A stretch of 64,000 nt of DNA from Catenovulum maritimum (GTDB lineage Bacteria > Pseudomonadota > Gammaproteobacteria > Enterobacterales > Alteromonadaceae), in assembly GCF_001050375.1 (NCBI RefSeq), contig NZ_KQ130482.1:512954-576953 (forward strand), written 5' to 3'. Under the pieces are notes generated by a model that was not told the DNA's origin, ran no database searches, and worked only from the letters and a program-made list of their open reading frames with translations. Of the stretch, positions 1-64,000 are shown in pieces. The position numbers and the translations under genes are program-made. Within the stretch, counting starts at the first letter, position 1; each line of letters opens with the position of its first letter.

Positions 1-213
1 ACTGCAACCCGTCATTATTACACAAGTCGAAATATGTGGATGGGGGATTATATGTTGAATGATGATGGAAGTCAGATTCTAGAAGGCGGTCTTCCAGTAG
101 AAGCTCCATTTGATGAAGGTAACGCATTAGTTGACGACGTATACAAAGGTCGAACTCAGATGATGTATAAAACGGGTACAAATTACCGCCTTAACTTACG
201 TGTTAACTTTTGA
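1..213 (+). CDS. TonB-dependent receptor, C-terminal end only
   Basis: The reading frame is open from the first base of the window and stops with TGA at 211-213, so only the last 70 residues of a longer protein are seen. The tail ends in YRLNLRVNF, alternating residues and closing with phenylalanine. This is the usual signature of the last strand of an outer-membrane beta-barrel recognised by the Bam machinery. In Alteromonadales polysaccharide loci such receptors import oligosaccharides using TonB energy. The lipoprotein gene starting 18 bp downstream in the same direction fits a receptor/surface-lipoprotein arrangement. The substrate cannot be told from this fragment. Confidence 0.75.
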   Translation, partial: TATRHYYTSRNMWMGDYMLNDDGSQILEGGLPVEAPFDEGNALVDDVYKGRTQMMYKTGTNYRLNLRVNF

Positions 214-231
214 TAGCGAGGTAACTAGATT

Positions 232-2538
232 ATGAAATTTTTTACAAAAACGATAGTAGCATCTTTTATCTCTGTTGCACTTGTTGGCTGTGGTGTTGAT
301 GTTGAAGAAAAACCAAAGAAAGGCAGTAACAACGCGCCTATAGTTTCACCTGCATTGCTTGAAGTTAATTTTATGGAATCAGATACGGGCTATGATGACC
401 CGAATGGTGGTGCCGATAAAGTTGATTATACATTTGTCGACTTAAAGGAAGGTGTATCTGACCCTGATACTTTGGACCGAGTTGCAATCAAATCAATTCG
501 ACCGATTTGGACGGATTGGTGTTTAGACACTGAAACCCCTGATGCTGACGGTTGTATTGATGACAGACCTAAAATTTCTACAGAGGAGTTTGGCTTTGAA
601 ATTTTAAATGATAAGGTCAAAGTGACGCCAACCGCGTTTGCGCCTATGTTGACTGATGAGCTTAGAGCATTTTTGCATTTAGAAGTAATATTTACTGATG
701 GTGAAGCTGAAGTTTCTCGTGAAGTGAAAATTACAGTACAAGGTGAAGATTATGCTCCTGTCATAGATCAAGTTAAAGTCACTGAAGCAAAAGTTGTGGT
801 TGCTGAGCGTGATCCGCAAGTGGTTGTTAACTTACTTGAGCATGCATCAGATAAAGATATCACTGATATGGCTATGTTTATTGTCAATAACGGTGCTACA
901 GGCTTTGAAGAACTGCAATTTCCAATTGTACAAGACCTATGGTTAAAAGAATGTACGCAATACATTTTTCCAGCGCTTACAGATGCGGAAAAGGCTGGCA
1001 AAACGGATGCTGAAATTGCAGTCATTCAAGCACAATTGGACTATGATAACCAACCATTACACGATGGCGCATTTTCTTGTAAGAAAGGATTCGGCAGTGA
1101 GTCAACTTTAACCGTTGACCCTTCGGTTTATGCTGATGAATTGTTTATTAAAGAGAAAAGGAATGTTGGTATTTCTTACACATTAACGGATGGCACGAAA
1201 GAAATTAGTGGTGTTAAAGTTGTTACTATAAGCGGTTTGCCACCAATTGGCTTCCCAGCGTTTAAAGCAGCTGAACATACAATTAATATTGAGGAATCCG
1301 GTGAAACCAATGGTGTTGTTGCGGTTGACTTGTTAGAACTAACAGAAGGCGATAATTTAGTCGCTATCAACTTAGTCCAAAAAGACAAAGCTGCACTCGA
1401 ATATGGTTTAACTTGGGACGGTAGTAATACCCTTAATGTTAATACTCATGCTTTCTTTGCTGAAACGCAACCGGGTCAACCACATGAGCTAATGTTTGAA
1501 TACAAGCTTCAAAATAGTGATTCTGGTGATGAAAGTGTCCAAACGCGCACATTAACAGTCGCGATTGCAGAGCGTAACTTTAACTTATTCCGTGCAGACT
1601 TAGATGCAGGATTAGATACACCAGACTCAAGTTTATTCTTGGATCCAAATGGCTTTACGCATGTTACTGACTTGGTTCAAGCGGGTGCCGGTGCTAAGCA
1701 ATCTATTGCTAAGAAAACAAATGATATTCCTGCGGCTAAGTTTCCTGACTTGGTTAAAGATAAGAAATATTATATTTCTTGGTGGTTTAAAAATGACGAA
1801 GCATCCGATCTAGAAGTAATGCCTATGGTAACTTTTGCTAATGGCCGAGCGCCAGCAGCAAATCAACTGTGGTCAGCAGGTTGGTGGGGCGGCTACCGTT
1901 TACCATATAAAGCTGCTGATGTAGGTGAATGGCGTGAGTGGTGGTACACACACAATACAGGTACATCACCTGTAGCTGATCCTGATTTATTAGGTATGTA
2001 TATCTTTAACAACAGTGGTGCACACGATAAGCCAAATTCTGTATGGGATTCGTTTAAAGTGGTTAACTTTAACTTTATTGATACTGCAGCAGCCGACATG
2101 ATTGAAAGCGATGCAGGTCAATTCCTTGATGCAGCATTAGTTACTAATAATGGTCAAGGTACAGTCACTGTTGATACAGCTACGCAAGCGCTTCAAGTGG
2201 ATACCACAGGTAAATCTGAAGCTGTAGTTGTTAGTTTACCGGTTAAAGCGGGTTCGGTAAAAACAGGTGGTCGCTATATGGTGGAATTTGAGCTACCTGT
2301 AGGTTTGAAAAACTTTGCGATTCGTTTGTCAAATGCAGGTGGTTCTGCCACGATTGCACGTGATATGACAAATCGAAATGTTGATTCAAATTCAAATGTT
2401 GCTCTAGTAATGTTAACTGAATTTGAGAAGCCTTCTGGTGTTAATTGGAAAGATGAAGATGTTACTTTAGACTTTGTCTTCTGGCAAAACGATCAATCTT
2501 TCACTATCAAAGATGTTCGCCTTTATCAGATTCCATAA
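232..2538 (+). CDS. Lipoprotein with cadherin-like and carbohydrate-binding-like regions
   Basis: A 768-residue protein starting with a lipoprotein signal (hydrophobic stretch, then VALVGC with the lipobox cysteine at residue 20). It begins 18 bp after the receptor with a GAGGT ribosome site, so the two are probably co-transcribed. Residues about 35-175 and 270-340 read like Ig/cadherin-type beta domains. Residues about 445-615 contain a Trp/Tyr-rich stretch (SWWFKND, SAGWWGGYR, EWREWWYTHN) typical of beta-sandwich sugar-binding modules, and another beta domain follows. No catalytic motif was found. The likely role is a surface glycan-binding partner of the receptor, analogous in position to SusD/SusE proteins but not recognisably homologous. 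Product family is not recognised. Confidence 0.6.
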   Translation: MKFFTKTIVASFISVALVGCGVDVEEKPKKGSNNAPIVSPALLEVNFMESDTGYDDPNGGADKVDYTFVDLKEGVSDPDTLDRVAIKSIRPIWTDWCLDTETPDADGCIDDRPKISTEEFGFEILNDKVKVTPTAFAPMLTDELRAFLHLEVIFTDGEAEVSREVKITVQGEDYAPVIDQVKVTEAKVVVAERDPQVVVNLLEHASDKDITDMAMFIVNNGATGFEELQFPIVQDLWLKECTQYIFPALTDAEKAGKTDAEIAVIQAQLDYDNQPLHDGAFSCKKGFGSESTLTVDPSVYADELFIKEKRNVGISYTLTDGTKEISGVKVVTISGLPPIGFPAFKAAEHTINIEESGETNGVVAVDLLELTEGDNLVAINLVQKDKAALEYGLTWDGSNTLNVNTHAFFAETQPGQPHELMFEYKLQNSDSGDESVQTRTLTVAIAERNFNLFRADLDAGLDTPDSSLFLDPNGFTHVTDLVQAGAGAKQSIAKKTNDIPAAKFPDLVKDKKYYISWWFKNDEASDLEVMPMVTFANGRAPAANQLWSAGWWGGYRLPYKAADVGEWREWWYTHNTGTSPVADPDLLGMYIFNNSGAHDKPNSVWDSFKVVNFNFIDTAAADMIESDAGQFLDAALVTNNGQGTVTVDTATQALQVDTTGKSEAVVVSLPVKAGSVKTGGRYMVEFELPVGLKNFAIRLSNAGGSATIARDMTNRNVDSNSNVALVMLTEFEKPSGVNWKDEDVTLDFVFWQNDQSFTIKDVRLYQIP

Positions 2539-2566
2539 CCTCTGATTAGGTTTGGTCATTACTATT

Positions 2567-2591
2567 AGCCCTCCTTGTGAGGGCTTTTTTT
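2567..2591 (+). terminator. Rho-independent terminator after the lipoprotein gene
   Basis: Perfect 7-bp stem (AGCCCTC at 2567-2573, GAGGGCT at 2579-2585) with a 5-base loop, followed by seven T residues. It lies 29 bp after the stop codon and separates the receptor/lipoprotein unit from the sulfatase. Confidence 0.85.
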
Positions 2592-2640
2592 ATACTTAAA
2601 AATAATTTTTATTCAAACTTAACCAATATTGGACGCTGTT

Positions 2641-4452
2641 ATGAAAAGAATCTCAGTTTATGCTGTTTTAATCAGCCTATTTTTGCTGACTGGATGTGTT
2701 AGTACACAAGATGAAAAACCTGTAATAGACACAAGTTTGGAGCAATCTCAACGTCAACCCAATCTAGTACTTATTCTAATTGATGACTTAAGCCATTATG
2801 GTTTCACAACTTATGGCGCGGACGTTATCCGGTCAAAACATGGTAAATTTGCTGACATTCAATTCTCAACACCTAATATAGACAAGCTAGCTGAACAAGG
2901 TATTAGAATTGAAAATGCTTTTACTCATCCGTTATGTGAGAACACTCGCATTGCGCTAATGAGCGGTAAACAAAACAATCGAAATTATTTAAAACCTAAA
3001 TCACAGCATGCGTCTGACATTACTTTTAGTGATGTATTTAAACGAGCTGGCTACACCACAGGTATGTTTGGTAAATGGAAGCAAACCCGTGGCACCAAAG
3101 AAATTGCAGCTAAAGACTATATTAGTGAATTTGGTTGGGATGAGTATGTTGCATTCGACGTAGTTGAAGAAGGGCAACGTTTTATCAATCCAAATTTGGT
3201 GATAAATGGTGAGTTAGTTGACTATAGAAAGCGCACCGACCTAGATCCTGAAACCGGCCGCCGTTGGTATGGCCCTGATATTTATAATCGACACGTGCTT
3301 AATTTTATCGAAAAAAATCAAGATAAACCTTTCTTTTTATATTACCCAATGGCACTTGTACACGACGACCATAAACCGACGCCAGATACGAAACCTAACA
3401 CTATTTTTGACCAGTTCGATGAGTGGCCAAATAATAGAAATGGTCATACGGGAGATGATCCAAAATACATAGCGGACATGATTGAATATACTGATAAGCT
3501 TATCGGCAAATTGGTGACTAAATTAGATCAACTAAAATTACGTGAAGATACCTTAATTATTGTCATGGGCGATAATGGCACCAAAGAAATTTTTGCCCAC
3601 GTTAAAAAAGATGGAACAGTTTACCCGGCTCGCAAAGGTGGTAATACTGACAATGGGATCCATGTTGGTATGGTGTTAAGCCAACCGGGCACTATTGAAG
3701 CGGGTCAAAATACAGTGAGAAGTTATGATGGCTTAGTGTATTTAACCGATGTATTTCCGACTATGGCAGAAGCTGCAGGTGTCGCCATCCCAAAAGAAAC
3801 TCGTTTAGATGGTATGAGTTTTTGGCCACAAATGCTCGGCGAAACAAAACAACACAGGCGGCACATTTACAGTTGGTATATAGCCAACGGTAGATACGAT
3901 GACATTGAAAATAATGAACGTTTTACCCATTTTGCATTTAATAAATCGTACAAATATTATGGCTCAACCAAAGCTTATCCAGATGGACGTTTTTTTGATT
4001 TAACTACTGATCCGTTAGAACGAGCAGGAGATAGCTATATTGAGGTTCGCTGGGGCGTTCGTCGCTATAGTGGACTGGATATCAATAAGTTAACACCAGT
4101 ACAGCGACAGGCTTATGTAGCGCTTAAGCAAGTGGTTGAAGACAATAAAAATGTCGATGCGCAGCGGCTGATTATTCATTCGACTAAATCGACTATAAAA
4201 CTAGGTACAAAGTTAGATCTAAATGTGTCCACTTTGCCGTTTAGTGCCAATAGAGATGGCGTGATTTGGGTGTCTTCTGATCCTTCAATTGCATCTGTAA
4301 ATAAATTTGGTGAAGTTACTACCCATAAAACAGGTAAGGTGAATATAGATGTTTATTCATGGAGTGATGCTAAACCCTTAGCGGACGGTAAGTCACCAAG
4401 CTTTTTAACATCCGGCATCACAGACCGAGTTCAACTCACTATTACCAAATAG
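2641..4452 (+). CDS. Lipoprotein sulfatase (S1 family) with C-terminal Big_2 domain
   Basis: A 603-residue arylsulfatase-fold enzyme expected to remove sulfate esters from algal polysaccharide. The ATG at 2641 is preferred over the in-frame TTG at 2629 because it gives a clean lipoprotein signal (LFLLTGC, cysteine at 19) and has GGA about 10 bases upstream. Metal-site residues are visible at D48-D49 (LILIDDL) and in VMGDNG near residues 305-315. The catalytic segment reads C99-E-N-T-R103-IALMSGK. The cysteine and arginine of the formylglycine signature C-x-P-S-R are kept, but proline and serine are replaced by Asn and Thr. Residues about 515-600 form a Big_2 (Ig-like) domain. It stands between two terminators, so it is probably transcribed alone. 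Confidence 0.85.
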   Translation: MKRISVYAVLISLFLLTGCVSTQDEKPVIDTSLEQSQRQPNLVLILIDDLSHYGFTTYGADVIRSKHGKFADIQFSTPNIDKLAEQGIRIENAFTHPLCENTRIALMSGKQNNRNYLKPKSQHASDITFSDVFKRAGYTTGMFGKWKQTRGTKEIAAKDYISEFGWDEYVAFDVVEEGQRFINPNLVINGELVDYRKRTDLDPETGRRWYGPDIYNRHVLNFIEKNQDKPFFLYYPMALVHDDHKPTPDTKPNTIFDQFDEWPNNRNGHTGDDPKYIADMIEYTDKLIGKLVTKLDQLKLREDTLIIVMGDNGTKEIFAHVKKDGTVYPARKGGNTDNGIHVGMVLSQPGTIEAGQNTVRSYDGLVYLTDVFPTMAEAAGVAIPKETRLDGMSFWPQMLGETKQHRRHIYSWYIANGRYDDIENNERFTHFAFNKSYKYYGSTKAYPDGRFFDLTTDPLERAGDSYIEVRWGVRRYSGLDINKLTPVQRQAYVALKQVVEDNKNVDAQRLIIHSTKSTIKLGTKLDLNVSTLPFSANRDGVIWVSSDPSIASVNKFGEVTTHKTGKVNIDVYSWSDAKPLADGKSPSFLTSGITDRVQLTITK

Positions 4453-4466
4453 CAGAGCTTAATATA

Positions 4467-4499
4467 AATGCTCGAATCTATATGAGTTCGAGCATTTTA
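4467..4499 (+). terminator. Terminator hairpin after the sulfatase gene
   Basis: A perfect 10-bp stem (AATGCTCGAA at 4467-4476 with TTCGAGCATT at 4487-4496) begins 14 bp after the sulfatase stop. The T tract is short (TTTT). Confidence 0.7.
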
Positions 4500-4897
4500 C
4501 CTTTAAAGATTTTGTAGAAATTAAATTTCAAGTGCAGATATCTTAATCGAGATATTTGACTTAGTTATATTGAATCATGTCATTTTTATTAACAATTATC
4601 TTGTTTTTCTTAAATTCGGGAACAAGATTAAGCTTAAGTTATGTTATTAAAGGTTTAATTTGTTTTTTTAGCGCGTTTCGTCTAAGTTGGACACTATCCT
4701 TAAAGTTGCTTTTTTAACATTAATAAAACAAAATAACTGAATTTTATTGATATTCTTTATTTGATACTTATACTGCATTTTGACTCAAGACACATTGAGC
4801 AGAAAATTTTGTCTCTTTATTGGTAGAAATGCCACCGGTAGCATTTCGATCTAGGGCAAATTTATTAAATAAAAATAGCACCTCAAAAGGATGAAAA
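4500..4897 (+). promoter_or_regulatory. Promoter region of the pectate lyase, with a 22-bp palindrome
   Basis: This gene-free stretch holds a near-perfect palindrome at 4826-4847: GAAATGC, central ACCGGT flanked by one mismatched pair, GCATTTC. It lies 50 bp before the PL1 start codon. The symmetric ACCGGT centre resembles LacI-family operators. A TTGACT hexamer at 4780-4785 could be a -35 box, with no convincing -10. The ribosome site AAAAGGATG directly precedes the ATG. The rest is AT-rich without other structure I can support. Confidence 0.5.
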
Positions 4898-6895
4898 ATG
4901 AAAACTAAACAATATGTAAAACACTCTATACAGGCAGTAGCAGTACTGAGCGCATTGTACGCTAATGCCGCTGTCGCATCGGGTTATCATACTCAAAATG
5001 GTGGGACAACCGGCGGCGAAGGCGGCCAAGTGGTACGTGCAACATCTGGTACCCAAATTCATGCTGCTTTGTGTAATCGAGCCTCTAGTGATACGCCGAT
5101 TATCATTGAAGTTGAGGGGACTATTAACCATGGCAACACATCTAAAGTGTCGGGCGATAGCTGTAATACTGCCGATGATAAAATTGAGTTAAAAGATATC
5201 AGTAACGTTACCTTAATTGGGGTTGGTAGCGGAGCTTTGTTCGATGAACTTGGCATTCACATCCGTAATGCATCAAACATTATCATTCGGAACGTGCATG
5301 TAAGAAACGTTAAAAAGTCAGGTTCGCCTACTTCTAATGGTGGTGATGCTATTGGTATGGAAAGTGACGTTTATAATGTTTGGGTTGATCACGCAACTTT
5401 GGAAGCAGGTGGTGGAGAAAGTGCTGGTTACGATGCACTATTTGATATGAAAGCTAATACTAAATTCGTGACACTTTCGTACAGTATTTTACGTAATTCA
5501 GGCCGTGGTGGCCTAGTTGGTTCAAGCGATAGTGATGATAATAATGGCCCGGTTACTTTCCATCATAACCTATATCAAAACATAGATTCACGAGCTCCTT
5601 TATTACGCCACGCAACTGCTCATGCCTATAATAATCACTATGTTAGTTTAAATAAATCAGGTATGAACCCAAGAATTGGTGGCCAAATCCGCGCGGATAA
5701 CAATTATTTTGAAGATTCAAAAGATGTGTTAGGTACTTTCTATACAAACGATATGGGTTATTGGCAAGTTAATGGCAATATCTTTGATAATGTGAGTTGG
5801 ACAAGTGAAGAAAGCAGTAATCATCCAGCGGGTCCAAATCCTACTTCAACCACTTCTATCAGTATTCCCTATAATTTTCAATTAGATGACGCAAGTTGTG
5901 TTCCTAGTATAGTGTCGTCTACCGCAGGCGCAAACAAAGGCTTAAATACTTCCGATGGTAGTTGCTCAGTTGTCGATGGTGGCGATACAGGCAATGGCGA
6001 TACAGGCAACGGTGAGACAGGTAACGGTAACGGTGACACAGGTAACGGCGGCACAGGCGAGAACTTAGCACTAAGTGCAGGCGCTGATGGCAGCTCAAAA
6101 GCCAGCGGTTCGAGTTATGGTAATGTGATTGATGGGGAAACTTCAACTTATTGGTCGCCATCTGGTTCAACCGGTACAATAAATGTTAAGAACTTAAATA
6201 CCAACGTTAATGCGGTTCGCATTGTTCAAGCAAATAACGTGATTACCTCGTGGTCACTGGTAAATTATGATACAGGGACTACTTTAGCGTCAGGCTCTTC
6301 TATTCCTGATGTGATTACTTTTACTACAGCGAATTTATCTAAACTTAGCTTTGTGATTCATTCAGCAAATAGCACACCTAAAATTGCGGAATTTGAGGTT
6401 TACAATGGGTATTCAGCGGACTCTAGTTCTGGTGGGTCTAGTTCTTCTGCTTCAAACGGAACCGTAAATGGCACTTATCGAATTGTTCCACTTCATAGCG
6501 GAAAAACAATTGATTTAGCCGGTTGTAATACAGGCAATGCTGCCAATATCCAACAATGGGCTTGGTTAAATAACGATTGTCAAAAATTCAATATTAGTTC
6601 TGTAGACGGTATATGGCATCGTATTTCACCTGTTGCCTCTCCAACTCGTGGTTTTGATGTCGATTCCTTATCAACCGCAGCAGGAGCAAATATTATGTTA
6701 TGGGATTATTGGGGTGGGTATAACCAACAGTTTCGTTTCCAAAGTGCAGGCTCAGGTAAATGGCGCATCATTAATCGCAATAGCGAGCTCTGTTTAGATA
6801 TTTCTAATAAGTCAGCTGGTGATGGGGCAAACATTTTGCAATGGACTTGTAATGCGGGCGCTGAAAACCAAATGTTTATCCTTGAACGTCAATAA
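4898..6895 (+). CDS. Secreted pectate lyase (PL1) with discoidin-like and ricin-type (CBM13) domains
   Basis: A 665-residue secreted lyase with a signal peptide to about residue 28. Residues 29-350 are a PL1 right-handed beta-helix: GGDAIGM (D150), VWVDHATLE (D164), YDALFDMK (D183) supply the expected calcium ligands. VGSSDSD, TFHHNLYQN and SRAPLLR (R232/R237) match the conserved core and catalytic arginine region of pectate lyases. A GDTGNG-rich linker (about 361-388) leads to an F5/8-type-C-like domain (about 388-510). A Ser-rich linker and a ricin B/CBM13 domain follow (about 525-665), with the repeated Q-W motifs of that fold. Family knowledge predicts cleavage of polygalacturonate by beta-elimination. 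The operator-like palindrome upstream suggests substrate-controlled expression. Confidence 0.88.
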   Translation: MKTKQYVKHSIQAVAVLSALYANAAVASGYHTQNGGTTGGEGGQVVRATSGTQIHAALCNRASSDTPIIIEVEGTINHGNTSKVSGDSCNTADDKIELKDISNVTLIGVGSGALFDELGIHIRNASNIIIRNVHVRNVKKSGSPTSNGGDAIGMESDVYNVWVDHATLEAGGGESAGYDALFDMKANTKFVTLSYSILRNSGRGGLVGSSDSDDNNGPVTFHHNLYQNIDSRAPLLRHATAHAYNNHYVSLNKSGMNPRIGGQIRADNNYFEDSKDVLGTFYTNDMGYWQVNGNIFDNVSWTSEESSNHPAGPNPTSTTSISIPYNFQLDDASCVPSIVSSTAGANKGLNTSDGSCSVVDGGDTGNGDTGNGETGNGNGDTGNGGTGENLALSAGADGSSKASGSSYGNVIDGETSTYWSPSGSTGTINVKNLNTNVNAVRIVQANNVITSWSLVNYDTGTTLASGSSIPDVITFTTANLSKLSFVIHSANSTPKIAEFEVYNGYSADSSSGGSSSSASNGTVNGTYRIVPLHSGKTIDLAGCNTGNAANIQQWAWLNNDCQKFNISSVDGIWHRISPVASPTRGFDVDSLSTAAGANIMLWDYWGGYNQQFRFQSAGSGKWRIINRNSELCLDISNKSAGDGANILQWTCNAGAENQMFILERQ

Positions 6896-6916
6896 GACAT
6901 CAATGGAAATAGGTAA

Positions 6917-6946
6917 CGGGGTTCTTTTATGAATCCCGCTGCTTTT
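6917..6946 (+). terminator. Terminator after the pectate lyase gene
   Basis: Eight-base stem CGGGGTTC (6917-6924) with GAATCCCG (6931-6938), including one G-U pair, then GCTTTTAG. It begins 22 bp after the stop codon. Confidence 0.6.
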
Positions 6947-7079
6947 AGATTAAATGATATAAATTGAATTGTTTAAAGTGGGGAGGTTTGAAGTTAAATA
7001 ATATTTTTTTATGATTTATAAGGGCAGTTAAAATTTTGATGTGCTCAGTTTTCCTATTTTAGCTATTTTTATGTCTTTC

Positions 7080-7369
7080 TCATAAGTAAATAGCGCCTGC
7101 TAACGTTCCAAAAGGAATGTTTACTAAAATAATAATTGAAACCGGAAATGCAAATCCATGAGCTGTTTCATTTTGTTTAATGAGGCAAATATCACCGAGA
7201 AACGCCAAAAAATTAACCACAATAAAAAAATTATGAGTAAAGTTGAAGCTAGATCATGCATTCTGCACTCACCAAGTATCTCAAATCCATAAAGCGCGAT
7301 GAAAGTGATTACAGATACGCCCCCGTATAAAGAAAGCGAAATTCCACAACTTTGAAAATTTTTAGCCAT
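7080..7369 (-). pseudogene. Small membrane protein, probably frameshifted
   Basis: Reading leftward from the ATG at 7369 (AGG seven bases upstream) the frame encodes 81 residues with two hydrophobic segments and stops at 7124. A second frame in the same direction, open from about 7255 to a TGA at 7080-7082, encodes a more protein-like tail. That tail has a hydrophobic helix, the charged loop IKQNETAHG, then VSIIILVNIPFGTLAGAIYL at the very end. The two frames together would give a protein of about 95 residues with three membrane segments, so a frameshift near 7255 is the likeliest reading. Alternatives are an intact 81-residue protein or chance. I do not recognise the family. Confidence 0.35.
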
Positions 7370-7644
7370 AAAAAACCTATGTTTAACAAGACCTAACACA
7401 CCATGTTCGACAGAAACGATTGTTAATTAAAAGCTGAGTATAAAGGTTATGCCAATTCAGCATCAATTTTTGTATAGGCACTCAGAGCATAATTTTTGCT
7501 AGGTTACTTGCCCAACTTCAATCAAGCTTCGTGAAGCAGGATTTTATCGCATACTGAATTGGCTTATTATTTTATATTGAAAATCAGCCTATTAGGGGTT
7601 GCGGGATAAATCAAACAGTCCAAATCCTGTCTGCTTTAGCTAAG

Positions 7645-8580
7645 CTATTTTACCTCTATACTCGTTACAAACATGCGCCAAAATTGGCTGTTTAATTGAA
7701 TACTGTCGTTTAGGCCTAAAATCCATAAGACTTCGACCATATCCGAGTAATCAGTACCACCTTGCTGATGCAATTTACCGTGTATGTGTGGTAGGTTTTT
7801 GATGTAGTCGTCTGCCATTGTCCAAAGTTTTTTGGCATGGGTTTTAGTATTGTTTTCTGAGCGAGCAGCATCTAACCATTTACTATCGCCTGGATTAAAA
7901 TCAGTTTCAGTTTGGCGGCCTTGTAAGCGCGCCGTATGAGCGCCACGTATCGTTTTAGCGCTATGGCCTTGGCCGTAATGTTCGTTACCATCATCTATCG
8001 CTACATAAGTCGTATTTTGTTGAACGTAGCTTAATTTTTGTTTGTTCGATTCTTGCTCGTTAAACCAACTGTGTTGAACAACAATAATTCTCTCTTTACT
8101 GTCTTTGGCTGTTACGCCATTGTCTTGTTCAAGTAATAGTTTTAACCAGTCGTGAGTAAAACCATTTTGTCCTGCTTCCATTACCCAAACCTTTGCTTGG
8201 TTATTGTTTTGTTTGAGTGCAGATAACACGACTTGGTACATTTGTTTTACGGCTTTGTCGTGGTCGGCTAAGGCATCAAACCATGCACTGTTTTTTGCGC
8301 CAAATGCTTGGATCATTAATTCAGGTACTCGGTATTGTTTACCGCTTGTTCTTTCAGCTGTACCTTGTACCGCATAGGTTCTCGGCAATAAACTTTTGTA
8401 GTCTGGGTGGGCAAGTAGGCTACCTAATGCAGCTATCGCATGGACATCATCTAAATCACCCTTTATATCAAATTGGGCGAGTAGGGTGTCATGTTCTAAA
8501 TCGAAATCTTGTCTTTGTTCGGCATAGCTGTTTGTTACTAAACCTATTAATAAAGCGATTGTTAGGCAGATTTTTTTCAT
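7645..8580 (-). CDS. Secreted nucleoside-hydrolase-like protein
   Basis: A 311-residue protein with a signal peptide (cleavage near SYAE, residue 20). The N-terminal segment LLAQFDIKGDLDDVHAIAAL resembles the aspartate-rich calcium-binding loop (DxDxxxDD) that starts ribonucleoside-hydrolase-fold enzymes. The later VWVMEAGQNG and VAIDDGNEHYG segments fit that fold loosely. Related nucleoside-hydrolase-like domains occur in polysaccharide-degrading marine bacteria, so the substrate may be a glycoside rather than a nucleoside. The gene is followed on its own strand by no clear terminator, and a terminator at 8713-8739 separates it from the upstream genes. Function is tentative. Confidence 0.45.
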   Translation of the reverse strand: MKKICLTIALLIGLVTNSYAEQRQDFDLEHDTLLAQFDIKGDLDDVHAIAALGSLLAHPDYKSLLPRTYAVQGTAERTSGKQYRVPELMIQAFGAKNSAWFDALADHDKAVKQMYQVVLSALKQNNNQAKVWVMEAGQNGFTHDWLKLLLEQDNGVTAKDSKERIIVVQHSWFNEQESNKQKLSYVQQNTTYVAIDDGNEHYGQGHSAKTIRGAHTARLQGRQTETDFNPGDSKWLDAARSENNTKTHAKKLWTMADDYIKNLPHIHGKLHQQGGTDYSDMVEVLWILGLNDSIQLNSQFWRMFVTSIEVK

Positions 8581-8712
8581 AGTGTATCCATTTTTAAATT
8601 GGGCACTTCAAATTTCTGAGTCTTGATAGTGAGGTTTGTTGCTTGAATTTATTCTGTGTTTAAATTAAACATGTTGAATCTGATGTGCGTGAATCTTTTT
8701 TGACCTTATAAA

Positions 8713-8739
8713 TAAAAAAACCGCCCAAACTGCAGGCGG
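8713..8739 (-). terminator. Terminator of the GntR-PhoD-UnbV unit
   Basis: Read on the minus strand: CCGCC, a short loop, GGCGG, then seven T residues, placed just after the stop of the UnbV gene. Confidence 0.7.
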
Positions 8740-8750
8740 CTGTCAACAAA

Positions 8751-11036
8751 CTATTTAGACGTTTTATATAAGCGATTCGCTGTTAAATTTTTCAGCGTTT
8801 GGGTCTCGCCATTTCGCCAGCGTATTGTAGCCGACTTAATTTTATCTTCTTTACCTAAACCAAAGTGAACTATGTCTAAAAGGCTTTGTGCATGTACTTC
8901 ACCTGCAGAGCCAATTCTTTGTTGGTATTTTTTACCAGAAGCCGTCTCAATAATGACTAATGCCGATACCGGATCTACATTATCTTTAGGGCTGTAATTT
9001 ACGTCTATTAATAGGTAGTTATTGTCACCGTCTGTTTGATTGTCAAATAAGTACCAACGTCCTTCTTCTTCGCTACCACTTAATAAATCTAGTTGACCGT
9101 CTAAGTCAAAATCGAATAATTGTCCCATGTCACCGTGGCCAACATCAGTTGGCTCAATGGCACCATGACTAGTGAGAATATCGAATTTACCCTTACCAGT
9201 GTTCAATAGCATTAAATCAGCAATTCTTTCACTTAGGTGACCATATCGATAAACAAATAGGTCTTGCCAGCCATCGTTATTTACATCACCGCGGGCAACA
9301 CCCCAGTTATTACCACCTAAAGGCAGATTCCACTTTTTAGTGGCATTAACAAATTTATCACCTTGGTTTACTAGTAAAACATCTTGTACGTTACGATTAT
9401 TGGCTTTCCAATCGTAGCTCACATCAGATAAACCCGTTAGTGAGAAAGTCACTGTCCAATAAATATTTCGGTCACGTACCCACTCAGCTTGCCATTTACC
9501 ATTGCCTAGATGACCTATATATAAACCGTTTACTTTTCTTTCTTCAGGCCAGCCTTGTGCGTCAGCTGCGCTAAACTCTATTTCGGACGGCGCTGTTTTC
9601 ATTTCCTTAGGTAATTGAGTAGGTTGAAAACCTTTAGCTTTTACTATTTTTCGGGCTTTATTTTTACCTAAGAAAATTGCAAAACCGTCGTTGTATTGGC
9701 GGTAAGTTAAATTCATGTCCGACAATTTCACACTGCCATTGGCGTCAAAACTGACTAAAGTTGTGCCTTTTTCGCCGTCGTCTCGTATATCTAATCGTTT
9801 GGTTTCTGGATTAAAGTCGATAGATTTACGCGAAAGTTGATAATGCGTACGGCTGCCTGCAAAATATAAATCAACTAAACCATCATTATTAACATCAACA
9901 TCGGTTGCTGCGTTATAGCCAACCTTATCAGTAAGGCCTTTAGGTAACATTTGTGCAGTTACGTCAGTAAAGGTGAAATCTCCATTGCCTTGCCATAAAG
10001 TGATTGGCGAAAAAACCACAACATCGTCAATATTGTCGTTGTTAAAGTCGGTTATTACGACGCGCTCGCCCTTAGCATGTTCAATGCCAGCAATTTGATT
10101 TTGGCTGAATGTACCGTCGCCATTATTCTTGTAAAATAATTGTCTAGGGCCATCGTATTTTGGTGTTTTTGCATTAAATAATGCAATATCTAAATCGCCA
10201 TCTAAATCTAAATCAATCCAACGCGGTGAACGACCTCGAGCAGGAGTTAAAATACCTGCTTCTGGAGACGCGTTAGTAAATTTTTGGTTGTCGTTCTTTA
10301 GTAATATATAGGATGTTGGATTGGTGCCATTCGCGCCACCTTGTGCCACCATAATATCAAGATCGCCATCGTTGTCGTAATCACCAACCGCAGAGCCATG
10401 GAAGTCTAGCGAATGCTCAAATAAACGCTCTACTGTGACTGTACCGTCACCATTATTGGTTACTAATTGCGTCGGAACATGGTTATGGTTGTTTAGTACA
10501 AAGTCATAGTCGCCATCTGCATCTATGTCGCCTATAGACGGGCCACCGTATTTGTAAGTGACTTCAGTTTCAAAGTTTGCTTGTTTTGAAATGTTTGCGT
10601 ATTTAGGCAACTCAACATCTGCTACATCTTCAAATCGTACTGAGTGAATTTTGATATCGGCACTACGGCGGATAAAGGTTAATTCTTTATTGCCTAAAGT
10701 TTCAAAGTCGACTAAAAAGCTGAGCTTGTGTTTACCTTTAAATGGAATGTTGGCGTTGTCTACAATCACTTTATTACCAGACAACAGGCTTAAATTTGCA
10801 TAAGGTTTATCTATAGATACCTCTGCTATTAAGCGTTTAATGCTTGAACCCGTTACCGAGTAATTTGTTGTATAGTTTTCTTGATTAGTTAAGATTTTAA
10901 CTTGATTAATCAATGATTGAGTTGACGCTGTGTTGGTTTTTGCAGCCACAGTAGGTGTATTTCCACAACCTGATATTAAAGCTGTGCTGCTGATACCTGC
11001 TAGCACAACGGCTAGCATGGTCGGATTTAGTTTCAT
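8751..11036 (-). CDS. FG-GAP/VCBS repeat lipoprotein with ASPIC/UnbV C-terminus
   Basis: A 761-residue lipoprotein (STALISGC, cysteine at about 24). After an N-terminal beta domain, residues about 165-650 hold repeated calcium-binding blade motifs such as GDIDADGDYDF, GDYDNDGDLDIM and DLDLDGDLDIAL, typical of FG-GAP beta-propellers. Residues about 680-758 match the ASPIC/UnbV module (VHAQS, HFGLG, IRWRNGETQTL). Proteins of this CRTAC1-like kind are extracellular and calcium-dependent, and their biochemical role is unclear. The gene lies 5 bp after the PhoD gene, so the two are surely co-transcribed. Confidence 0.8.
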   Translation of the reverse strand: MKLNPTMLAVVLAGISSTALISGCGNTPTVAAKTNTASTQSLINQVKILTNQENYTTNYSVTGSSIKRLIAEVSIDKPYANLSLLSGNKVIVDNANIPFKGKHKLSFLVDFETLGNKELTFIRRSADIKIHSVRFEDVADVELPKYANISKQANFETEVTYKYGGPSIGDIDADGDYDFVLNNHNHVPTQLVTNNGDGTVTVERLFEHSLDFHGSAVGDYDNDGDLDIMVAQGGANGTNPTSYILLKNDNQKFTNASPEAGILTPARGRSPRWIDLDLDGDLDIALFNAKTPKYDGPRQLFYKNNGDGTFSQNQIAGIEHAKGERVVITDFNNDNIDDVVVFSPITLWQGNGDFTFTDVTAQMLPKGLTDKVGYNAATDVDVNNDGLVDLYFAGSRTHYQLSRKSIDFNPETKRLDIRDDGEKGTTLVSFDANGSVKLSDMNLTYRQYNDGFAIFLGKNKARKIVKAKGFQPTQLPKEMKTAPSEIEFSAADAQGWPEERKVNGLYIGHLGNGKWQAEWVRDRNIYWTVTFSLTGLSDVSYDWKANNRNVQDVLLVNQGDKFVNATKKWNLPLGGNNWGVARGDVNNDGWQDLFVYRYGHLSERIADLMLLNTGKGKFDILTSHGAIEPTDVGHGDMGQLFDFDLDGQLDLLSGSEEEGRWYLFDNQTDGDNNYLLIDVNYSPKDNVDPVSALVIIETASGKKYQQRIGSAGEVHAQSLLDIVHFGLGKEDKIKSATIRWRNGETQTLKNLTANRLYKTSK

Positions 11037-11041
11037 TGTTA

Positions 11042-13408
11042 TTAGCCTATTTTGTTAATGCCGATATTTTCGTCTTGCGCGATAGTGACTGGCCAACCAG
11101 CAAACTGGTTGTCTGTATTATTATCAGTTACATCAACTAGGAATTTGTAAGCGGATGTTGTGTAAGTTTTGTTTTGGGTATCAAATTCAATAAAACCAAA
11201 ACCACTGCCTTTTTCATGCGCTTGGATGTAGCGATTACCTGATTTACCTACTTGCGGATTACCAACGGCATATACGTAAATTTTATTGCCGAAACTATCT
11301 AGGTATTCACCAGTTTGCTCTAAACCATGAGAAGGACGGTTTTTCATAGGTAAGCCCATTGCATCTGGTCGCCACCATCTTGGCCAACCTGCCGAAATAG
11401 CTGGAGTACAAAACGCCCAGTTACTGTCGCGTTGGTCATTTACACCATACTGAGAAAGTGTGCCTAAATGGGTATCACCACATATGTGTAGCGCTTTTGA
11501 TTTACGCATGATTTCTATTGCGCGATTTCTTGCTGATGCAGGCCAACCGCTACTATCAAAATCATACTTTAAGTATCTATCTGGTAGTGGTTGATGGGTT
11601 GAAATTCCAGCAAATACGGTTTGGCTAAGCATGGCTTTAAGTGTATGACCACGCCAATCTTCAGCCCATTTTTCTAAGAAATCTTCTTGACGCTGACCTA
11701 ATAAATGCAAGTTCTCTTTGTCAAATTTTGGATTGAAGAAATCAGGTGCCTCGTCATTACCTGTTACACCCACATCAATGTTTAATGTTTCAGGTCCACT
11801 TTTCCACTGTCTATCGGCGATAATGGCGAAACTGACTTTACCGTATACTAATTCAGTGTAGTAAACACTCATATTGCGTGCTGACGGAGTTGGGTCAACC
11901 GGATCCGGGTGATGTCCAGTATGCGTTTTGTGTACAACATTAACCAATTTGACTGGGCTAATGTAGCCCCCTGCGTTATCGGTGCGACCACTGCTGATTG
12001 CTTCATCACTCATAGCGATACCCGATTCACCCCATAAGTTCCCTTGGAGAATATCGTGATCATCTGGTAATACGACTGTCGGGGCGTTACGCATCGCTTC
12101 TCTAAATGCCCAACCAAATTGATAGTATTTACGTAAATAATTCAAGATAGATAGATCTGCAGGGGCGTAAATAACACCAAAACCACCGTGGTTTTCGTAT
12201 ATTTGGTCACCTGAAAAATACACCAAATCTGGATTCATATTTACAACATTATTTGCCACTGGCGCGTATGGAAAGCCATAGTCGTTTTGACAAGTTAATG
12301 CTGCCATACGTAAGTTACGTGTGCTTGGATTCGCTTTAATTAAGCCGCTGAAGGTATCAATCGTTGTGCTGCTGTCTTTGTGTTTTTCTTGATAAACAAC
12401 GCGGTATTTGAAGTCGCTATTTTCTTGCCAGTTGTTAATGGTAAAAGTTGCAACCCAAGCATCAGTATCTAAACTGGCTTCTGCCACAGCTTGCCACTTC
12501 CCATCTTTCTCTATTTCTAACTGTAACTGTTGGTTATCTTCTTTACCAAGTGGGCCAGTCAGGGCTGACAGTTTTAAAATAAAACCTTTATCAGAGCGAG
12601 AATCGCTTAGGGTATACATACACCATAAGATAGGGCCAAATTTTTGAGCTTGGTTATCGCAAAATGCATCGCCACTAATTTGCCATTCGCTAAAGCGGAA
12701 TTTACTGCCCGTGTCGGTTAATTTATCTTCCGAATTTAAACTAAAGTTGCTCACCACAGCTATATTGCCTGCAACTTCACTTGCCGGGTAGTAGTCAGTC
12801 ACTGTGGCTAATAGGCTATTATTTAAATCAAAAGCTTTTGCTGTTAACGCATAAATGCCATTAGTCGGCGTACCAGATAAAACCACTTTTACTTTGCTAT
12901 CTGAAGCTTTGTTTAGGTGTACACGCTTTTTACCTAAAGCGAGTTGGCCATTTACAACACCCGCATCTATACCTTCTTGTACAAAACAATTACTCTTAAA
13001 TTCATTAATGTCGCTTTTCGCACCAATTCGAATACCAGCGCCACCATCAATTTGACCAGCTTGATATTTTTCTACTATGATAGAGCTCTCAAAGCTTTTG
13101 TCTAAATTAACAATTTGATGTTTTAATGCATGAATACTGCGATTGCCACCTTCAGAATCACATTCAGCCGCACCATTTTTAATGCTCCAGTTTTCCATTG
13201 GGTTTGCCCAATGTTCGCCACCAATAAAAATGCGGTCAAAACTGTTATGCCATTGGCTGCTAATCGATTCTTTCAGATAATTACTTTGGCTCTGAGATAA
13301 TACTCCAGAACCTTGCTCGGAAATATTTGGAGTACAGCCAATAGCTGAAGTTGCGACACCTGCCATAGCAATTTTCAGCGCATCTCGACGTGATATTTGA
13401 TAATTCAT
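11042..13408 (-). CDS. PhoD-type metallophosphoesterase, Tat-exported lipoprotein
   Basis: A 788-residue protein with a twin-arginine signal (SRRDALKIAM at 5-14) that also ends in a lipobox-like SAIGC. Residues about 30-250 form a LamG/CBM-like beta domain (GGAGIRIG). Residues about 365-770 form the PhoD-like metallophosphatase domain: GDQIYE (about 399), LPDDHD (about 448) and CGDTH (about 641) provide metal ligands. Family members hydrolyse phosphomonoesters or diesters outside the cytoplasm with Fe/Ca centres. The enzyme lies between the GntR regulator (43 bp upstream) and the UnbV protein (5 bp downstream). The N-terminal beta domain suggests a glycan-linked phosphate rather than generic phosphate scavenging; that part is inference. 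Confidence 0.82.
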   Translation of the reverse strand: MNYQISRRDALKIAMAGVATSAIGCTPNISEQGSGVLSQSQSNYLKESISSQWHNSFDRIFIGGEHWANPMENWSIKNGAAECDSEGGNRSIHALKHQIVNLDKSFESSIIVEKYQAGQIDGGAGIRIGAKSDINEFKSNCFVQEGIDAGVVNGQLALGKKRVHLNKASDSKVKVVLSGTPTNGIYALTAKAFDLNNSLLATVTDYYPASEVAGNIAVVSNFSLNSEDKLTDTGSKFRFSEWQISGDAFCDNQAQKFGPILWCMYTLSDSRSDKGFILKLSALTGPLGKEDNQQLQLEIEKDGKWQAVAEASLDTDAWVATFTINNWQENSDFKYRVVYQEKHKDSSTTIDTFSGLIKANPSTRNLRMAALTCQNDYGFPYAPVANNVVNMNPDLVYFSGDQIYENHGGFGVIYAPADLSILNYLRKYYQFGWAFREAMRNAPTVVLPDDHDILQGNLWGESGIAMSDEAISSGRTDNAGGYISPVKLVNVVHKTHTGHHPDPVDPTPSARNMSVYYTELVYGKVSFAIIADRQWKSGPETLNIDVGVTGNDEAPDFFNPKFDKENLHLLGQRQEDFLEKWAEDWRGHTLKAMLSQTVFAGISTHQPLPDRYLKYDFDSSGWPASARNRAIEIMRKSKALHICGDTHLGTLSQYGVNDQRDSNWAFCTPAISAGWPRWWRPDAMGLPMKNRPSHGLEQTGEYLDSFGNKIYVYAVGNPQVGKSGNRYIQAHEKGSGFGFIEFDTQNKTYTTSAYKFLVDVTDNNTDNQFAGWPVTIAQDENIGINKIG

Positions 13409-13451
13409 TACTTACCTCAGTGCAATTGAGTTAATTGTTTTGCTTGTTTTA

Positions 13452-14033
13452 TTATTGATTTAAGGGTTTGCTTTGTTGCAAGCCATCTAGTTGGGCTGTA
13501 AAGTTTTCTAGCCTTTTAGATAAAACTTCTAGCGGTTCTTTATTTTGTTGTACTCTAATCGCAATTAAGTACCATAAATTTGAAAGGTCTTTTCCGGCTG
13601 CTAGTTCAATGAAAAGTTGCTGGAACTCTATCTCTGCCACTTTGTATTCACTGAGTTCTTGGTGCTTTAAGTGAAGATCCATTTGAGTCAGTAATAAGGC
13701 AAGACTTTTGTGTTGTGTACGACTGGCACTGACTTGTCCCGAAACAGCAAATTGTTCAATGCTTTGTTTGAAACTTTGCATGAGTTCTTCTACTGGCTTA
13801 CTTAAAGGTTGGCAAACAAAGTTACCGCAATTACGTTTGCTTTCGATTAAGCCTTCTTTATACAAAATTAATAATACTTCTCTGATTGGACCTCTAGATA
13901 CTTCAAATCTTTCAGCTAAGTCTTGCTCATTTAATTTTTCACCAGGGAGATAATCTCCAAATATTAATTCGCTTCTTAATATGTCTGCTATTTGCGACTG
14001 AATCGTACTGACTTTTCTATTTGATAGTTTCAT
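13452..14033 (-). CDS. GntR-family transcriptional regulator
   Basis: The ATG at 14033 (193 residues) is chosen over an in-frame TTG at 14108 because GGTGA sits five bases upstream and the protein then begins just before the DNA-binding domain. Residues 8-70 are a winged helix of GntR type (GEKLNEQDLAERFEVSRGPIREVL, with G-I-EVLL wing). The C-terminal part is helical like the FCD ligand-binding domain but short. It heads the PhoD-UnbV operon and is divergent from the dehydrogenase-like gene at 14312, so it probably controls both and itself. The inducer is unknown. Confidence 0.85.
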   Translation of the reverse strand: MKLSNRKVSTIQSQIADILRSELIFGDYLPGEKLNEQDLAERFEVSRGPIREVLLILYKEGLIESKRNCGNFVCQPLSKPVEELMQSFKQSIEQFAVSGQVSASRTQHKSLALLLTQMDLHLKHQELSEYKVAEIEFQQLFIELAAGKDLSNLWYLIAIRVQQNKEPLEVLSKRLENFTAQLDGLQQSKPLNQ

Positions 14034-14311
14034 GTTTTTCACCAAAGAGTACCAAAATTGCCAAACAATCTGATATTTTGTATTTTGTGTTAAGTATATT
14101 GTTAACAAAATAATTTGCTTTGTAAAGCGAATTGTCTAAAATGATTTGAATTATTGAGTCAAAATGATGTTTTAGTTGGGTTTTGTGAGTTTATTTGGTG
14201 TTTTCTTGGTTGTTGAGCTACGAATCCTACTCTAGTTACACCGCTAATTAACTTACAAAATCACTAAATGTGTTTGGTCTTTTATATGTGTGACAGAAAT
14301 TAGGTGATCTA
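14034..14311. promoter_or_regulatory. Divergent promoter region between GntR and the dehydrogenase-like gene
   Basis: AT-rich 278-bp stretch serving both directions. It contains a perfect 10-bp palindrome TTGTTAACAA at 14099-14108 and a second symmetric element GCTTTGTAAAGC at 14117-14128. Either could bind the GntR regulator. This is inference from symmetry and position only. Confidence 0.35.
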
Positions 14312-16888
14312 ATGAAGATAAAAACAAAAATATTCACGACTGCTATGTCGGTTTTAGTTGGGGCTATAAGCCAAGTTGCAATCGCTGAAAAACAGCTAAT
14401 AGCTTTGTCACCGGATGAATCTTTAGCGACCATGCAAATTCAAGATGGTTATAAAATGGAACTGGTTGCACATGAACCTATGGTTGAAGAACCAGTATTA
14501 TTAAGTTTTGATGGCCAAGGTAGAATGTATGTAGCTGAAATGTTGACGTACATGCAGGACATTGATGGAACAGGACAAATGAAGCCTGTCAGTCGGATAA
14601 AACGTCTGGAAGATACTGATAACGATGGTGTTATGGATAAAGCCACAATATTCGCCGATGAGCTTTTATTACCCAGAATGATATTACCACTGCAAGACGG
14701 TAAGATTTTAGCGCGTGAAACCAACACTTTCGATTTGTTATTGTTGGAAGATTTAAACGGTGATGGTGTCGCGGATAAACGCACCACTGTTTATAAAGGT
14801 GGTAAACGTGGTGGTAATCTAGAGCATCAACCTAGTGGCTTAATCTGGGGAATAGACAACTGGTTGTATGTTACCTATACCAATCGCCGTTATAAAGTAG
14901 ATGGTGATAAAGTTATTTCACAAAACATTCGCTATGGTGGAGGGCAGTGGGGCTTAGCGCAAGATGCAGTTGGCCGCTTTTATTATTCAGCTGCTGGTTC
15001 TGAAAAGCCAGCATTTAGTTTCCAATTTCCAAGTGTATATGGCGCAATTCCAATAGCTGGAGAAATCGCAAATGGCTTTAACGAAGTGTTTCCAATTGAA
15101 ACCATACCCGATGTGCAAGGTGGAAAGCCAAGATTGCGAGATGACAATACGCTTAATCATTTTACTGGTGTCGCCGGTCAAAGCATTTATTTAGGAGATA
15201 AATTACCTGAGTTAAACGGCGATTATATTTTACCCGAGCCTGTCGGTAATTTAGTTAGGCGTGCTCAAATTCGCCGTGAAAATGGTTACTCGGTTATTTC
15301 TCACCCTTACCAAGCGCAGCAAAAAGAATTTATTGCTTCAACCGATTCGTCTTTTCGGCCGGTGTGGAGTGAAACAGGCCCTGACGGCACTTTGTATTTA
15401 GTTGATATGTATCGAGGTATCATTCAAGAAGGGAACTGGACAAAAGAAGGTTCATATTTACGATCTGTTATCGAAGAGTATGGCTTAGATAAAATTATTG
15501 GCGGTGGCCGTATTTATCGAGTAACCAAACCAGGTGTAAATTTGGGTGAAAAGCCAAATCTGTATGCTAAAACGCCTAACCAATTGGTTGAGTATTTAGC
15601 CCATGGAAATCATTGGTGGCGTATAAACGCTCAAAAATTACTGGTACTAAACAAAGAAAAATCAGCTATTCCCGCACTTAAACACATGCTGTTAGAGCAT
15701 AGCAGCGCAACTGCTAGACTACATGCTTTATGGACACTTGAAGGTTTAGGTGTAGTTGAACTTGGCCTATTAACTAAAGCTTTTTCTGATAAAGATGAAA
15801 ATGTACGAGCTGCAGCGGTTCGAATATCTGAACAATTGTTCTCTAATCAAGATCAAAGCATAATTAACATATGGCGAAAATTGCTTAACAGTGCCGACAT
15901 TGAACTGGCTGAACAAATTCTTCTCTCTATTTATTATCTTGATGTCAGTGATTCAATTCGAGGTGAGTTTGTAACTCTTGCCAAAAATAAATTCGTAAAT
16001 CACGAAGGTATCACTTCAATTGCGCAAGCAATGGATTACTTAATTAAAGGTGAGCGAGCTCAAGCTGAATTGGCTAAAGGCAATAAAGCATTTGCCGAAT
16101 CTATGCAGCGCGGAAAGCAACATTTTTCCTCTTTGTGTGCTGATTGTCATGGAGAAGATGGAACAGGTACAGCGGCAGGGACTGGGTTAATTGCACCTTC
16201 TTTCGCTAACAATGCTAGGGTAAATGGTGATGTGTCTATTTTAGGCAGAATTGTATTGCAAGGCTTAGTTGGTGACATTGAAGGTAAAAACTATTTGGGG
16301 ATGACTATGATGTCGCTTGCGTCAAACGACGATCAGTATATTGCAGATGTTCTCACTTATATTCGCAATAGTTTTGGCAACAAATCTGCAGCTGTAATGC
16401 CAGAACAAGTGGCAGAGATACGCAAATTAGAGAATCGAAAAACACCTTGGTCGGTCGATGAATTAAACCAAAAATTTGGACAAAAACTAACTAATAAAAA
16501 ACAGTGGAAGTTTAGTTCAAGTCATAATGCAAAAAACTTTGAAGCTTTGGTCGATGGAAAAATGGATTGGCGCCGATGGACAAGTGACGCTAACCAAGCT
16601 ATTGGTATGTGGCTACAAGTTGAATTACCGCAAACTTATCAAATAAGCCGCATAGATATGGATTGTCGTAAATTTAGTTGGCAGTGTGCTAAGGCGTTTG
16701 ATTTAGAGCTTTCACTAGATGGTAAAAACTGGAGCAAAGTTGATAGCAGAATCAAGTTTGCTAACCATTATCAACTTCAGGCCTTAGGCCACAAAGCTAA
16801 GTTTATACGTTTTGTTTTAACCAATGGCAGCTCGCAACAACCTTGGTCGATGACAGAGTTAGATATTATTGCTAGCCCAATAAATTAG
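14312..16888 (+). CDS. Periplasmic beta-propeller dehydrogenase-like protein with HEAT repeats, cytochrome c and discoidin domain
   Basis: An 858-residue secreted protein (signal to about residue 25; AGGTGA five bases before the ATG). Residues about 40-400 form a sorbosone/PQQ-dehydrogenase-like propeller of the type often named putative membrane-bound dehydrogenase and common in Planctomycetes. It carries EF-hand-like loops DTDNDGVMDK and DLNGDGVADK. Residues about 420-560 look like HEAT repeats. A single haem c site CADCH occurs at about 609-613, with GMTMMSL as a possible source of the axial methionine. The last 130 residues resemble an F5/8-type-C (discoidin) sugar-binding domain. The combination suggests oxidation of a bound sugar with electrons passed to a c-type haem. 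Divergent from the GntR gene. Confidence 0.7.
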   Translation: MKIKTKIFTTAMSVLVGAISQVAIAEKQLIALSPDESLATMQIQDGYKMELVAHEPMVEEPVLLSFDGQGRMYVAEMLTYMQDIDGTGQMKPVSRIKRLEDTDNDGVMDKATIFADELLLPRMILPLQDGKILARETNTFDLLLLEDLNGDGVADKRTTVYKGGKRGGNLEHQPSGLIWGIDNWLYVTYTNRRYKVDGDKVISQNIRYGGGQWGLAQDAVGRFYYSAAGSEKPAFSFQFPSVYGAIPIAGEIANGFNEVFPIETIPDVQGGKPRLRDDNTLNHFTGVAGQSIYLGDKLPELNGDYILPEPVGNLVRRAQIRRENGYSVISHPYQAQQKEFIASTDSSFRPVWSETGPDGTLYLVDMYRGIIQEGNWTKEGSYLRSVIEEYGLDKIIGGGRIYRVTKPGVNLGEKPNLYAKTPNQLVEYLAHGNHWWRINAQKLLVLNKEKSAIPALKHMLLEHSSATARLHALWTLEGLGVVELGLLTKAFSDKDENVRAAAVRISEQLFSNQDQSIINIWRKLLNSADIELAEQILLSIYYLDVSDSIRGEFVTLAKNKFVNHEGITSIAQAMDYLIKGERAQAELAKGNKAFAESMQRGKQHFSSLCADCHGEDGTGTAAGTGLIAPSFANNARVNGDVSILGRIVLQGLVGDIEGKNYLGMTMMSLASNDDQYIADVLTYIRNSFGNKSAAVMPEQVAEIRKLENRKTPWSVDELNQKFGQKLTNKKQWKFSSSHNAKNFEALVDGKMDWRRWTSDANQAIGMWLQVELPQTYQISRIDMDCRKFSWQCAKAFDLELSLDGKNWSKVDSRIKFANHYQLQALGHKAKFIRFVLTNGSSQQPWSMTELDIIASPIN

Positions 16889-16896
16889 CTAACACC

Positions 16897-16933
16897 AGAA
16901 CCCATGCAGCTAGACGCTGCCATGGGTTCTTTC
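16897..16933 (+). terminator. Terminator after the dehydrogenase-like gene
   Basis: Long stem: AGAACCCATG-CAGC (16897-16910) pairs with GCTG-C-CATGGGTTCT (16916-16930) with one bulged base, followed by a short T run. Confidence 0.7.
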
Positions 16934-17116
16934 GACTAAAGAAGCACTATTTATTAATCTATTTAGTTAAGGAGGGAGTAGAAATACCCATCTAATTTGC
17001 CAGCTATGAAAAATATTTTCAGGGAATGGTTCTGTGATGGTCGTATATACTTTACTGTTAACCAAACTCATGACATGCTTAAAGTCGTAGGATTCAAAAA
17101 ATCGAATTAGCACTCT

Positions 17117-18133
17117 ATGTTTAACATTAAAGACGTCGCCAAACTTGCCGGTGTTTCACCGGCCACAGTATCACGCGTACTCAATGACGCCGCAAAAGTT
17201 AGTGATAAAACACGTAAAAAAGTCGAAGATGCAGTTCAGCAACTTGGATTTGTACCGAATGCCAACGCCCGTGCTCTTGTTAAAAAATCAACTAAAACCA
17301 TAGGTGTTGTGTTATCTGAATTAGCCGATCCTTTCTTTGCTATGATGGCGCACTCAATAGAGCTGGCTGCAAGTCGGAAAGGAATCAAAGTGCTGATTAG
17401 TACAGGTTCATCTGAGGCTGAAAAAGAGCGACAAGCCATTAATAATTTAAGATCAGAACGCTGTGACGCTATGATAGTGAACAGCAAAGCCTTAGATGAT
17501 GAAAGTTTAATTACACTGGCAAATTCCATCTCAGGTTTTGTGTTAATTAATAAATTTATTCCAGCAATTAAATCACATTGTATTGGCTTTGATAACTTTA
17601 AAGGTGGTCAGCTTATGGCAGAATATATTGCCTCTCTGGGTCACCAAGACATTGCGGTTATTACTTCTGATAATCGTGCTCATGATGCTAATTTACGTAT
17701 TTCGGGTATTAAACATGAAATGTCTAATCAGGGGTTAAGTTTGGCAGATAATGCCATTATCTGCGCCCAAAATGATTACGCAGGAGGACGTGCTGCACTT
17801 GCTCATTTACTTGATAACAAGATTCGCTTCACTGCGTTATTATGTTTTAACGATCAAATGGCATTGGGCGCAATTGCACAATTGAAAGCCTGTGGATTAA
17901 ATGTACCTGATGATGTCTCGGTTATCGGATTTGATGATTTAATTTATGCCCAATATTGTTCACCTAAGCTAACTACGATTAAATACCCGATTGATATTAT
18001 GGCTGAAAAAGCCACTGAAATGGCATTGGCACTCAGTCAGAAAAAAGAAACAAATTCACAAGGCTATCAATATCAACCGAGTTTAATTAGGCGGGCATCA
18101 ACTCGGCCGGTTAATCCTAATAACAACAGTTAA
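17117..18133 (+). CDS. LacI/GalR-family repressor 1
   Basis: A 338-residue regulator. Residues 1-50 are the LacI helix-turn-helix plus hinge (IKDVAKLAGVSPATVSRVLN, then FVPNANARAL). Residues 60-335 form the periplasmic-binding-protein-like sugar domain, with GVVLSELADPFFAMM, CFNDQMALGAI and VIGFDDL. It is followed after 16 bp by a second LacI gene, and both precede the agarase region. It probably senses an agar- or starch-derived sugar and controls the nearby glycoside hydrolases. A GTTAACCAAA element 51 bp upstream recurs before both agarase genes. Confidence 0.92.
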   Translation: MFNIKDVAKLAGVSPATVSRVLNDAAKVSDKTRKKVEDAVQQLGFVPNANARALVKKSTKTIGVVLSELADPFFAMMAHSIELAASRKGIKVLISTGSSEAEKERQAINNLRSERCDAMIVNSKALDDESLITLANSISGFVLINKFIPAIKSHCIGFDNFKGGQLMAEYIASLGHQDIAVITSDNRAHDANLRISGIKHEMSNQGLSLADNAIICAQNDYAGGRAALAHLLDNKIRFTALLCFNDQMALGAIAQLKACGLNVPDDVSVIGFDDLIYAQYCSPKLTTIKYPIDIMAEKATEMALALSQKKETNSQGYQYQPSLIRRASTRPVNPNNNS

Positions 18134-18149
18134 TTTACAGAGGTTTATT

Positions 18150-19169
18150 ATGCCGACGATCAAAGAGGTTGCTCAAGCTGCTGGCGTATCTGCTGCTATT
18201 ATCTCTCGTGTTATTAACAATAAACCTGGTGTGGGTGCAGATACGCGTGAAAAAGTTAAAAAAATTATTATCGATATGGGTTATTACCCAAACGCCAATG
18301 CGCAAGCAGTTAACGAAAAAGCTAAAAATGTAATTGGACTGATTATTCCTAACTTATTAAACCCATTTTTTGCTTCACTTGCGCACGGTATCGAAAAAGT
18401 GGCTAGCGAACACAAGGTACAATTAGTATTAAATTCATCTACATTCGATAAAAATAAAGAACTTGCCGCAATTGAAACCATGTTAGAACATAGGTACCAA
18501 TCCATTGTTCTGCACAGTGTGGCGTTAGATGACGAAAGCTTAATTAAACTCGCCGACAAAATACCGGGTTTAGTCCTATTACATAGGTATATAAAGCCTT
18601 TAGCGCACCGATGTGTTTGGTTAAACGATGAGATGGGCGGGCAATTGATGGCCCAGCATTTAGTTGATCAAGGCCATAAACAAATCGCTGTCATATCGAG
18701 TCATTGCTGTACAGCAAGTGTTAATAATCGTATAGCCAGTGCGCTAGCGGTGTTGGAATATAATCAGATTAACCCCATCAATAGCCTGATTGAAATCAAT
18801 GAGTCAACGATTGAGGGTGGGAGAGCTGCTGCTTGTAACTTACTTGCAAGTGGCCAAAAATTTACCGCTGTACTCTGTTTTAATGATGCTATGGCTTATG
18901 GTGCACAGGCGTTTATGCAAGAGCAAGGCATTACGATTCCCACAGAAATCTCCATCATAGGCTATAACAATTCTATGTTTTCGACGCTTAGTTCTCCGAA
19001 TTTAACCACGATTAACTGTCCAATTGAATCAATGGCGATCAGAGCAAGTGAACTATCTTTAGCTTTGATTAAAATAGCTGAACGAGAAAATCAAGAGGTA
19101 TTCAAACCTCAGCTAAATGAATTCTTTCCTGAACTCATTATACGCGATACGGTAACTAAGCTGATGTGA
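18150..19169 (+). CDS. LacI/GalR-family repressor 2
   Basis: A 339-residue paralogue of the preceding gene: IKEVAQAAGVSAAIISRVIN at 4-23, FYPNANAQAV-type hinge, GLIIPNLLNPFFASL and CFNDAMAYGAQ in the effector domain. It starts 16 bp after repressor 1 with an AGAGG ribosome site, so the two are one operon. The recognition helix (SAAIISRV rather than SPATVSRV) differs, so the two repressors may bind different operators or form a heteromeric pair. Confidence 0.92.
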   Translation: MPTIKEVAQAAGVSAAIISRVINNKPGVGADTREKVKKIIIDMGYYPNANAQAVNEKAKNVIGLIIPNLLNPFFASLAHGIEKVASEHKVQLVLNSSTFDKNKELAAIETMLEHRYQSIVLHSVALDDESLIKLADKIPGLVLLHRYIKPLAHRCVWLNDEMGGQLMAQHLVDQGHKQIAVISSHCCTASVNNRIASALAVLEYNQINPINSLIEINESTIEGGRAAACNLLASGQKFTAVLCFNDAMAYGAQAFMQEQGITIPTEISIIGYNNSMFSTLSSPNLTTINCPIESMAIRASELSLALIKIAERENQEVFKPQLNEFFPELIIRDTVTKLM

Positions 19170-19178
19170 TGGGGTATT

Positions 19179-19216
19179 GCTAATCAGACATAAATTTGGA
19201 TCCCTGATTAGCCTTC
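19179..19216 (+). terminator. Probable terminator after the LacI pair
   Basis: Nine-base stem GCTAATCAG (19179-19187) with CTGATTAGC (19204-19212), 16-base loop, followed by a T-rich but interrupted tail. Confidence 0.5.
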
Positions 19217-19841
19217 TATATCTTACTCTTGCTTGCTTCTATTCTTGTCTGGCTGTTGTCGCGTTAATTCCCCAAAATAATATAAATTAAGCACTGAATG
19301 CATGGCTTAAGCTGAATCAATAAAAGCCAAAATAGATTCGTATAATCCCTGGATAAATGCCTCTTTAACCTTAGAAACGCTCTTTTAGAGCTAAATCAAT
19401 ATAACGTTTCTCCTTGTAGATTTGCCTGCCTGTATCAGCTATTTCAGATTGGACAGTTCATCATACGAGCTTTAATTTTTTAAAAAAATAAGTGAAATTA
19501 ATTAAAATAAGTGTAAACCGATTTCATTTTGTATATTTAACTGTTAACAATAACTGTGGGTTTATATTTTTTTTTAAAAAAACCAAAAAATTAAGTTGTT
19601 GATATTATGTATTTTATTGGTGAAATGTTTAGTTTGATGTAAAAGGTTGATTAATTGTAAATAAATTTTACTTGATCAGTTTACTGTTTTCATTGATTAT
19701 GTTGACAATTAACCAAATGGACTGGTTGTGATCCGCATAACAGCGGTGCTGTAAGAAATATGTGAATTATCCATTAGTCGTTAAGTTGATTGGCAACATT
19801 TCTTACATATCAATAAACAAAAAATATATAGGTTCAATGAC
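19217..19841 (+). promoter_or_regulatory. Upstream region of the GH86 gene with candidate operators
   Basis: A long AT-rich leader. Items seen: AACCA (19711-19715) and TGGTT (19723-19727) as a 7-base-spaced inverted repeat, inside ATTAACCAAATGG; ACTGTTAACAATAACTG near 19540-19556, which resembles the element before repressor 1; and GTAAACCGATTTCAT near 19512-19526, which resembles a LacI-type operator. Start codon context is AGG nine bases before ATG. No gene was found here. Confidence 0.4.
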
Positions 19842-22800
19842 ATGAAAAAAAATGGAGTGAAAAACATAAACCGGATCGCCATCCTGGCGAGCTTAGGGTT
19901 TGTGACCGCAAGTGCGATATCCGCCCCAGTTAAAGTTGATATTAACTTAGACACCAAGCATGAAGTTAAAGGTGTATCGGACTTTAATCGAAAAAAACAT
20001 ATCACTGTTCACTCAGCCTTGACCGAGACAGATTGGCAGGGTGAAGCTGAGACCATGAATTACTTAATGAACGAACTTGATGTTTATTTTGGTCGTGATA
20101 ACGGTATGGCATCTTGGATATTTAAAGCAACTGCACAAGATCCAGAAAACCCAGGAAAACCGCACATTGCCGATTTAACGAACTTTGGTCAATGGCACAA
20201 AGAAAACATGTACGATAATTTACCGGAATCGGTTCGTGCATATGAAGCGCGTAGTGACGAAATGATTATGGGTATCACGCCGCATGGCCCTTTCCCAACA
20301 CAATCGTATTGGCCAAAAGATTTAGCGGGTAAAGATGATGATGCAGGTCAATATGTTTTAAGACGAATTGATCATGGCGCAGAGTGGGTTGGTGAATATA
20401 TCGATCAATTCTTCCGTAAAGACGGCGAAACAAGCGGTGTGTTAATGCCAAAATATTGGGAAGTGATTAACGAACCCGATATGGATATTAACGTAGGCCG
20501 AACTTTTGTGATGTCGAGTTTTGAGCAACTCTTTGAATACCACAATTTAGTCGCTCAAGAAATTAAAGCAAAACTACCGGAAGGCCAACGCCCACTCGTC
20601 GGCGGCATGACATGGGGTTTACACGATTTAGAAAAGCCTGATTTGTCTGAGCGATTCCCAACACAAGAAAGAGCAGTTCGTAATCGATACTCCTATGAAC
20701 CAGGAGAACTAGAAGACTTTTTACAAAACGTAACCAGTTCAGAATACTGGGCAACGCAAGATGATGCCTATTTCCAGTGGGATGCGATCTGGAAAGGATT
20801 TATGGATGCTTCTGGTGAAAACATGGATTTTTACTCACTGCATTTGTATGACTGGGCGCACTTAGGTGACAACCCACGTCAAGGTAGTACATTCCGTCGC
20901 GGTATGAAAACCGAAGCGATTTTAGATATGGTTGAATGGTATGACGCACAAGTTAATGGTGCTGACAATCTTAAACCTTGGGTGATTTCAGAATATGGCG
21001 CGATTGCATCTAAACATGGCAAACTAGAATTTTTAGCTAACGATTATCGCTATTCAGATTGGTTACACTTAAGAACGTTTAACCAAATGTTTATGCAAAT
21101 ATTAAGACGTCCAGCTCAAGTCGTAAAATCAATGCCATTTGCACCAATTAAAGGTAAATGGGGACTGTTGACGGGGCCTGATGGCGAAGCTATCCGCTAT
21201 GAAGCGGCATTAATGCATACTGACGAAGCATTATCTGAAGATTATGATGACGCCGAGTGGTATGTAACGGATAAAATTCAATGGTATGAATTATGGTCTG
21301 ACGTAAAAGGTACGCGTGTTGATACGCATTCGAGCGATCCAGATGTGCAAGTAGACGCTTATGTAGACGGTAATCACACCTATCTGATTCTAAATAACTT
21401 GGAATGGTACGATATTCCAGTTGATTTAGCATTTATGGGCGCCAATGGTAACACAGTTAAAAGTGTTAAAATTAAGCACTCATACTTAGCCGAAGGCTTA
21501 AGCCCGACTAACTTAGGTCGTCCAATTTTAGCGCAGGCGACACTGACTCATTTACCAGAATCTGTGACGTTAGAGCCAGGCTCGACCATCATCTTAGATG
21601 TTGAATATAATGACGATGTCTCAATCACTTCAACCATGCAAGAGAAAAAATACTATGGTGAGAGTTTATCCGGTGCTGGTAAAGGCTTAGCCGCAAAAGG
21701 CCAAGTACACAGAATTACGGGTAATACCATGACAGGTAATATTAATGGGGTTGTTGTGCCGACTAATGGTGAAGCCACATTAAGAATTGCAGCTGAATTT
21801 TATCCTTTCCATGCAGCCAAACCTAACAATAATACCTTTACAATTAACGGTCATACCTTAGCAGTACCAACTCAAGTTAACCCAAATGCGAGTGGTGTTA
21901 TGACAGAGCACTACGATTATATGGGACCAGAAGTGGATGAGGGCAGTGTTTCATTAAACTTAATTGAAATTCCGGTACCGTTAGACTACTTACAAGAAAA
22001 CAATGTGATCACAGCGTCGGTTGCCTCTGCTCGTACATTTACGGCGATTAGTTTATCGACTTGGGAAACAGAGCAAGCGATCCCAAGAAGCCAAGTTCAA
22101 GCATGTGACCCTTGTATTACGGCAAGTGATTTAACTATCTCTGGTGAAAGTGAAGTTTTATATAAAAATACCATTGCATTAACGGCGACAGTTTTACCTG
22201 CCAACACCAGCAATAAATCCGTACATTGGACAAGCTCAAATGTCTTAGTTGCAGCTGTTGACCAAAATGGTTTAGTTACCGGTACAGGACCGGGCACAGC
22301 GACGATTACAGCAAGTACAGAAGAAGGCGTGTTAATCACAGACCATGTTGTTAACGTAACAACGGTACAGCCAACCCATGTTGAACTTGACATTAGTAGT
22401 GCAACCTTAGCGTTAAACGAAACACTGGCGTTAAGTGTTCAAATTGAACCGTTAAACGCGACGATTAAAAAAGTAATTTGGTCATCATCAAATGAAGCGG
22501 TTGCAACCGTAGATAGTAAAGGGGTTGTGACTGCAGTGGGTGCGGGCTTAGCAGACATTACCGTTAAGACAGTAGATGGTGATGTCAGCGATGTTGCTAG
22601 CATAGAAGTAACGACTATTGCTGTTTCTTCGATTGAAATGACCTCAAACGCGGTAATTGTTTTACCAGGCAGCTACCAAGCACAAGCTAACCTTATCCCT
22701 GCGAATGCAACGGATAGCAAAATTACCTGGAAAACAGACAACTACACAATTGCCACAGTGGATGTGAATGGTTTAATTACGGGTGCATCTCCAGGTGCGA

Positions 22801-25352
22801 CGACTATCACAGCGACGACAAACGATGGTGGTTTTCAAGCCAGTATTATCGTTAACGTGATGGAATCTGAATCGGTTCCAACATCAGGTTTTGTTATTGA
22901 AGCTGAGACATTAACTGACACAGGCGGCGCATTTGCTGGTTTCGATAGCAGTGCGGTTGGTATCAACAATAACCAAACGGGTGATTGGGCTGAATATCAA
23001 GTGAATTTCGCGCAAGCGGGTGTTTATCGCTTAGTATTAGATGCAGGTACACCAACTGCCGCAGTCAATGGTGCTGAAGTCTTTGTAAACGGTGAATCAG
23101 CAGGCAGTGGCGACGTTGCCACGACAGGCGATTGGGACCTAATGCAAAGTAACGTGATTAGTAATAACTTAGTGATTGCGACAGCGGGTACGCATACGAT
23201 TCGAATTGAAAGTATTGGTGCAGATGCTAAATGGCAGTGGAATGCAGATAAAATGACTTTCATTTTAATTAGCACTTTATCACCAGATCTTGCACCAAGT
23301 ATTGAACAGCCGGCAGAGCCAGAAGTGCCTGAAGGACCAGCAACGGGTTCATTAGCGTTAGATGATAATAGTAAATATTTAACGACGGAATATGTAGTTG
23401 GTGAAAGTCTAACCGTAACTGCTAACTATGATGCGGGTGTTAATCAAACGGTTAGTTCAGGACAAGGTGGTGTTAAGTTTTTCTTACGAGAAATGACGTC
23501 AACTTGGGGCTTGGTAAATGATGTATTAGCTTATGACGCAAGCGCAATCGGTGAAGTATCAGGCACAGCAACAGCTACACTGTCGCTGGTTGATTTAACT
23601 CCGTCAGCAGATTTACCAGCAGGTAATTTTTACTTCTTATTTGCGGCATTCGATTCAACGGATGGCGAAACTTATAAAATTGCCGGTGTTAGCCCAATTA
23701 AGGTTGTTACCGAATTAACACCAGAAGAGCCAACAGATCCAGAAGAACCGACAGAGCCAGAAGTCCCATCAGAGCCGTCAATAAGTTTAGATAACGTTAG
23801 TAAACATTTAAACACAGTGTATGGCAAAGGGAGTTCAATGGACCTAAGCATTGGATTTAATGCGGGTACAGGAAATACGGTAGTAGAAAGTTCATTTGGT
23901 GGCGTGACGAGTGGTTTAATCGTTATCTTACAAGAGTTACGTGCGGATGGTTCGCAAGTTAAACGTGTCGTTTCAGGTGAATCCAGTGTGATAAATCAGC
24001 AAAATGGCATGGTTAATCTGAGTATGCCTTTAGTGCATCCGACTCAAGGTGCGTTACCAACCTCAGCCGAATTAAACGAAGGCCATTATTATAACTTAAC
24101 GGCTCGTTTTAAATCATCAGATGGCAGTACGCAAATCTTAGCCAGTGTTTCTCCAATTATGATTGGTGAAACGACGATTGAGCCAGAAGAGCCTGAGCAA
24201 CCGACTGAGCCAGAAGAGCCAGCTACACCAGAAGAACCTGTTGATTCTAATGATCTAGTTGATGGCGCTTCATTTACTATTCAAGCTGAAGCATTTGATG
24301 AAACAGGTGGCCGAGTTGCTGGTGTAACAGTGGGTGAAAGAGGTACACCTACAGACCGTCGTACTGTTACCGACAGTAATCAAAATGGTGATTGGGTAGA
24401 TTATTACATCGACTTTCCAACAAGTGGTTTCTACCGTATAGAAATGGTCGCTTCAAGTTCGAATGCTAATTCACAAGCTGCGTTATATATTGATGCTGAA
24501 CGTATAAAAGAAGTTCCAGTATTCACTGGTAACCAGGGCGTATTTGACAGTTTTGAATTAACTGATGCGACTTATATCACTGCTGGTACTCACACCGTTA
24601 GAATTGAAGCAACAACGGCTGGCGGTAATGGTTGGATGTGGTTTGGTGATACAGTGACATTTACTGAGTTAGTGGAAGAGCAAGCTGAAATAACGGTTGA
24701 ACCTTCAATTAGTCTTGATGATGCAAGTTTGTATACATCAACTAATTACATTGTTGGTGGTCAATTAAATGTAACAACTTACTTTGAAGCGGGTTCAGAT
24801 AATTTAGTCACAGATCAATTCTCAGGTATGCAATATCAACTTGTTGAAATGACTTCAGGTAACCAGATCGTTAATGAAGTAACTGTCACTGATACTAGCA
24901 TTATTGAAATGCAAAATGGTATTTCGACAGCGAGTATCTCATTAACTGGTTTAACTGCATCAGACAAACTGGCTGCTGGTAACTATTACGTACTGACTGC
25001 ACGCTTTGGTACGACAGCTAATGGTGTACAAAGTCTACAAACAAATTCGCCAATAACGATTGAAGGTGATTTCGATTTAGATGGAATTGCCGACTCATCA
25101 GACCCTGATGACGACAACGATGGTGTTGATGACGCGATTGACGACTTTCCAAATGATCCTGTTTACGGCGTATTAGGTGATTTCGATGGTGATAATGACG
25201 TTGACCGTAAAGATATTGCTTATTTTGTTCGTGCTATGCGTAACCCTGAAATGCACAGACCAGAATTTGACTTTAATGGTGACGGCAGAGTTCACAGAAG
25301 TGATGTCAGTAAATTAAGAAGCTTATGTACACGTAGTCGTTGTGCTGAATAA
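19842..25352 (+). CDS. Giant secreted GH86 beta-agarase/porphyranase with Big_2, CBM6 and dockerin domains
   Basis: An 1836-residue secreted enzyme, much longer than a bare GH86 (about 600-800). Signal peptide about 1-27. The catalytic TIM barrel and accessory sheets span about 30-600 and carry YWEVINEPD (candidate acid/base Glu) and PWVISEYGAI (candidate nucleophile Glu). Three Big_2 domains span about 765-1010. CBM6 modules lie at about 1015-1143 and 1475-1610. An unnamed 120-residue domain occurs three times (about 1168-1290, 1312-1442, 1621-1740), joined by Pro/Glu linkers. Residues about 1780-1830 form a type-I-like dockerin with two canonical calcium loops, DFDGDNDVDRKD and DFNGDGRVHRSD. 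It is followed after 18 bp by the cohesin-like PEP-CTERM gene. Agar or porphyran cleavage is inferred from family resemblance. Confidence 0.85.
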   Translation: MKKNGVKNINRIAILASLGFVTASAISAPVKVDINLDTKHEVKGVSDFNRKKHITVHSALTETDWQGEAETMNYLMNELDVYFGRDNGMASWIFKATAQDPENPGKPHIADLTNFGQWHKENMYDNLPESVRAYEARSDEMIMGITPHGPFPTQSYWPKDLAGKDDDAGQYVLRRIDHGAEWVGEYIDQFFRKDGETSGVLMPKYWEVINEPDMDINVGRTFVMSSFEQLFEYHNLVAQEIKAKLPEGQRPLVGGMTWGLHDLEKPDLSERFPTQERAVRNRYSYEPGELEDFLQNVTSSEYWATQDDAYFQWDAIWKGFMDASGENMDFYSLHLYDWAHLGDNPRQGSTFRRGMKTEAILDMVEWYDAQVNGADNLKPWVISEYGAIASKHGKLEFLANDYRYSDWLHLRTFNQMFMQILRRPAQVVKSMPFAPIKGKWGLLTGPDGEAIRYEAALMHTDEALSEDYDDAEWYVTDKIQWYELWSDVKGTRVDTHSSDPDVQVDAYVDGNHTYLILNNLEWYDIPVDLAFMGANGNTVKSVKIKHSYLAEGLSPTNLGRPILAQATLTHLPESVTLEPGSTIILDVEYNDDVSITSTMQEKKYYGESLSGAGKGLAAKGQVHRITGNTMTGNINGVVVPTNGEATLRIAAEFYPFHAAKPNNNTFTINGHTLAVPTQVNPNASGVMTEHYDYMGPEVDEGSVSLNLIEIPVPLDYLQENNVITASVASARTFTAISLSTWETEQAIPRSQVQACDPCITASDLTISGESEVLYKNTIALTATVLPANTSNKSVHWTSSNVLVAAVDQNGLVTGTGPGTATITASTEEGVLITDHVVNVTTVQPTHVELDISSATLALNETLALSVQIEPLNATIKKVIWSSSNEAVATVDSKGVVTAVGAGLADITVKTVDGDVSDVASIEVTTIAVSSIEMTSNAVIVLPGSYQAQANLIPANATDSKITWKTDNYTIATVDVNGLITGASPGATTITATTNDGGFQASIIVNVMESESVPTSGFVIEAETLTDTGGAFAGFDSSAVGINNNQTGDWAEYQVNFAQAGVYRLVLDAGTPTAAVNGAEVFVNGESAGSGDVATTGDWDLMQSNVISNNLVIATAGTHTIRIESIGADAKWQWNADKMTFILISTLSPDLAPSIEQPAEPEVPEGPATGSLALDDNSKYLTTEYVVGESLTVTANYDAGVNQTVSSGQGGVKFFLREMTSTWGLVNDVLAYDASAIGEVSGTATATLSLVDLTPSADLPAGNFYFLFAAFDSTDGETYKIAGVSPIKVVTELTPEEPTDPEEPTEPEVPSEPSISLDNVSKHLNTVYGKGSSMDLSIGFNAGTGNTVVESSFGGVTSGLIVILQELRADGSQVKRVVSGESSVINQQNGMVNLSMPLVHPTQGALPTSAELNEGHYYNLTARFKSSDGSTQILASVSPIMIGETTIEPEEPEQPTEPEEPATPEEPVDSNDLVDGASFTIQAEAFDETGGRVAGVTVGERGTPTDRRTVTDSNQNGDWVDYYIDFPTSGFYRIEMVASSSNANSQAALYIDAERIKEVPVFTGNQGVFDSFELTDATYITAGTHTVRIEATTAGGNGWMWFGDTVTFTELVEEQAEITVEPSISLDDASLYTSTNYIVGGQLNVTTYFEAGSDNLVTDQFSGMQYQLVEMTSGNQIVNEVTVTDTSIIEMQNGISTASISLTGLTASDKLAAGNYYVLTARFGTTANGVQSLQTNSPITIEGDFDLDGIADSSDPDDDNDGVDDAIDDFPNDPVYGVLGDFDGDNDVDRKDIAYFVRAMRNPEMHRPEFDFNGDGRVHRSDVSKLRSLCTRSRCAE

Positions 25353-25370
25353 TAGATTAGGAATAGTAAA

Positions 25371-25940
25371 ATGAAAAAATTATATATGTTGTCAATGTTA
25401 AGCCTGTTTAGTTTCCAAAGTAACGCAGGGTTAATGCTAGATTCCGATGCCAGTACTTACGAGATTGGTGACACCATTAATATTAATTTAAGTTATGATG
25501 CTGGTGTACCTTTGGGTGGCTTGCTAGATATGAACTTTGATGCCTTAACTTATTTTACCTTCTCAGAAGATACAGCAAGTTTTGATATTGAGTCACTTCC
25601 TGCACAATACGCAAATGCTGACCCATTTGCCTTTACTGACTATGATGCGATTTTTGATGAGTGGACTTATAGTTTAAGTACTTATGGCTTAGAAGCCCCT
25701 TTTGCTGCGACAGACACTGTTCTTGATTTAGGCACATTAAGTTTTATTGCTAATGATCTTGGCAGTTTTAGTTTTAATGTTTCTGAGTTCGGTTTATATG
25801 ACTGGTATGGCTTTGAGGAGACAGAGTTTAGCCTTAGTCATTCAGTTAACATTGTCGCAAGTGAAGTGCCTGAGCCATCAACGCTCGCTATATTTGGTCT
25901 TGCTTTAGCAGGCTTAGCTAGGTCTCGCCAAAAAGCTTAA
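25371..25940 (+). CDS. Cohesin-like PEP-CTERM surface protein
   Basis: A 189-residue protein with a signal peptide (to about residue 19, SNAG). Residues about 22-160 have the look of a cohesin-type beta sandwich: SDASTYEIGDTININLSYD, then a strand-rich middle, and LGTLSFIANDLGSFSFNV near the end. The C-terminus is a textbook PEP-CTERM sorting tail: VPEPST, a hydrophobic helix, and the basic end RSRQK. Exosortase/archaeosortase-type enzymes process such tails for surface or exopolysaccharide anchoring, but no exosortase is in this window. It begins 18 bp after the dockerin-ending agarase gene, so the two are one operon and may bind each other. The cohesin assignment is by pattern, not by search. 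Confidence 0.65.
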   Translation: MKKLYMLSMLSLFSFQSNAGLMLDSDASTYEIGDTININLSYDAGVPLGGLLDMNFDALTYFTFSEDTASFDIESLPAQYANADPFAFTDYDAIFDEWTYSLSTYGLEAPFAATDTVLDLGTLSFIANDLGSFSFNVSEFGLYDWYGFEETEFSLSHSVNIVASEVPEPSTLAIFGLALAGLARSRQKA

Positions 25941-26040
25941 GCGACTTTTATTATGTGATGACAAATGAGCTAAAAATCGATATGAGCCTGAAATAAAGTT
26001 CAATTCGATTTGCTAAATCACTTTTTTGACTAAAAAATAA

Positions 26041-26073
26041 AAATCCGATGGATATTATTCATCGGATTTTTTT
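26041..26073. terminator. Bidirectional terminator between the GH86 operon and the amylase
   Basis: Ten-base stem AAATCCGATG (26041-26050) with CATCGGATTT (26060-26069), flanked by an A-rich tract on the left and seven T residues on the right, so it can stop transcription from both convergent units. Confidence 0.85.
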
Positions 26074-26164
26074 ATAGCAAGTTACCAGTCTAAATTCTAC
26101 TGGGTAATCTGTCTGTAATTTAATATTAACTCATATCTTTGCTAACCCGTAAAAATATGAATAG

Positions 26165-28153
26165 CTAAAAACCACCTTGCGCTTCATTTAAATCACAATT
26201 GCCTGTGTTAAAACTATTGTTTGGATCTTGCTCCCACTGACGGACAGTAAATGGCGAATCTTCTTGGCGAACAATACATTTCCATGAAACTTGAGTGTTT
26301 TTCGGTAAACTAATTACCCCTCGCCAATTAGGGTAGTTAGTTGAATTCAACTTAACTGCATCGGTTGTATTCCAGCTACCGATTTGGCTGATACTGCCTA
26401 CAACATAAACACTGTCACCAATGTTGGTATTACCGCTTTGACAACTGAATTCAACAGGGCATGTGCCACCAGATACGACTTCTTCTTTCACAGACAAGCC
26501 TTCACAGTTAGCAACGTCTGGATCAAAAGTAATGGTATAAGTTGTATTTGCATTCACAGTGAAATCTGCAGTTGGACAGTTGTTGTCCCAGCTAGTGTTT
26601 GAATCACGAACTTTAAAGCGAGGCCCACCATTCGCATCTCCTGCATCGAAAGATTTAGTGATCTTATAGACGCTTCCTTCTTGAGTCATTTCATCTGCAC
26701 CCCAGTTATTAGCAGTGCCGCTAAAATACCAAGTCGATGGAGGTGGAGGAGTACCGCCGCCTAACCACATACGAGCTGAGCGTGCAGGAATAGTGATACT
26801 TTGACTTGAGCCATTAATAGTTAAATTACTACCAGAAATTTGGTCTGTATAGCTACCAATATTTAACCCTGTTGTGCTAATAGAGTGGCTTACTGCATTG
26901 CCACATTTATTGATACCCACTAAGCCTGCATTACCGCGGCGGAAGTAAATGGCGCATGCATCAGACGACAAAATTTCCATTGTTGTGCCTTGCACTGTGT
27001 TGTGGAAATTAACCATGCTAGTTAAGTCGTTATTTTTGTATGCATCTACCCAGCGAGCATTAAATTTGGTGGTTTCGTTATTATCTGTATAAACCAATGG
27101 AACCCCGCCATCACGCCCCAGAATGTAAGCATAGGCTAACTTTTCATCAGTTTCGGAGAACAAAAAACCATTGAATCCATCATTTTGTGGCATGTCGTGT
27201 GTAATAACAAAAGTTACAGCTCTGTCGTTTGGTAATGTATTGGGTTGAGATAAAGCGTTAAAGCTGCCGCCCGGATCTAACGCGTGGTCAATTTCATTGA
27301 ATAAACGGAAATCGTATGCTCCCATGCGCACATCTGTATTATCTAAATAGGGTTGTAAATAAGTGCTGTCGTCTGCGTTACTGTGCGAAATAATTTCAGA
27401 GAATACATGGATTCCATCTAATACATCTGAATTAAATACCCAGTTTAAATGTTCCCATTTCATATGTTTAACTGCATCAATACGGAAGCCATCAACTCCC
27501 AAAGCTTTTAATGCTTCTAAGTAAGCAATTTGATTGGTGCGTATCCAATCGCCAGTACCATCAGTTGCTTCTCCGCGTAAATCGGGTAGGCCAACATCGG
27601 GTGCAGCGCCGCATAATCGATTCCAAGTTGAATCCCACCAGTTTCCCCAATCTGAAATGCAATTTGCATTGGCACCATCGTGAAAATCACCCGGCCCAAA
27701 CAAGCCGCTGGATAAATCGCCGTATAACTTATTAGCGTTATACTCTGAGGTGTTTACATTAAATCCTGGGTATTCCTCTTGTCCTTTAGCCATACCCATA
27801 TTGGCCATATGGTTAAAAATCACATCAACATATAAGTTAACGCCTCGCGCTTCTAATGCGTTGCTCATGTCTATAAAATCTTGCTTATTACCTAATGGGC
27901 CTAATAAAATTCGATAGTCTAGTGGCTGGTAACGTGCCCACCAAGCACTATTCGGGTTGGATAAATAGGGAGGCGATACTAAAACTGATTTATAACCCAA
28001 GCTAGCAATTTCATCTGCTCGCTCAGTAACAGAGTCGTACTGCCAGTTAAAGGCATGTAGCATTACATCAGCTTGCGCTGTGTTTGAATAAGTAGTTGAT
28101 AAAACGGCTGCGGCAAGTGCCCCCTTAGTCGCAAGTTTAATTTTTTTGTTCAT
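26165..28153 (-). CDS. Secreted alpha-amylase (GH13) with two starch-binding domains
   Basis: A 662-residue secreted amylase, signal peptide about 1-28. The four GH13 motifs are visible: DVIFNH (110-115), GFRIDAVKH (222-230, nucleophile D226), FSEIIS (acid E253) and FVITHD (315-320). A C-terminal beta domain follows, then a starch-binding module at about 475-560 (WYFSGTANNWG, FKVRDSNTSWD). A CBM20 follows at about 565-655 (VYVVGSISQIGSWN, WRGVISLP, WKCIVRQ). Starch or glycogen is cut at internal alpha-1,4 bonds. It converges on the GH86 operon and shares its upstream region with the GH96 gene, so it may belong to the same LacI regulon. Confidence 0.93.
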   Translation of the reverse strand: MNKKIKLATKGALAAAVLSTTYSNTAQADVMLHAFNWQYDSVTERADEIASLGYKSVLVSPPYLSNPNSAWWARYQPLDYRILLGPLGNKQDFIDMSNALEARGVNLYVDVIFNHMANMGMAKGQEEYPGFNVNTSEYNANKLYGDLSSGLFGPGDFHDGANANCISDWGNWWDSTWNRLCGAAPDVGLPDLRGEATDGTGDWIRTNQIAYLEALKALGVDGFRIDAVKHMKWEHLNWVFNSDVLDGIHVFSEIISHSNADDSTYLQPYLDNTDVRMGAYDFRLFNEIDHALDPGGSFNALSQPNTLPNDRAVTFVITHDMPQNDGFNGFLFSETDEKLAYAYILGRDGGVPLVYTDNNETTKFNARWVDAYKNNDLTSMVNFHNTVQGTTMEILSSDACAIYFRRGNAGLVGINKCGNAVSHSISTTGLNIGSYTDQISGSNLTINGSSQSITIPARSARMWLGGGTPPPPSTWYFSGTANNWGADEMTQEGSVYKITKSFDAGDANGGPRFKVRDSNTSWDNNCPTADFTVNANTTYTITFDPDVANCEGLSVKEEVVSGGTCPVEFSCQSGNTNIGDSVYVVGSISQIGSWNTTDAVKLNSTNYPNWRGVISLPKNTQVSWKCIVRQEDSPFTVRQWEQDPNNSFNTGNCDLNEAQGGF

Positions 28154-28786
28154 TTTTTTTCCCTTTTTTTATTATGTATTAGTGTATTCTTAAAGTTAAT
28201 TAAAACATTTTTGTAACATTTAAGTTGCATTTATTAATACCGAATTAACGGATGGATTGGCAACTTGAATACGTATGCAAAGTGAACATAAATTCATCTA
28301 TTTAGATTAAAAAGCTTGTTATTTGGTATTTGTTTTGATTTTAAGTGGTTGAAATTAATAGTTTATTTATTGTGAATGGCTAGATGAAATTTATTTGTAG
28401 AATTAAATTCTGTCAGTAGCTCTGCTTGAGTAGGCATATGCCGAGCATGATTATGAATAAACCTGAAGGGATAGCTCGCTCTTAGAGTTAGGCAAAATGT
28501 TGAGATTAAAAACTAGTTAATCTTTCCCGACCCCAAATCATTCTAATACCTGACATTTTTAGATGATATTTAAGGGATATCTCTAACTCTAACCCCATTT
28601 ATTAAACTGTTTAATGTAAACAATAATTAATTTGTTGTAATCAATTTTATAATTTTATTGTTTCAAATCAGCACTTTATATTTATGTTTACTTGTAGTTA
28701 ACCAGATGTTGTTGTTATTTTGATCAAATTATTCTAGTCTAATTGTGCAAAGTATCAGATCAATAGATTCACAATATTGATCGGAG
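28154..28786. promoter_or_regulatory. Divergent region between the amylase and GH96 genes
   Basis: More than 600 bp without a gene, AT-rich. It includes GTTAACCAGATG at 28697-28708, related to elements before repressor 1 and the GH86 gene. A palindrome-like AGAGTTAG (28473 region) and CTCTAACTCTAACC (28580 region) pair are far apart. A TTGATC box near 28731 may be part of the GH96 promoter. Nothing coding was seen. Confidence 0.35.
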
Positions 28787-28828
28787 ACAGGGTCGATATT
28801 GGGTAAATAAATATCGCCCTGTTTTTTT
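28787..28828 (+). terminator. Intrinsic terminator/attenuator hairpin in the GH96 leader
   Basis: ACAGGGTCGATATT (28787-28800) pairs with AATATCGCCCTGT (28810-28822), leaving one bulged T, and is followed directly by seven T residues. No gene lies immediately upstream on this strand, and the GH96 start is 134 bp downstream. It is therefore either a transcription attenuator in the GH96 mRNA leader or the end of an unseen short upstream RNA. Confidence 0.75.
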
Positions 28829-28961
28829 GTTTTATTGAATATTGTTATCAATTAACAAAGTGTTTTGCTGCGCGATTGTTGACAAGCTGCTGCTTGTTTT
28901 AAACAAGGTTAATCGCGTGTAAGAAAAACTTACATCACATAATAAAAAATTGGAGAATAAA

Positions 28962-31900
28962 ATGTTTAAAACTAAACGCTCTCTGTTGAACTCAAGTATT
29001 GCAATTTCATTTGCGCTACTTGGCGTGCACGCACAAGCAGAGACACTAGTGTTACAAGCAGAATCGTTTGCCAACTCAGGCGGCACATATAGTGATGGGC
29101 AACCAAACCCTGTCACTATTTATAATGTAAACGGTCAAGGCGCGATTAATTTCGTTAATGCTGGCGACTATGTTGATTACAATATCAATGCCCTGGGGGG
29201 GGAATACGATATTGAATATTTTGTTGGGACCAGTGTTTCATCTGGACCCAATATAGAAGTGCTTGTTAATGTAAATGGTACATGGCAAAGTCAAGGCTCG
29301 GTTGCTGTTCCTTATGGTAGCTGGGATGACTTTCAATCACTCACGCCATCTCATACAGTGTCATTACCAGTGGGTACTTCGACTGTTCGCTTGTTGGCGG
29401 TAGGCTCAACTTGGCAATGGAACTTAGAATCATTTAGGTTAACTCAAGTTTCATCCGTTGAACCTGTTGGTGATGCAGATAATGACGGCGTCTATGATAA
29501 TCAAGATTTATGCCCTAATACCCCATCAGGTGTCACAGTTGACAATAATGGTTGTCAAATTAATGGAGGCACAGATCCGGTTGGAGAATCCTTTGTCATC
29601 CAGATGGAAGCTTTTGATTCAACTGGTAGTGATGATTCAAGAGCACAAGGTGTGGTTATTGGTGAGCGTGGCTACCCACAAGACAAGCATACGGTTGTTG
29701 ATAGTGTCCAAACTACTGATTGGGTGGATTATAGTATTAATTTCCCATCTTCTGGCAACTACAGCATATCTATGTTGGCATCAGGGCAAACCTCGCATGC
29801 AACCGCCGTATTATTTATTGATGGCACTGAAATTAATGAAGTACCAGTTCATACAGGTAATCAAGCCGATTTTGAAGATTTTCAACTAACTAGTTCTGTA
29901 TATGTTGCAGCTGGCACCCATACTGTACGAGTTCAGGCGCAAAGCTCTACTGGCGAGTTTAGTTGGTTATGGTTTGGTGATACATTAACTTTCACTAACT
30001 TAGACGGTGACGATGGTAGTGATGGGGGCAATGGCTCGCCTACACAAGATGCGGATAACGATGGTGTGTTGGATAGCTCAGATTCTTGTCCAAATACGCC
30101 TATAGGTGAACCTGCAGATGTGACTGGCTGTAGTGCATCGCAATTAGATGATGACAATGATGGTGTTTCAAATAATGTCGATCAATGTCCTAATACAGTT
30201 GCTGGTACAGAGGTAGGCGCTGATGGCTGTGAAGTTATTATTGATAACGACACAGATAATGATGGTGTTTTAAATAATGTCGACCAGTGCCCAAATACGC
30301 CACCAGGCGCAACTGTAGACTCAAATGGATGTGAAGTAACATTTGCTGATACAGATAATGACGGCATAGAAGATTCGCAAGATTTTTGCCCGAACACACC
30401 AGCAGGTGAAGCGGTCAATAATTCAGGTTGTGGTGAGTCGCAATTAGATGCCGATAATGATGGCGTTACAAACAATATAGACCAATGTCCAAATACACCA
30501 GCGGGTACACAAGTTGATGCGTCAGGTTGTGAGATCGACAATGGTGGTGAGCCAGGTGATAGTTATTATCACAATGGTCAAGGTTTATTGTTTGGTCGTG
30601 TAGATGGCGCAACTAACTTTGTAGGTGAAGAAGGCTATGTTGCCAACCCTGATAACTATGATGTGACAACCGATTTACTCGAGACCGATGATGACATTAG
30701 AGGAAACTCTACTGAAGTATTCCGTGGTGAGATTTATGACGCAGATGGTCATATTTCTTTCTATGAACATATAGATGATAGCGTTCGTCTATATATCGAC
30801 GGTCAACTCGTGCTTTCAAATGATAGCTGGGAAAACTCGTCTCAAACTCCAGATTTAAGCCTCACACCTGGTTGGCATAATTTTGAGTTAAGACTTGGTA
30901 ACGCCGACGGTGGCAGTGGTGCTGTGAGTGGCATCGGTTTTGGTATAGATGTTGACGGTGGCACAAACTTTGTTCACCCAAGTAATTTAAGCCCTAGTAT
31001 GTTTAGATCGAGCGGCCAAGTTGTGGTTGATCCAATTTTACCACCACCAGGCGGAATTTATATTCAGCTAGAAGACTTTGACGAAACAGGTACTGTTGGC
31101 CGAGTCGCGAGCGATCCAAACGATGGCTTTGTTAAAGGTGATTCAAACGTTGGTTGGGTTACCAATGGAGATTGGGGTAAATACCACAATGTATTTTTAG
31201 AAGCTGGTACATATAGAGCATTCATTACTGTATCAACACCTGCGGGTGGTAGTTATGGTGCACGTGTTGATATAGACGGCGAACCTTTTGCTTGGGGATA
31301 TTTTGATAGCACAGGTGGCTGGGATATCGCAGCAGAATATGAGTTGTATGGTGGTGATTTAGTCGTAGAAAGCACTGGTAACCATACGCTGCATATTGAA
31401 GCTGTTGGTGGGTCAGATTGGCAGTGGAGTGGCGACTTAGTGCGTTTAGCTAAAGTGAACGACAGTACAGTCAAACAACCTCGTGTCTACAATCCAAACG
31501 AACATCTTGTTGCTGAAATCGAAGGGCCTGCAACTGGTTTACAATATTTAAAAACACCAGTGGAAATTCCATTAGCCAATAAGGTATTAAAATCTGACGT
31601 TTGGTATACCTACCCGCAAAACCGAAACCTAGTCGTTGACGGTGACACACCATACGCTGACTTTGGCGCAACGGGTGCCTTCTGGGGACATCCACCTGAA
31701 CACGATTTCTACGATGATACTGTGATCATGGATTGGGCGGTTAATGTCGTTGATGATTTCCAAAGTGAAGGGTTTGAATATACTGCACGCGGTGAATTCG
31801 ACTGGGGTTATGGCTGGTTTACTGAGTTTACGACTAATCCGCAGCCACATTATGTTCAAACCTTGGATGGCCGTAATGTACGTATGACATTCATGGGCTA

Positions 31901-33362
31901 TTTAAGCCATGACGGTTATAACAACAATTGGTTAAGTAATCACAGCCCAGCGTTTGTACCTTTCATGAAGTCACAGGTTGATCAAATCTTAAAAGCGAAC
32001 CCGGATAAGTTGATGTTTGATACACAAACTAACTCAACACGTTCAACTGATATGCGTGACTTTGGTGGGGATTTCTCTCCTTATGCGATGGAAAATTTCC
32101 GAGTTTGGTTGTCGAAGAAATACAGCTATGCAGAACTAAGCGCTATGGGTATTAACGATATTACTACCTTTGACTATAAGCAGCACTTACTGGATGCAGG
32201 TGTAACTCATACATCATGGTCAAATGCAGGAGATAGACTCGAAGGCAATATTCCAATGCTTGAAGATTTTATCTACTTTAATCGTGACGTTTGGAACCAA
32301 AAATTTGCTGAAGTATTAGATTACATTCGCCAGCAAAGACCTAATATTGAAATCGGTGCCAGTACACACCTATTTGAATCACGTGGCTATGTATTTAATG
32401 AGAATATTACCTTCTTATCGGGAGAGCTTAATTTAGGTGCAAGAACCAGTATTTCAGAATTACCAACTAATATTCTTGTACACTTAAAAGGTGCGCAAGC
32501 AGTTGATAAAACCTTGGCTTACTTCCCATATCCGTGGGAGTTTGATGAATTACGTCTACAAAATGCGCCTAGATTTGGTCGTGGTTGGGTTGCTCAAGCT
32601 TATGCTTATGGTGGCTTATTCTCTATTCCTGCTAATGTGTGGGTAGGTGGTGAAGTATTTACTTGGTCACCTGGTGCTGATAACTATCGCGATATCTATC
32701 AATTTGTCCGTGCACAAGCTAACTTATTCGATGGTTATACCTCATACGCGAAAGCTGGTTATGTTCACGCTATGTTCTCATCAATGAAAGCTGGTTTTAT
32801 TGATGGTGGCAACCAAGTTCAATCAAGCGTGAAAATTTTAACTGAAGATAATATCAATTTTGACATGTTAGTGTTTGGTGATGCGGGATATCCTGTTGTA
32901 CCACGCCAGGCTGATTTTGATAAATTTGAGCATATTTTCTACGACGGTGATCTAAACTACTTAACGACTGAGCAAAAAGCAGTATTGGATGCACAAGGTA
33001 GTAAGGTTCGTCACATTGGTCAACGCGGTTCTTTAGCTGGTTTACAGATTAATGTAAGCATTAATGGTAGTGTATCTAACGAAACTGTGTCTGCTGTATC
33101 TCGTATTCATGAAACAGACTCAACGGCACCTTATGTAGTACACCTGATTAATCGTCCGTTTGCGGGTGGGGTAACACCAATACTGAACAATGTTGAAGTG
33201 GCAATTCCTGCAAGCTATTTTCCTGAAGGAGTAACCTCAGCGAAATTACACTTACCAGATGGAACAAGTTCAACCGTCGCGGTTTCGACCAATGCGAATG
33301 GCGATGCTGTTGTATCTGTTAGTAATCTTGAAGTTTGGGGTATTTTAGAATTAGCTCACTAA
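28962..33362 (+). CDS. Secreted GH96-type alpha-agarase with three CBM6, TSP3 repeats and PA14-like domain
   Basis: A 1466-residue secreted protein. ATG 28962 (GGAG seven bases upstream) replaces an in-frame TTG at 28950. Domains: signal 1-26; CBM6 about 28-165; one thrombospondin type-3 repeat; CBM6 about 210-345; a run of TSP3 calcium repeats about 358-525 (DxDxDGVxDxxDxCPNTP pattern); PA14-like about 532-685 (ISFYEHIDDSVRLYIDG); CBM6 about 697-831. The C-terminal 620 residues have no common glycoside hydrolase motif that I recognise but include DFQSEGFEYTARGEFDWGY. Length and domain order match the described GH96 alpha-agarase of Thalassotalea (about 1463 residues), which cuts alpha-1,3 bonds of agarose. 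The assignment is from memory of that architecture. A G8 tract lies at 29195-29202. Confidence 0.78.
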   Translation: MFKTKRSLLNSSIAISFALLGVHAQAETLVLQAESFANSGGTYSDGQPNPVTIYNVNGQGAINFVNAGDYVDYNINALGGEYDIEYFVGTSVSSGPNIEVLVNVNGTWQSQGSVAVPYGSWDDFQSLTPSHTVSLPVGTSTVRLLAVGSTWQWNLESFRLTQVSSVEPVGDADNDGVYDNQDLCPNTPSGVTVDNNGCQINGGTDPVGESFVIQMEAFDSTGSDDSRAQGVVIGERGYPQDKHTVVDSVQTTDWVDYSINFPSSGNYSISMLASGQTSHATAVLFIDGTEINEVPVHTGNQADFEDFQLTSSVYVAAGTHTVRVQAQSSTGEFSWLWFGDTLTFTNLDGDDGSDGGNGSPTQDADNDGVLDSSDSCPNTPIGEPADVTGCSASQLDDDNDGVSNNVDQCPNTVAGTEVGADGCEVIIDNDTDNDGVLNNVDQCPNTPPGATVDSNGCEVTFADTDNDGIEDSQDFCPNTPAGEAVNNSGCGESQLDADNDGVTNNIDQCPNTPAGTQVDASGCEIDNGGEPGDSYYHNGQGLLFGRVDGATNFVGEEGYVANPDNYDVTTDLLETDDDIRGNSTEVFRGEIYDADGHISFYEHIDDSVRLYIDGQLVLSNDSWENSSQTPDLSLTPGWHNFELRLGNADGGSGAVSGIGFGIDVDGGTNFVHPSNLSPSMFRSSGQVVVDPILPPPGGIYIQLEDFDETGTVGRVASDPNDGFVKGDSNVGWVTNGDWGKYHNVFLEAGTYRAFITVSTPAGGSYGARVDIDGEPFAWGYFDSTGGWDIAAEYELYGGDLVVESTGNHTLHIEAVGGSDWQWSGDLVRLAKVNDSTVKQPRVYNPNEHLVAEIEGPATGLQYLKTPVEIPLANKVLKSDVWYTYPQNRNLVVDGDTPYADFGATGAFWGHPPEHDFYDDTVIMDWAVNVVDDFQSEGFEYTARGEFDWGYGWFTEFTTNPQPHYVQTLDGRNVRMTFMGYLSHDGYNNNWLSNHSPAFVPFMKSQVDQILKANPDKLMFDTQTNSTRSTDMRDFGGDFSPYAMENFRVWLSKKYSYAELSAMGINDITTFDYKQHLLDAGVTHTSWSNAGDRLEGNIPMLEDFIYFNRDVWNQKFAEVLDYIRQQRPNIEIGASTHLFESRGYVFNENITFLSGELNLGARTSISELPTNILVHLKGAQAVDKTLAYFPYPWEFDELRLQNAPRFGRGWVAQAYAYGGLFSIPANVWVGGEVFTWSPGADNYRDIYQFVRAQANLFDGYTSYAKAGYVHAMFSSMKAGFIDGGNQVQSSVKILTEDNINFDMLVFGDAGYPVVPRQADFDKFEHIFYDGDLNYLTTEQKAVLDAQGSKVRHIGQRGSLAGLQINVSINGSVSNETVSAVSRIHETDSTAPYVVHLINRPFAGGVTPILNNVEVAIPASYFPEGVTSAKLHLPDGTSSTVAVSTNANGDAVVSVSNLEVWGILELAH

Positions 33363-33387
33363 TTCTTTAAGATTCCATTTAATCTAA

Positions 33388-33416
33388 GGGCTTACGCTAT
33401 AGCCGTAAGCCTTTTT
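33388..33416 (+). terminator. Terminator after the alpha-agarase gene
   Basis: Eight-base stem GGCTTACG (33389-33396) and CGTAAGCC (33404-33411) followed by five T residues. Confidence 0.85.
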
Positions 33417-33561
33417 CTCAACTAAAGAGCAACCCCCCGCTAGATTCAAGCCAAAAAATAAGTTTATTTATAGGTTAAAATAAAAATTTAAACTAGCCTG
33501 TAATAAATTGACTTGTCCAACCACTAACTAGTCATAACATAATTTAGGATATTACTTTTTT

Positions 33562-34050
33562 ATGGGAAGTGACTTTTATCTACAATTCATTTTACCTTTT
33601 GCTGGCATTATCATAAAAATTTGTCGGGCCTATACTAACAGCCAAGAAGATTTTGAAGATTATTATCAAGAGGTGTGTTTACAAATATGGCGTAGCAAAG
33701 ACAATTTTAATCAGCAGTGTCAATGGTCTACTTGGATTTATCGAATATCGCTAAATGTTTGTTTAACTTATCTAAAGCAAAGTAATAAGGGTGATAAGCA
33801 TATTGTTTCGGACAGCTTGCCTGATGAAGTTATCGACGACAGCAAAGCATTTGTTAGCGATGAAATTAATGTGCTGTACAACGCGATTAAACATCTTTCG
33901 GAAACCGACAGAGCGGTTATTTTGCTTTATTTGGAAGAAAAAACCTACACCGAAATTGCCGATATTATTGGTAGTAATAGCAACAATATAGGTGTTCGCA
34001 TTACTCGAATTAAAAGTCGATTACATCAGTTTATAAATCAAGCGGGTTAA
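33562..34050 (+). CDS. ECF-type RNA polymerase sigma factor
   Basis: A 162-residue protein with sigma region 2 (residues about 20-65: FEDYYQEVCLQIWRSKDNF, WSTWIYRISLNVCLTYL) and region 4 (about 105-155: LSETDRAVILLYLEEKTYTEIADIIG, then VRITRIKSRL). It redirects RNA polymerase to a dedicated promoter set. The small membrane protein gene starting 16 bp after its stop is the natural candidate for its partner. No target promoter could be identified in the window. Confidence 0.88.
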   Translation: MGSDFYLQFILPFAGIIIKICRAYTNSQEDFEDYYQEVCLQIWRSKDNFNQQCQWSTWIYRISLNVCLTYLKQSNKGDKHIVSDSLPDEVIDDSKAFVSDEINVLYNAIKHLSETDRAVILLYLEEKTYTEIADIIGSNSNNIGVRITRIKSRLHQFINQAG

Positions 34051-34065
34051 GTGAGAGAGAAAATA

Positions 34066-34710
34066 ATGAGTAAGTCTATTGAAGCTATGTGGAAAGATGG
34101 GTTTATTAAGGAGACACAACTAGTTGCCCCTAAAATAAACGACTTGTATAACCGTAAATCACAAAATATTGTTGATAAGCTACAACATATGTTTGCGTTA
34201 AACATTAAAGCGATTATTGTGGGTAGTCTGTTGATGTTGCTGATGTTTAGTTTAATCGGCGCGCCTTGGTTAGGTGTTTATATATGCGTTTTATTGATAC
34301 CTTTAGTGATAATTGCCAAAAAAGAACTGAGAAAATCGCTGCAATTGTCTAAGGGGCTGAGTAGCTACGATTACATAATGAGTTTTAACACTTGGTTACA
34401 AGATTCAATTGCCGTGTATGGCCGTTATTATCGTGTATTTTACCCTATGTTGTTTATCGGCATGGCGGTGCAGGGTATTGTGAGTGAGGCGGGCAGAAAA
34501 ATGATTGGTCTTCTGGTTTCAGCTTGGCCAACCGATTTCCTAATTTTGGGGGTACCTTATTATTTACTTTTAACTATAGCGTTGATAATCCTAGTTGTTG
34601 CTCGGAGTGCAGATGCGTTATACAAGCTTGATTTAAATATTGTATATGGTCGCCAGTTTAAGAAGTTGGACGAATTGATTGCCGACATGCAGTCGCTACG
34701 TAAAACTTAA
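34066..34710 (+). CDS. Membrane protein partnered with the ECF sigma factor
   Basis: The ATG at 34066 (GAGAGA upstream) is preferred over the GTG at 34051; 214 residues. Four hydrophobic segments are visible at roughly 48-68 (IIVGSLLMLLMFSLIG), 70-86, 124-145 and 160-185, with a cytoplasmic N-terminal helix. The position directly behind a sigma factor suggests an anti-sigma or signalling role, but no zinc-binding anti-sigma motif (HxxxCxxC) is present. Function inferred from neighbourhood only. Confidence 0.6.
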   Translation: MSKSIEAMWKDGFIKETQLVAPKINDLYNRKSQNIVDKLQHMFALNIKAIIVGSLLMLLMFSLIGAPWLGVYICVLLIPLVIIAKKELRKSLQLSKGLSSYDYIMSFNTWLQDSIAVYGRYYRVFYPMLFIGMAVQGIVSEAGRKMIGLLVSAWPTDFLILGVPYYLLLTIALIILVVARSADALYKLDLNIVYGRQFKKLDELIADMQSLRKT

Positions 34711-34958
34711 CTAACTTCATTGAATTAGCTAATTTCTTATCCAGAGTTAAGATTAAGTAATAATGGTACAGGGTAAAATCATACTTGAATGTTTTTTATT
34801 CAATTTAGTATGTCGAGTAATAATTTCAGTAAAAACGCAGCGAGTATATCCATATATGCTTGGATATCCGTCCTGAAAAATACATTTAGATATAAAATTT
34901 CACTCGAACTTAAATACTAGAGCTATAAGAATAAGTATGAATTTGCCCTGAATAATGA
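34711..34958. other. Non-coding stretch with a small hairpin
   Basis: No gene seen. ATATCCA (34846-34852) and TGGATAT (34861-34867) form a 7-bp hairpin without a T tract. Confidence 0.4.
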
Positions 34959-35129
34959 CAAAACATCAACTTAGAAAATTTACCTGATGTTAAACAAACA
35001 GGTGATCACCCGTTGTTATTGCCTGCTAAAGCATCGAGTGGTCGATGGACAACAGATATCTGGTCCAGAAATGACGGCTTTATTGCAAACGTTGGCATAA
35101 GAATTAATTTCTCTGACGGCTCGGATTAA
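34959..35129 (+). pseudogene. Remnant of an outer-membrane barrel protein (C-terminal end)
   Basis: An open frame without any start codon, bounded upstream by TGA at 34956-34958, ends at TAA 35127-35129. Its 56 residues include SGRWTTDIWSRNDGF and the alternating IANVGIRINF, typical of the last strands of a beta-barrel porin. The 5' part of the gene is missing, so this looks like a deletion remnant. It is not related in sequence to the neighbouring MipA-like protein. Confidence 0.4.
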
Positions 35130-35259
35130 AGTTAGCTTTATCTTAAATTACACCAGATTTACATTTTCAGGTAACAGGCCTCGCAATGTGGCTTGTTATA
35201 TAAGCTTGTAGGCGCCAGTGCTTAAACTGTTATCTAGGTGTAGATTAAATCATAATGCA

Positions 35260-36087
35260 CTAAAAAACGTATATGAGACCAATCCCTACCTCTGTTTCAT
35301 AATTACTTCTGGAAATTGGACTGTTTCTGACTGGACCACTGAAATATTCAAACAGGGCTTCGCCAAATATCTGCCAATTTTTGTTAATCTTGTGTCTGTA
35401 ATTATAGTCAATACCAAATGAACGTAATCCCCCACTTAAATGAGTCTCAACCAAACTTGATGCAGCAGACTGCTTAGGGTTTATGCCAAAACCTTTGTTG
35501 GCATATTCGCTATCATGAAAAACCGCAACTAAATTAATTTCTGATCCTGTACCATCTGATTGTGATCCAAAGCGACGACCAATCCCAAATAGCCCTAAAT
35601 TTCCTTCATCTCCTATGACCAATCGACTAACTAGCCAATATCGCCAATCGGAAGTAAAAGAGCGACGTGCTTGTAACACTAGTTCAAAGCCTTCTTCTTG
35701 ATCACCCAAACCATCAAGTCGCCCATCGTCTGAATCGGTTTCAGCTCTACCTTCCTCAAAGCCGACCAAAGCATCTAATAACCAGCTATCAGCACGCAGA
35801 CCTCGCCAGCCAAATGCTTCTCCTGCAAAGTAATATATATTGTCACCATCGCGCCATTGCACCGCGCCTGCAGGTTGGATTTCTAATCCAAATTCGTCAG
35901 AGCCTTCGTAAGCCGACTCATATTCAACACCTAATCCTAAGCCGAATGCCCATCCGTTTTTCCCATCAGTAAAATCATCTACTGATGGTAAAGGTACTAA
36001 AACTGATTTGTTAACCTGTGCTGCAGCTGTATTTAACAAGCAAAACTGTATGCTCAATACGAAATATAAGCTTGCAATTATTTTCAT
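35260..36087 (-). CDS. MipA/OmpV-family outer-membrane protein
   Basis: A 275-residue barrel protein with a signal peptide (cleavage near AAAQ, residue 24). The segment GWAFGLGLGVEYESAYEGSD is characteristic of the MipA/OmpV family. Many alternating strands follow and the chain ends in IGLIYVF with a terminal phenylalanine. The family includes the scaffold for murein-synthesising complexes and regulated outer-membrane proteins; the actual function here is unknown. It is monocistronic, facing the porin remnant. Confidence 0.8.
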   Translation of the reverse strand: MKIIASLYFVLSIQFCLLNTAAAQVNKSVLVPLPSVDDFTDGKNGWAFGLGLGVEYESAYEGSDEFGLEIQPAGAVQWRDGDNIYYFAGEAFGWRGLRADSWLLDALVGFEEGRAETDSDDGRLDGLGDQEEGFELVLQARRSFTSDWRYWLVSRLVIGDEGNLGLFGIGRRFGSQSDGTGSEINLVAVFHDSEYANKGFGINPKQSAASSLVETHLSGGLRSFGIDYNYRHKINKNWQIFGEALFEYFSGPVRNSPISRSNYETEVGIGLIYVF

Positions 36088-36284
36088 TGGTTTTCCTTAA
36101 AAAACAAAAATGTTGAATGTGTTAGTAATTAATACAAATGTAGTATACGAATAAGTGAAGTCAAAGGATCAAGCGTTTGTCAGCCAAAAACTAAACCGTT
36201 AGAAGCCGTTCAGTGGTTCGAGTTGTTCCTTTTTCCATGATGATTCAATAATATTTTATTGTCATTCAACATTAAGTTAGATTT

Positions 36285-36653
36285 TTATAAGCCCCATTGT
36301 TTTTCAACTCGGTTTAACATTTTACTAATTACTTGTTTTTTCATGTGGAGCTGGGTCATCCCATCGTTTACCGTTTGAAAATAATTAGTTCCACTTGAGA
36401 TTGAAGATGTTTCCTGGTTTGTTAGATTAGAATCGATAAAGCCCCAGATAGAAGAAGACAAGATATCTTCAATAGTTTCTGCATTATCAATTTTCTCACG
36501 AGCTATTTTTATTAATGAATGTTTATATTCGATTTGTTTTCGCTTTTTTTCAATTCGCCAATTTACCCATGGGGCAACTAAAGAGCCTACAGCTCCTGAT
36601 ATTAGACCAACTACAGCTGGTACGACAATTTTTGCAAATTCAACTTCTTCCAT
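36285..36653 (-). CDS. Hypothetical protein with N-terminal membrane helix
   Basis: The ATG at 36653 (122 residues) is chosen over 36674 because GAGGG lies eight bases upstream. Residues about 8-26 form one membrane helix (IVVPAVVGLISGAVGSLVAP), followed by a basic, charged, probably helical cytoplasmic part (RIEKKRKQIEYKHSLIKIAREKI). Phage- and defence-associated small membrane proteins can look like this, but no family is recognised. Confidence 0.55.
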   Translation of the reverse strand: MEEVEFAKIVVPAVVGLISGAVGSLVAPWVNWRIEKKRKQIEYKHSLIKIAREKIDNAETIEDILSSSIWGFIDSNLTNQETSSISSGTNYFQTVNDGMTQLHMKKQVISKMLNRVEKQWGL

Positions 36654-36792
36654 TACATAGCCCTCAAGAATCATAACTAATGTGTTATTTTCAGCTAAAC
36701 CTTAGCTTTAACGTCAAACTATTATCAATACTTAATTTCTAAATTTTGTATTGCGACCATTTGATCTACATTGTTATATTACTCTTTTGGCA

Positions 36793-37680
36793 ACAAGCTT
36801 CACGCCTACTAAACGGAGCAAGCTGACTGGGTAAAGCAAGCGGTTATGTTTGAGTCGTTTTATTTTTAAATAACATGAAAAAATAAATACCTATCACAAT
36901 AAGACCTGCATAAATCTCAGTAAGAATTTTATTCAGCATTCAAAGTGATAGCTTGATTAATTTAAATGTGGCCTGTTGTAATACTTTGTAGGCTTCAAGC
37001 TTGCTGGCGCGAGAACTTAGACGCTATTTAAAGTAAATTGAAACCATTGTGCTAGATTTAAAAACGCGCGTTCAAGCTTAGCGCCTAATAGATTTAGCCA
37101 AGACTAGATAGAGTAAAGCAAGCGGTTATGTTTGAGTCGTTTTATTTTGAAATAACAAGAAAAATAAATACTTATCGCAATGAGACTTGCATTATTCTCA
37201 GTAAGAATTTTATTCAGCATTCAAAGTGATAGCTTGATTAATTTAAATCTGACCTGTTGTAACACTTTATAGGCGTCAAGCTTGCTGGCGCGAGAACTTA
37301 GACGCTATTTAAAGTAAATATAAACCATTTTGCTAGATTTAAAAACGCGCGTTCAAGCTACACGTCTAGTAAACGGAGCAAGCTGACTGGGTAAAGCAAG
37401 CGGTTATGTTTGAGTCGTTTTATTTTTAAATAACATGAAAAAATAAATACCTATCACAATAAGACCTGCATAAATCTCAGTAAGAATTTTATTCAGCATT
37501 CAAAGTGATAGCTTGATTAATTTAAATGTGACCTGTTGTAATACTTTGTAGGCGTCAAGCTTGCTGGCGCGAGTACTTAGACGCTATTTAAAGCAAATTG
37601 AAACCCTTGTGCTAGATTTAAAAACGCGCGAGCAAGCTTCGCGCCTACTAGATTTAGTCAAGATTAGGCAGAGTAAGCGG
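36793..37680. repeat. Three tandem copies of a roughly 280-bp non-coding repeat
   Basis: Copies start with TAAAGCAAGCGGTTATG at 36832, 37114 and 37392 (spacings 282 and 278 bp). A truncated copy end precedes at 36793-36831, and the first bases of a further copy appear near 37674. Copies 1 and 3 are almost identical over their first 150 bases; copy 2 is more diverged. Each unit contains a long inverted repeat. In copy 3, TAGGCGTCAAGCTTGCTGGCGCG at 37549-37571 is almost the reverse complement of 37626-37648, with about 54 bases between. No open frame runs through the array. It abuts the IS982 element. Confidence 0.85.
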
Positions 37681-37809
37681 TTAAAAATAATGATAAAAAC
37701 TAGCCGGCTAAATAGGGGGGCGAACCCAGCTAAATAAACCCCAACCATCCGAAATAACATGTAATCTTTTTGGGATTCGGCTAGTTTAATACTCAAACTA
37801 ATCTTATTA

Positions 37810-38824
37810 ACCTGAGCTTCGGATAAGAAAGTATTAATTTTAAGGAACTTAAAGCTCGTTCCATGATCCGATCATTCGACCAAGAGTGATTAGAACAAAA
37901 AAGGAACGAGCATGGATAAGTTAATTGAAACCTATTGTGATGTTGATGATTTCTGCGAATTGTTTATTGAAAAATGGCAAACAATATTGATTTCAAATGG
38001 TGAAATGAAACGGCGCAGAGCCTGTCGTTTAAGCCCTGCTGAAGTTATGACCATCATTATCCATTTCCATCAATCTCACTATCGCGATTTTAAAAATTAC
38101 TACTTGCATTATGTTTGCCGACAACTCAAAAGTTACTTTCCCGAATTATTGAGCTATACAAGGTTTTTAGCCGTCATGCCAAGCGTTGTTATTCCTATGT
38201 GTAGCTATTTGACTTCCAAGCTTGGTAAGCCAACAGGGATTCAATTCGTTGATTCAACCAAAATCGAGGTTTGTCATATTATCAGGGCCAAAAGAAATAA
38301 AGTATTCGAGGGACTGGCTGAGCATGGGAAAGGTACAATGGGCTGGTCATTTGGATTTAAACTACATTTAATTATCAATCATTTAGGTGAAATTGTTGCG
38401 TTAAAATTAACAAAAGGCAATGTTGATGATCGTAAGCCTGTTGCGGAAATGGCTGACTCTATATTCGGTAAACTCTATGGAGACAAAGGCTATATCAGTA
38501 AAGCTTTGTCTGGCGAACTGCTGGATAAAGGGGTTGAGCTGCTCACAACGATTCGTAAAAATATGAAGAAAAAATTTATCTCTCTATGGGATAGGGCCAT
38601 ATTAAAGAAGCGTTTTATCATAGAGACTGTGAATGACCAATTGAAGAATATTTCTTATATTGAACATTCTAGACACCGCAGTATGCATGGCTTTATGTTA
38701 AATTTATTAGGTGGGTTAATTGCTTATTGCATGAAGGAAGATAAGCCTTCACTGTCTCTAACACCCCAAGAGTTTGAATTGTTAGAGACTACAAATTTGG
38801 TATTAGCTTAACCAGATCTCAGGT
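37810..38824 (+). mobile_element. IS982-family insertion sequence, complete
   Basis: A 1015-bp element bounded by imperfect inverted repeats, ACCTGAGCTTCGGATAAG at the left and the reverse complement of CTTAACCAGATCTCAGGT at the right. It is flanked by a 6-bp direct duplication TTATTA at 37804-37809 and 38825-38830. It carries one intact transposase gene. The intact ends and duplication show a fairly recent insertion, 25 bp beyond the stop codon of the Sel1-type gene. Confidence 0.92.
37912..38811 (+). CDS. IS982-family transposase
   Basis: A 299-residue DDE transposase. Acidic residues of the triad lie in FVDSTKIEV, YGDKGYISK and FIIETVNDQLKN. The family-typical KLHLIINHLGEIVALKLTKGN and HSRHRSMHGFMLNLLGGLIAY blocks are intact. 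The frame is full length with GGAACG before the ATG. It moves the element by cutting at the terminal repeats. Frame intact, so probably active. Confidence 0.93.
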   Translation: MDKLIETYCDVDDFCELFIEKWQTILISNGEMKRRRACRLSPAEVMTIIIHFHQSHYRDFKNYYLHYVCRQLKSYFPELLSYTRFLAVMPSVVIPMCSYLTSKLGKPTGIQFVDSTKIEVCHIIRAKRNKVFEGLAEHGKGTMGWSFGFKLHLIINHLGEIVALKLTKGNVDDRKPVAEMADSIFGKLYGDKGYISKALSGELLDKGVELLTTIRKNMKKKFISLWDRAILKKRFIIETVNDQLKNISYIEHSRHRSMHGFMLNLLGGLIAYCMKEDKPSLSLTPQEFELLETTNLVLA

Positions 38825-38849
38825 TTATTAGCATACCAAATTAAATAGA

Positions 38850-40307
38850 TTATTCTGTAATACTAACGCGACCGGTTGTGAGTGTAGCGAGTAAATCTTC
38901 CCATTCACTGACATCCCAGTTAGCTCGGTTTGCGATTCTGATAGCGGTTTCTAAATTTTCGACCACGAGTTTAAAATCTCTTTGTTTTCTGTCTTTATAA
39001 CTGAGCGCCAGTAAATGGAAATACTCAGGGTTTGCTGTTTGCGAGTCTTTAACTTGTGCTAGGTATTCGATAGCGCCATTTACATCGCGCAGAGATAGAT
39101 CTTTTGAAGTCAGTTTTATCTCGGTAGCTCTAAGGGTGGATGCCGCGTGGCCTTTTTCCATCGCCGACTCGTACCAAAATAATGCTTTGCTATCATCGGC
39201 CATTACCCAAGGACTCGTCTGTAAAATCTTGGCTAATCTGTATTCAGCTCTGGCCAATCCAAATTTACTGGCTTCTGAAATCCAATGAATGGCTTGAGGT
39301 ATGTTTTTTTGTTCGCGGTAGAGTTTCAAGCCATATTCGTACATAGCACTAGGGTGGCCCTTTTCTGATAATTTTTTCAATGCTAACTCAGCTTGGTCTG
39401 GCTCTGTCGCTAACCAAGGAAAGTTTAGTAGCGCCATCGCATAATTGTATTGCTCAGCTAATGTATTATCATCTGTTCCTTTTTTTAGCAACATTCTAAG
39501 CTCGCGATGTAAAGCTGGATATTCCTCGCGAATATCGAATCCATCATAAACCGCTGCGCCAATATAAGCACGGTGGATAAACTCTACAGGCATACCTTTA
39601 AACTCTGGTTTAGCGAGTGGGAAGAGTTTATAGGCTTCGCGGTATTTAATTGTTGCACCACGTTTTTGAATATCGAGTATGTTACGGATTGAGCCATCAG
39701 AACCGACATCATGTTCAACAATTAGGATAGGTCTCTTTGAACTGATAATAGAAGTTGTACTGTCTTCTTCTTCATCATCAAAACCACCGCTACTGATATC
39801 AAACTCATCAAAGGTTGAATCGGTTTGTAGATCTTCCGAATAGACTTTGTGTTCGAGTGCAGCTTTGCCGTTAAATGTTACCTTAAAAGCCAAATTATTT
39901 TGATTGATAACGGGAAAATATTTCTCCTGAATCTCTGCTTGCTGAGATTCATAATTTTTTAGTAGGGCTTTAATACTTTGTTGTTGCTCAGTGTCTAAAT
40001 TTGACAGCATCTTATACAAGAGTGAGGCTGAGTTGTGGTAGTTTTGTTGCGCAGCTAAGTAAAAATAAATTAGCGCATTAACTGGATCTTTAGGTGTACC
40101 TAGCCCCATTGAGTGTATAACACCTAATTGATAGTAAGCATGAGCGCTGCCTAGCTCAGCACCTTCAAGATAAGCTGTAGTTGCTTGCGCATAATCTTTG
40201 TTTTTAAAATCTGTATTAGCTTTGAGTAGATCGGCTGAAAATGCTTGTAAAGGTATAGCAAGCATAAGTGCCGTGACTAGTTTTATCTTTTTTAGCTTAA
40301 GTGTCAT
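38850..40307 (-). CDS. Periplasmic Sel1/TPR-repeat protein with TonB-C-like middle domain
   Basis: A 485-residue exported protein (signal to about residue 24, AFSA). Sel1-type repeats lie at about 35-95 (ELGSAHAYYQLGVIHSMGLGTPKDPVNALIYFYLAA) and about 310-420 (GHPSAMYEYGLKLY, FGLARAEYRLAKI). An acidic low-complexity patch (FDDEEEDS) precedes a segment resembling the TonB C-terminal fold (about 195-250, VGSDGSIRNILDIQKRG). Such proteins act as protein-protein scaffolds in the periplasm. It lies 59 bp behind the beta-helix gene in the same direction and may be co-transcribed with it. Confidence 0.6.
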   Translation of the reverse strand: MTLKLKKIKLVTALMLAIPLQAFSADLLKANTDFKNKDYAQATTAYLEGAELGSAHAYYQLGVIHSMGLGTPKDPVNALIYFYLAAQQNYHNSASLLYKMLSNLDTEQQQSIKALLKNYESQQAEIQEKYFPVINQNNLAFKVTFNGKAALEHKVYSEDLQTDSTFDEFDISSGGFDDEEEDSTTSIISSKRPILIVEHDVGSDGSIRNILDIQKRGATIKYREAYKLFPLAKPEFKGMPVEFIHRAYIGAAVYDGFDIREEYPALHRELRMLLKKGTDDNTLAEQYNYAMALLNFPWLATEPDQAELALKKLSEKGHPSAMYEYGLKLYREQKNIPQAIHWISEASKFGLARAEYRLAKILQTSPWVMADDSKALFWYESAMEKGHAASTLRATEIKLTSKDLSLRDVNGAIEYLAQVKDSQTANPEYFHLLALSYKDRKQRDFKLVVENLETAIRIANRANWDVSEWEDLLATLTTGRVSITE

Positions 40308-40366
40308 GTTAGTAACTCATTGTGGCTAGGATTAGCGAAATAGTAGGGGCGATCTACCCCTTCATA

Positions 40367-41623
40367 TTAGTCCAAATATAATTGGTCTTCGGTTAGACCT
40401 ATGAACTGGTTATTGCTGGCATTATACTCTGTTGTTTTGCGGCCATCGTAAGCGCGTGAAACAATACCGTATGTTTTTGTACCCGAACGGTCAGCTGTAG
40501 AAATTTGATTGTTCGTAATTTTAATTTTCCCTTGGGTGCCATCTAAACCAATCGCCTCATAATGTTTACCTCTGGCATTGATTGGGTTTGTGCTATTTGC
40601 AAAGATGGCCCCTAAATCTGTAATTATGTTGTCTGTAATGCTGGCATTAGTTACACGTTCAATAGAAATGGCACGCACCGCATTTTTTATTGTATTGTGG
40701 CTAATAACGGCATCATGTGAAGTTCGGCCAGAAAACAAATGTTTGATACTCAAACCCACAGCGACATCCTTAATTGTATTATGCTGCATGGTGATTTTAT
40801 CCGCACCACGTTTACTGGTAATCCCATCGTACGCTCTTTCTATAATATTGTGCGTCATGACAAAATTGTCACCTATTTCGCCTTCTTTACCAGCCGCAGT
40901 AACATAAATAGCGGCGTCTCTAATACCATAGAATTTATTTTTTGTGATTTTGGCACTTCTGGTTCCTGCCATTAAAATCCCGCTATCTCCGCCAGCAAGA
41001 AAAAACGGGTCAGTATCATTTTTAGTGCCTGTGACGCTTATGCCTTCAATATGGACATGTCTTAATTTTTGGTAGCCGTTATGATTACCTCTAATGGATA
41101 ATGCATCGGCCGTCTTTTTCGTACCAGTTCTGCCCTCGGGTGTCATTTTTACAATAGGTACTACTTGCGACACCTTGGCGTCAGCCATATCCATTAGACC
41201 ACCATGCCAATGTATTTCTATCTCATTTTCATGGCCACATTTTTTAGAGTTTTTGTTATGTGCATCTAAGCCGAATAAGTCGCCATCCAGCGCTTCAGTT
41301 GCAATAAAAGTAGCTGCTCTTGCATCGACTAATAGATGATTTCTTAGTGTGACTTTAATTTCTTTATCTATGTAATAGGTACCAGAAATTTGCACCTGCT
41401 TACCTGTGTTAGTTGCATTTTGTAATGCTTTTTGCAATTTACTGGCGTCGCCTTTGGGATCAAAAGGTAGCGCTTCGCAACCTTTTGCTAAAGTTGTCTT
41501 GGCTTTTTCTTTTGGATTTGTCGTTTTGTTAGAGCTTGTGTTGTTTGTCGAAGAGCAAGCCGTCAAGACGAGCGATGAACAAATTAAGGCAAGTAAAGAT
41601 AAGCGTTTGTTAGCTAAAAACAT
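40367..41623 (-). CDS. Beta-helix lipoprotein 1 (lyase-like fold, unknown activity)
   Basis: A 418-residue lipoprotein (VLTAC at 18-22). After a Ser/Thr/Asn linker, residues about 55-410 form a right-handed parallel beta-helix with repeated N-x-I turns (ITKNKFYGIRDAAIYVTA, MQHNTIKDVAVGLSIKH, ISHNTIKNAVRAISIER). It is clearly paralogous to the protein at 62151-63356. Both share GTYYI, DARAATFIATEALDGD-type openings, GGDSGILMAG, and DGITSKRGAD. The fold is that of polysaccharide lyases and glycoside hydrolases of families such as PL6, GH28 and GH82, but no specific catalytic signature was recognised. Divergent neighbour is a sulfatase, and GH78 follows, so sulfated rhamnose-containing polymer is the likely context. 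Confidence 0.65.
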   Translation of the reverse strand: MFLANKRLSLLALICSSLVLTACSSTNNTSSNKTTNPKEKAKTTLAKGCEALPFDPKGDASKLQKALQNATNTGKQVQISGTYYIDKEIKVTLRNHLLVDARAATFIATEALDGDLFGLDAHNKNSKKCGHENEIEIHWHGGLMDMADAKVSQVVPIVKMTPEGRTGTKKTADALSIRGNHNGYQKLRHVHIEGISVTGTKNDTDPFFLAGGDSGILMAGTRSAKITKNKFYGIRDAAIYVTAAGKEGEIGDNFVMTHNIIERAYDGITSKRGADKITMQHNTIKDVAVGLSIKHLFSGRTSHDAVISHNTIKNAVRAISIERVTNASITDNIITDLGAIFANSTNPINARGKHYEAIGLDGTQGKIKITNNQISTADRSGTKTYGIVSRAYDGRKTTEYNASNNQFIGLTEDQLYLD

Positions 41624-41868
41624 AAGTCCACCATATAAGTAAACAATTTAAATTGTTAATACATTTGCTAATGAAATTTAAAATATAATAAGTCATATTT
41701 TGTCATTTACAATCAAAATAATTAACAAAAATGATTTACATGGCGTGTTTGTGAAATATAATGGGGTAATTTGTTAATTTACAGTCGTCAGAAATTGAGC
41801 TAATAGCATCTCAGATATGGCTTTAAATTATTTTTAAAATACTTACATACTTAGAGTAGGAAGGTTAA
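41624..41868. promoter_or_regulatory. Divergent promoter region, beta-helix and sulfatase genes
   Basis: AT-rich stretch with a perfect 10-bp inverted repeat, AATTAACAAA (41720-41729) and TTTGTTAATT (41770-41779), 40 bases apart. The two arms could be half sites for one regulator acting on both genes. No promoter boxes can be assigned with confidence. Confidence 0.4.
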
Positions 41869-43284
41869 ATGCTTCATTCTTTTATAAAAAAAGCGACAGT
41901 GATATTAGCTGCAATTACTGTGTCTGCGTGTAGCAACACTTCAATGCTAGCTGAACCTGAAACTGAAAATTCATCAGCGAATACTTCATCAGCGAACAAC
42001 CCGCCTAACATACTGATGATTTTGTCAGATGACCACGCGTGGAATGATTATAGCTTTATGGGGCATGAAATTGTTAAAACGCCTTCACTCGATAAGTTAG
42101 CCAGCCAAGGGGCTACTTTTAAACGAGGTTATGTGCCGACTTCGTTATGTCGCCCGTCATTGGCAACGGTTGCGACGGGTTTGTATGCTTATCAACACGG
42201 TATCACGGGTAATGATCCTGCTCGGACTTTACCGGGTGGGAAAAAGGGTGAGCTCTATGCGCAGCAAAGAGCGGAGATTATTGCCAAAATAGACAAGGTT
42301 GAAACGATTGCGAATCTGCTTAAGCCTAAAGGTTATGTTTCTTTGCAAACAGGTAAATGGTGGGAAGGTAGCTTTAGTCGAGGTGGCTTTGATCAAGGTA
42401 TGACAAGAGGATTTCCTGATAAAGGTGGCCGTCATGGCGATGATGGCCTAAAAATTGGTAGACAAGGCGTATCAATAATCACTAATTTTATGGACAAAAC
42501 AGCTCAGCAAGGTAAACCTTTTTTCGTTTGGTATGCTCCATTTATGCCGCACACACCGCATACGCCGCCAAGTCGAATTCTTGAAAAGTATAGTGATAAA
42601 GGCTTAGCACCTTCAATCGCTAAATATTACGCTATGATTGAGTGGTTTGATGAAACCAATGGCCAATTGCTTGATCATCTAGAAAAAACGGGTTTAAAAG
42701 ATAATACATTAATTGTTTATGTATCAGATAATGGTTGGGTGACGAATCCTAAACAAACCGATCGTTTTTTACCTAAGTCTAAACAGAGCCCTAATGAAAG
42801 CGGTGTAAGAACGCCAATTATGTATTCTTTACCGAGTAAAATCCCTGCTCAGATGCGTCCAGAGTTAACCTCGAGCATTGATATTGTACCTACTGTATTA
42901 GGCGCTGCAGGTATTGATGTGCCAGCACACTTACCGGGTAAAAACTTATTTCCAGAATTAACACAGCAAACGCCTATTGAACGCGACACTATATTTGGTG
43001 AAGGTTTTGCACATGATATGGATGATATAAATAACCCTGAATCCAGCTTGTTGTATCGCTGGGTGATTAAAGATAATTGGAAATTAATTGTTAGTTATGA
43101 TGGGAAAAATGTCAGCTACCAGAAATACCATGATGCACTGACTCAAGGTCCAAGGTTGTTTAATTTGGCGAATGATGAATATGAAAAAGTGAATCTAGCA
43201 AAGCAATATCCAGAAATGGTTGAAAAGCTAAAGCAAGAACTTGTTGACTGGTATCCGCTAAAACAACGAAAAATGGTGAATTAA
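41869..43284 (+). CDS. Lipoprotein sulfatase (S1 family) with unusual active-site motif
   Basis: A 471-residue sulfatase lipoprotein (TVSAC, cysteine at 21; AGGAAGG before the ATG). Metal-site residues D54-D55 (ILSDDHAWND) and VSDNGW near residue 285 are present. The catalytic segment reads SLC94-R-P-S-L98-ATVATGLY: cysteine, proline and serine of the formylglycine signature are kept but the arginine is replaced by leucine. The same pattern is, to my memory, common in a subgroup of marine S1 sulfatases. It is followed, after a terminator, by a GH78 rhamnosidase, so removal of sulfate from rhamnose-rich algal polymer (ulvan type) is plausible. Confidence 0.83.
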   Translation: MLHSFIKKATVILAAITVSACSNTSMLAEPETENSSANTSSANNPPNILMILSDDHAWNDYSFMGHEIVKTPSLDKLASQGATFKRGYVPTSLCRPSLATVATGLYAYQHGITGNDPARTLPGGKKGELYAQQRAEIIAKIDKVETIANLLKPKGYVSLQTGKWWEGSFSRGGFDQGMTRGFPDKGGRHGDDGLKIGRQGVSIITNFMDKTAQQGKPFFVWYAPFMPHTPHTPPSRILEKYSDKGLAPSIAKYYAMIEWFDETNGQLLDHLEKTGLKDNTLIVYVSDNGWVTNPKQTDRFLPKSKQSPNESGVRTPIMYSLPSKIPAQMRPELTSSIDIVPTVLGAAGIDVPAHLPGKNLFPELTQQTPIERDTIFGEGFAHDMDDINNPESSLLYRWVIKDNWKLIVSYDGKNVSYQKYHDALTQGPRLFNLANDEYEKVNLAKQYPEMVEKLKQELVDWYPLKQRKMVN

Positions 43285-43306
43285 GCGAAAATTGTCACTT
43301 CTTATA

Positions 43307-43338
43307 AAACCTTTGGATTTTGATTCAAAGGTTTTTTT
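43307..43338 (+). terminator. Terminator between the sulfatase and rhamnosidase genes
   Basis: Nine-base stem AAACCTTTG (43307-43315) with CAAAGGTTT (43326-43334), followed by T residues. The GH78 gene therefore has its own promoter or relies on partial read-through. Confidence 0.75.
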
Positions 43339-43360
43339 ATTAATAACATAAGGCGATATT

Positions 43361-45592
43361 ATGTTTAGGTACCTAATTTTTATTATTTGTTTTACAGCTT
43401 TATCCGCTTGCGTTAGCACAAGTCAGAACCAAGTTAATTTAGCGGCGAACTCTATTCAACTTGATTTAGCCCCTTTAAACTTGCGAGTGGAGTTACTTAA
43501 AGGTGATAAGGTTAATCATATCCAAGATTCTAATCCCGAGTTTTCGTGGCAATTACCAAGTAATGCTAATTTTTCTGAGCAACTTGCTTATCAAATTGAA
43601 ATTATAAATTCAAAGCAATCATTTGAGTTGCCACTTAATGCTGAAGATTATGTGCTAAATACGGGTAAGGTATTAGGCTCTAAATCAATCGCAGTTAGCC
43701 TAGATAACTTGGATTTAATGCCAGCTAGCAGTTATTTATGGCGCGTGCGAACTTGGTCTAGAGCGACAGCCGGCGACGTAAAAAGCTTTGTAAGTGCTTG
43801 GTCTGTACCACAAAGATTTACTCTAGCTAACAAGTTAACTGAGCTAGCAAGCCGATATAAATTAGTGACATCTGAAATTGAATCCAAGCAGATAACTAAA
43901 TTGCCATCTGGCCGATATTTAATAGACTTTGGTAAGGTTGGCTTTGGTTACTTACAACTAGGGTTAAAAAGTGACAAAGCAGGGGAGATAATGGTCCATT
44001 TTGGCGAAAGAGGGAACTCAACAGGGGCTGAAGCCGGCATTATTTCTAATTTAAACAAAAGATCGAGCGTTCGTTATTATCAAGTGCCGCTGCAGATAAA
44101 TGCTAACCTCGATACTTATTCTGTCCACCCACCCCGAGATACAAGAAATACTTTAGCCGATAAAGCAATTGCTATTCCTGGTCAATTTGGTCGCATTGCC
44201 CCATTTAGATTTATTGAGATAGACGCCCAAGACCTAGATTTATCAGAAATTAATGCTTCCATGATAATGCTTCATTATCCATTTGATGAGCTTCAATCTA
44301 ACTTTAGCTCTTCTGATAAAACGTTAGATGCCATTTGGCAGTTATGTAAATACAGTATGAAAGCGACTAGCTTTGCTGGTGTTTATGTAGATGGCGATAG
44401 AGAAAGGATCCCATACGAAGCCGATGCATATATCAATCAACTATCACATTATTATGTTGATGATGAGTTCAGTTTAGCTAGGCATTCTCATGAGTACTTA
44501 ATGCAAAATCCAACTTGGCCAACTGAGTGGAAACAGCATTCTATTATGATGGCTTGGGCCGACTGGATGCATACTGGCGATACCGAGTCATTAGCGGTTT
44601 TTTATCAACAACTCAAAACTGAAAAAACATTAGAAATTTATGAAGCACAGCATGGTTTGTTAGAGACTTTTCCGAAAAGAAACAAAGCTAAGCAAATGGG
44701 GGATATTGTTGATTGGCCACCTAAAGAGCGAGATAACTATCAAATGTTGCCGGTCAATACTGTGGTTAATGCGTTCTATTATTTAAACTTAAAGCAAATG
44801 GCTCAAATTGCGAAAGTGCTGGGTAAAACGCAGGACTCTAATTTTTATCAAGCGAAGGCTGAAAACCTCTACCATATTTTTAATCAAAAGTTATTTGATC
44901 CTGCTAGCGGTTTATATTTAGACGGATTAGGTGCAACTCATAGTGCTGTTCATGCCAACATACTGCCGCTGGCTGTTGGTTTAGTACCAGAAAATAGGCG
45001 CAGTAATGTCATCTCTTTTATTAAGCAAAAAGGTATGGCTGTGAGTGTTTATTTTGCACAGTATTTAATGGAAGCGCTTTATATGCATGGAGAAGATGAG
45101 TATGCGCTATCTTTAATTACCTCAAAAGCTGAGCGCAGTTGGTACAATATGATCCGGGCAGGATCGACTATCACAATGGAAGCTTGGGATGACAAATTTA
45201 AACCGAATCAAGATTGGAATCACGCTTGGGGCGCTGTTCCGGGCAATATTGTTGGACGATACATTTTAGGCGTTCAGCCAATAACAGCAGGGTTTGAATC
45301 TGTACTTATTGCGCCTCAGCCTGCTAATTTAACTTATGTGTCGGGTAAAGTGCCAACAATCAGAGGACCTATTGCCGTTGAGTTAACTCAAGAAGTCGGG
45401 CAGTCTTTAACACTGGAGTTTAATATTCCTGGCAATACGACTGCAGAGGTAAGGCTACCTGTAGCGACAAAAAAACAACTGAGCTACGTTAAATTAAATG
45501 GTGAAGTTGTGAGCGTTAAGCAAGTTAATCATTCGCTTGTGATAACTTCAATTGGCGCGGGCCAACATAAAATTGAAATGAGTTACCAATAA
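43361..45592 (+). CDS. Alpha-L-rhamnosidase (GH78), lipoprotein
   Basis: A 743-residue lipoprotein (ALSAC, cysteine at 17). Residues about 35-155 form a fibronectin/Bac_rhamnosid_N-like domain. The (alpha/alpha)6 barrel spans about 310-640 with the catalytic block DGDRERIPYEAD (about 342-353, general acid Glu in YEAD) and ITMEAWDD (about 602-609, second Glu). A C-terminal beta domain follows with NHAWGAVPG. It releases terminal alpha-L-rhamnose from glycosides or ulvan oligosaccharides. The sulfatase upstream and the rhamnose mutarotase at 63626 fit that pathway. Confidence 0.88.
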   Translation: MFRYLIFIICFTALSACVSTSQNQVNLAANSIQLDLAPLNLRVELLKGDKVNHIQDSNPEFSWQLPSNANFSEQLAYQIEIINSKQSFELPLNAEDYVLNTGKVLGSKSIAVSLDNLDLMPASSYLWRVRTWSRATAGDVKSFVSAWSVPQRFTLANKLTELASRYKLVTSEIESKQITKLPSGRYLIDFGKVGFGYLQLGLKSDKAGEIMVHFGERGNSTGAEAGIISNLNKRSSVRYYQVPLQINANLDTYSVHPPRDTRNTLADKAIAIPGQFGRIAPFRFIEIDAQDLDLSEINASMIMLHYPFDELQSNFSSSDKTLDAIWQLCKYSMKATSFAGVYVDGDRERIPYEADAYINQLSHYYVDDEFSLARHSHEYLMQNPTWPTEWKQHSIMMAWADWMHTGDTESLAVFYQQLKTEKTLEIYEAQHGLLETFPKRNKAKQMGDIVDWPPKERDNYQMLPVNTVVNAFYYLNLKQMAQIAKVLGKTQDSNFYQAKAENLYHIFNQKLFDPASGLYLDGLGATHSAVHANILPLAVGLVPENRRSNVISFIKQKGMAVSVYFAQYLMEALYMHGEDEYALSLITSKAERSWYNMIRAGSTITMEAWDDKFKPNQDWNHAWGAVPGNIVGRYILGVQPITAGFESVLIAPQPANLTYVSGKVPTIRGPIAVELTQEVGQSLTLEFNIPGNTTAEVRLPVATKKQLSYVKLNGEVVSVKQVNHSLVITSIGAGQHKIEMSYQ

Positions 45593-45694
45593 ACCAAGAT
45601 TTAAAGTTTAGCGCTAAAATCTCAATTTTATGAGCTTTGTCGCGACTAAAAACGATGGCCAGAAGCGTCAACACGCCCTAGTTTTATGAAAAAT

Positions 45695-45716
45695 AGCCTC
45701 AAACCTTGGGGCTTTT
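45695..45716 (+). terminator. Weak terminator after the rhamnosidase gene
   Basis: Six-base stem AGCCTC (45695-45700) with GGGGCT (45708-45713), one G-U pair, then TTTT. Confidence 0.45.
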
Positions 45717-45799
45717 CGTATTCGCTACTAATCTTAAGTATAGAGTTAACAACAGGCTGGCTAAACTCACCTTTTAAGTTGAATTAAATTAAGTTAAAT

Positions 45800-46876
45800 A
45801 TGAAATATTTTCTCATTTTATTATTTATAACCCCTATTTATGTTTTAGCTAAACCGCTAAATGTTTGGTATTTGTCTGCCGGTAGTACAGGGTATTGGGG
45901 TAAAACATTAATTCCTATGCCAGGTGTCGCTAAACAGCTAGATATAAATTTATCTATATTTACCAATAATGAATACCAACAGGACTATCATAGAAACCTA
46001 GAAACTCTGCTGACTAAGTATGAGAAACCTGATTGGATAATCTGGACTCAACGTCGGATTAAACCTACATTAATTTTAGACACTTTAGAAAAGCATAAGA
46101 TTAATTCTATTGATGTGACATCTGGTTTTAAAGACTTTCAACTTAATGAAGTCGGACATCCGCAGCAACGCTACAAGCATTGGAAAGCTCAAGTTTTAAC
46201 GGATGAATTTGATGGTGGTAAGCGGGTGGCTGTGGAATTGATGAAGTTAGTTAAATCAGAGCGCTCAATTCAAGATGTAAAACTCGCGGCAATAGCTGGT
46301 ACACGTACTACTGATGCGGCAGTGAAAACTGTTAATGGTTTAACTTCAGAGTTTCAAGTGATACGAAAAGAGCGATTATTACAAATTGTGTTTGCAACTT
46401 GGAATAGAAATACTGCTAATCGATTAACTGAAAAATTATACAAACGTTATCCAAGGATTGACGCTTTCTGGTCCGCTAGCCCATTGATCGCTTTAGGTGT
46501 AAATGATCATTTGGACACTATGAATTTTAGCGATAAGGAACGCCCTTTTGTCGGTAATGTGGGTTGGGCAGATGAATCCGCCAAAGCAATTGAAGAAGGT
46601 AAAATTGCTTTTAGCTTAATAGGTAATAATCTAAACCCTGTTTGGGCGCTGATATTAATCAAAGATATGTCACAAGGGATTCAGATTCCAGCTCCACATC
46701 GAAATAATAAATTTAGTCTGCCATACTTACTGGTTAACAAAGCTAATCTAGAAAAAATAAAACCCTTGATGGCAAAAGAATTTTGGTACACAGCTAATAT
46801 TAAGCAGTACTCAAGATTTTATAACTCAGAGTTAAAAACATATAACTTTGATCCAGCTTTGCTGATAGCGGATTGA
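45800..46876 (+). CDS. Periplasmic sugar-binding-type protein next to a chemoreceptor
   Basis: A 358-residue exported protein (signal to about residue 17, VLAK). The fold matches type-1 periplasmic binding proteins of the sugar/LuxP/TorT kind (NVWYLSAGSTGYWGK, TDEFDGGKRVAVELMK, PFVGNVGWADESAKAIEEGK). No ABC permease or ATPase is nearby. The next gene, 142 bp on, is a methyl-accepting chemotaxis protein, so a sensing role presenting a ligand to that receptor is more likely than transport. An 8-bp inverted repeat at 46905-46931 lies in the gap but lacks a T tract. Confidence 0.75.
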   Translation: MKYFLILLFITPIYVLAKPLNVWYLSAGSTGYWGKTLIPMPGVAKQLDINLSIFTNNEYQQDYHRNLETLLTKYEKPDWIIWTQRRIKPTLILDTLEKHKINSIDVTSGFKDFQLNEVGHPQQRYKHWKAQVLTDEFDGGKRVAVELMKLVKSERSIQDVKLAAIAGTRTTDAAVKTVNGLTSEFQVIRKERLLQIVFATWNRNTANRLTEKLYKRYPRIDAFWSASPLIALGVNDHLDTMNFSDKERPFVGNVGWADESAKAIEEGKIAFSLIGNNLNPVWALILIKDMSQGIQIPAPHRNNKFSLPYLLVNKANLEKIKPLMAKEFWYTANIKQYSRFYNSELKTYNFDPALLIAD

Positions 46877-47017
46877 CTTTAAATTAAGGCTCTGTGCGCT
46901 TTAGATATTTTGTTCTTAAAGATCAAAATATGACTATCTTTATTTTATAAAAACAAACTCAATACATTTTGCTTAATTGCCAGCAAATAATATAAAAATT
47001 AATTTTATGGTTGGATT

Positions 47018-49072
47018 ATGAATTTTATAAACCAAATAAGTATCAAAACTAGAATTATTATTCTTGTGTTAATTCCGTTAGTTGTCACCCTAGTCCTTGC
47101 CTACGAGCGCTATAACAACGCCAGTGATGAAGTCAAAAACATACAAGAACTAGAAATATTACAACAATATATTAGTCATGTTTCGCCACTGATAACTGCG
47201 TTGCAGCAAGAAAGGTTATATTCGAAGTTATATATGGGGCCCGGAAAACCAGATGATCCCATTGGCATGGAATATAAGCCGCAGGTCTTGAATAGCCGAG
47301 GCCCTGTCGATAAAGCTTTAGTGAGTTATAAAAATTTTATTGCAGATAAAGAAAAAATAGAACGATTTCCAACTCTTTCTAAAGACATTGAGCTTGTGAC
47401 AAATGTGATAGATAGATTGGAATTATGTCGTTCGCTAGTTGACCAAAGACTAAAGAATGCCCTTGATCCTGAAAGCGATAATGGGAGTAAATTTTGGACT
47501 TACGCCTATCTTAATAATTTAATTGCAAGGTTAAATAACAGCACTAATCAAGTCGTGCTTTTGGCGAGCAGTAATAAAGAGTTATCTTTATTAGCTAACT
47601 CATATCAAAATGCAATTTTTGCTCAAGATGTTGTTATGAAACAGATATTAGCGATTTATGCTGCGATAACTCGAGGTATGGTGAATAACACTTTTGGCGA
47701 TATAATGCAGTATCGCACAATGGAACAAGCTTTTATTGCCAATTTAAATAATTTTTCTTCACCTGAATCTAAAGGTTTCATCAAAGATAACTTACTAACC
47801 ATAGAGTCTTACAAATTCGCACAAGAAGAATATGCGGCCATTCGAAAACATATCAATAAAAGAATGGATAAGCTTTACCCGCTTGATCGAATAGATTGGT
47901 TAAAGAAAGGAAAAGACATGAGTGAAGGCTATACCAAGGTCATTACTCATGTGCTAGATAATTTGAGTCATACTAAAGATAAGTTGATGGAAGATGCTCA
48001 AACAGCTGTGAACAATACAATTATTTCTTTGGTGGTATTGCTGGTGATACTTGTTTTAGTCTCTTCCAAAATTATTCTTAGTATCAATATGCCGTTAAAA
48101 CAGTTAATCGATGACTTGACTAAATTAGCCTCGACAAAAGACATGACTATAAGGAATCAAATCAAAGGAAAGAATGAACTGAGTTTAGTAGGTGATGCAT
48201 TTAATACATTGATTGAAGACTTTGAACAAACTTTGTCTAAAGTTCGGCAGCAAATTCTATCTATGGACAATACAACGAATAGTGTTGCCGATTCTATGAA
48301 TAAATCTATGAGTTTGATCGAGAACCAAAAAAGTGCCACGGATAATATTTCGGTTGGCATAAATGAAATGACAGCCACTATTTATGAAGTTTCAAAAATG
48401 TCGTCTTCTACGTCTGAAACAGTCAGATTAGCCCATGACCTTTCTAAAAACAGTGAAATAGATGCTAAAGCGAGCAAGTTAAGCATGGATGAATTATTTC
48501 AAGAGCTAGGAGATACTGGTACTTTGGTCTCAAATTTAAACGAAGAAGCTAGCCGTATTAGCAACATTGTCCAAGTCATCAAAGGGATTTCGGAGCAAAC
48601 TAATTTACTTGCACTTAATGCTGCTATTGAAGCCGCTAGAGCGGGAGAAATGGGACGAGGTTTCGCTGTAGTAGCCGACGAGGTGAGAGAGCTATCTAAA
48701 CGGACGCATGACTCAACAGACCAGATTCAATCACAAATTGAAAACTTAATATCGGGTGCAGCCGAGGCATCGGAAAAAATGCAGAAACTTCAAAATAAAG
48801 GGCTAGCTGCTTCTGAAAAAGTTAAAAGCAGTACAGATGCTTTTATTACAATTAATAGTGAATTAGATAAAATCTTAGATATGGCAAACCAAATAGCGGT
48901 TGCGGCAGACGAGCAAACGAATGTTGCAGACGAAATTAATGAGCGTATCCATAACATAAAAGATGAGTCGGATCAGATGTCAGATCAGGGTAGGGAAACA
49001 CTTTCTTCTACTCAAATCTTACTTAAAAATGGCTCTGACCTAAAAGATGATATTGAAGTATTCCATTTTTAG
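47018..49072 (+). CDS. Methyl-accepting chemotaxis protein with NIT-type sensor domain
   Basis: A 684-residue receptor. First membrane helix about 13-30. The periplasmic helical domain of about 300 residues resembles the NIT domain ([15 protein letters not shown] near the start). Second membrane helix about 328-350, HAMP about 350-405. The cytoplasmic signalling bundle has its tip at about 520-560 ([32 protein letters not shown]). It signals to CheA/CheW to steer flagella. The preceding binding protein is a candidate ligand-delivery partner. No C-terminal CheR-tethering pentapeptide is visible. Confidence 0.9.
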
Positions 49073-49188
49073 CTTTAACCCCCGGGAACAGCTAGATTTA
49101 GTTGAACCTTTTCAATTGATCTTTAAAGCTCAAGTTTGAGCTAATAAAAGTTAAGACCTAATGTACCAAGGAGAATTAATTGGCAAGC

Positions 49189-51579
49189 TTAGTATTTATT
49201 AATATCTATTTTTCCAATTAATTGCCAAAACGGCTCGGTATCTATGATTTCAACCATAGCAATTATGTTGTTGGCAAACATAGCAATTTTGTCTGCTTGG
49301 TGTTTATTGTATCTAGCTATGTATTTTAGCTCTTCTTCAATTGCCTCTGTGCCATTATTTTTTACTGGCATCATAGCCATGTTTAATACACTCAAACTAT
49401 TTGTGCTAAGCGCTTTTCTCATAAATTGAAGCTGCATTCTTTCATTTGTGCCTGCTCTAGCTTGTTTGGGCATATCGACTCTATTAGGCAATAAATGAAA
49501 AGCAAGTTCATCAAAGGTTACCTGTTTTGAAGTCAAAAATTTCTGAATAGAACGCAGATAAGCCGGAGTTCTTTTTTCATCATGGATTAACTGAAAAATG
49601 GAAATTTTATTCCGAATAATTGGGCTTTGTAGATTTTTTAAAAGTTCTATCTCTGGCGCCTTGGTATCCGAAACCAGTAACCGACAAAACTTAAATTGAT
49701 GCTTTCTATCTTTAAGCATACCTAAAGCACATCCGGGATACAAAGTGACATAAGCAATACATAGTGCTTTTTGTAAAATTAAAAATTTATCATACTGATC
49801 ATTGATAGACAGTTTTGCCCGGTTATTTTTGATTAAACTCAGCATGAATTGTTTAACTGAGGTTAATTGCTCTGTAACTGCTAACTCTAGATGTAAGGTT
49901 AAAGCATTAGGATTTATTCCTACAATTTTATAAAGCGCATTTTGCAGTGCGTTTCGGTCGCCAAATTGACTGAATTTTGGCGCTGTTACCTTAACCGTAT
50001 CGCCAACCGCGAGTGATGAATAAATTTGATCTAATTTAATACATAAACCATTAACTGATAGGTCAAGTAATTGAGTGTTGATAACTGAATTATTAGCTGC
50101 TGTTAACATGATATCGGTTTGATAAAAAAATCTTTGTTCTTTTCTGTCACATTTAGGTTGGATACCAAACTGATTAATACTGTGATTATTTATTTTTAAG
50201 CATAAGTAATCGTTCAATTTTGTCAGCTTTGTCTTTTCAATTGTCAGATTTTCGTTAAGCGTTAGCCCTATTTCTTGTTGCTCAAGCGGATATAGACTAA
50301 TTAATAAGTTTAAATTGAGTAAGGGTGACATAGCTTCATCAGCTGATTTAGCTTCTTTAAACCAATTTAACTTTATTTGCTTAATTTGCTCAGTGGAAAA
50401 GCTTTTTAGTCTTATTTGGAAAGTTTGTAATACGCCATTTTTTTGCACAAAGTGGATAAATGCCGCTAATAATTTTTGCTTAATGAGCGTTTCTATTGTC
50501 GCAGCAATAAAATGGAATTTACCTTGCTTTTCTATTCTGCCAACGACGAAAGCTGTATTTGTCTCAGGTGAAATATCTGGCCATATCTTATGAATAACGC
50601 TATTCAATCGACTCACATTTTTTTCATCCTGAAAAAAATCAAAATATTCATGTGTCGCATTGTTGGTTAACAGGTGACTAATTCTATGTAACTTATTTGC
50701 TTTTTGGCTGGCAAAAATAGGTAGCCACAAACTAGTATTAATTAATTTATCTTCTAATAACCTTGATTCAGCTAAGTCACTAGCATTAGTTATATCGACT
50801 TTGTAATTAGAGCGGTTGCTGAGGACATATTTATCTAAAAACATCATCCATTCATGGTTAATATCCGTAAGTTGTACACCGACTTTTTGGCTACCATCTC
50901 TATCAGGTGTTTTTGCTAAGAAAACGACTTTATAATGGCAAATTGGCTTGTCTGTAAACGCATATTGCTCAGTTAACGCTGAAAAATCGATTGAAATTAT
51001 CTCGGAATGGGCAATAGCCGCATAAGGTTTTACTCTTAGCAAACATCCGCTGCGGGATATATTTGACGTGACTGCTTCAATGACTTTGCCATTATTTAAA
51101 GTTATTTGGACTGGTTTTGCACAGTAGAGTCTTTCTTCTAATCGTCGAGTTGTTCGACCCAGCTCTGTAATGGGGACTTCAAAGCTTTTTATTTTTTGCT
51201 CGTACTGATATTGTTTTTCGTATCTTTGGTATGTGTCGCTGTTATTAACCGCTTCAAATACACCTGCCGTGTATTGATTATTGAACCTTTCTATTTCAAT
51301 TAAAAAAATTCTTTTGGATATGTCGTCAAAAAAGAACCTTTTGCCATTCCAACTAAATTCAAACACTTCATAGTTAGAGTTTCTGGAAACGTCTATGGTG
51401 CGATCAAAGGGTTTAAATAGTCTTGCAAGTTCTTGCTTAATCGCAAATTTAGTTTGGGTAGGTAAATTGACAGTCAGTAAATCAAATTCAGATTTAAAAG
51501 TATCCTTAGTATAAAAACTAATTAAGTTTTCAACTACTTGCTGAATTTTAATATCTAATTTGGTTGGCTTATTTGGCAT
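49189..51579 (-). CDS. Double PilZ-domain protein 1 (c-di-GMP effector)
   Basis: A 796-residue cytoplasmic protein. PilZ domain 1 at about 150-240 carries RLEER (RxxxR) and NISRSG (N/DxSxxG). PilZ domain 2 at about 480-575 carries RKEQR and DLSVNG. Both therefore keep the residues that bind cyclic-di-GMP. The long spaces in between have no recognised fold. A full-length paralogue of the same layout lies at 57987-60380. Such proteins couple c-di-GMP levels to motility or attachment. It converges on the chemoreceptor gene. Confidence 0.8.
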   Translation of the reverse strand: MPNKPTKLDIKIQQVVENLISFYTKDTFKSEFDLLTVNLPTQTKFAIKQELARLFKPFDRTIDVSRNSNYEVFEFSWNGKRFFFDDISKRIFLIEIERFNNQYTAGVFEAVNNSDTYQRYEKQYQYEQKIKSFEVPITELGRTTRRLEERLYCAKPVQITLNNGKVIEAVTSNISRSGCLLRVKPYAAIAHSEIISIDFSALTEQYAFTDKPICHYKVVFLAKTPDRDGSQKVGVQLTDINHEWMMFLDKYVLSNRSNYKVDITNASDLAESRLLEDKLINTSLWLPIFASQKANKLHRISHLLTNNATHEYFDFFQDEKNVSRLNSVIHKIWPDISPETNTAFVVGRIEKQGKFHFIAATIETLIKQKLLAAFIHFVQKNGVLQTFQIRLKSFSTEQIKQIKLNWFKEAKSADEAMSPLLNLNLLISLYPLEQQEIGLTLNENLTIEKTKLTKLNDYLCLKINNHSINQFGIQPKCDRKEQRFFYQTDIMLTAANNSVINTQLLDLSVNGLCIKLDQIYSSLAVGDTVKVTAPKFSQFGDRNALQNALYKIVGINPNALTLHLELAVTEQLTSVKQFMLSLIKNNRAKLSINDQYDKFLILQKALCIAYVTLYPGCALGMLKDRKHQFKFCRLLVSDTKAPEIELLKNLQSPIIRNKISIFQLIHDEKRTPAYLRSIQKFLTSKQVTFDELAFHLLPNRVDMPKQARAGTNERMQLQFMRKALSTNSLSVLNMAMMPVKNNGTEAIEEELKYIARYNKHQADKIAMFANNIIAMVEIIDTEPFWQLIGKIDINKY

Positions 51580-51658
51580 TTTTAGCTCTTGTTTTTAGAC
51601 TCCCCTGTCAAATTAACATATGTCTAACTTTGCACACTTTCAATTATAGTGCAAGCTG

Positions 51659-51928
51659 CTAGGGTCTGTTGACGTTTGCTGTACACATTTTGTTCTAATT
51701 AAACACTTTTTGATCGCGGCGCGAGGTATACAGCATAGTTATTCTATATAAATATGGAGTAATAAAGCGCAAAAAGTGTTTAAGACGAATCCGAAGGACA
51801 GATTTTGTTTGAAATTTATACTGCATTATAGCTCATTCAAGTAGCTCACTACATTTCAATCGCTATGCTTTGTCTAAATCTCAAACAAACTGCTGCAAAA
51901 TTGTACTCAAAACATCAACACACCCTAG
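51659..51928. mobile_element. MITE-like non-autonomous element with nested hairpins
   Basis: A 270-bp stretch with imperfect terminal inverted repeats of 19 bp (CTAGGGTCTGTTGACGTTT at 51659-51677, and the reverse complement of AAACATCAACACACCCTAG at 51910-51928). Inside are two further inverted repeats: a perfect 13-bp pair (51700-51712 with 51770-51782, TAAACACTTTTTG) and a 15-bp pair with one mismatch (51804-51818 with 51875-51889). No open frame. The termini share CTAG, possibly a palindromic target site. Family not identified. Confidence 0.65.
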
Positions 51929-51981
51929 ACATAGTGCCAAATTTATTATCCAGAATTCAGGTTTATTAGCGCTTTTTGTCT

Positions 51982-52206
51982 CTAGCTAATTAAACTAAGC
52001 GTTTTTGAAAGCGTTAAGCCGTTTGAAGATACTTGACCAGCTAGCTCTGCTGGATTCATTTGACTAAAAGACATGGCGATAGCTTTGGCTTGGTCGGCTG
52101 AAATGCTCGGTGTACTGTTTGAATTTGTAGCGCTAGGGTTAGTATTTACTTGAGTATTTTCGTTCTGATAAAAACTAGGGTTGATTGAGTTATTATTAAT
52201 TTGCAT
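51982..52206 (-). CDS. Small Asn/Ser-rich hypothetical protein
   Basis: The ATG at 52206 has GGAG six bases upstream and gives 74 residues; an upstream in-frame GTG at 52218 is less likely. The first half is Asn/Ser/Thr-rich and disordered. The second half (SADQAKAIAMSFSQMNPAELAGQVSSNGLTLSKTLSLI) may form a helix pair. No signal peptide. Family not recognised; a strong ribosome site supports that it is real. Confidence 0.55.
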   Translation of the reverse strand: MQINNNSINPSFYQNENTQVNTNPSATNSNSTPSISADQAKAIAMSFSQMNPAELAGQVSSNGLTLSKTLSLIS

Positions 52207-52375
52207 GTTTAGCTCCACAATTTTTTGACGCTATGTTTAATATTTATGAGTACAAGTAGCGGGTTGCAAATAGTGAGCCAAGTGACAATTTGAGATGATA
52301 TATATCTAAACGTAATTAAAAACTTTCTGTTTATTCTGCTACATTAGGGGTACAAAATAAAAAAGGTCAGTTTGT

Positions 52376-53263
52376 ATGTCGATTAATGAAGTTGCAATTG
52401 TTTGTGGTACGCATGGTAATGAAATAACGGGTTATTATTTAATGCAAAAGTGGCATCAAGACAGTTCAATTATTGAGCGTGATAGCTTTAATGTTAAAAC
52501 TTTGCATGGTAACCCAAGCGCTTATGAGCTTAATCGACGATATGTGGATAACGATTTAAACCGAAGATTTAAAACGGCTGATTTAAACAACCCCAAATTA
52601 GCAAGTTATGAAGAGAATCGAGCTAAAGTTATTAATCAACTTTTAGGGCCAAAAGAAAATCCGAAAACCGACCTCGTTATCGATTTACACACGACTACCA
52701 GTAACATGGGGCCCACCATGTTAATGCCGCAGCGTGGAGACTTCTATAATTCGCTAGCGGCTTACGTTAAAACTAAAATGCCAGAAGTGACCATCTTTTG
52801 TGATGAAGATCATAAAGACAGAAACGATCATCATTTGGTTTGTACGGTTGGTAAATATGGTGTGATTGTTGAGGTTGGGCCTGTGCCACAGTCAGTATTA
52901 AGGCATGATGTGTTTGAGCAGAGTGAGCAACTAACTCAAACAATTTTAGATTTTGCTGATTTATACAATCGCGATGCCTTACCTGAATTACCGAAAACTA
53001 TTGAAGCATTTCGTTTTCTAAAAAGCTTAACTTTACCTGTGAACGAAGCAGGGGAGAGAATCGGAATGTTACATAAAAATGTACAAGATTCTGATTTTAC
53101 AGCACTAAACCCAGGTGACCCATTATTTATGACTTTTGACGGTGAAGTGATTAATTATCAAGGTGATAAAACAGTTTACACTGCATTTGTGAATGAAGCG
53201 GCTTATTACGATAATAATTTAGCAACTTCATTAATGGAAAAGATAGAATTAAAGCTAGGTTAA
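52376..53263 (+). CDS. Aspartoacylase/succinylglutamate desuccinylase-family amidase
   Basis: A 295-residue zinc enzyme of the AspA/AstE family. Zinc ligands are H13 and E16 (GTHGNE) and H105 (DLHTTT). Substrate-side residues include HGNPSAY, NDLNRRF and VIVEVGP. Length and motifs fit aspartoacylase (N-acetylaspartate to acetate and aspartate) better than AstE, since no arginine catabolic genes are near. It is a housekeeping-type gene, apparently unrelated to its neighbours. Confidence 0.85.
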   Translation: MSINEVAIVCGTHGNEITGYYLMQKWHQDSSIIERDSFNVKTLHGNPSAYELNRRYVDNDLNRRFKTADLNNPKLASYEENRAKVINQLLGPKENPKTDLVIDLHTTTSNMGPTMLMPQRGDFYNSLAAYVKTKMPEVTIFCDEDHKDRNDHHLVCTVGKYGVIVEVGPVPQSVLRHDVFEQSEQLTQTILDFADLYNRDALPELPKTIEAFRFLKSLTLPVNEAGERIGMLHKNVQDSDFTALNPGDPLFMTFDGEVINYQGDKTVYTAFVNEAAYYDNNLATSLMEKIELKLG

Positions 53264-53294
53264 CATTAACCCAAGGTAAGAAATTAGCTAATTC

Positions 53295-53951
53295 TTATTC
53301 AAAATTGGCAGGGCAATAGTAACTCACCTGCTTATTGGTAGTTGGGTGAGTAAAACTTAGCGACATTGCATGTAAGCAAAGTCGACTTCGCATATTTAAT
53401 ACTCTGTCATTGGCATAAAAATTATCGCCTAAGATAGTGTGACCGATAGATAATAGATGAACTCTGAGTTGATGTGTTCGTCCTGTTACCGGTTTTAACT
53501 CTATCAGTGAAGATGTAGATGAGGTTTGCAGCACTCTATAATGCGTTACTGCTTCTTTACCAAACTCTTGATCTACCTTTTGTAAGGGAACATTCTGTTT
53601 ATCTGCTATTAAAGCTAACTTTATACTGCCTTCTAATTGTTTAGGTGTACCATCTACTTCGGCTAGGTAAACTTTACGGGTTTGCCTTGCTTCAAATTGT
53701 TTTTTTAAGTGACTCTCTGCTTGCTTATTTTTTGCAAAAACCATCACCCCAGACGTTTCACAATCTAATCTATGAACTAATATTGCTTGGCCAAATTCCT
53801 GTTGTAATCGACTTACTGCGCAGTCTTTGGTTTCTGGCGCTATACCAGGGTTCGACAGTAATCCAGAAGGTTTATTGATGACGATGATATCGTCATCTTG
53901 ATGGAGTATCTGAATTGGGCTGAGAGGCGGGTGGTAGTTAAATTTTTTCAC
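53295..53951 (-). CDS. RluA-family RNA pseudouridine synthase
   Basis: A 218-residue enzyme beginning at a GTG (no ATG is available before the conserved part). The catalytic motif HRLDCETSG (D63) and GRTHQLRVHL are intact. There is no S4 RNA-binding domain, as in RluA/TruC-type members. It isomerises uridine in rRNA or tRNA; the exact target is not deducible. Convergent with the aspartoacylase gene. Confidence 0.88.
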   Translation of the reverse strand: MKKFNYHPPLSPIQILHQDDDIIVINKPSGLLSNPGIAPETKDCAVSRLQQEFGQAILVHRLDCETSGVMVFAKNKQAESHLKKQFEARQTRKVYLAEVDGTPKQLEGSIKLALIADKQNVPLQKVDQEFGKEAVTHYRVLQTSSTSSLIELKPVTGRTHQLRVHLLSIGHTILGDNFYANDRVLNMRSRLCLHAMSLSFTHPTTNKQVSYYCPANFE

Positions 53952-54051
53952 AAATATATAGGCTTAATGAGCAGGTTAAAATCATTGTATCAAGTTATCG
54001 GACTCGACTAAAACCTAATTTGGAACCAAGCCTAATATGCGGTGCAGTTAA

Positions 54052-54081
54052 TCAAGGTACCTAATCTGCTAGGTACCTTGA
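54052..54081 (-). terminator. Perfect 12-bp hairpin behind pdsO
   Basis: TCAAGGTACCTA (54052-54063) and TAGGTACCTTGA (54070-54081) form a perfect stem with a 6-base loop, 30 bp after the pdsO stop. There is no T tract on either side, so it may be a weak terminator, an mRNA-end stabiliser or a protein-binding palindrome. Confidence 0.5.
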
Positions 54082-54111
54082 ATGCATCCTTTGTATCTCG
54101 GGCACTAGCTT

Positions 54112-54870
54112 CTAATTTTTAACTAACTGTTGATGATGTTTAGAAAGAGAAACTGTGACCCGACGTTGAAAAAAATTGCTTTCCAAATCATCGCTCACTT
54201 GTGACATTTCACCATAAGATTGTATTTTAATCCGTTTTTCAGCTATACCTAAATCGGTCAGCAATTTGCCTACCGCTAGAGTTCTCTCATGCGATAATTG
54301 TTGGTTGTATTTAGCACCACCTCTTTGATCTGAATAGCCAGCTAAATCTACTTTCAAGTCGGGTATCGCATGCAAAAGCCTACTGATACCGACGAGTTGC
54401 TGGCGATATTCAGTATTTATGTCTTTTGAGCCTGTTTTAAATTGAATTTGAAAGTCGAGACTTTTACCATTTGAAAACGGTGCTTCGAGCAAGTCGATTT
54501 GTTGTGAGACTTGTCTTAATTCAATTTGTTGTTGTCTTTGCTGCTTGTTTAATGAATCACTTAAATTTTTATTATCCAGCTGTAAACTTAAAATTTGGTT
54601 TGACTGGTATTTGTTATTATTCGTTAGCAATTCTATAGTGTCTTGATTGCGCTCACTGGTGCCAATTAAGCCACCAAATAATGCGCCAACAATTGCACCG
54701 GCAGGGCCTGCTACCACAGCGCCAACCCCCGCTCCCGATGCTAAGCCTACATTTTGTGGGTCTTCAAATTTCTGTTCCAGTTTTTCTAAAAAGCTGGTTT
54801 CGGCACTTACTTGGGTGTTAATACTTGTTACTAATAAAGTCGCTAAAACTGTTTTTGAAATAATTTTCAT
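54112..54870 (-). CDS. pdsO: Sortase-associated OmpA-like protein PdsO
   Basis: The ATG at 54870 (252 residues, AAGGTG upstream) is preferred over a GTG at 54879. Signal peptide to about residue 23. A glycine-zipper-like segment (GLASGAGVGAVVAGPAGAIVGALFGGLIG) is followed by a coiled-coil stretch (residues about 78-120). An OmpA-type peptidoglycan-binding domain occupies about 130-245 (DLAGYSDQRGGAKYNQQLSHERT). This layout and the divergent PdsR/PdsS genes match the proteobacterial dedicated sortase system. The sortase itself and its target protein are not in the flanks seen here. Confidence 0.82.
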   Translation of the reverse strand: MKIISKTVLATLLVTSINTQVSAETSFLEKLEQKFEDPQNVGLASGAGVGAVVAGPAGAIVGALFGGLIGTSERNQDTIELLTNNNKYQSNQILSLQLDNKNLSDSLNKQQRQQQIELRQVSQQIDLLEAPFSNGKSLDFQIQFKTGSKDINTEYRQQLVGISRLLHAIPDLKVDLAGYSDQRGGAKYNQQLSHERTLAVGKLLTDLGIAEKRIKIQSYGEMSQVSDDLESNFFQRRVTVSLSKHHQQLVKN

Positions 54871-55065
54871 TTTATTCACCTTAATGTTGTTTGGTTGAAA
54901 CTATTAAAGCGAAACAATTTGGCTATTTGCGGGTTGAATAATGGCAATTCAAAACTCAATTGTGGCAGAAATCTAGCAATTTACCTTGTGAGCTTGTTTG
55001 GCAAATTTTGTCGGGTATATTGTTAGTTAAGTTAATAAGTTATGTATTTTGAAAGTGAACAATGT

Positions 55066-55761
55066 ATGAATAGACATATTGCGATAATCGAAGATGAAGT
55101 TGCCATTCGTGAAAACTATACGGATGTGTTTAAAAGACAAGGTTATCGTGTCGATGCTTATTCTAATCGTCCGCTAGCTGAGATCGGCCTAGCAAAAAAT
55201 TTACCTCAACTCGCCATAATTGATATAGGTTTAGAAGACGAATATGACGGTGGTTTAACCCTTTGCCAATGGTTAAGACAGCTGTCGCCAGAAATCGCAA
55301 TTATCTTTTTAACGGCAAGAGATTCAGATATTGATATTGTGACTGGTCTAAGGTTAGGCGCGGACGATTACTTGAGTAAAACGATTAGTTTACCTCACTT
55401 ATCAGCTCGAATTGCGGCACTATTCAGACGGTTAGAAGCCAATCAGCAACCAGATCATAAGCAGCAAGTTATTAATTTAAATGAACTTCAAATCGATTTG
55501 AATCGAATGTTAGTCACATGGCAGCAGCAAATGGTGGAAATCACGGTTACTGAATTTTGGATGTTACATTGTTTAGTACAGAACCCTGGTCATGTGAAAA
55601 GTCGTGATGCATTAATGGAAGATTCTAATATGGTGGTAGATGATGCCACTATCACATCTCATATCAAAAGAATCCGTAAAAAATTTCAGCAAATAGACGC
55701 AAATTTTAATCAGATAGAAACCGTATACGGTATGGGTTACAGATGGAAAGCCCAAGCATAA
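55066..55761 (+). CDS. pdsR: Proteobacterial dedicated sortase system response regulator PdsR
   Basis: A 232-residue response regulator; ATG 55066 is chosen over 55042 because the receiver core begins directly after it. Receiver domain about 3-120 with acidic pocket E9-D10-E11, phospho-acceptor D53 (AIIDIG), T in FLTARD and lysine in LSKTIS. OmpR-type winged helix about 140-230 (TSHIKRIRKKF, VYGMGYRW). Its stop codon overlaps the start of the kinase gene (TAATG), so the pair is translated together. It is divergent from pdsO, which it probably controls. Confidence 0.88.
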   Translation: MNRHIAIIEDEVAIRENYTDVFKRQGYRVDAYSNRPLAEIGLAKNLPQLAIIDIGLEDEYDGGLTLCQWLRQLSPEIAIIFLTARDSDIDIVTGLRLGADDYLSKTISLPHLSARIAALFRRLEANQQPDHKQQVINLNELQIDLNRMLVTWQQQMVEITVTEFWMLHCLVQNPGHVKSRDALMEDSNMVVDDATITSHIKRIRKKFQQIDANFNQIETVYGMGYRWKAQA

Positions 55762-57905
55762 TGGCAAAGGTTAGATTATCTATTCGGCTAAAACTGTTGG
55801 CACTTAGTTTATTTTTAATGAGTGTACCTTGGTTGGGTTACCAATACGTTTGGGAAATGGAATCCTTTTTGCGATTAGGCCAAGAGAAAACGTTAGTTGG
55901 CACGGCAAAAGCTGTCGCAACTGCTCTACATGAAAGACCCTTACTGTTTGATCAACATGCAAGCTATCAACAAAGGGTAGAGCAAGGCAAAGACTTATAC
56001 GCATATCCAGCTAATGGCCCAATACGGTTGGATGGTAAATTATCGGACTGGCTCAATTTTCAACAAAGGGCTGTATTTTATGATGCTAGTTATAAACTTG
56101 AAAAATTTGAGGTTAGATCGAATAGTGATTTAAGTTTTGAACACAGCGTCAATCAATTTCAAGATTTTTTATATTTGTCGTTTAAAGTGACAGATGACGC
56201 AGTGATTTTTAGGAATCATCAAAGCCTATCGATTGATAAAAATGATTACTTAGAAATTGCGATTAAAACTAAAGATGATGCATTAAAACGCTATATCTTC
56301 GCTGCGACTAAGACCGGGTGGGTCAATGGTTATGAAGTCGATTCTAATAACCGAGCCGGTACACCGGAAAAGCGGATACAAGGTTATTGGTTAGTTACCC
56401 CAACAGGCTATAACTTAGAACTTAGGTTACCCATAGAGTGGGTAGGCGCGAAAGTCGGTTTTGCAATTTATGACACGGATCATCATGCTTCGCTGCCGGA
56501 TTATGCGATTGGAACTGCAGATACACGCTTAGTAGATAACTTAGGTACAGTGTTAGTACCTTCGCCGGAAATAGATGCCATTATTAAAGCGCTTAGTTAT
56601 TCAAATTCGAGAATATGGGTGGTTGATAAACATGGCAGAATGCTAGCGAAAGCAGGGGAGCTTATCTCAGTAATACCGGATAACTCAGTGATAAAAATTG
56701 ATCTGTTTGAAAGCCCATTTAAATGGCTAACGACTCAGGTCTTAAAGCCTTTGTATTATCAGATATTAACCAAACCACCAAGCGCATTTGTTGATCAATT
56801 AAAAGACTCATTTTTTATTAAAAACAAAGTACTAGATATAGCGCTACAAGGTCAGTCTGGTACTCAATGGCAACTTACCCCTGACAATAAAGCAGTCATT
56901 TTATCTGCATCTCATCCCATTTTTATTGACGGTGAAGTCTTAGGCGCTGTGATTGTTGAAGAAACGACCAATGGTATTCGTACTTTAAGAAATCAAGCAC
57001 TAGAAAGCTTGTTTAACCAAATGCTGCTAATTTTATCTATAGGCACTTTGGTATTTGCTTTGTTCGCGAGCAGAATTTCTAGTCGTATCACGACACTTAA
57101 GAAGCAACTTGAATCAGCAGTAGATGAACAAGGTAAAATACTTAATAGTGTTGAACCTAGTACAACCAATGATGAAATAGGGGACTTGTCTCATAGTTTT
57201 AACCGCTTAATTAGCAGGCTAAGTCAATATAATCGATATTTAGAAGGTATGTCTTCTCGTATATCCCATGAGTTTAAAACCCCAGTCGCTATTATTCGAT
57301 CGTCACTTGAGAACCTTAAAAATGAGCAAGATAGAGGTGAGCAAAATGTTTACTTTAGCCGAGCTATGGATGGTGTACATCGACTTGATTTTATGATGAA
57401 TGCTATGTCTGAGGCAACACGCGTAGAACAAACGGTAAATACGGATGATAAAGAAGAGTTCGATCTTGCTGAAGTTGTCAGTGGCTGCGTCTCTGGTCAT
57501 CGCATTGCATTTAATCAGGTGGAATTTGTTTGTCATGTTGAAACCGCTGAATACCCAATTTTTGGTAATCCAGATTTAATTGTACAAATGCTAGAAAAGC
57601 TACTTTCGAATGCGATTGACTTTAGCGATGAAGCTAAAAAAGTAGAAGTTAGCTTAGCTAAAAAACAAACCAAATTTGAATTAAAAGTATCTAATATTGG
57701 GACAGAGTTACCTCAAGTGATGCAAGAAGACTTGTTTGATTCTATGGTTTCCATTCGACATACTGATTCTGCAAAACCACATTTGGGTTTAGGTTTGTAT
57801 ATAGCGAGATTAATTGCTCAATACCATAAAGCGCATATATCAATAAAAAATCGAAACGATGGATATAAAGGGGTCTGTGTCACTTGTTTATTCGAGGGTG
57901 ATTAA
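55761..57905 (+). CDS. pdsS: Proteobacterial dedicated sortase system histidine kinase PdsS
   Basis: A 714-residue sensor kinase; ATG 55761 overlaps the previous stop. An upstream in-frame ATG at 55743 is possible. First membrane helix about 12-30. The periplasmic part contains a CBM9/DOMON-like beta domain (about 85-260: IRLDGKLSDWLNF, FLYLSFKVTDDAV, DYLEIAIKTKDD) and continues to about 410. Second membrane helix near 418-440, then HAMP. Phospho-acceptor box ISHEFKTPVAIIRSSLENL (His near 503). The ATP-binding domain ends with HLGLGLYIARLI. It senses a cell-surface signal and phosphorylates PdsR. The CBM9-like sensor suggests a sugar-polymer cue. Confidence 0.85.
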   Translation: MAKVRLSIRLKLLALSLFLMSVPWLGYQYVWEMESFLRLGQEKTLVGTAKAVATALHERPLLFDQHASYQQRVEQGKDLYAYPANGPIRLDGKLSDWLNFQQRAVFYDASYKLEKFEVRSNSDLSFEHSVNQFQDFLYLSFKVTDDAVIFRNHQSLSIDKNDYLEIAIKTKDDALKRYIFAATKTGWVNGYEVDSNNRAGTPEKRIQGYWLVTPTGYNLELRLPIEWVGAKVGFAIYDTDHHASLPDYAIGTADTRLVDNLGTVLVPSPEIDAIIKALSYSNSRIWVVDKHGRMLAKAGELISVIPDNSVIKIDLFESPFKWLTTQVLKPLYYQILTKPPSAFVDQLKDSFFIKNKVLDIALQGQSGTQWQLTPDNKAVILSASHPIFIDGEVLGAVIVEETTNGIRTLRNQALESLFNQMLLILSIGTLVFALFASRISSRITTLKKQLESAVDEQGKILNSVEPSTTNDEIGDLSHSFNRLISRLSQYNRYLEGMSSRISHEFKTPVAIIRSSLENLKNEQDRGEQNVYFSRAMDGVHRLDFMMNAMSEATRVEQTVNTDDKEEFDLAEVVSGCVSGHRIAFNQVEFVCHVETAEYPIFGNPDLIVQMLEKLLSNAIDFSDEAKKVEVSLAKKQTKFELKVSNIGTELPQVMQEDLFDSMVSIRHTDSAKPHLGLGLYIARLIAQYHKAHISIKNRNDGYKGVCVTCLFEGD

Positions 57906-57986
57906 GTGGAATTTCTTTTGGGATTTCGCTTGAAGCTATTGCTGAGCATTCTATACTGAAAACAGTGATATAGGGACTCTGATACT

Positions 57987-60380
57987 GTGGACTTTGTAGA
58001 AAATTTAGATACTTTAGTTAAAGTTTTAACCCCGTTGAGGTTTGATCCTGCTTTTAATCAAATCTTTTCGGATAAAACTCAACCTTTGTCGAACTCTGAA
58101 AAATTTCTACTTAAGATGGAAGTTAATCGACTCTGTAAACCTTGTCGTCGTTCGATTGACTTGAGATCTTACTCAAAGGATTGTGAGTTGTTTGAGTTTG
58201 AAGGTATTAAGCATTACCTTCCGGAAAGTGCACAATCTGCATTTACCCAATTAACTTCTGCCTTCAATCATCAATATACTTTTTACGTCTACGAACAGCT
58301 ATTAGCCAGTTATAAGATCAAACCTAAACAGGCGGAGTTTGATACTAAATCACAGCGATCTGAAGTTGAAAAAACATTACATTCTCATGTTGAATTTGGT
58401 CAGCGGGTGGTTCGATGTGAAGAGAGGATGAACTATGTCACACCGGTCGAAATCTTCGCGGACAATCTCAGCTTGTCTGGAAAGACAAGCGATATTTCTA
58501 TTACAGGGATTAAAGTTAAATTACTAGGAAAATCTAATTTACAAAAGTTACAAAAAATTAAAGTGCGATTCGCGCGTTGGCAGGAGAAATTTGATAGACC
58601 ACAAGATTGTATAGCTGAATATCAAGTCTGTTGGCTTGATCAGACTACACATGGAGATAGCCTTGGTTTAGTGATTGTTGAAGAAAGTAAATCAGAACTG
58701 ACGGAGTTTATTAAAAAGTATATACGTAGTTACAAACGAAAGTATAGGTTAGATGTTTCTAATACATTGCATTCGGTTAGAAATATATTGTTTGAACAAT
58801 TATATTTTTACGGTTGTGAGTCTATTCCTCTCTTTTTGCAATACGACGGTTTTGATGATTTACATATACCTTATTTGTTATCTCAATCAGCCAATCAAAC
58901 GGCTATCTCGTATTGGAAAGATGAGAATAATATCTGTCAGCTTAGGCAATTATTTAAGCCTAGCCGAGTAAAAGAAATGCTGACGCAATTAACGCCAGTA
59001 AAGCATGAATACGTATTTTGTTTTACTTTTAAACAGAACGGTAAAAAATACTTTTTCAGTGCAACTCAAAATGAACTCGAAGATAGGCAATTATTAGAAC
59101 AATTTTGGACTTATGGTGCACAAAATAAAGGGTGGCGGGTATTTAAAATTCAGCTCCATCAAGCTGATATTTCTAGTGCCTGGCGTCCAGTAGCTATACC
59201 AGATTCAGCTGGTAGCGAAATTAAGACTCGAAACTTGCCACTTAATCATAAAATCAAAGCCTGTGTTGAATCTTGCTCGCATTTTGCCCTATTGATCGAC
59301 GTGACTAATGAATCTGCAAAAAACAGTTATGCAAAACATAAAGTGGATGCTAAATCATTGACTGAGTTAATCGCATTTAAACTGGATAAATTAGAAGATA
59401 CTCAAACTAGAATCATTCGATATGAAGCCTTAGGCAAGCGCAGGGAAGTCAGAATAGCTTTTAAAACGAACGTTAAATTAACCGTAAACGATATAGTGTG
59501 CGAAGCGATTACAGTCAATATATCAGTACATGGCTTGCAGTTAAAATTAAAAACTGAAGTGAACATACAAGAAGGGCAAGTATTACTCCTTGATTTACCA
59601 GACTTAAACTATGGTGAAATCTACGGTTTAAAATCACTTAAATATCAAGCTGTGATTGTAAAACCTGAGCATAAAGTACTCAGTTTAAAAGCGGTAGGTG
59701 CCGACAACCTTGGTGTGAAAGTATTTAAAAATGTTTTAAGCAAGCATAATGCTGAGCAACAAGGTTTAGAAAAAGCGATTGATGGGCTAGAGCTCGCTTT
59801 TAGGAATCTATTTATTTATTCCACCTCTCAATCATGTTGCTTTGTCAGTTTTAACGATAAACAAACTTATTGCCAATTAGTTGAATCCTCGACGCCGACA
59901 CGACTCAATGCCCTGATTGAAAGATTTAAAGGCCATAGCCAAAATTCGCTTGAGCAAATATTGATAAGTCATTTGCGCAGGTTAGATTCTGTATCGTCAA
60001 ATTTAAAAGATGAATTGGTTTTGTACTGCGATAAAGGCAGTGTTAAACCTATTGCTTGGTTAAGTGGTTTAAATAGTGAAAATATCCGCTTAGAGACGAT
60101 TAAACCTTTACTTAACACTGGCGCAGTTTGGGTGATCCAGTTTAACGCGTTTCAACTGTCCGAAGCCGACTATAAAACAGTAGAATTAGAACTGAGTTAT
60201 TTGTCTGTTTATCATCCAGCAGCAGAAGTAAAGCTTAAACAATACCTGGAAGGCTTCAATTTGGCATTTACTCTAGTCGATATCACTAAAGAAGTTTTGC
60301 TTAGATATAGAATGAATTCGGAGCATATTGCAGCCAATCATCAAAAGCAAAATGAGTTTGTATTTGATGTTATTGACTAG
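57987..60380 (+). CDS. Double PilZ-domain protein 2 (c-di-GMP effector)
   Basis: A 797-residue paralogue of the product at 49189-51579, starting at GTG with AGGGA ten bases upstream. PilZ domain 1 (about 130-220) has RCEER and DISITG; PilZ domain 2 (about 480-575) has RREVR and NISVHG, so both keep the c-di-GMP-binding residues. The N-terminus (LCKPCRRSIDLRSYSKDCELFEF) resembles the matching part of the first copy (LFKPFDRTIDVSRNSNYEVFEF). It lies 81 bp behind the Pds kinase gene and could be read through from it. Confidence 0.82.
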   Translation: MDFVENLDTLVKVLTPLRFDPAFNQIFSDKTQPLSNSEKFLLKMEVNRLCKPCRRSIDLRSYSKDCELFEFEGIKHYLPESAQSAFTQLTSAFNHQYTFYVYEQLLASYKIKPKQAEFDTKSQRSEVEKTLHSHVEFGQRVVRCEERMNYVTPVEIFADNLSLSGKTSDISITGIKVKLLGKSNLQKLQKIKVRFARWQEKFDRPQDCIAEYQVCWLDQTTHGDSLGLVIVEESKSELTEFIKKYIRSYKRKYRLDVSNTLHSVRNILFEQLYFYGCESIPLFLQYDGFDDLHIPYLLSQSANQTAISYWKDENNICQLRQLFKPSRVKEMLTQLTPVKHEYVFCFTFKQNGKKYFFSATQNELEDRQLLEQFWTYGAQNKGWRVFKIQLHQADISSAWRPVAIPDSAGSEIKTRNLPLNHKIKACVESCSHFALLIDVTNESAKNSYAKHKVDAKSLTELIAFKLDKLEDTQTRIIRYEALGKRREVRIAFKTNVKLTVNDIVCEAITVNISVHGLQLKLKTEVNIQEGQVLLLDLPDLNYGEIYGLKSLKYQAVIVKPEHKVLSLKAVGADNLGVKVFKNVLSKHNAEQQGLEKAIDGLELAFRNLFIYSTSQSCCFVSFNDKQTYCQLVESSTPTRLNALIERFKGHSQNSLEQILISHLRRLDSVSSNLKDELVLYCDKGSVKPIAWLSGLNSENIRLETIKPLLNTGAVWVIQFNAFQLSEADYKTVELELSYLSVYHPAAEVKLKQYLEGFNLAFTLVDITKEVLLRYRMNSEHIAANHQKQNEFVFDVID

Positions 60381-60401
60381 CTCTGTTGAGTTCTATTTAG
60401 A

Positions 60402-60444
60402 CAATCTAACTCTTTTTATAATTATTAATCAAAGAGTTAGATTG
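60402..60444. terminator. Long convergent terminator hairpin
   Basis: Perfect 14-bp stem CAATCTAACTCTTT (60402-60415) with AAAGAGTTAGATTG (60431-60444) between the PilZ gene and the ulvan-lyase-like gene, which converge here. Confidence 0.8.
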
Positions 60445-60473
60445 CATTTTAGACTATTTTACATCTAACTATC

Positions 60474-61931
60474 TTATTTCAGATGCTTTTTGTCTGTTGG
60501 CTTTAATAATAAAGCGTCAGTTTTAGTTCGTTGAATTGGGCCATTGTCACCGACTAGGTAAACTTTACGCCAGTTGGTACCTCGAGGTTTTTCAGCGACT
60601 ATCATTCTAGCATCTGGGTGTGCATCTTTAATAAGCGCAGTTAAGCCCCAACCTGCTTTTGGACGTCTGAGTAATTCTTTGCCCTTAGTAAAGCTTTCTC
60701 CACCGTCTACACTATTGAAATAACTAATCACGCCTTCATTATTTTCTTGGTAGCCTAAGATGAAGCTAACTTCTGTTGGTGATTTAATAATAAAGTCACC
60801 ACGTGTATCTGTGTTATCAAGTCTCGCTTGCGTATTAACCGGTTTGCCGCCAACCCACTCAGTACCAGTCCAACGGAAGTAACTAGTTTGTTTTGGTCCA
60901 CCTGTTTTTTTGCCCAGATCTTTACCTATGTTAGTTGCTATGTGAGGATAACCTTTTTCATCTAAGTGAGCTGAACCGTTAAAAGTCCAGTAACCCGATC
61001 CACCTGTTCTAGCAACTAGGGTTTTTTCATCCGCAACTTCACGTGTTACAGGCACGTTTAATTTTTCATTATGAATATTGCGCCAAGTATTATTTTTGGT
61101 ATCGAAAACCATATAGTATGCATCATGACGTTCTGTTGTGTGACCTCGACCGTTCACGCCAGCGCCACCATTCCAGCAAATGTGATAATCATATGAAACG
61201 ATAATGTCATCGCCTTGGCCTTTACTGACAAATGCATACCAGCTGTCATTGGCTTTTATGTCTTTACGTTTTTTATGTTTTAAGAAAGAAACTGCTGGGC
61301 CAAATGTACGCCCGTGGTCTGTTGATTTATGATAAACCCAGTTACTTCTATGCGCACCATGACGATAGAAAATATATATATCGCCATTATCCATTTTAAT
61401 CGCTTGGTTATAGGTGCCAAAAGGTGGCAATGAATCTAGTTCTTCCCATTCAGTAATATCCCCAGGGCGTTTAGATACTGTATGCTTGTTACCACCGAAA
61501 TGCACATCACCTAATGGATTTTTTCCGTGCCTTGCATCACCACCATGACCACCAAAAAATATGTGGATATAGCCTAAATCATCAATCAACATGGTTGGTT
61601 TACCATGGTTATCAATTTTTTTCTTGCGAGTTGGATCTTTACCTAATTCGCTGACACCTGCTTTGAAAGGGCCTTTCCACTCTTTTGTTTCATGGTTGTA
61701 AGATGCGACATAAGGGTCTTCTAAAGGCCCTTGATAAGAAACATAAGTAATACCATCTTGGTGAATGCCTGCAGGATGTTGAACTACAGCTAAAGGATTA
61801 CCTAGGGCATTATCTGCAAAAAAATCAGCTTTCTCTACTTTTGAATCAAGTTGGGTACTTGAGCAACCTGCTAATAACGAACCAATTGAGATGGCTGAAA
61901 TAAGCGAAAGTCTAGTCATTAAATTTTTCAT
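60474..61931 (-). CDS. Ulvan-lyase-like beta-propeller (PL24/PL25 type), lipoprotein
   Basis: The ATG at 61931 (485 residues) replaces an in-frame TTG at 61952 and gives a lipoprotein signal (SLLAGC, cysteine at 23). The chain shows the repeated blade segments of a seven-bladed propeller (GYIHIFFGG, GDIYIFYRHG, DDIIVSYDYH, GYPHIATNIG). H129 (GGHGGDARHG) and H150 (GGNKH) are spaced by 21 residues, as I recall for the catalytic pair in PL24 ulvan lyase LOR_107; aromatic and arginine residues follow at W231-Y232 and R262. Such enzymes cut ulvan between rhamnose-3-sulfate and uronic acid. The rhamnose mutarotase 1.7 kb away supports ulvan use. Family call is by pattern. Confidence 0.72.
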   Translation of the reverse strand: MKNLMTRLSLISAISIGSLLAGCSSTQLDSKVEKADFFADNALGNPLAVVQHPAGIHQDGITYVSYQGPLEDPYVASYNHETKEWKGPFKAGVSELGKDPTRKKKIDNHGKPTMLIDDLGYIHIFFGGHGGDARHGKNPLGDVHFGGNKHTVSKRPGDITEWEELDSLPPFGTYNQAIKMDNGDIYIFYRHGAHRSNWVYHKSTDHGRTFGPAVSFLKHKKRKDIKANDSWYAFVSKGQGDDIIVSYDYHICWNGGAGVNGRGHTTERHDAYYMVFDTKNNTWRNIHNEKLNVPVTREVADEKTLVARTGGSGYWTFNGSAHLDEKGYPHIATNIGKDLGKKTGGPKQTSYFRWTGTEWVGGKPVNTQARLDNTDTRGDFIIKSPTEVSFILGYQENNEGVISYFNSVDGGESFTKGKELLRRPKAGWGLTALIKDAHPDARMIVAEKPRGTNWRKVYLVGDNGPIQRTKTDALLLKPTDKKHLK

Positions 61932-62150
61932 TATTAAAACTCTATTAATCAAATGATGTCATATCCAGTCAATTGTAGCACATGATATGTTTGTTATTAG
62001 TAATTGTTAAAAAATTATTTTAACTGTTGCGGTTAATTTAATATTGCTAACTTGGCAGAAAATTTGTTGAGGTTTTGATTGAGGAAATTTAGCTGTGTGG
62101 GTTTCTAGCCCTCATTGCTGAGGGCCTGATACAGCTAAACTTAATAGTTA
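61932..62150 (-). other. Intergenic stretch with a hairpin downstream of the beta-helix gene
   Basis: GCCCTCA (62108-62114) and TGAGGGC (62119-62125) form a tight 7-bp hairpin just after the beta-helix 2 stop codon (minus-strand direction), without a T tract. The remainder is AT-rich and should hold the promoter of the ulvan-lyase-like gene. Confidence 0.5.
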
Positions 62151-63356
62151 TTAAAAGCGCATTACCCACTTATCTAATTTAGAAAACGTATTATTTGTAA
62201 TCGTGTCTCCTGTCGTTGCGCGGCCATCTTCATCTCGCGTAACGACACCATAAGTTGTGGTTGAACCTTCACGGCTGCCAGTGATCCCTAATATTGTATT
62301 ATCCCTAATATAATTTGTACCTTGCACGCCGTTTAGCGAAATACCTTCATAGTGTTTGCCATACTTGTTTCTAGGGGTTGATTCGCCAGCAACTATATCT
62401 CCTAAGTTAGTTATTTCGTTGTTTTCTATTGTTACGTTATTAGCTCTTTCTACACTAATTGGTCTTGTGCTCGATTCAACTGTGTTACCTGAGATGGTTA
62501 CATTAGTTGAAGTCCAACCAGAGTAAACGCGCTTAATGCTTAAGCCCACAACGGCATCTATGATTTGATTATTTAACATTTTGATGTTGTCAGCACCACG
62601 CTTACTAGTAATGCCATCATAAACTCTTTCTATATAATTGTTCGATAAAGTGAAGTGGTCGCCATAAACACCGTTATCACCGCCAGCTGATACATAGATA
62701 GCGGCATCTCGGATACCATAAAACGAATTGTTTTTAATGGTCGCTTTAAGCGCGCCTGTCATTAATATTCCGCTATCACCGCCAGCAAGGTAAAAAGGAT
62801 CAGATGATGAGTGAGTACCGGTAACCGTAATATTTTCAATTGTCAGCTGGTTTAACTTGCTTGCTCCATTATTTGTGACGCCTCTAATTGAAAGCGCATC
62901 TGCTGTGGCTTTTGTGCCTTGTTTTGAAGCTGGCGTTAAACTGGTATAAGGCACAACTGTTGAAACTTTTGCATTTGCTATATTAAAGTCGCCACCATCC
63001 CAATGTACATTGGCTAATATACCTGAACTGTTACAACCAGAAGAAAGACTGTCGTGAGAATCTAAACTAAACATGTCGCCATCTAGGCTTGATGTTGCGA
63101 TGAAAGTTGCACCTGTGGCATCAACAATTAAATCTTTTTTTAAGTAAACCTTAGTGTCTGAACTTATATAGTAGGTGCCGGTTAAGCGTAAGGGAATACC
63201 AGTATTGGTTGCTTGCTGAAGGGCATTTTGTAATTTATCTTCGTTGCCATTTGGGTTAATTGGTGTACTGCTGCAGTCAGCTGCGAGTAAGTTTGTCGAC
63301 ACAGCTGTTAAACAAATTGCGCTATAACTAATTAATTTTTGGATTTTATTAAACAT
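62151..63356 (-). CDS. Secreted beta-helix protein 2 (lyase-like fold, unknown activity)
   Basis: A 401-residue secreted protein (signal to about residue 25, NLLA). It is not a lipoprotein, unlike its paralogue at 40367-41623. Residues about 35-395 form the same right-handed beta-helix with repeats such as IKNNSFYGIRDAAIYVSA and MLNNQIIDAVVGLSIKR. Shared blocks are GGDSGILMTG, YDGITSKRGAD and KHYEGISLNGVQG. It lies between the ulvan-lyase-like gene (same direction) and the rhamnose mutarotase (divergent), so a role in ulvan breakdown is likely. No specific glycosidase or lyase family is recognised. Confidence 0.65.
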   Translation of the reverse strand: MFNKIQKLISYSAICLTAVSTNLLAADCSSTPINPNGNEDKLQNALQQATNTGIPLRLTGTYYISSDTKVYLKKDLIVDATGATFIATSSLDGDMFSLDSHDSLSSGCNSSGILANVHWDGGDFNIANAKVSTVVPYTSLTPASKQGTKATADALSIRGVTNNGASKLNQLTIENITVTGTHSSSDPFYLAGGDSGILMTGALKATIKNNSFYGIRDAAIYVSAGGDNGVYGDHFTLSNNYIERVYDGITSKRGADNIKMLNNQIIDAVVGLSIKRVYSGWTSTNVTISGNTVESSTRPISVERANNVTIENNEITNLGDIVAGESTPRNKYGKHYEGISLNGVQGTNYIRDNTILGITGSREGSTTTYGVVTRDEDGRATTGDTITNNTFSKLDKWVMRF

Positions 63357-63625
63357 TACTACTACCTATTATTATGTATATAAATCTTCCCTAGGCTTGG
63401 TTATCAATAGAAATATATTGATTTGTTTTGATCCTAAAATTCTGGTTTGGACCGAATTTGATTGTTATAATATATTGAGTTTACAAAGTTGCAACAATTA
63501 TTTTAATTTTGTTGCTTTGTTATGTTTTTTGTTGTTTTTATGTTTGGTGCTTGGTTTTAGTCTAAATCAGGCGTTTATTGAACTTAAACCTCATTTTTAT
63601 TATCGATAAATCCAAAAGGTGGAAT
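63357..63625. promoter_or_regulatory. Divergent promoter region, beta-helix 2 and rhaM
   Basis: T-rich, AT-rich 269-bp stretch. No clear promoter boxes or palindromes were identified. The rhaM ribosome site is AAGGTGGA just before its ATG. Confidence 0.4.
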
Positions 63626-63940
63626 ATGAATAAGATCGGCTTAACTATGTCAATTTACAAAGACAAAGCGGATGAGTATGAAAAGCGTCATGATGAAATT
63701 TGGCCTGAATTAGTAGATGTACTTAAAGCGGCAGGGGTAGAGGATTATTCAATATTCCTAGAAAGTGAAACTGGTAAATTATTTGCCGTTTTAAAATGTG
63801 AATCGACTGACAAAGTAGATGAATTGGCTTTAAATGCTGTGGTACAAAAATGGTGGGCATATATGGCTGATATAATGGACACTAATGAAGATAACTCTCC
63901 TGTAGCAAAACCGCTAAAACAAGTTTTTCATTTAAATTAA
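63626..63940 (+). CDS. rhaM: L-rhamnose mutarotase
   Basis: The ATG at 63626 (105 residues, as usual for the family) is chosen over 63578 because AAGGTGGA precedes it. The family signature YEKRHDEIWPELVDVLKAAG gives Y18 and H22, matching the catalytic residues of the E. coli enzyme, and WWAYMADIM is conserved near the end. It interconverts alpha- and beta-L-rhamnopyranose before isomerisation by RhaA. Its position beside an ulvan-lyase-like gene links this cluster to rhamnose use. The rest of the rhamnose pathway probably lies beyond the window. Confidence 0.93.
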   Translation: MNKIGLTMSIYKDKADEYEKRHDEIWPELVDVLKAAGVEDYSIFLESETGKLFAVLKCESTDKVDELALNAVVQKWWAYMADIMDTNEDNSPVAKPLKQVFHLN

Positions 63941-63951
63941 CTTCAACTCGG

Positions 63952-63983
63952 AGTGCCAGCATGCTTTATTGAGGGCACTTTTC
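63952..63983 (+). terminator. Possible terminator after rhaM
   Basis: Six-base stem AGTGCC (63952-63957) with GGCACT (63974-63979), then TTTTCTT. Confidence 0.5.
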
Positions 63984-64000
63984 TTGGCAACTGCGTTGAA

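Follow-up and report, generated by a model that had tools for sequence, protein, structure and literature searches.

A dockerin-bearing GH86-type enzyme and an adjoining cohesin-like PEP-CTERM protein in Catenovulum maritimum suggest surface docking by a single-cohesin anchor

Introduction

Single cohesins on surface anchors are known from cellulosome-forming bacteria: OlpA and OlpC of Clostridium thermocellum combine a single cohesin with SLH, and ScaE of Ruminococcus flavefaciens is sortase-anchored. The roles of cohesins and dockerins outside cellulosomes have been described as unknown (PMC5244752). A cohesin/dockerin pair of Archaeoglobus fulgidus, with the consecutive accessions O30294 and O30295, has been used for display (PMC9705933); to our knowledge, neither PEP-CTERM nor a glycoside hydrolase client occurs in that system. 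For Saccharophagus degradans, cohesin-like and dockerin-like ORFs were reported, and the authors suggested surface attachment (PMC2386152). The function of many PEP-CTERM proteins is unclear as well (PMC1569441), and in the study that states this the words dockerin and cellulosome are absent (0 occurrences).

Here we analyze a window of 64,000 nucleotides from the Catenovulum maritimum genome (contig NZ_KQ130482.1), in which a GH86-type enzyme gene with a C-terminal dockerin is followed by a gene for a cohesin-like PEP-CTERM protein. Many related bacteria share this two-gene arrangement, which has apparently not been described as yet, as far as the literature that we searched shows, where no paper joined dockerin or cohesin with PEP-CTERM.

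Results

The dockerin-bearing enzyme

The stop of the enzyme gene lies at 25352 and the next ATG at 25371, which leaves a gap of 18 bases (Table 1). Homology to solved GH86 enzymes assigns the product to this family: its N-terminal 759 residues match 5ta1 (1.6e-75), the beta-agarase 8h97 (8.8e-69) and the GH86A porphyranase 4aw7 (1.2e-33), and two porphyranase-type domains were found by Pfam scan. Its enzymatic activity is inferred from sequence alone. The inverted repeat at 26040 is absent from the list of our terminator scan.

Table 1. Features of the gene pair (window positions)
Feature	Position	Strand	Details and basis
GH86-type beta-agarase/porphyranase gene	19842..25352	+	1836 aa; 3 Big_2, 2 CBM6, C-terminal dockerin; signal peptide by eye
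Best-aligned part of GH86 region with solved GH86 structures	20769..21668	+	residues 310-609
Asp-rich, TSP3-like linker directly before dockerin	25075..25172	+	by eye, from sequence
Dockerin, calcium loops DFDGDNDVDRKD and DFNGDGRVHRSD	25173..25316	+	residues 1778-1825; Pfam, related-dockerin profile
Two-cysteine C-terminal tail of the enzyme, RSLCTRSRCAE	25317..25349	+	sequence
Cohesin-like PEP-CTERM protein gene	25371..25940	+	189 aa; 18 bases after enzyme gene
Signal peptide	25371..25427	+	residues 1-19; by eye, alignment A1
Cohesin-like beta-sandwich	25428..25862	+	residues 20-164; profiles, predicted fold
PEP-CTERM sorting signal (VPEPST, hydrophobic helix, basic end)	25866..25928	+	residues 166-186; Pfam
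Possible terminator after gene pair	26040..26073	+	11-bp inverted repeat, loop of 9, T run; by eye

Both calcium loops of the dockerin can be read directly, in duplicated arrangement, near the end of the 1836-aa ORF. The whole-protein Pfam scan matched Dockerin_1 to this region only marginally (E 1.1e-4; 22.8 bits, cut-off 22.9), and the same dockerin exceeded that cut-off in the six-frame genome scan (27.8 bits). A profile of related dockerins (A8), in which this dockerin is included, matches it with an E of 1e-25. Searched against the PDB, the related-dockerin profile ranks cellulosomal dockerins first; calmodulin and other EF-hand proteins match too, below the best cellulosomal dockerins. 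The structure model of the dockerin, built from two sequences only (pLDDT 52), was too poor for fold comparison. At the position equivalent to the linker, the homologue of C. agarivorans DS-2 has a TSP_3 match below its cut-off (E 0.0014), and two-cysteine tails are present in 94 of the 145 dockerin proteins examined. We rejected PF00404 as an arbiter of dockerins, because G006 and G007 lack a match to it and yet carry dockerins beside cohesins.

The partner protein is cohesin-like

At the C-terminus of the 189-aa protein, PEP motif, hydrophobic helix and basic end are all present, and PF07589 (E 1e-7) as well as TIGR02595 (22.7 bits, cut-off 16) match above their cut-offs. The remaining NCBIfam models score below their cut-offs with this protein, and their matches coincide with the PEP-CTERM end or take it in; none served to name the protein.

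Pfam Cohesin (PF00963) does not match the 189-aa protein at E values up to 1, nor was it found in the genome scan of C. maritimum at E values up to 10. With a limit of E 1, it matches ten of 23 partner proteins (lowest E 6.5e-7) and misses 13. We treat a PF00963 match as a detection aid and not as a defining property of cohesins, and rejected Pfam as arbiter of the term, because it is too insensitive here. The cohesin-only profile A3, searched against the PDB, finds cellulosomal cohesins first (3l8q, 3.2e-7). When the 189-aa protein and its closest relative in the set were left out of a partner profile, that profile recovered the protein nonetheless (E 8.4e-8), whereas none of 1000 shuffles did better than 0.9.

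A template-free model of the 189-aa protein, built from three sequences, is of modest quality (pLDDT 63.5, pTM 0.60). With this model, Foldseek ranks cohesin entries in places 1 to 10 (2jh2, E 7.5e-5), and VIA-align finds its best match in the cohesin 2vo8 (Z 12.6, rmsd 2.6, 129 residues). Integrin and adhesin domains also reach Z values of 9.4-11.3, and the fold alone is therefore no proof of dockerin binding. Complexes of Coh-OlpA and of Coh-OlpC are among the PDB rows matched by the model. Cohesin-like character is thus shown by profile homology, while the fold is a prediction of modest confidence and dockerin binding is inferred.

An earlier note, made from the letters of this stretch, had described the ORFs, the 18-bp gap, two dockerin calcium loops and a 189-residue protein with a VPEPST PEP-CTERM, all of which held. 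Its term "cohesin-like" also held, by profile and predicted fold, although the 189-aa protein is invisible to Pfam as a cohesin; the check that it proposed, a cohesin-like fold in the predicted structure, was run with Foldseek and VIA-align and passed, on a modest model.

Two pairs, an exosortase and no scaffoldin in C. maritimum

Two scans found only two dockerin genes in the C. maritimum genome, and both are followed by a gene for a cohesin-like protein. In the second pair, the dockerin (C1:494903) is part of a BNR_4-type protein, and the PEP-CTERM of the partner remains below the Pfam cut-off (E 0.0033). The genome also encodes exosortase A (XrtA; 328 bits, cut-off 208), accompanied by the exopolysaccharide genes XrtA-system FemAB, deacetylase, glycosyltransferase and amidotransferase. 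No multi-cohesin scaffoldin was found in the genome, which has no PF00963 match; profile A3 detected just two cohesins there, both in proteins shorter than 200 residues. A cellulosome in the strict sense was rejected, because genome scans revealed no scaffoldin with several cohesins.

Pairing in related genomes

In a hold-out set of Alteromonadaceae, 58 of 98 readable dockerin genes adjoin a cohesin-like ORF and 40 have no match. When the loci that supplied the profile are included, 86 of 145 dockerin genes have such a neighbor and 59 do not; 23 of these 59 are in genomes where A3 finds no cohesin. Across 395 genomes, 126 have both dockerin and cohesin, 33 only dockerin, 28 only cohesin and 208 neither (Fisher 1e-43), and an exosortase is present in 149 of 154 cohesin-bearing genomes compared to 112 of 241 others. 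Chance adjacency of dockerin and cohesin-like genes was rejected on the strength of genome co-occurrence and hold-out pairing. A within-genome swap test, which speaks for partners staying with each other, gave an r of 0.54, equalled by one of 5000 permutations; 371 of 516 comparisons agree and the remainder do not, G315 being a case against (29/69). This result could possibly also stem from adjacent genes moving together.

Adjacency is the usual arrangement, but not the only one. In G004 the gene order is reversed, with the cohesin gene upstream of a GH86-type gene (8h97, 2.9e-100) that contains the dockerin in its frame. G005, which we take to be C. sediminis because of an identical cohesin protein, has three dockerins without a detected cohesin beside them and one cohesin gene elsewhere, its only A3 cohesin, which is of the same type as the C. 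maritimum protein; the tails of these dockerins resemble, by eye, that of the C. maritimum enzyme. The tails in C. agarivorans stay below the Pfam PEP-CTERM cut-off (E 0.055), and C. sediminis gave no match. In genus g19, an exosortase match is absent or only marginal, and five cohesin-like neighbors have a different, hydrophobic and Arg-rich tail. Among seven pattern matches in viral contigs there was no relative of the 189-aa protein.

Nucleases are the commonest dockerin clients among the relatives scanned. Of related nucleases, 22 of the 29 examined have a dockerin at the C-terminus, a share that is biased upward, as the set comprises the 30 top-scoring matches of a query that itself carries a dockerin; one (L247) has a Gly-Gly, hydrophobic and Arg tail in place of the dockerin.

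Scope of the counts

These counts are not a full census. We examined 148 places, best-scoring first (48 first-round loci and 100 further ones), leaving out the last seven rows and one overlapping row (G117); three places with open frames (L029, L133, L153) were dropped, which gave the 145 dockerin genes. The protein of L164 is identical to that of L176. The 23 proteins of profile A3 were chosen for sitting beside dockerins, so that their matches are built in; among the 24 remaining first-round loci, five pass the A3-type neighbor test and 19 do not. The hold-out set shares genera with the profile. The neighbor test considered same-strand ORFs of at least 90 residues that start between about 60 bases before and 400 after the dockerin stop; it reads the downstream side only, and upstream partners as in G004 are therefore scored as missing. 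The neighbor at L154 is cohesin-like by eye, yet was missed by the profile. The local profile found cohesin-like neighbors in g19 that escaped the genome-level A3 search, and both the count of "dockerin only" genomes (33) and that of unmatched dockerins (23) are too high as a result; three of these dockerins (L069, L128, L152) are in genomes of this missed type. The expression for PEP tails is permissive and picks up some tails of other kinds too (L055, L074, L081).

Discussion

Domains, conserved pairing and exosortase co-occurrence are shown by computation, as is, by prediction, the cohesin fold. We consider it likely that calcium-dependent docking to a single-cohesin, exosortase-sorted anchor keeps the enzyme on display at the cell surface or in exopolysaccharide. 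The GH86-type enzyme would be exported with its dockerin as a plug, and the 189-aa protein, exported by means of its signal peptide, would provide the socket. Exosortase A would process the PEP-CTERM of this protein, which may then serve as an anchor with a single cohesin at the cell surface or in the exopolysaccharide, and the dockerin would bind its cohesin with calcium, for which there are no binding data. The agar- or porphyran-cutting enzyme would thereby be kept near the cell, so that its products could be taken up. Binding, calcium dependence, processing, location and benefit are all inferences.

The docking through a partner that the earlier note had proposed is thus supported, with binding and location inferred, and the two further checks it had named were run: related genomes conserve the gene pair, and an exosortase (XrtA) is present. 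That the pair is scaffold-free, and no cellulosome, held to the extent of our genome scans. The idea of an agar-specific, one-enzyme system failed, given the second pair with a BNR_4-type protein and the nucleases as commonest clients in relatives. That the cohesin is the enzyme's own operon partner held in part, as this is the usual arrangement, but the cohesin gene of G005 lies apart from the dockerins.

Three other explanations have to be weighed. The pair may bind, with the PEP-CTERM protein serving merely as a carrier or chaperone, in the periplasm or the inner membrane, that passes the enzyme on for secretion and release. The export route of PEP-CTERM proteins, including the crossing of the outer membrane, is unknown, and the nuclease ExeM, which is of the same type as many clients, was found in the cytoplasmic membrane fraction and not in the supernatant (PMC6085458). 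However, PEP-CTERM genes accompany outer membrane and exopolysaccharide genes (PMC1569441), as in C. maritimum, and the alternative tail of the cohesin-like neighbors in g19 looks as if some anchor were needed. We regard this explanation as unlikely.

Slightly less plausible still is that dockerin and cohesin-like protein are merely inherited together without binding, the cohesin-like domain binding sugar or exopolysaccharide instead. In its favor, beta-sandwiches of the cohesin kind are common, the scores of integrin domains come close, and linkage alone could yield the swap-test result. Against this, two modules known to bind each other jointly accompany unrelated enzymes, they occur in both gene orders and unlinked, and the co-occurrence in genomes is strong (1e-43). 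That the terminal Asp loops are a mere calcium-stabilized, TSP3-like stalk, and the downstream PEP-CTERM gene a chance neighbor, is very unlikely: a TSP3-like stretch does precede the dockerin, and the whole-protein Pfam score is 0.1 bit below cut-off, but the dockerin profile matches at 1e-25, its first PDB matches are cellulosomal dockerins, and neither of the two dockerin genes detected in the genome lacks a partner.

Beyond the preferred reading of a docked enzyme, a bolder one is possible, to which we incline by a small margin: a general Gram-negative display system in several gammaproteobacterial families, in which exosortase-sorted single-cohesin anchors, commonly encoded beside the client gene, would retain secreted nucleases, GH86 enzymes and others at the surface by pair-specific dockerins. 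The dockerin would have replaced directly attached C-terminal anchors, making the cargo exchangeable and calcium-switchable. A point against the docked-enzyme reading is that deletion of the C-terminal anchor of Shewanella ExeM left its membrane location unchanged (PMC6085458), and the anchors of such clients may therefore matter less than assumed.

The questions of what non-cellulosomal cohesins and PEP-CTERM proteins do meet in these compact two-gene pairs of marine bacteria (among them two named strains), with clients that include nucleases and seaweed enzymes, and the functions of exosortase substrates and of such cohesins become directly testable. Surface display in Gram-negative bacteria could also draw on the pairs as a source of small docking modules that may be pair-specific.

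As in the monovalent cellulosome anchors OlpA/OlpC and ScaE, one cohesin on a surface anchor would hold one dockerin-bearing protein; in contrast to these, C. maritimum is Gram-negative, carries an exosortase/PEP-CTERM signal, has adjoining enzyme and cohesin genes, and no multi-cohesin scaffoldin was found. Archaeoglobus fulgidus (cohesin structure 2xdh) likewise has cohesin and dockerin outside any cellulosome, but is an archaeon. S. degradans is, like C. maritimum, a marine Gram-negative polysaccharide degrader, whereas the relevant sections of PMC2386152 contain no pairing, PEP-CTERM link or test. ExeM, of the GlyGly-CTERM/rhombosortase type (PMC6085458), is the same type of nuclease with a C-terminal membrane device, while 22 of the 29 related nucleases examined end in a dockerin and their anchor would sit on a second protein. 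With PEP-CTERM/exosortase sorting (PMC1569441), the C. maritimum locus shares the signal peptide, the PEP-CTERM tail and an exosortase with exopolysaccharide genes; the difference is that the sorted protein would here be a socket for another enzyme.

A dockerin-bearing enzyme and its putative partner in Catenovulum maritimum

The window (C1:512954-576953 in a genome of 4.55 Mb) encodes a GH86-type enzyme, which according to Pfam combines three Big_2 and two CBM6 domains with porphyranase-type domains and a C-terminal dockerin, and which matches solved GH86 enzymes. The neighbouring gene product comprises a signal peptide (recognized by eye), a domain of ~145 residues that receives no name from Pfam, and a PEP-CTERM tail. 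It shares 46% identity with a protein of Catenovulum agarivorans DS-2 and 41% with one of C. sediminis WS1-A, both named relatives that were retrieved with it.

Features of the window and their positions
Feature	Position	Remark
GH86-type enzyme gene	19842-25352	same strand as 189-codon gene
Two-cysteine tail of the enzyme	25317-25349	
189-codon gene	25371-25940	starts 18 bases after enzyme gene
Secreted protein, ~400 residues	40367-41623	minus strand
Secreted protein, ~400 residues	62151-63356	minus strand

The two secreted proteins in the table are visibly alike when their translations are compared by eye.

PF00404 detects two dockerins in this genome, and the A8 profile of related dockerins finds the same two and no more. 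The second forms the end of a BNR_4-type protein of 1010 aa. The gene that starts 14 bases further downstream encodes a 176-aa protein that resembles the window protein (26% identity); its VPEPST tail was recognized by eye and scores below the Pfam PEP-CTERM cut-off (E 0.0033; 19 bits).

Is the partner a cohesin?

A profile (A3) was aligned from 23 dockerin-neighbouring proteins after removal of signal peptides and PEP-CTERM tails, and its top PDB matches are cellulosomal cohesins (3l8q, 3.2e-7; 6kgc, 5.2e-7). At E up to 1, Pfam Cohesin matches 10 of these 23 proteins (best 6.5e-7) and does not match the window protein. A profile from which the latter and its closest relative among the members had been omitted still recovers it at E 8.4e-8; the best of 1000 shuffles reached only E 0.9. 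An AlphaFold2 model from three sequences yields a beta-sandwich of modest confidence (pLDDT 63.5, pTM 0.60), for which cohesins fill Foldseek ranks 1-10 in the PDB, with Z 12.6 to 2vo8. An integrin domain attains Z 11.3 against the same model, and cohesin identity is therefore undecidable from fold alone.

Pairing across the family

All eight Catenovulum genomes contain both A8 dockerins and A3 cohesins. In a sample of 395 Alteromonadaceae genomes, PF00404 occurs in 159 and A3 in 154; 126 have both, 33 only the dockerin, 28 only the cohesin and 208 neither (Fisher p 1.2e-43). We read 148 dockerin places, 145 of them with a closed frame, and found a cohesin-like ORF directly 3' of the dockerin gene at 86 of the 145. 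The A3 profile was built from 23 of these 86; among 98 readable places fetched after its members were picked, 58 show the same arrangement. The 59 places without such a neighbour are divided between genomes with an A3 cohesin somewhere (36) and genomes without (23). Across 369 gammaproteobacterial genomes A3 occurs in 24, and outside the family 11 of 22 fetched A3 loci also contain a dockerin-profile match.

Several further arrangements were observed. Outside the family, one of the loci L197 and L198 reads dockerin-cohesin-cohesin and the other dockerin-cohesin-dockerin, possibly a hint of small multi-part versions. Dockerins of genus g25 (L090, L098, L109, L110, L112) are extended by an additional tail (SLRSLFR or SLRSLFN, for example), and no cohesin-like neighbour was found at these loci. 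A two-cysteine tail (such as CTRxxCA), which could form a disulfide clasp, ends 94 of the 145 dockerin proteins; a cohesin adjoins 61 of these 94 versus 25 of the 51 others (L001-L159).

Do the partners belong together?

In the 86 pairs, dockerin similarity tracks cohesin similarity (Mantel rho 0.33, 0/1000 permutations). When cohesins were exchanged only inside the 11 genomes with at least two pairs, which takes out species relatedness, the observed r of 0.54 was matched by 1 of 5000 permutations (null mean 0, sd 0.19). By plain count 371 of 516 comparisons agree, some cases in genome G315 lying near or under half. Such matched similarity could still stem from linkage. Two genomes point beyond it. 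In G004, the cohesin gene lies 5' of, not 3' of, a GH86-type gene (8h97, 2.9e-100) whose 1213-codon frame includes the dockerin. In G005, no cohesin adjoins any of three dockerins with tails resembling that of the window; its sole A3 cohesin, identical to the C. sediminis protein, lies elsewhere in the genome and belongs to the same type as that of the window (39-40% identity).

Anchoring and proposed mechanism

An exosortase was found in 261 of the 395 family genomes; these comprise 149 of the 154 genomes that encode an A3 cohesin and 112 of the 241 that do not. That of the window's genome is XrtA, adjoining XrtA-system polysaccharide genes. Six of seven dockerin genomes of genus g19 gave no exosortase match, and the seventh, G230, only a marginal one (3.7e-4). 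Five of the seven encode a dockerin whose cohesin-like neighbour ends in a different hydrophobic, Arg-rich, membrane-type tail (L055, L063, L074, L081, L105); at the dockerin read in G375 (L118) such a neighbour is absent, and G187 is left out of this count.

What the computation shows is the domains, the predicted fold, the pairing and the presence of an exosortase. The likely mode of working is docking of a client on an XrtA-processed cohesin, of which binding, the role of calcium, processing, location and benefit are inferred. The client would be exported and then fold; the cohesin, likewise exported, would undergo processing by XrtA and end up on the surface or in exopolysaccharide, and the dockerin would plug into it with calcium, which is abundant in sea water. 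For the window pair, agar or porphyran fragments would stay close to the cell.

Clients and possible anchor replacement

Of 46 dockerin proteins prepared, 40 were scanned over ~560 C-terminal residues each. The endonuclease/exonuclease/phosphatase family accounts for 17, and GH98, glucuronyl esterase, BNR_4 and others are single cases; ExeM-type nucleases may be the commonest client. We also compared one dockerin-bearing nuclease with 118 genomes and took the 30 top-scoring matches. Among the 29 readable ones, a terminal dockerin is present in 22 and absent from seven; a cohesin adjoins 14 of the 22. One of the seven, L247, carries at the same position a tail composed of Gly-Gly, a hydrophobic stretch and Arg, and ExeM of Shewanella has a GlyGly-CTERM device of this kind, whose deletion left membrane location unchanged (PMC6085458); the dockerin therefore occupies the attached-anchor position of some relatives. 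In ExeM-type nucleases of Alteromonadaceae (L049-L051, L058, L224-L253), the dockerin often directly follows an SDHDP motif, and others have different tails.

Relation to known systems

In the open-access literature searched, which mostly excludes subscription papers and wholly excludes preprints, no paper mentions both dockerin and PEP-CTERM, both cohesin and PEP-CTERM, or all three. PEP-CTERM by itself occurs in 86 papers and is therefore a term that such a search can find. One paper there contains exosortase together with dockerin or cohesin, handled separately in the sections bearing on them. In the Saccharophagus degradans genome paper, ORFs resembling dockerins and cohesins are recorded, with attachment as a speculative role (PMC2386152). 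Cellulosome bacteria have single-cohesin surface anchors, and the principle is therefore already known; within the literature searched, exosortase anchoring, operon pairing and the Gram-negative spread are likely to be new.
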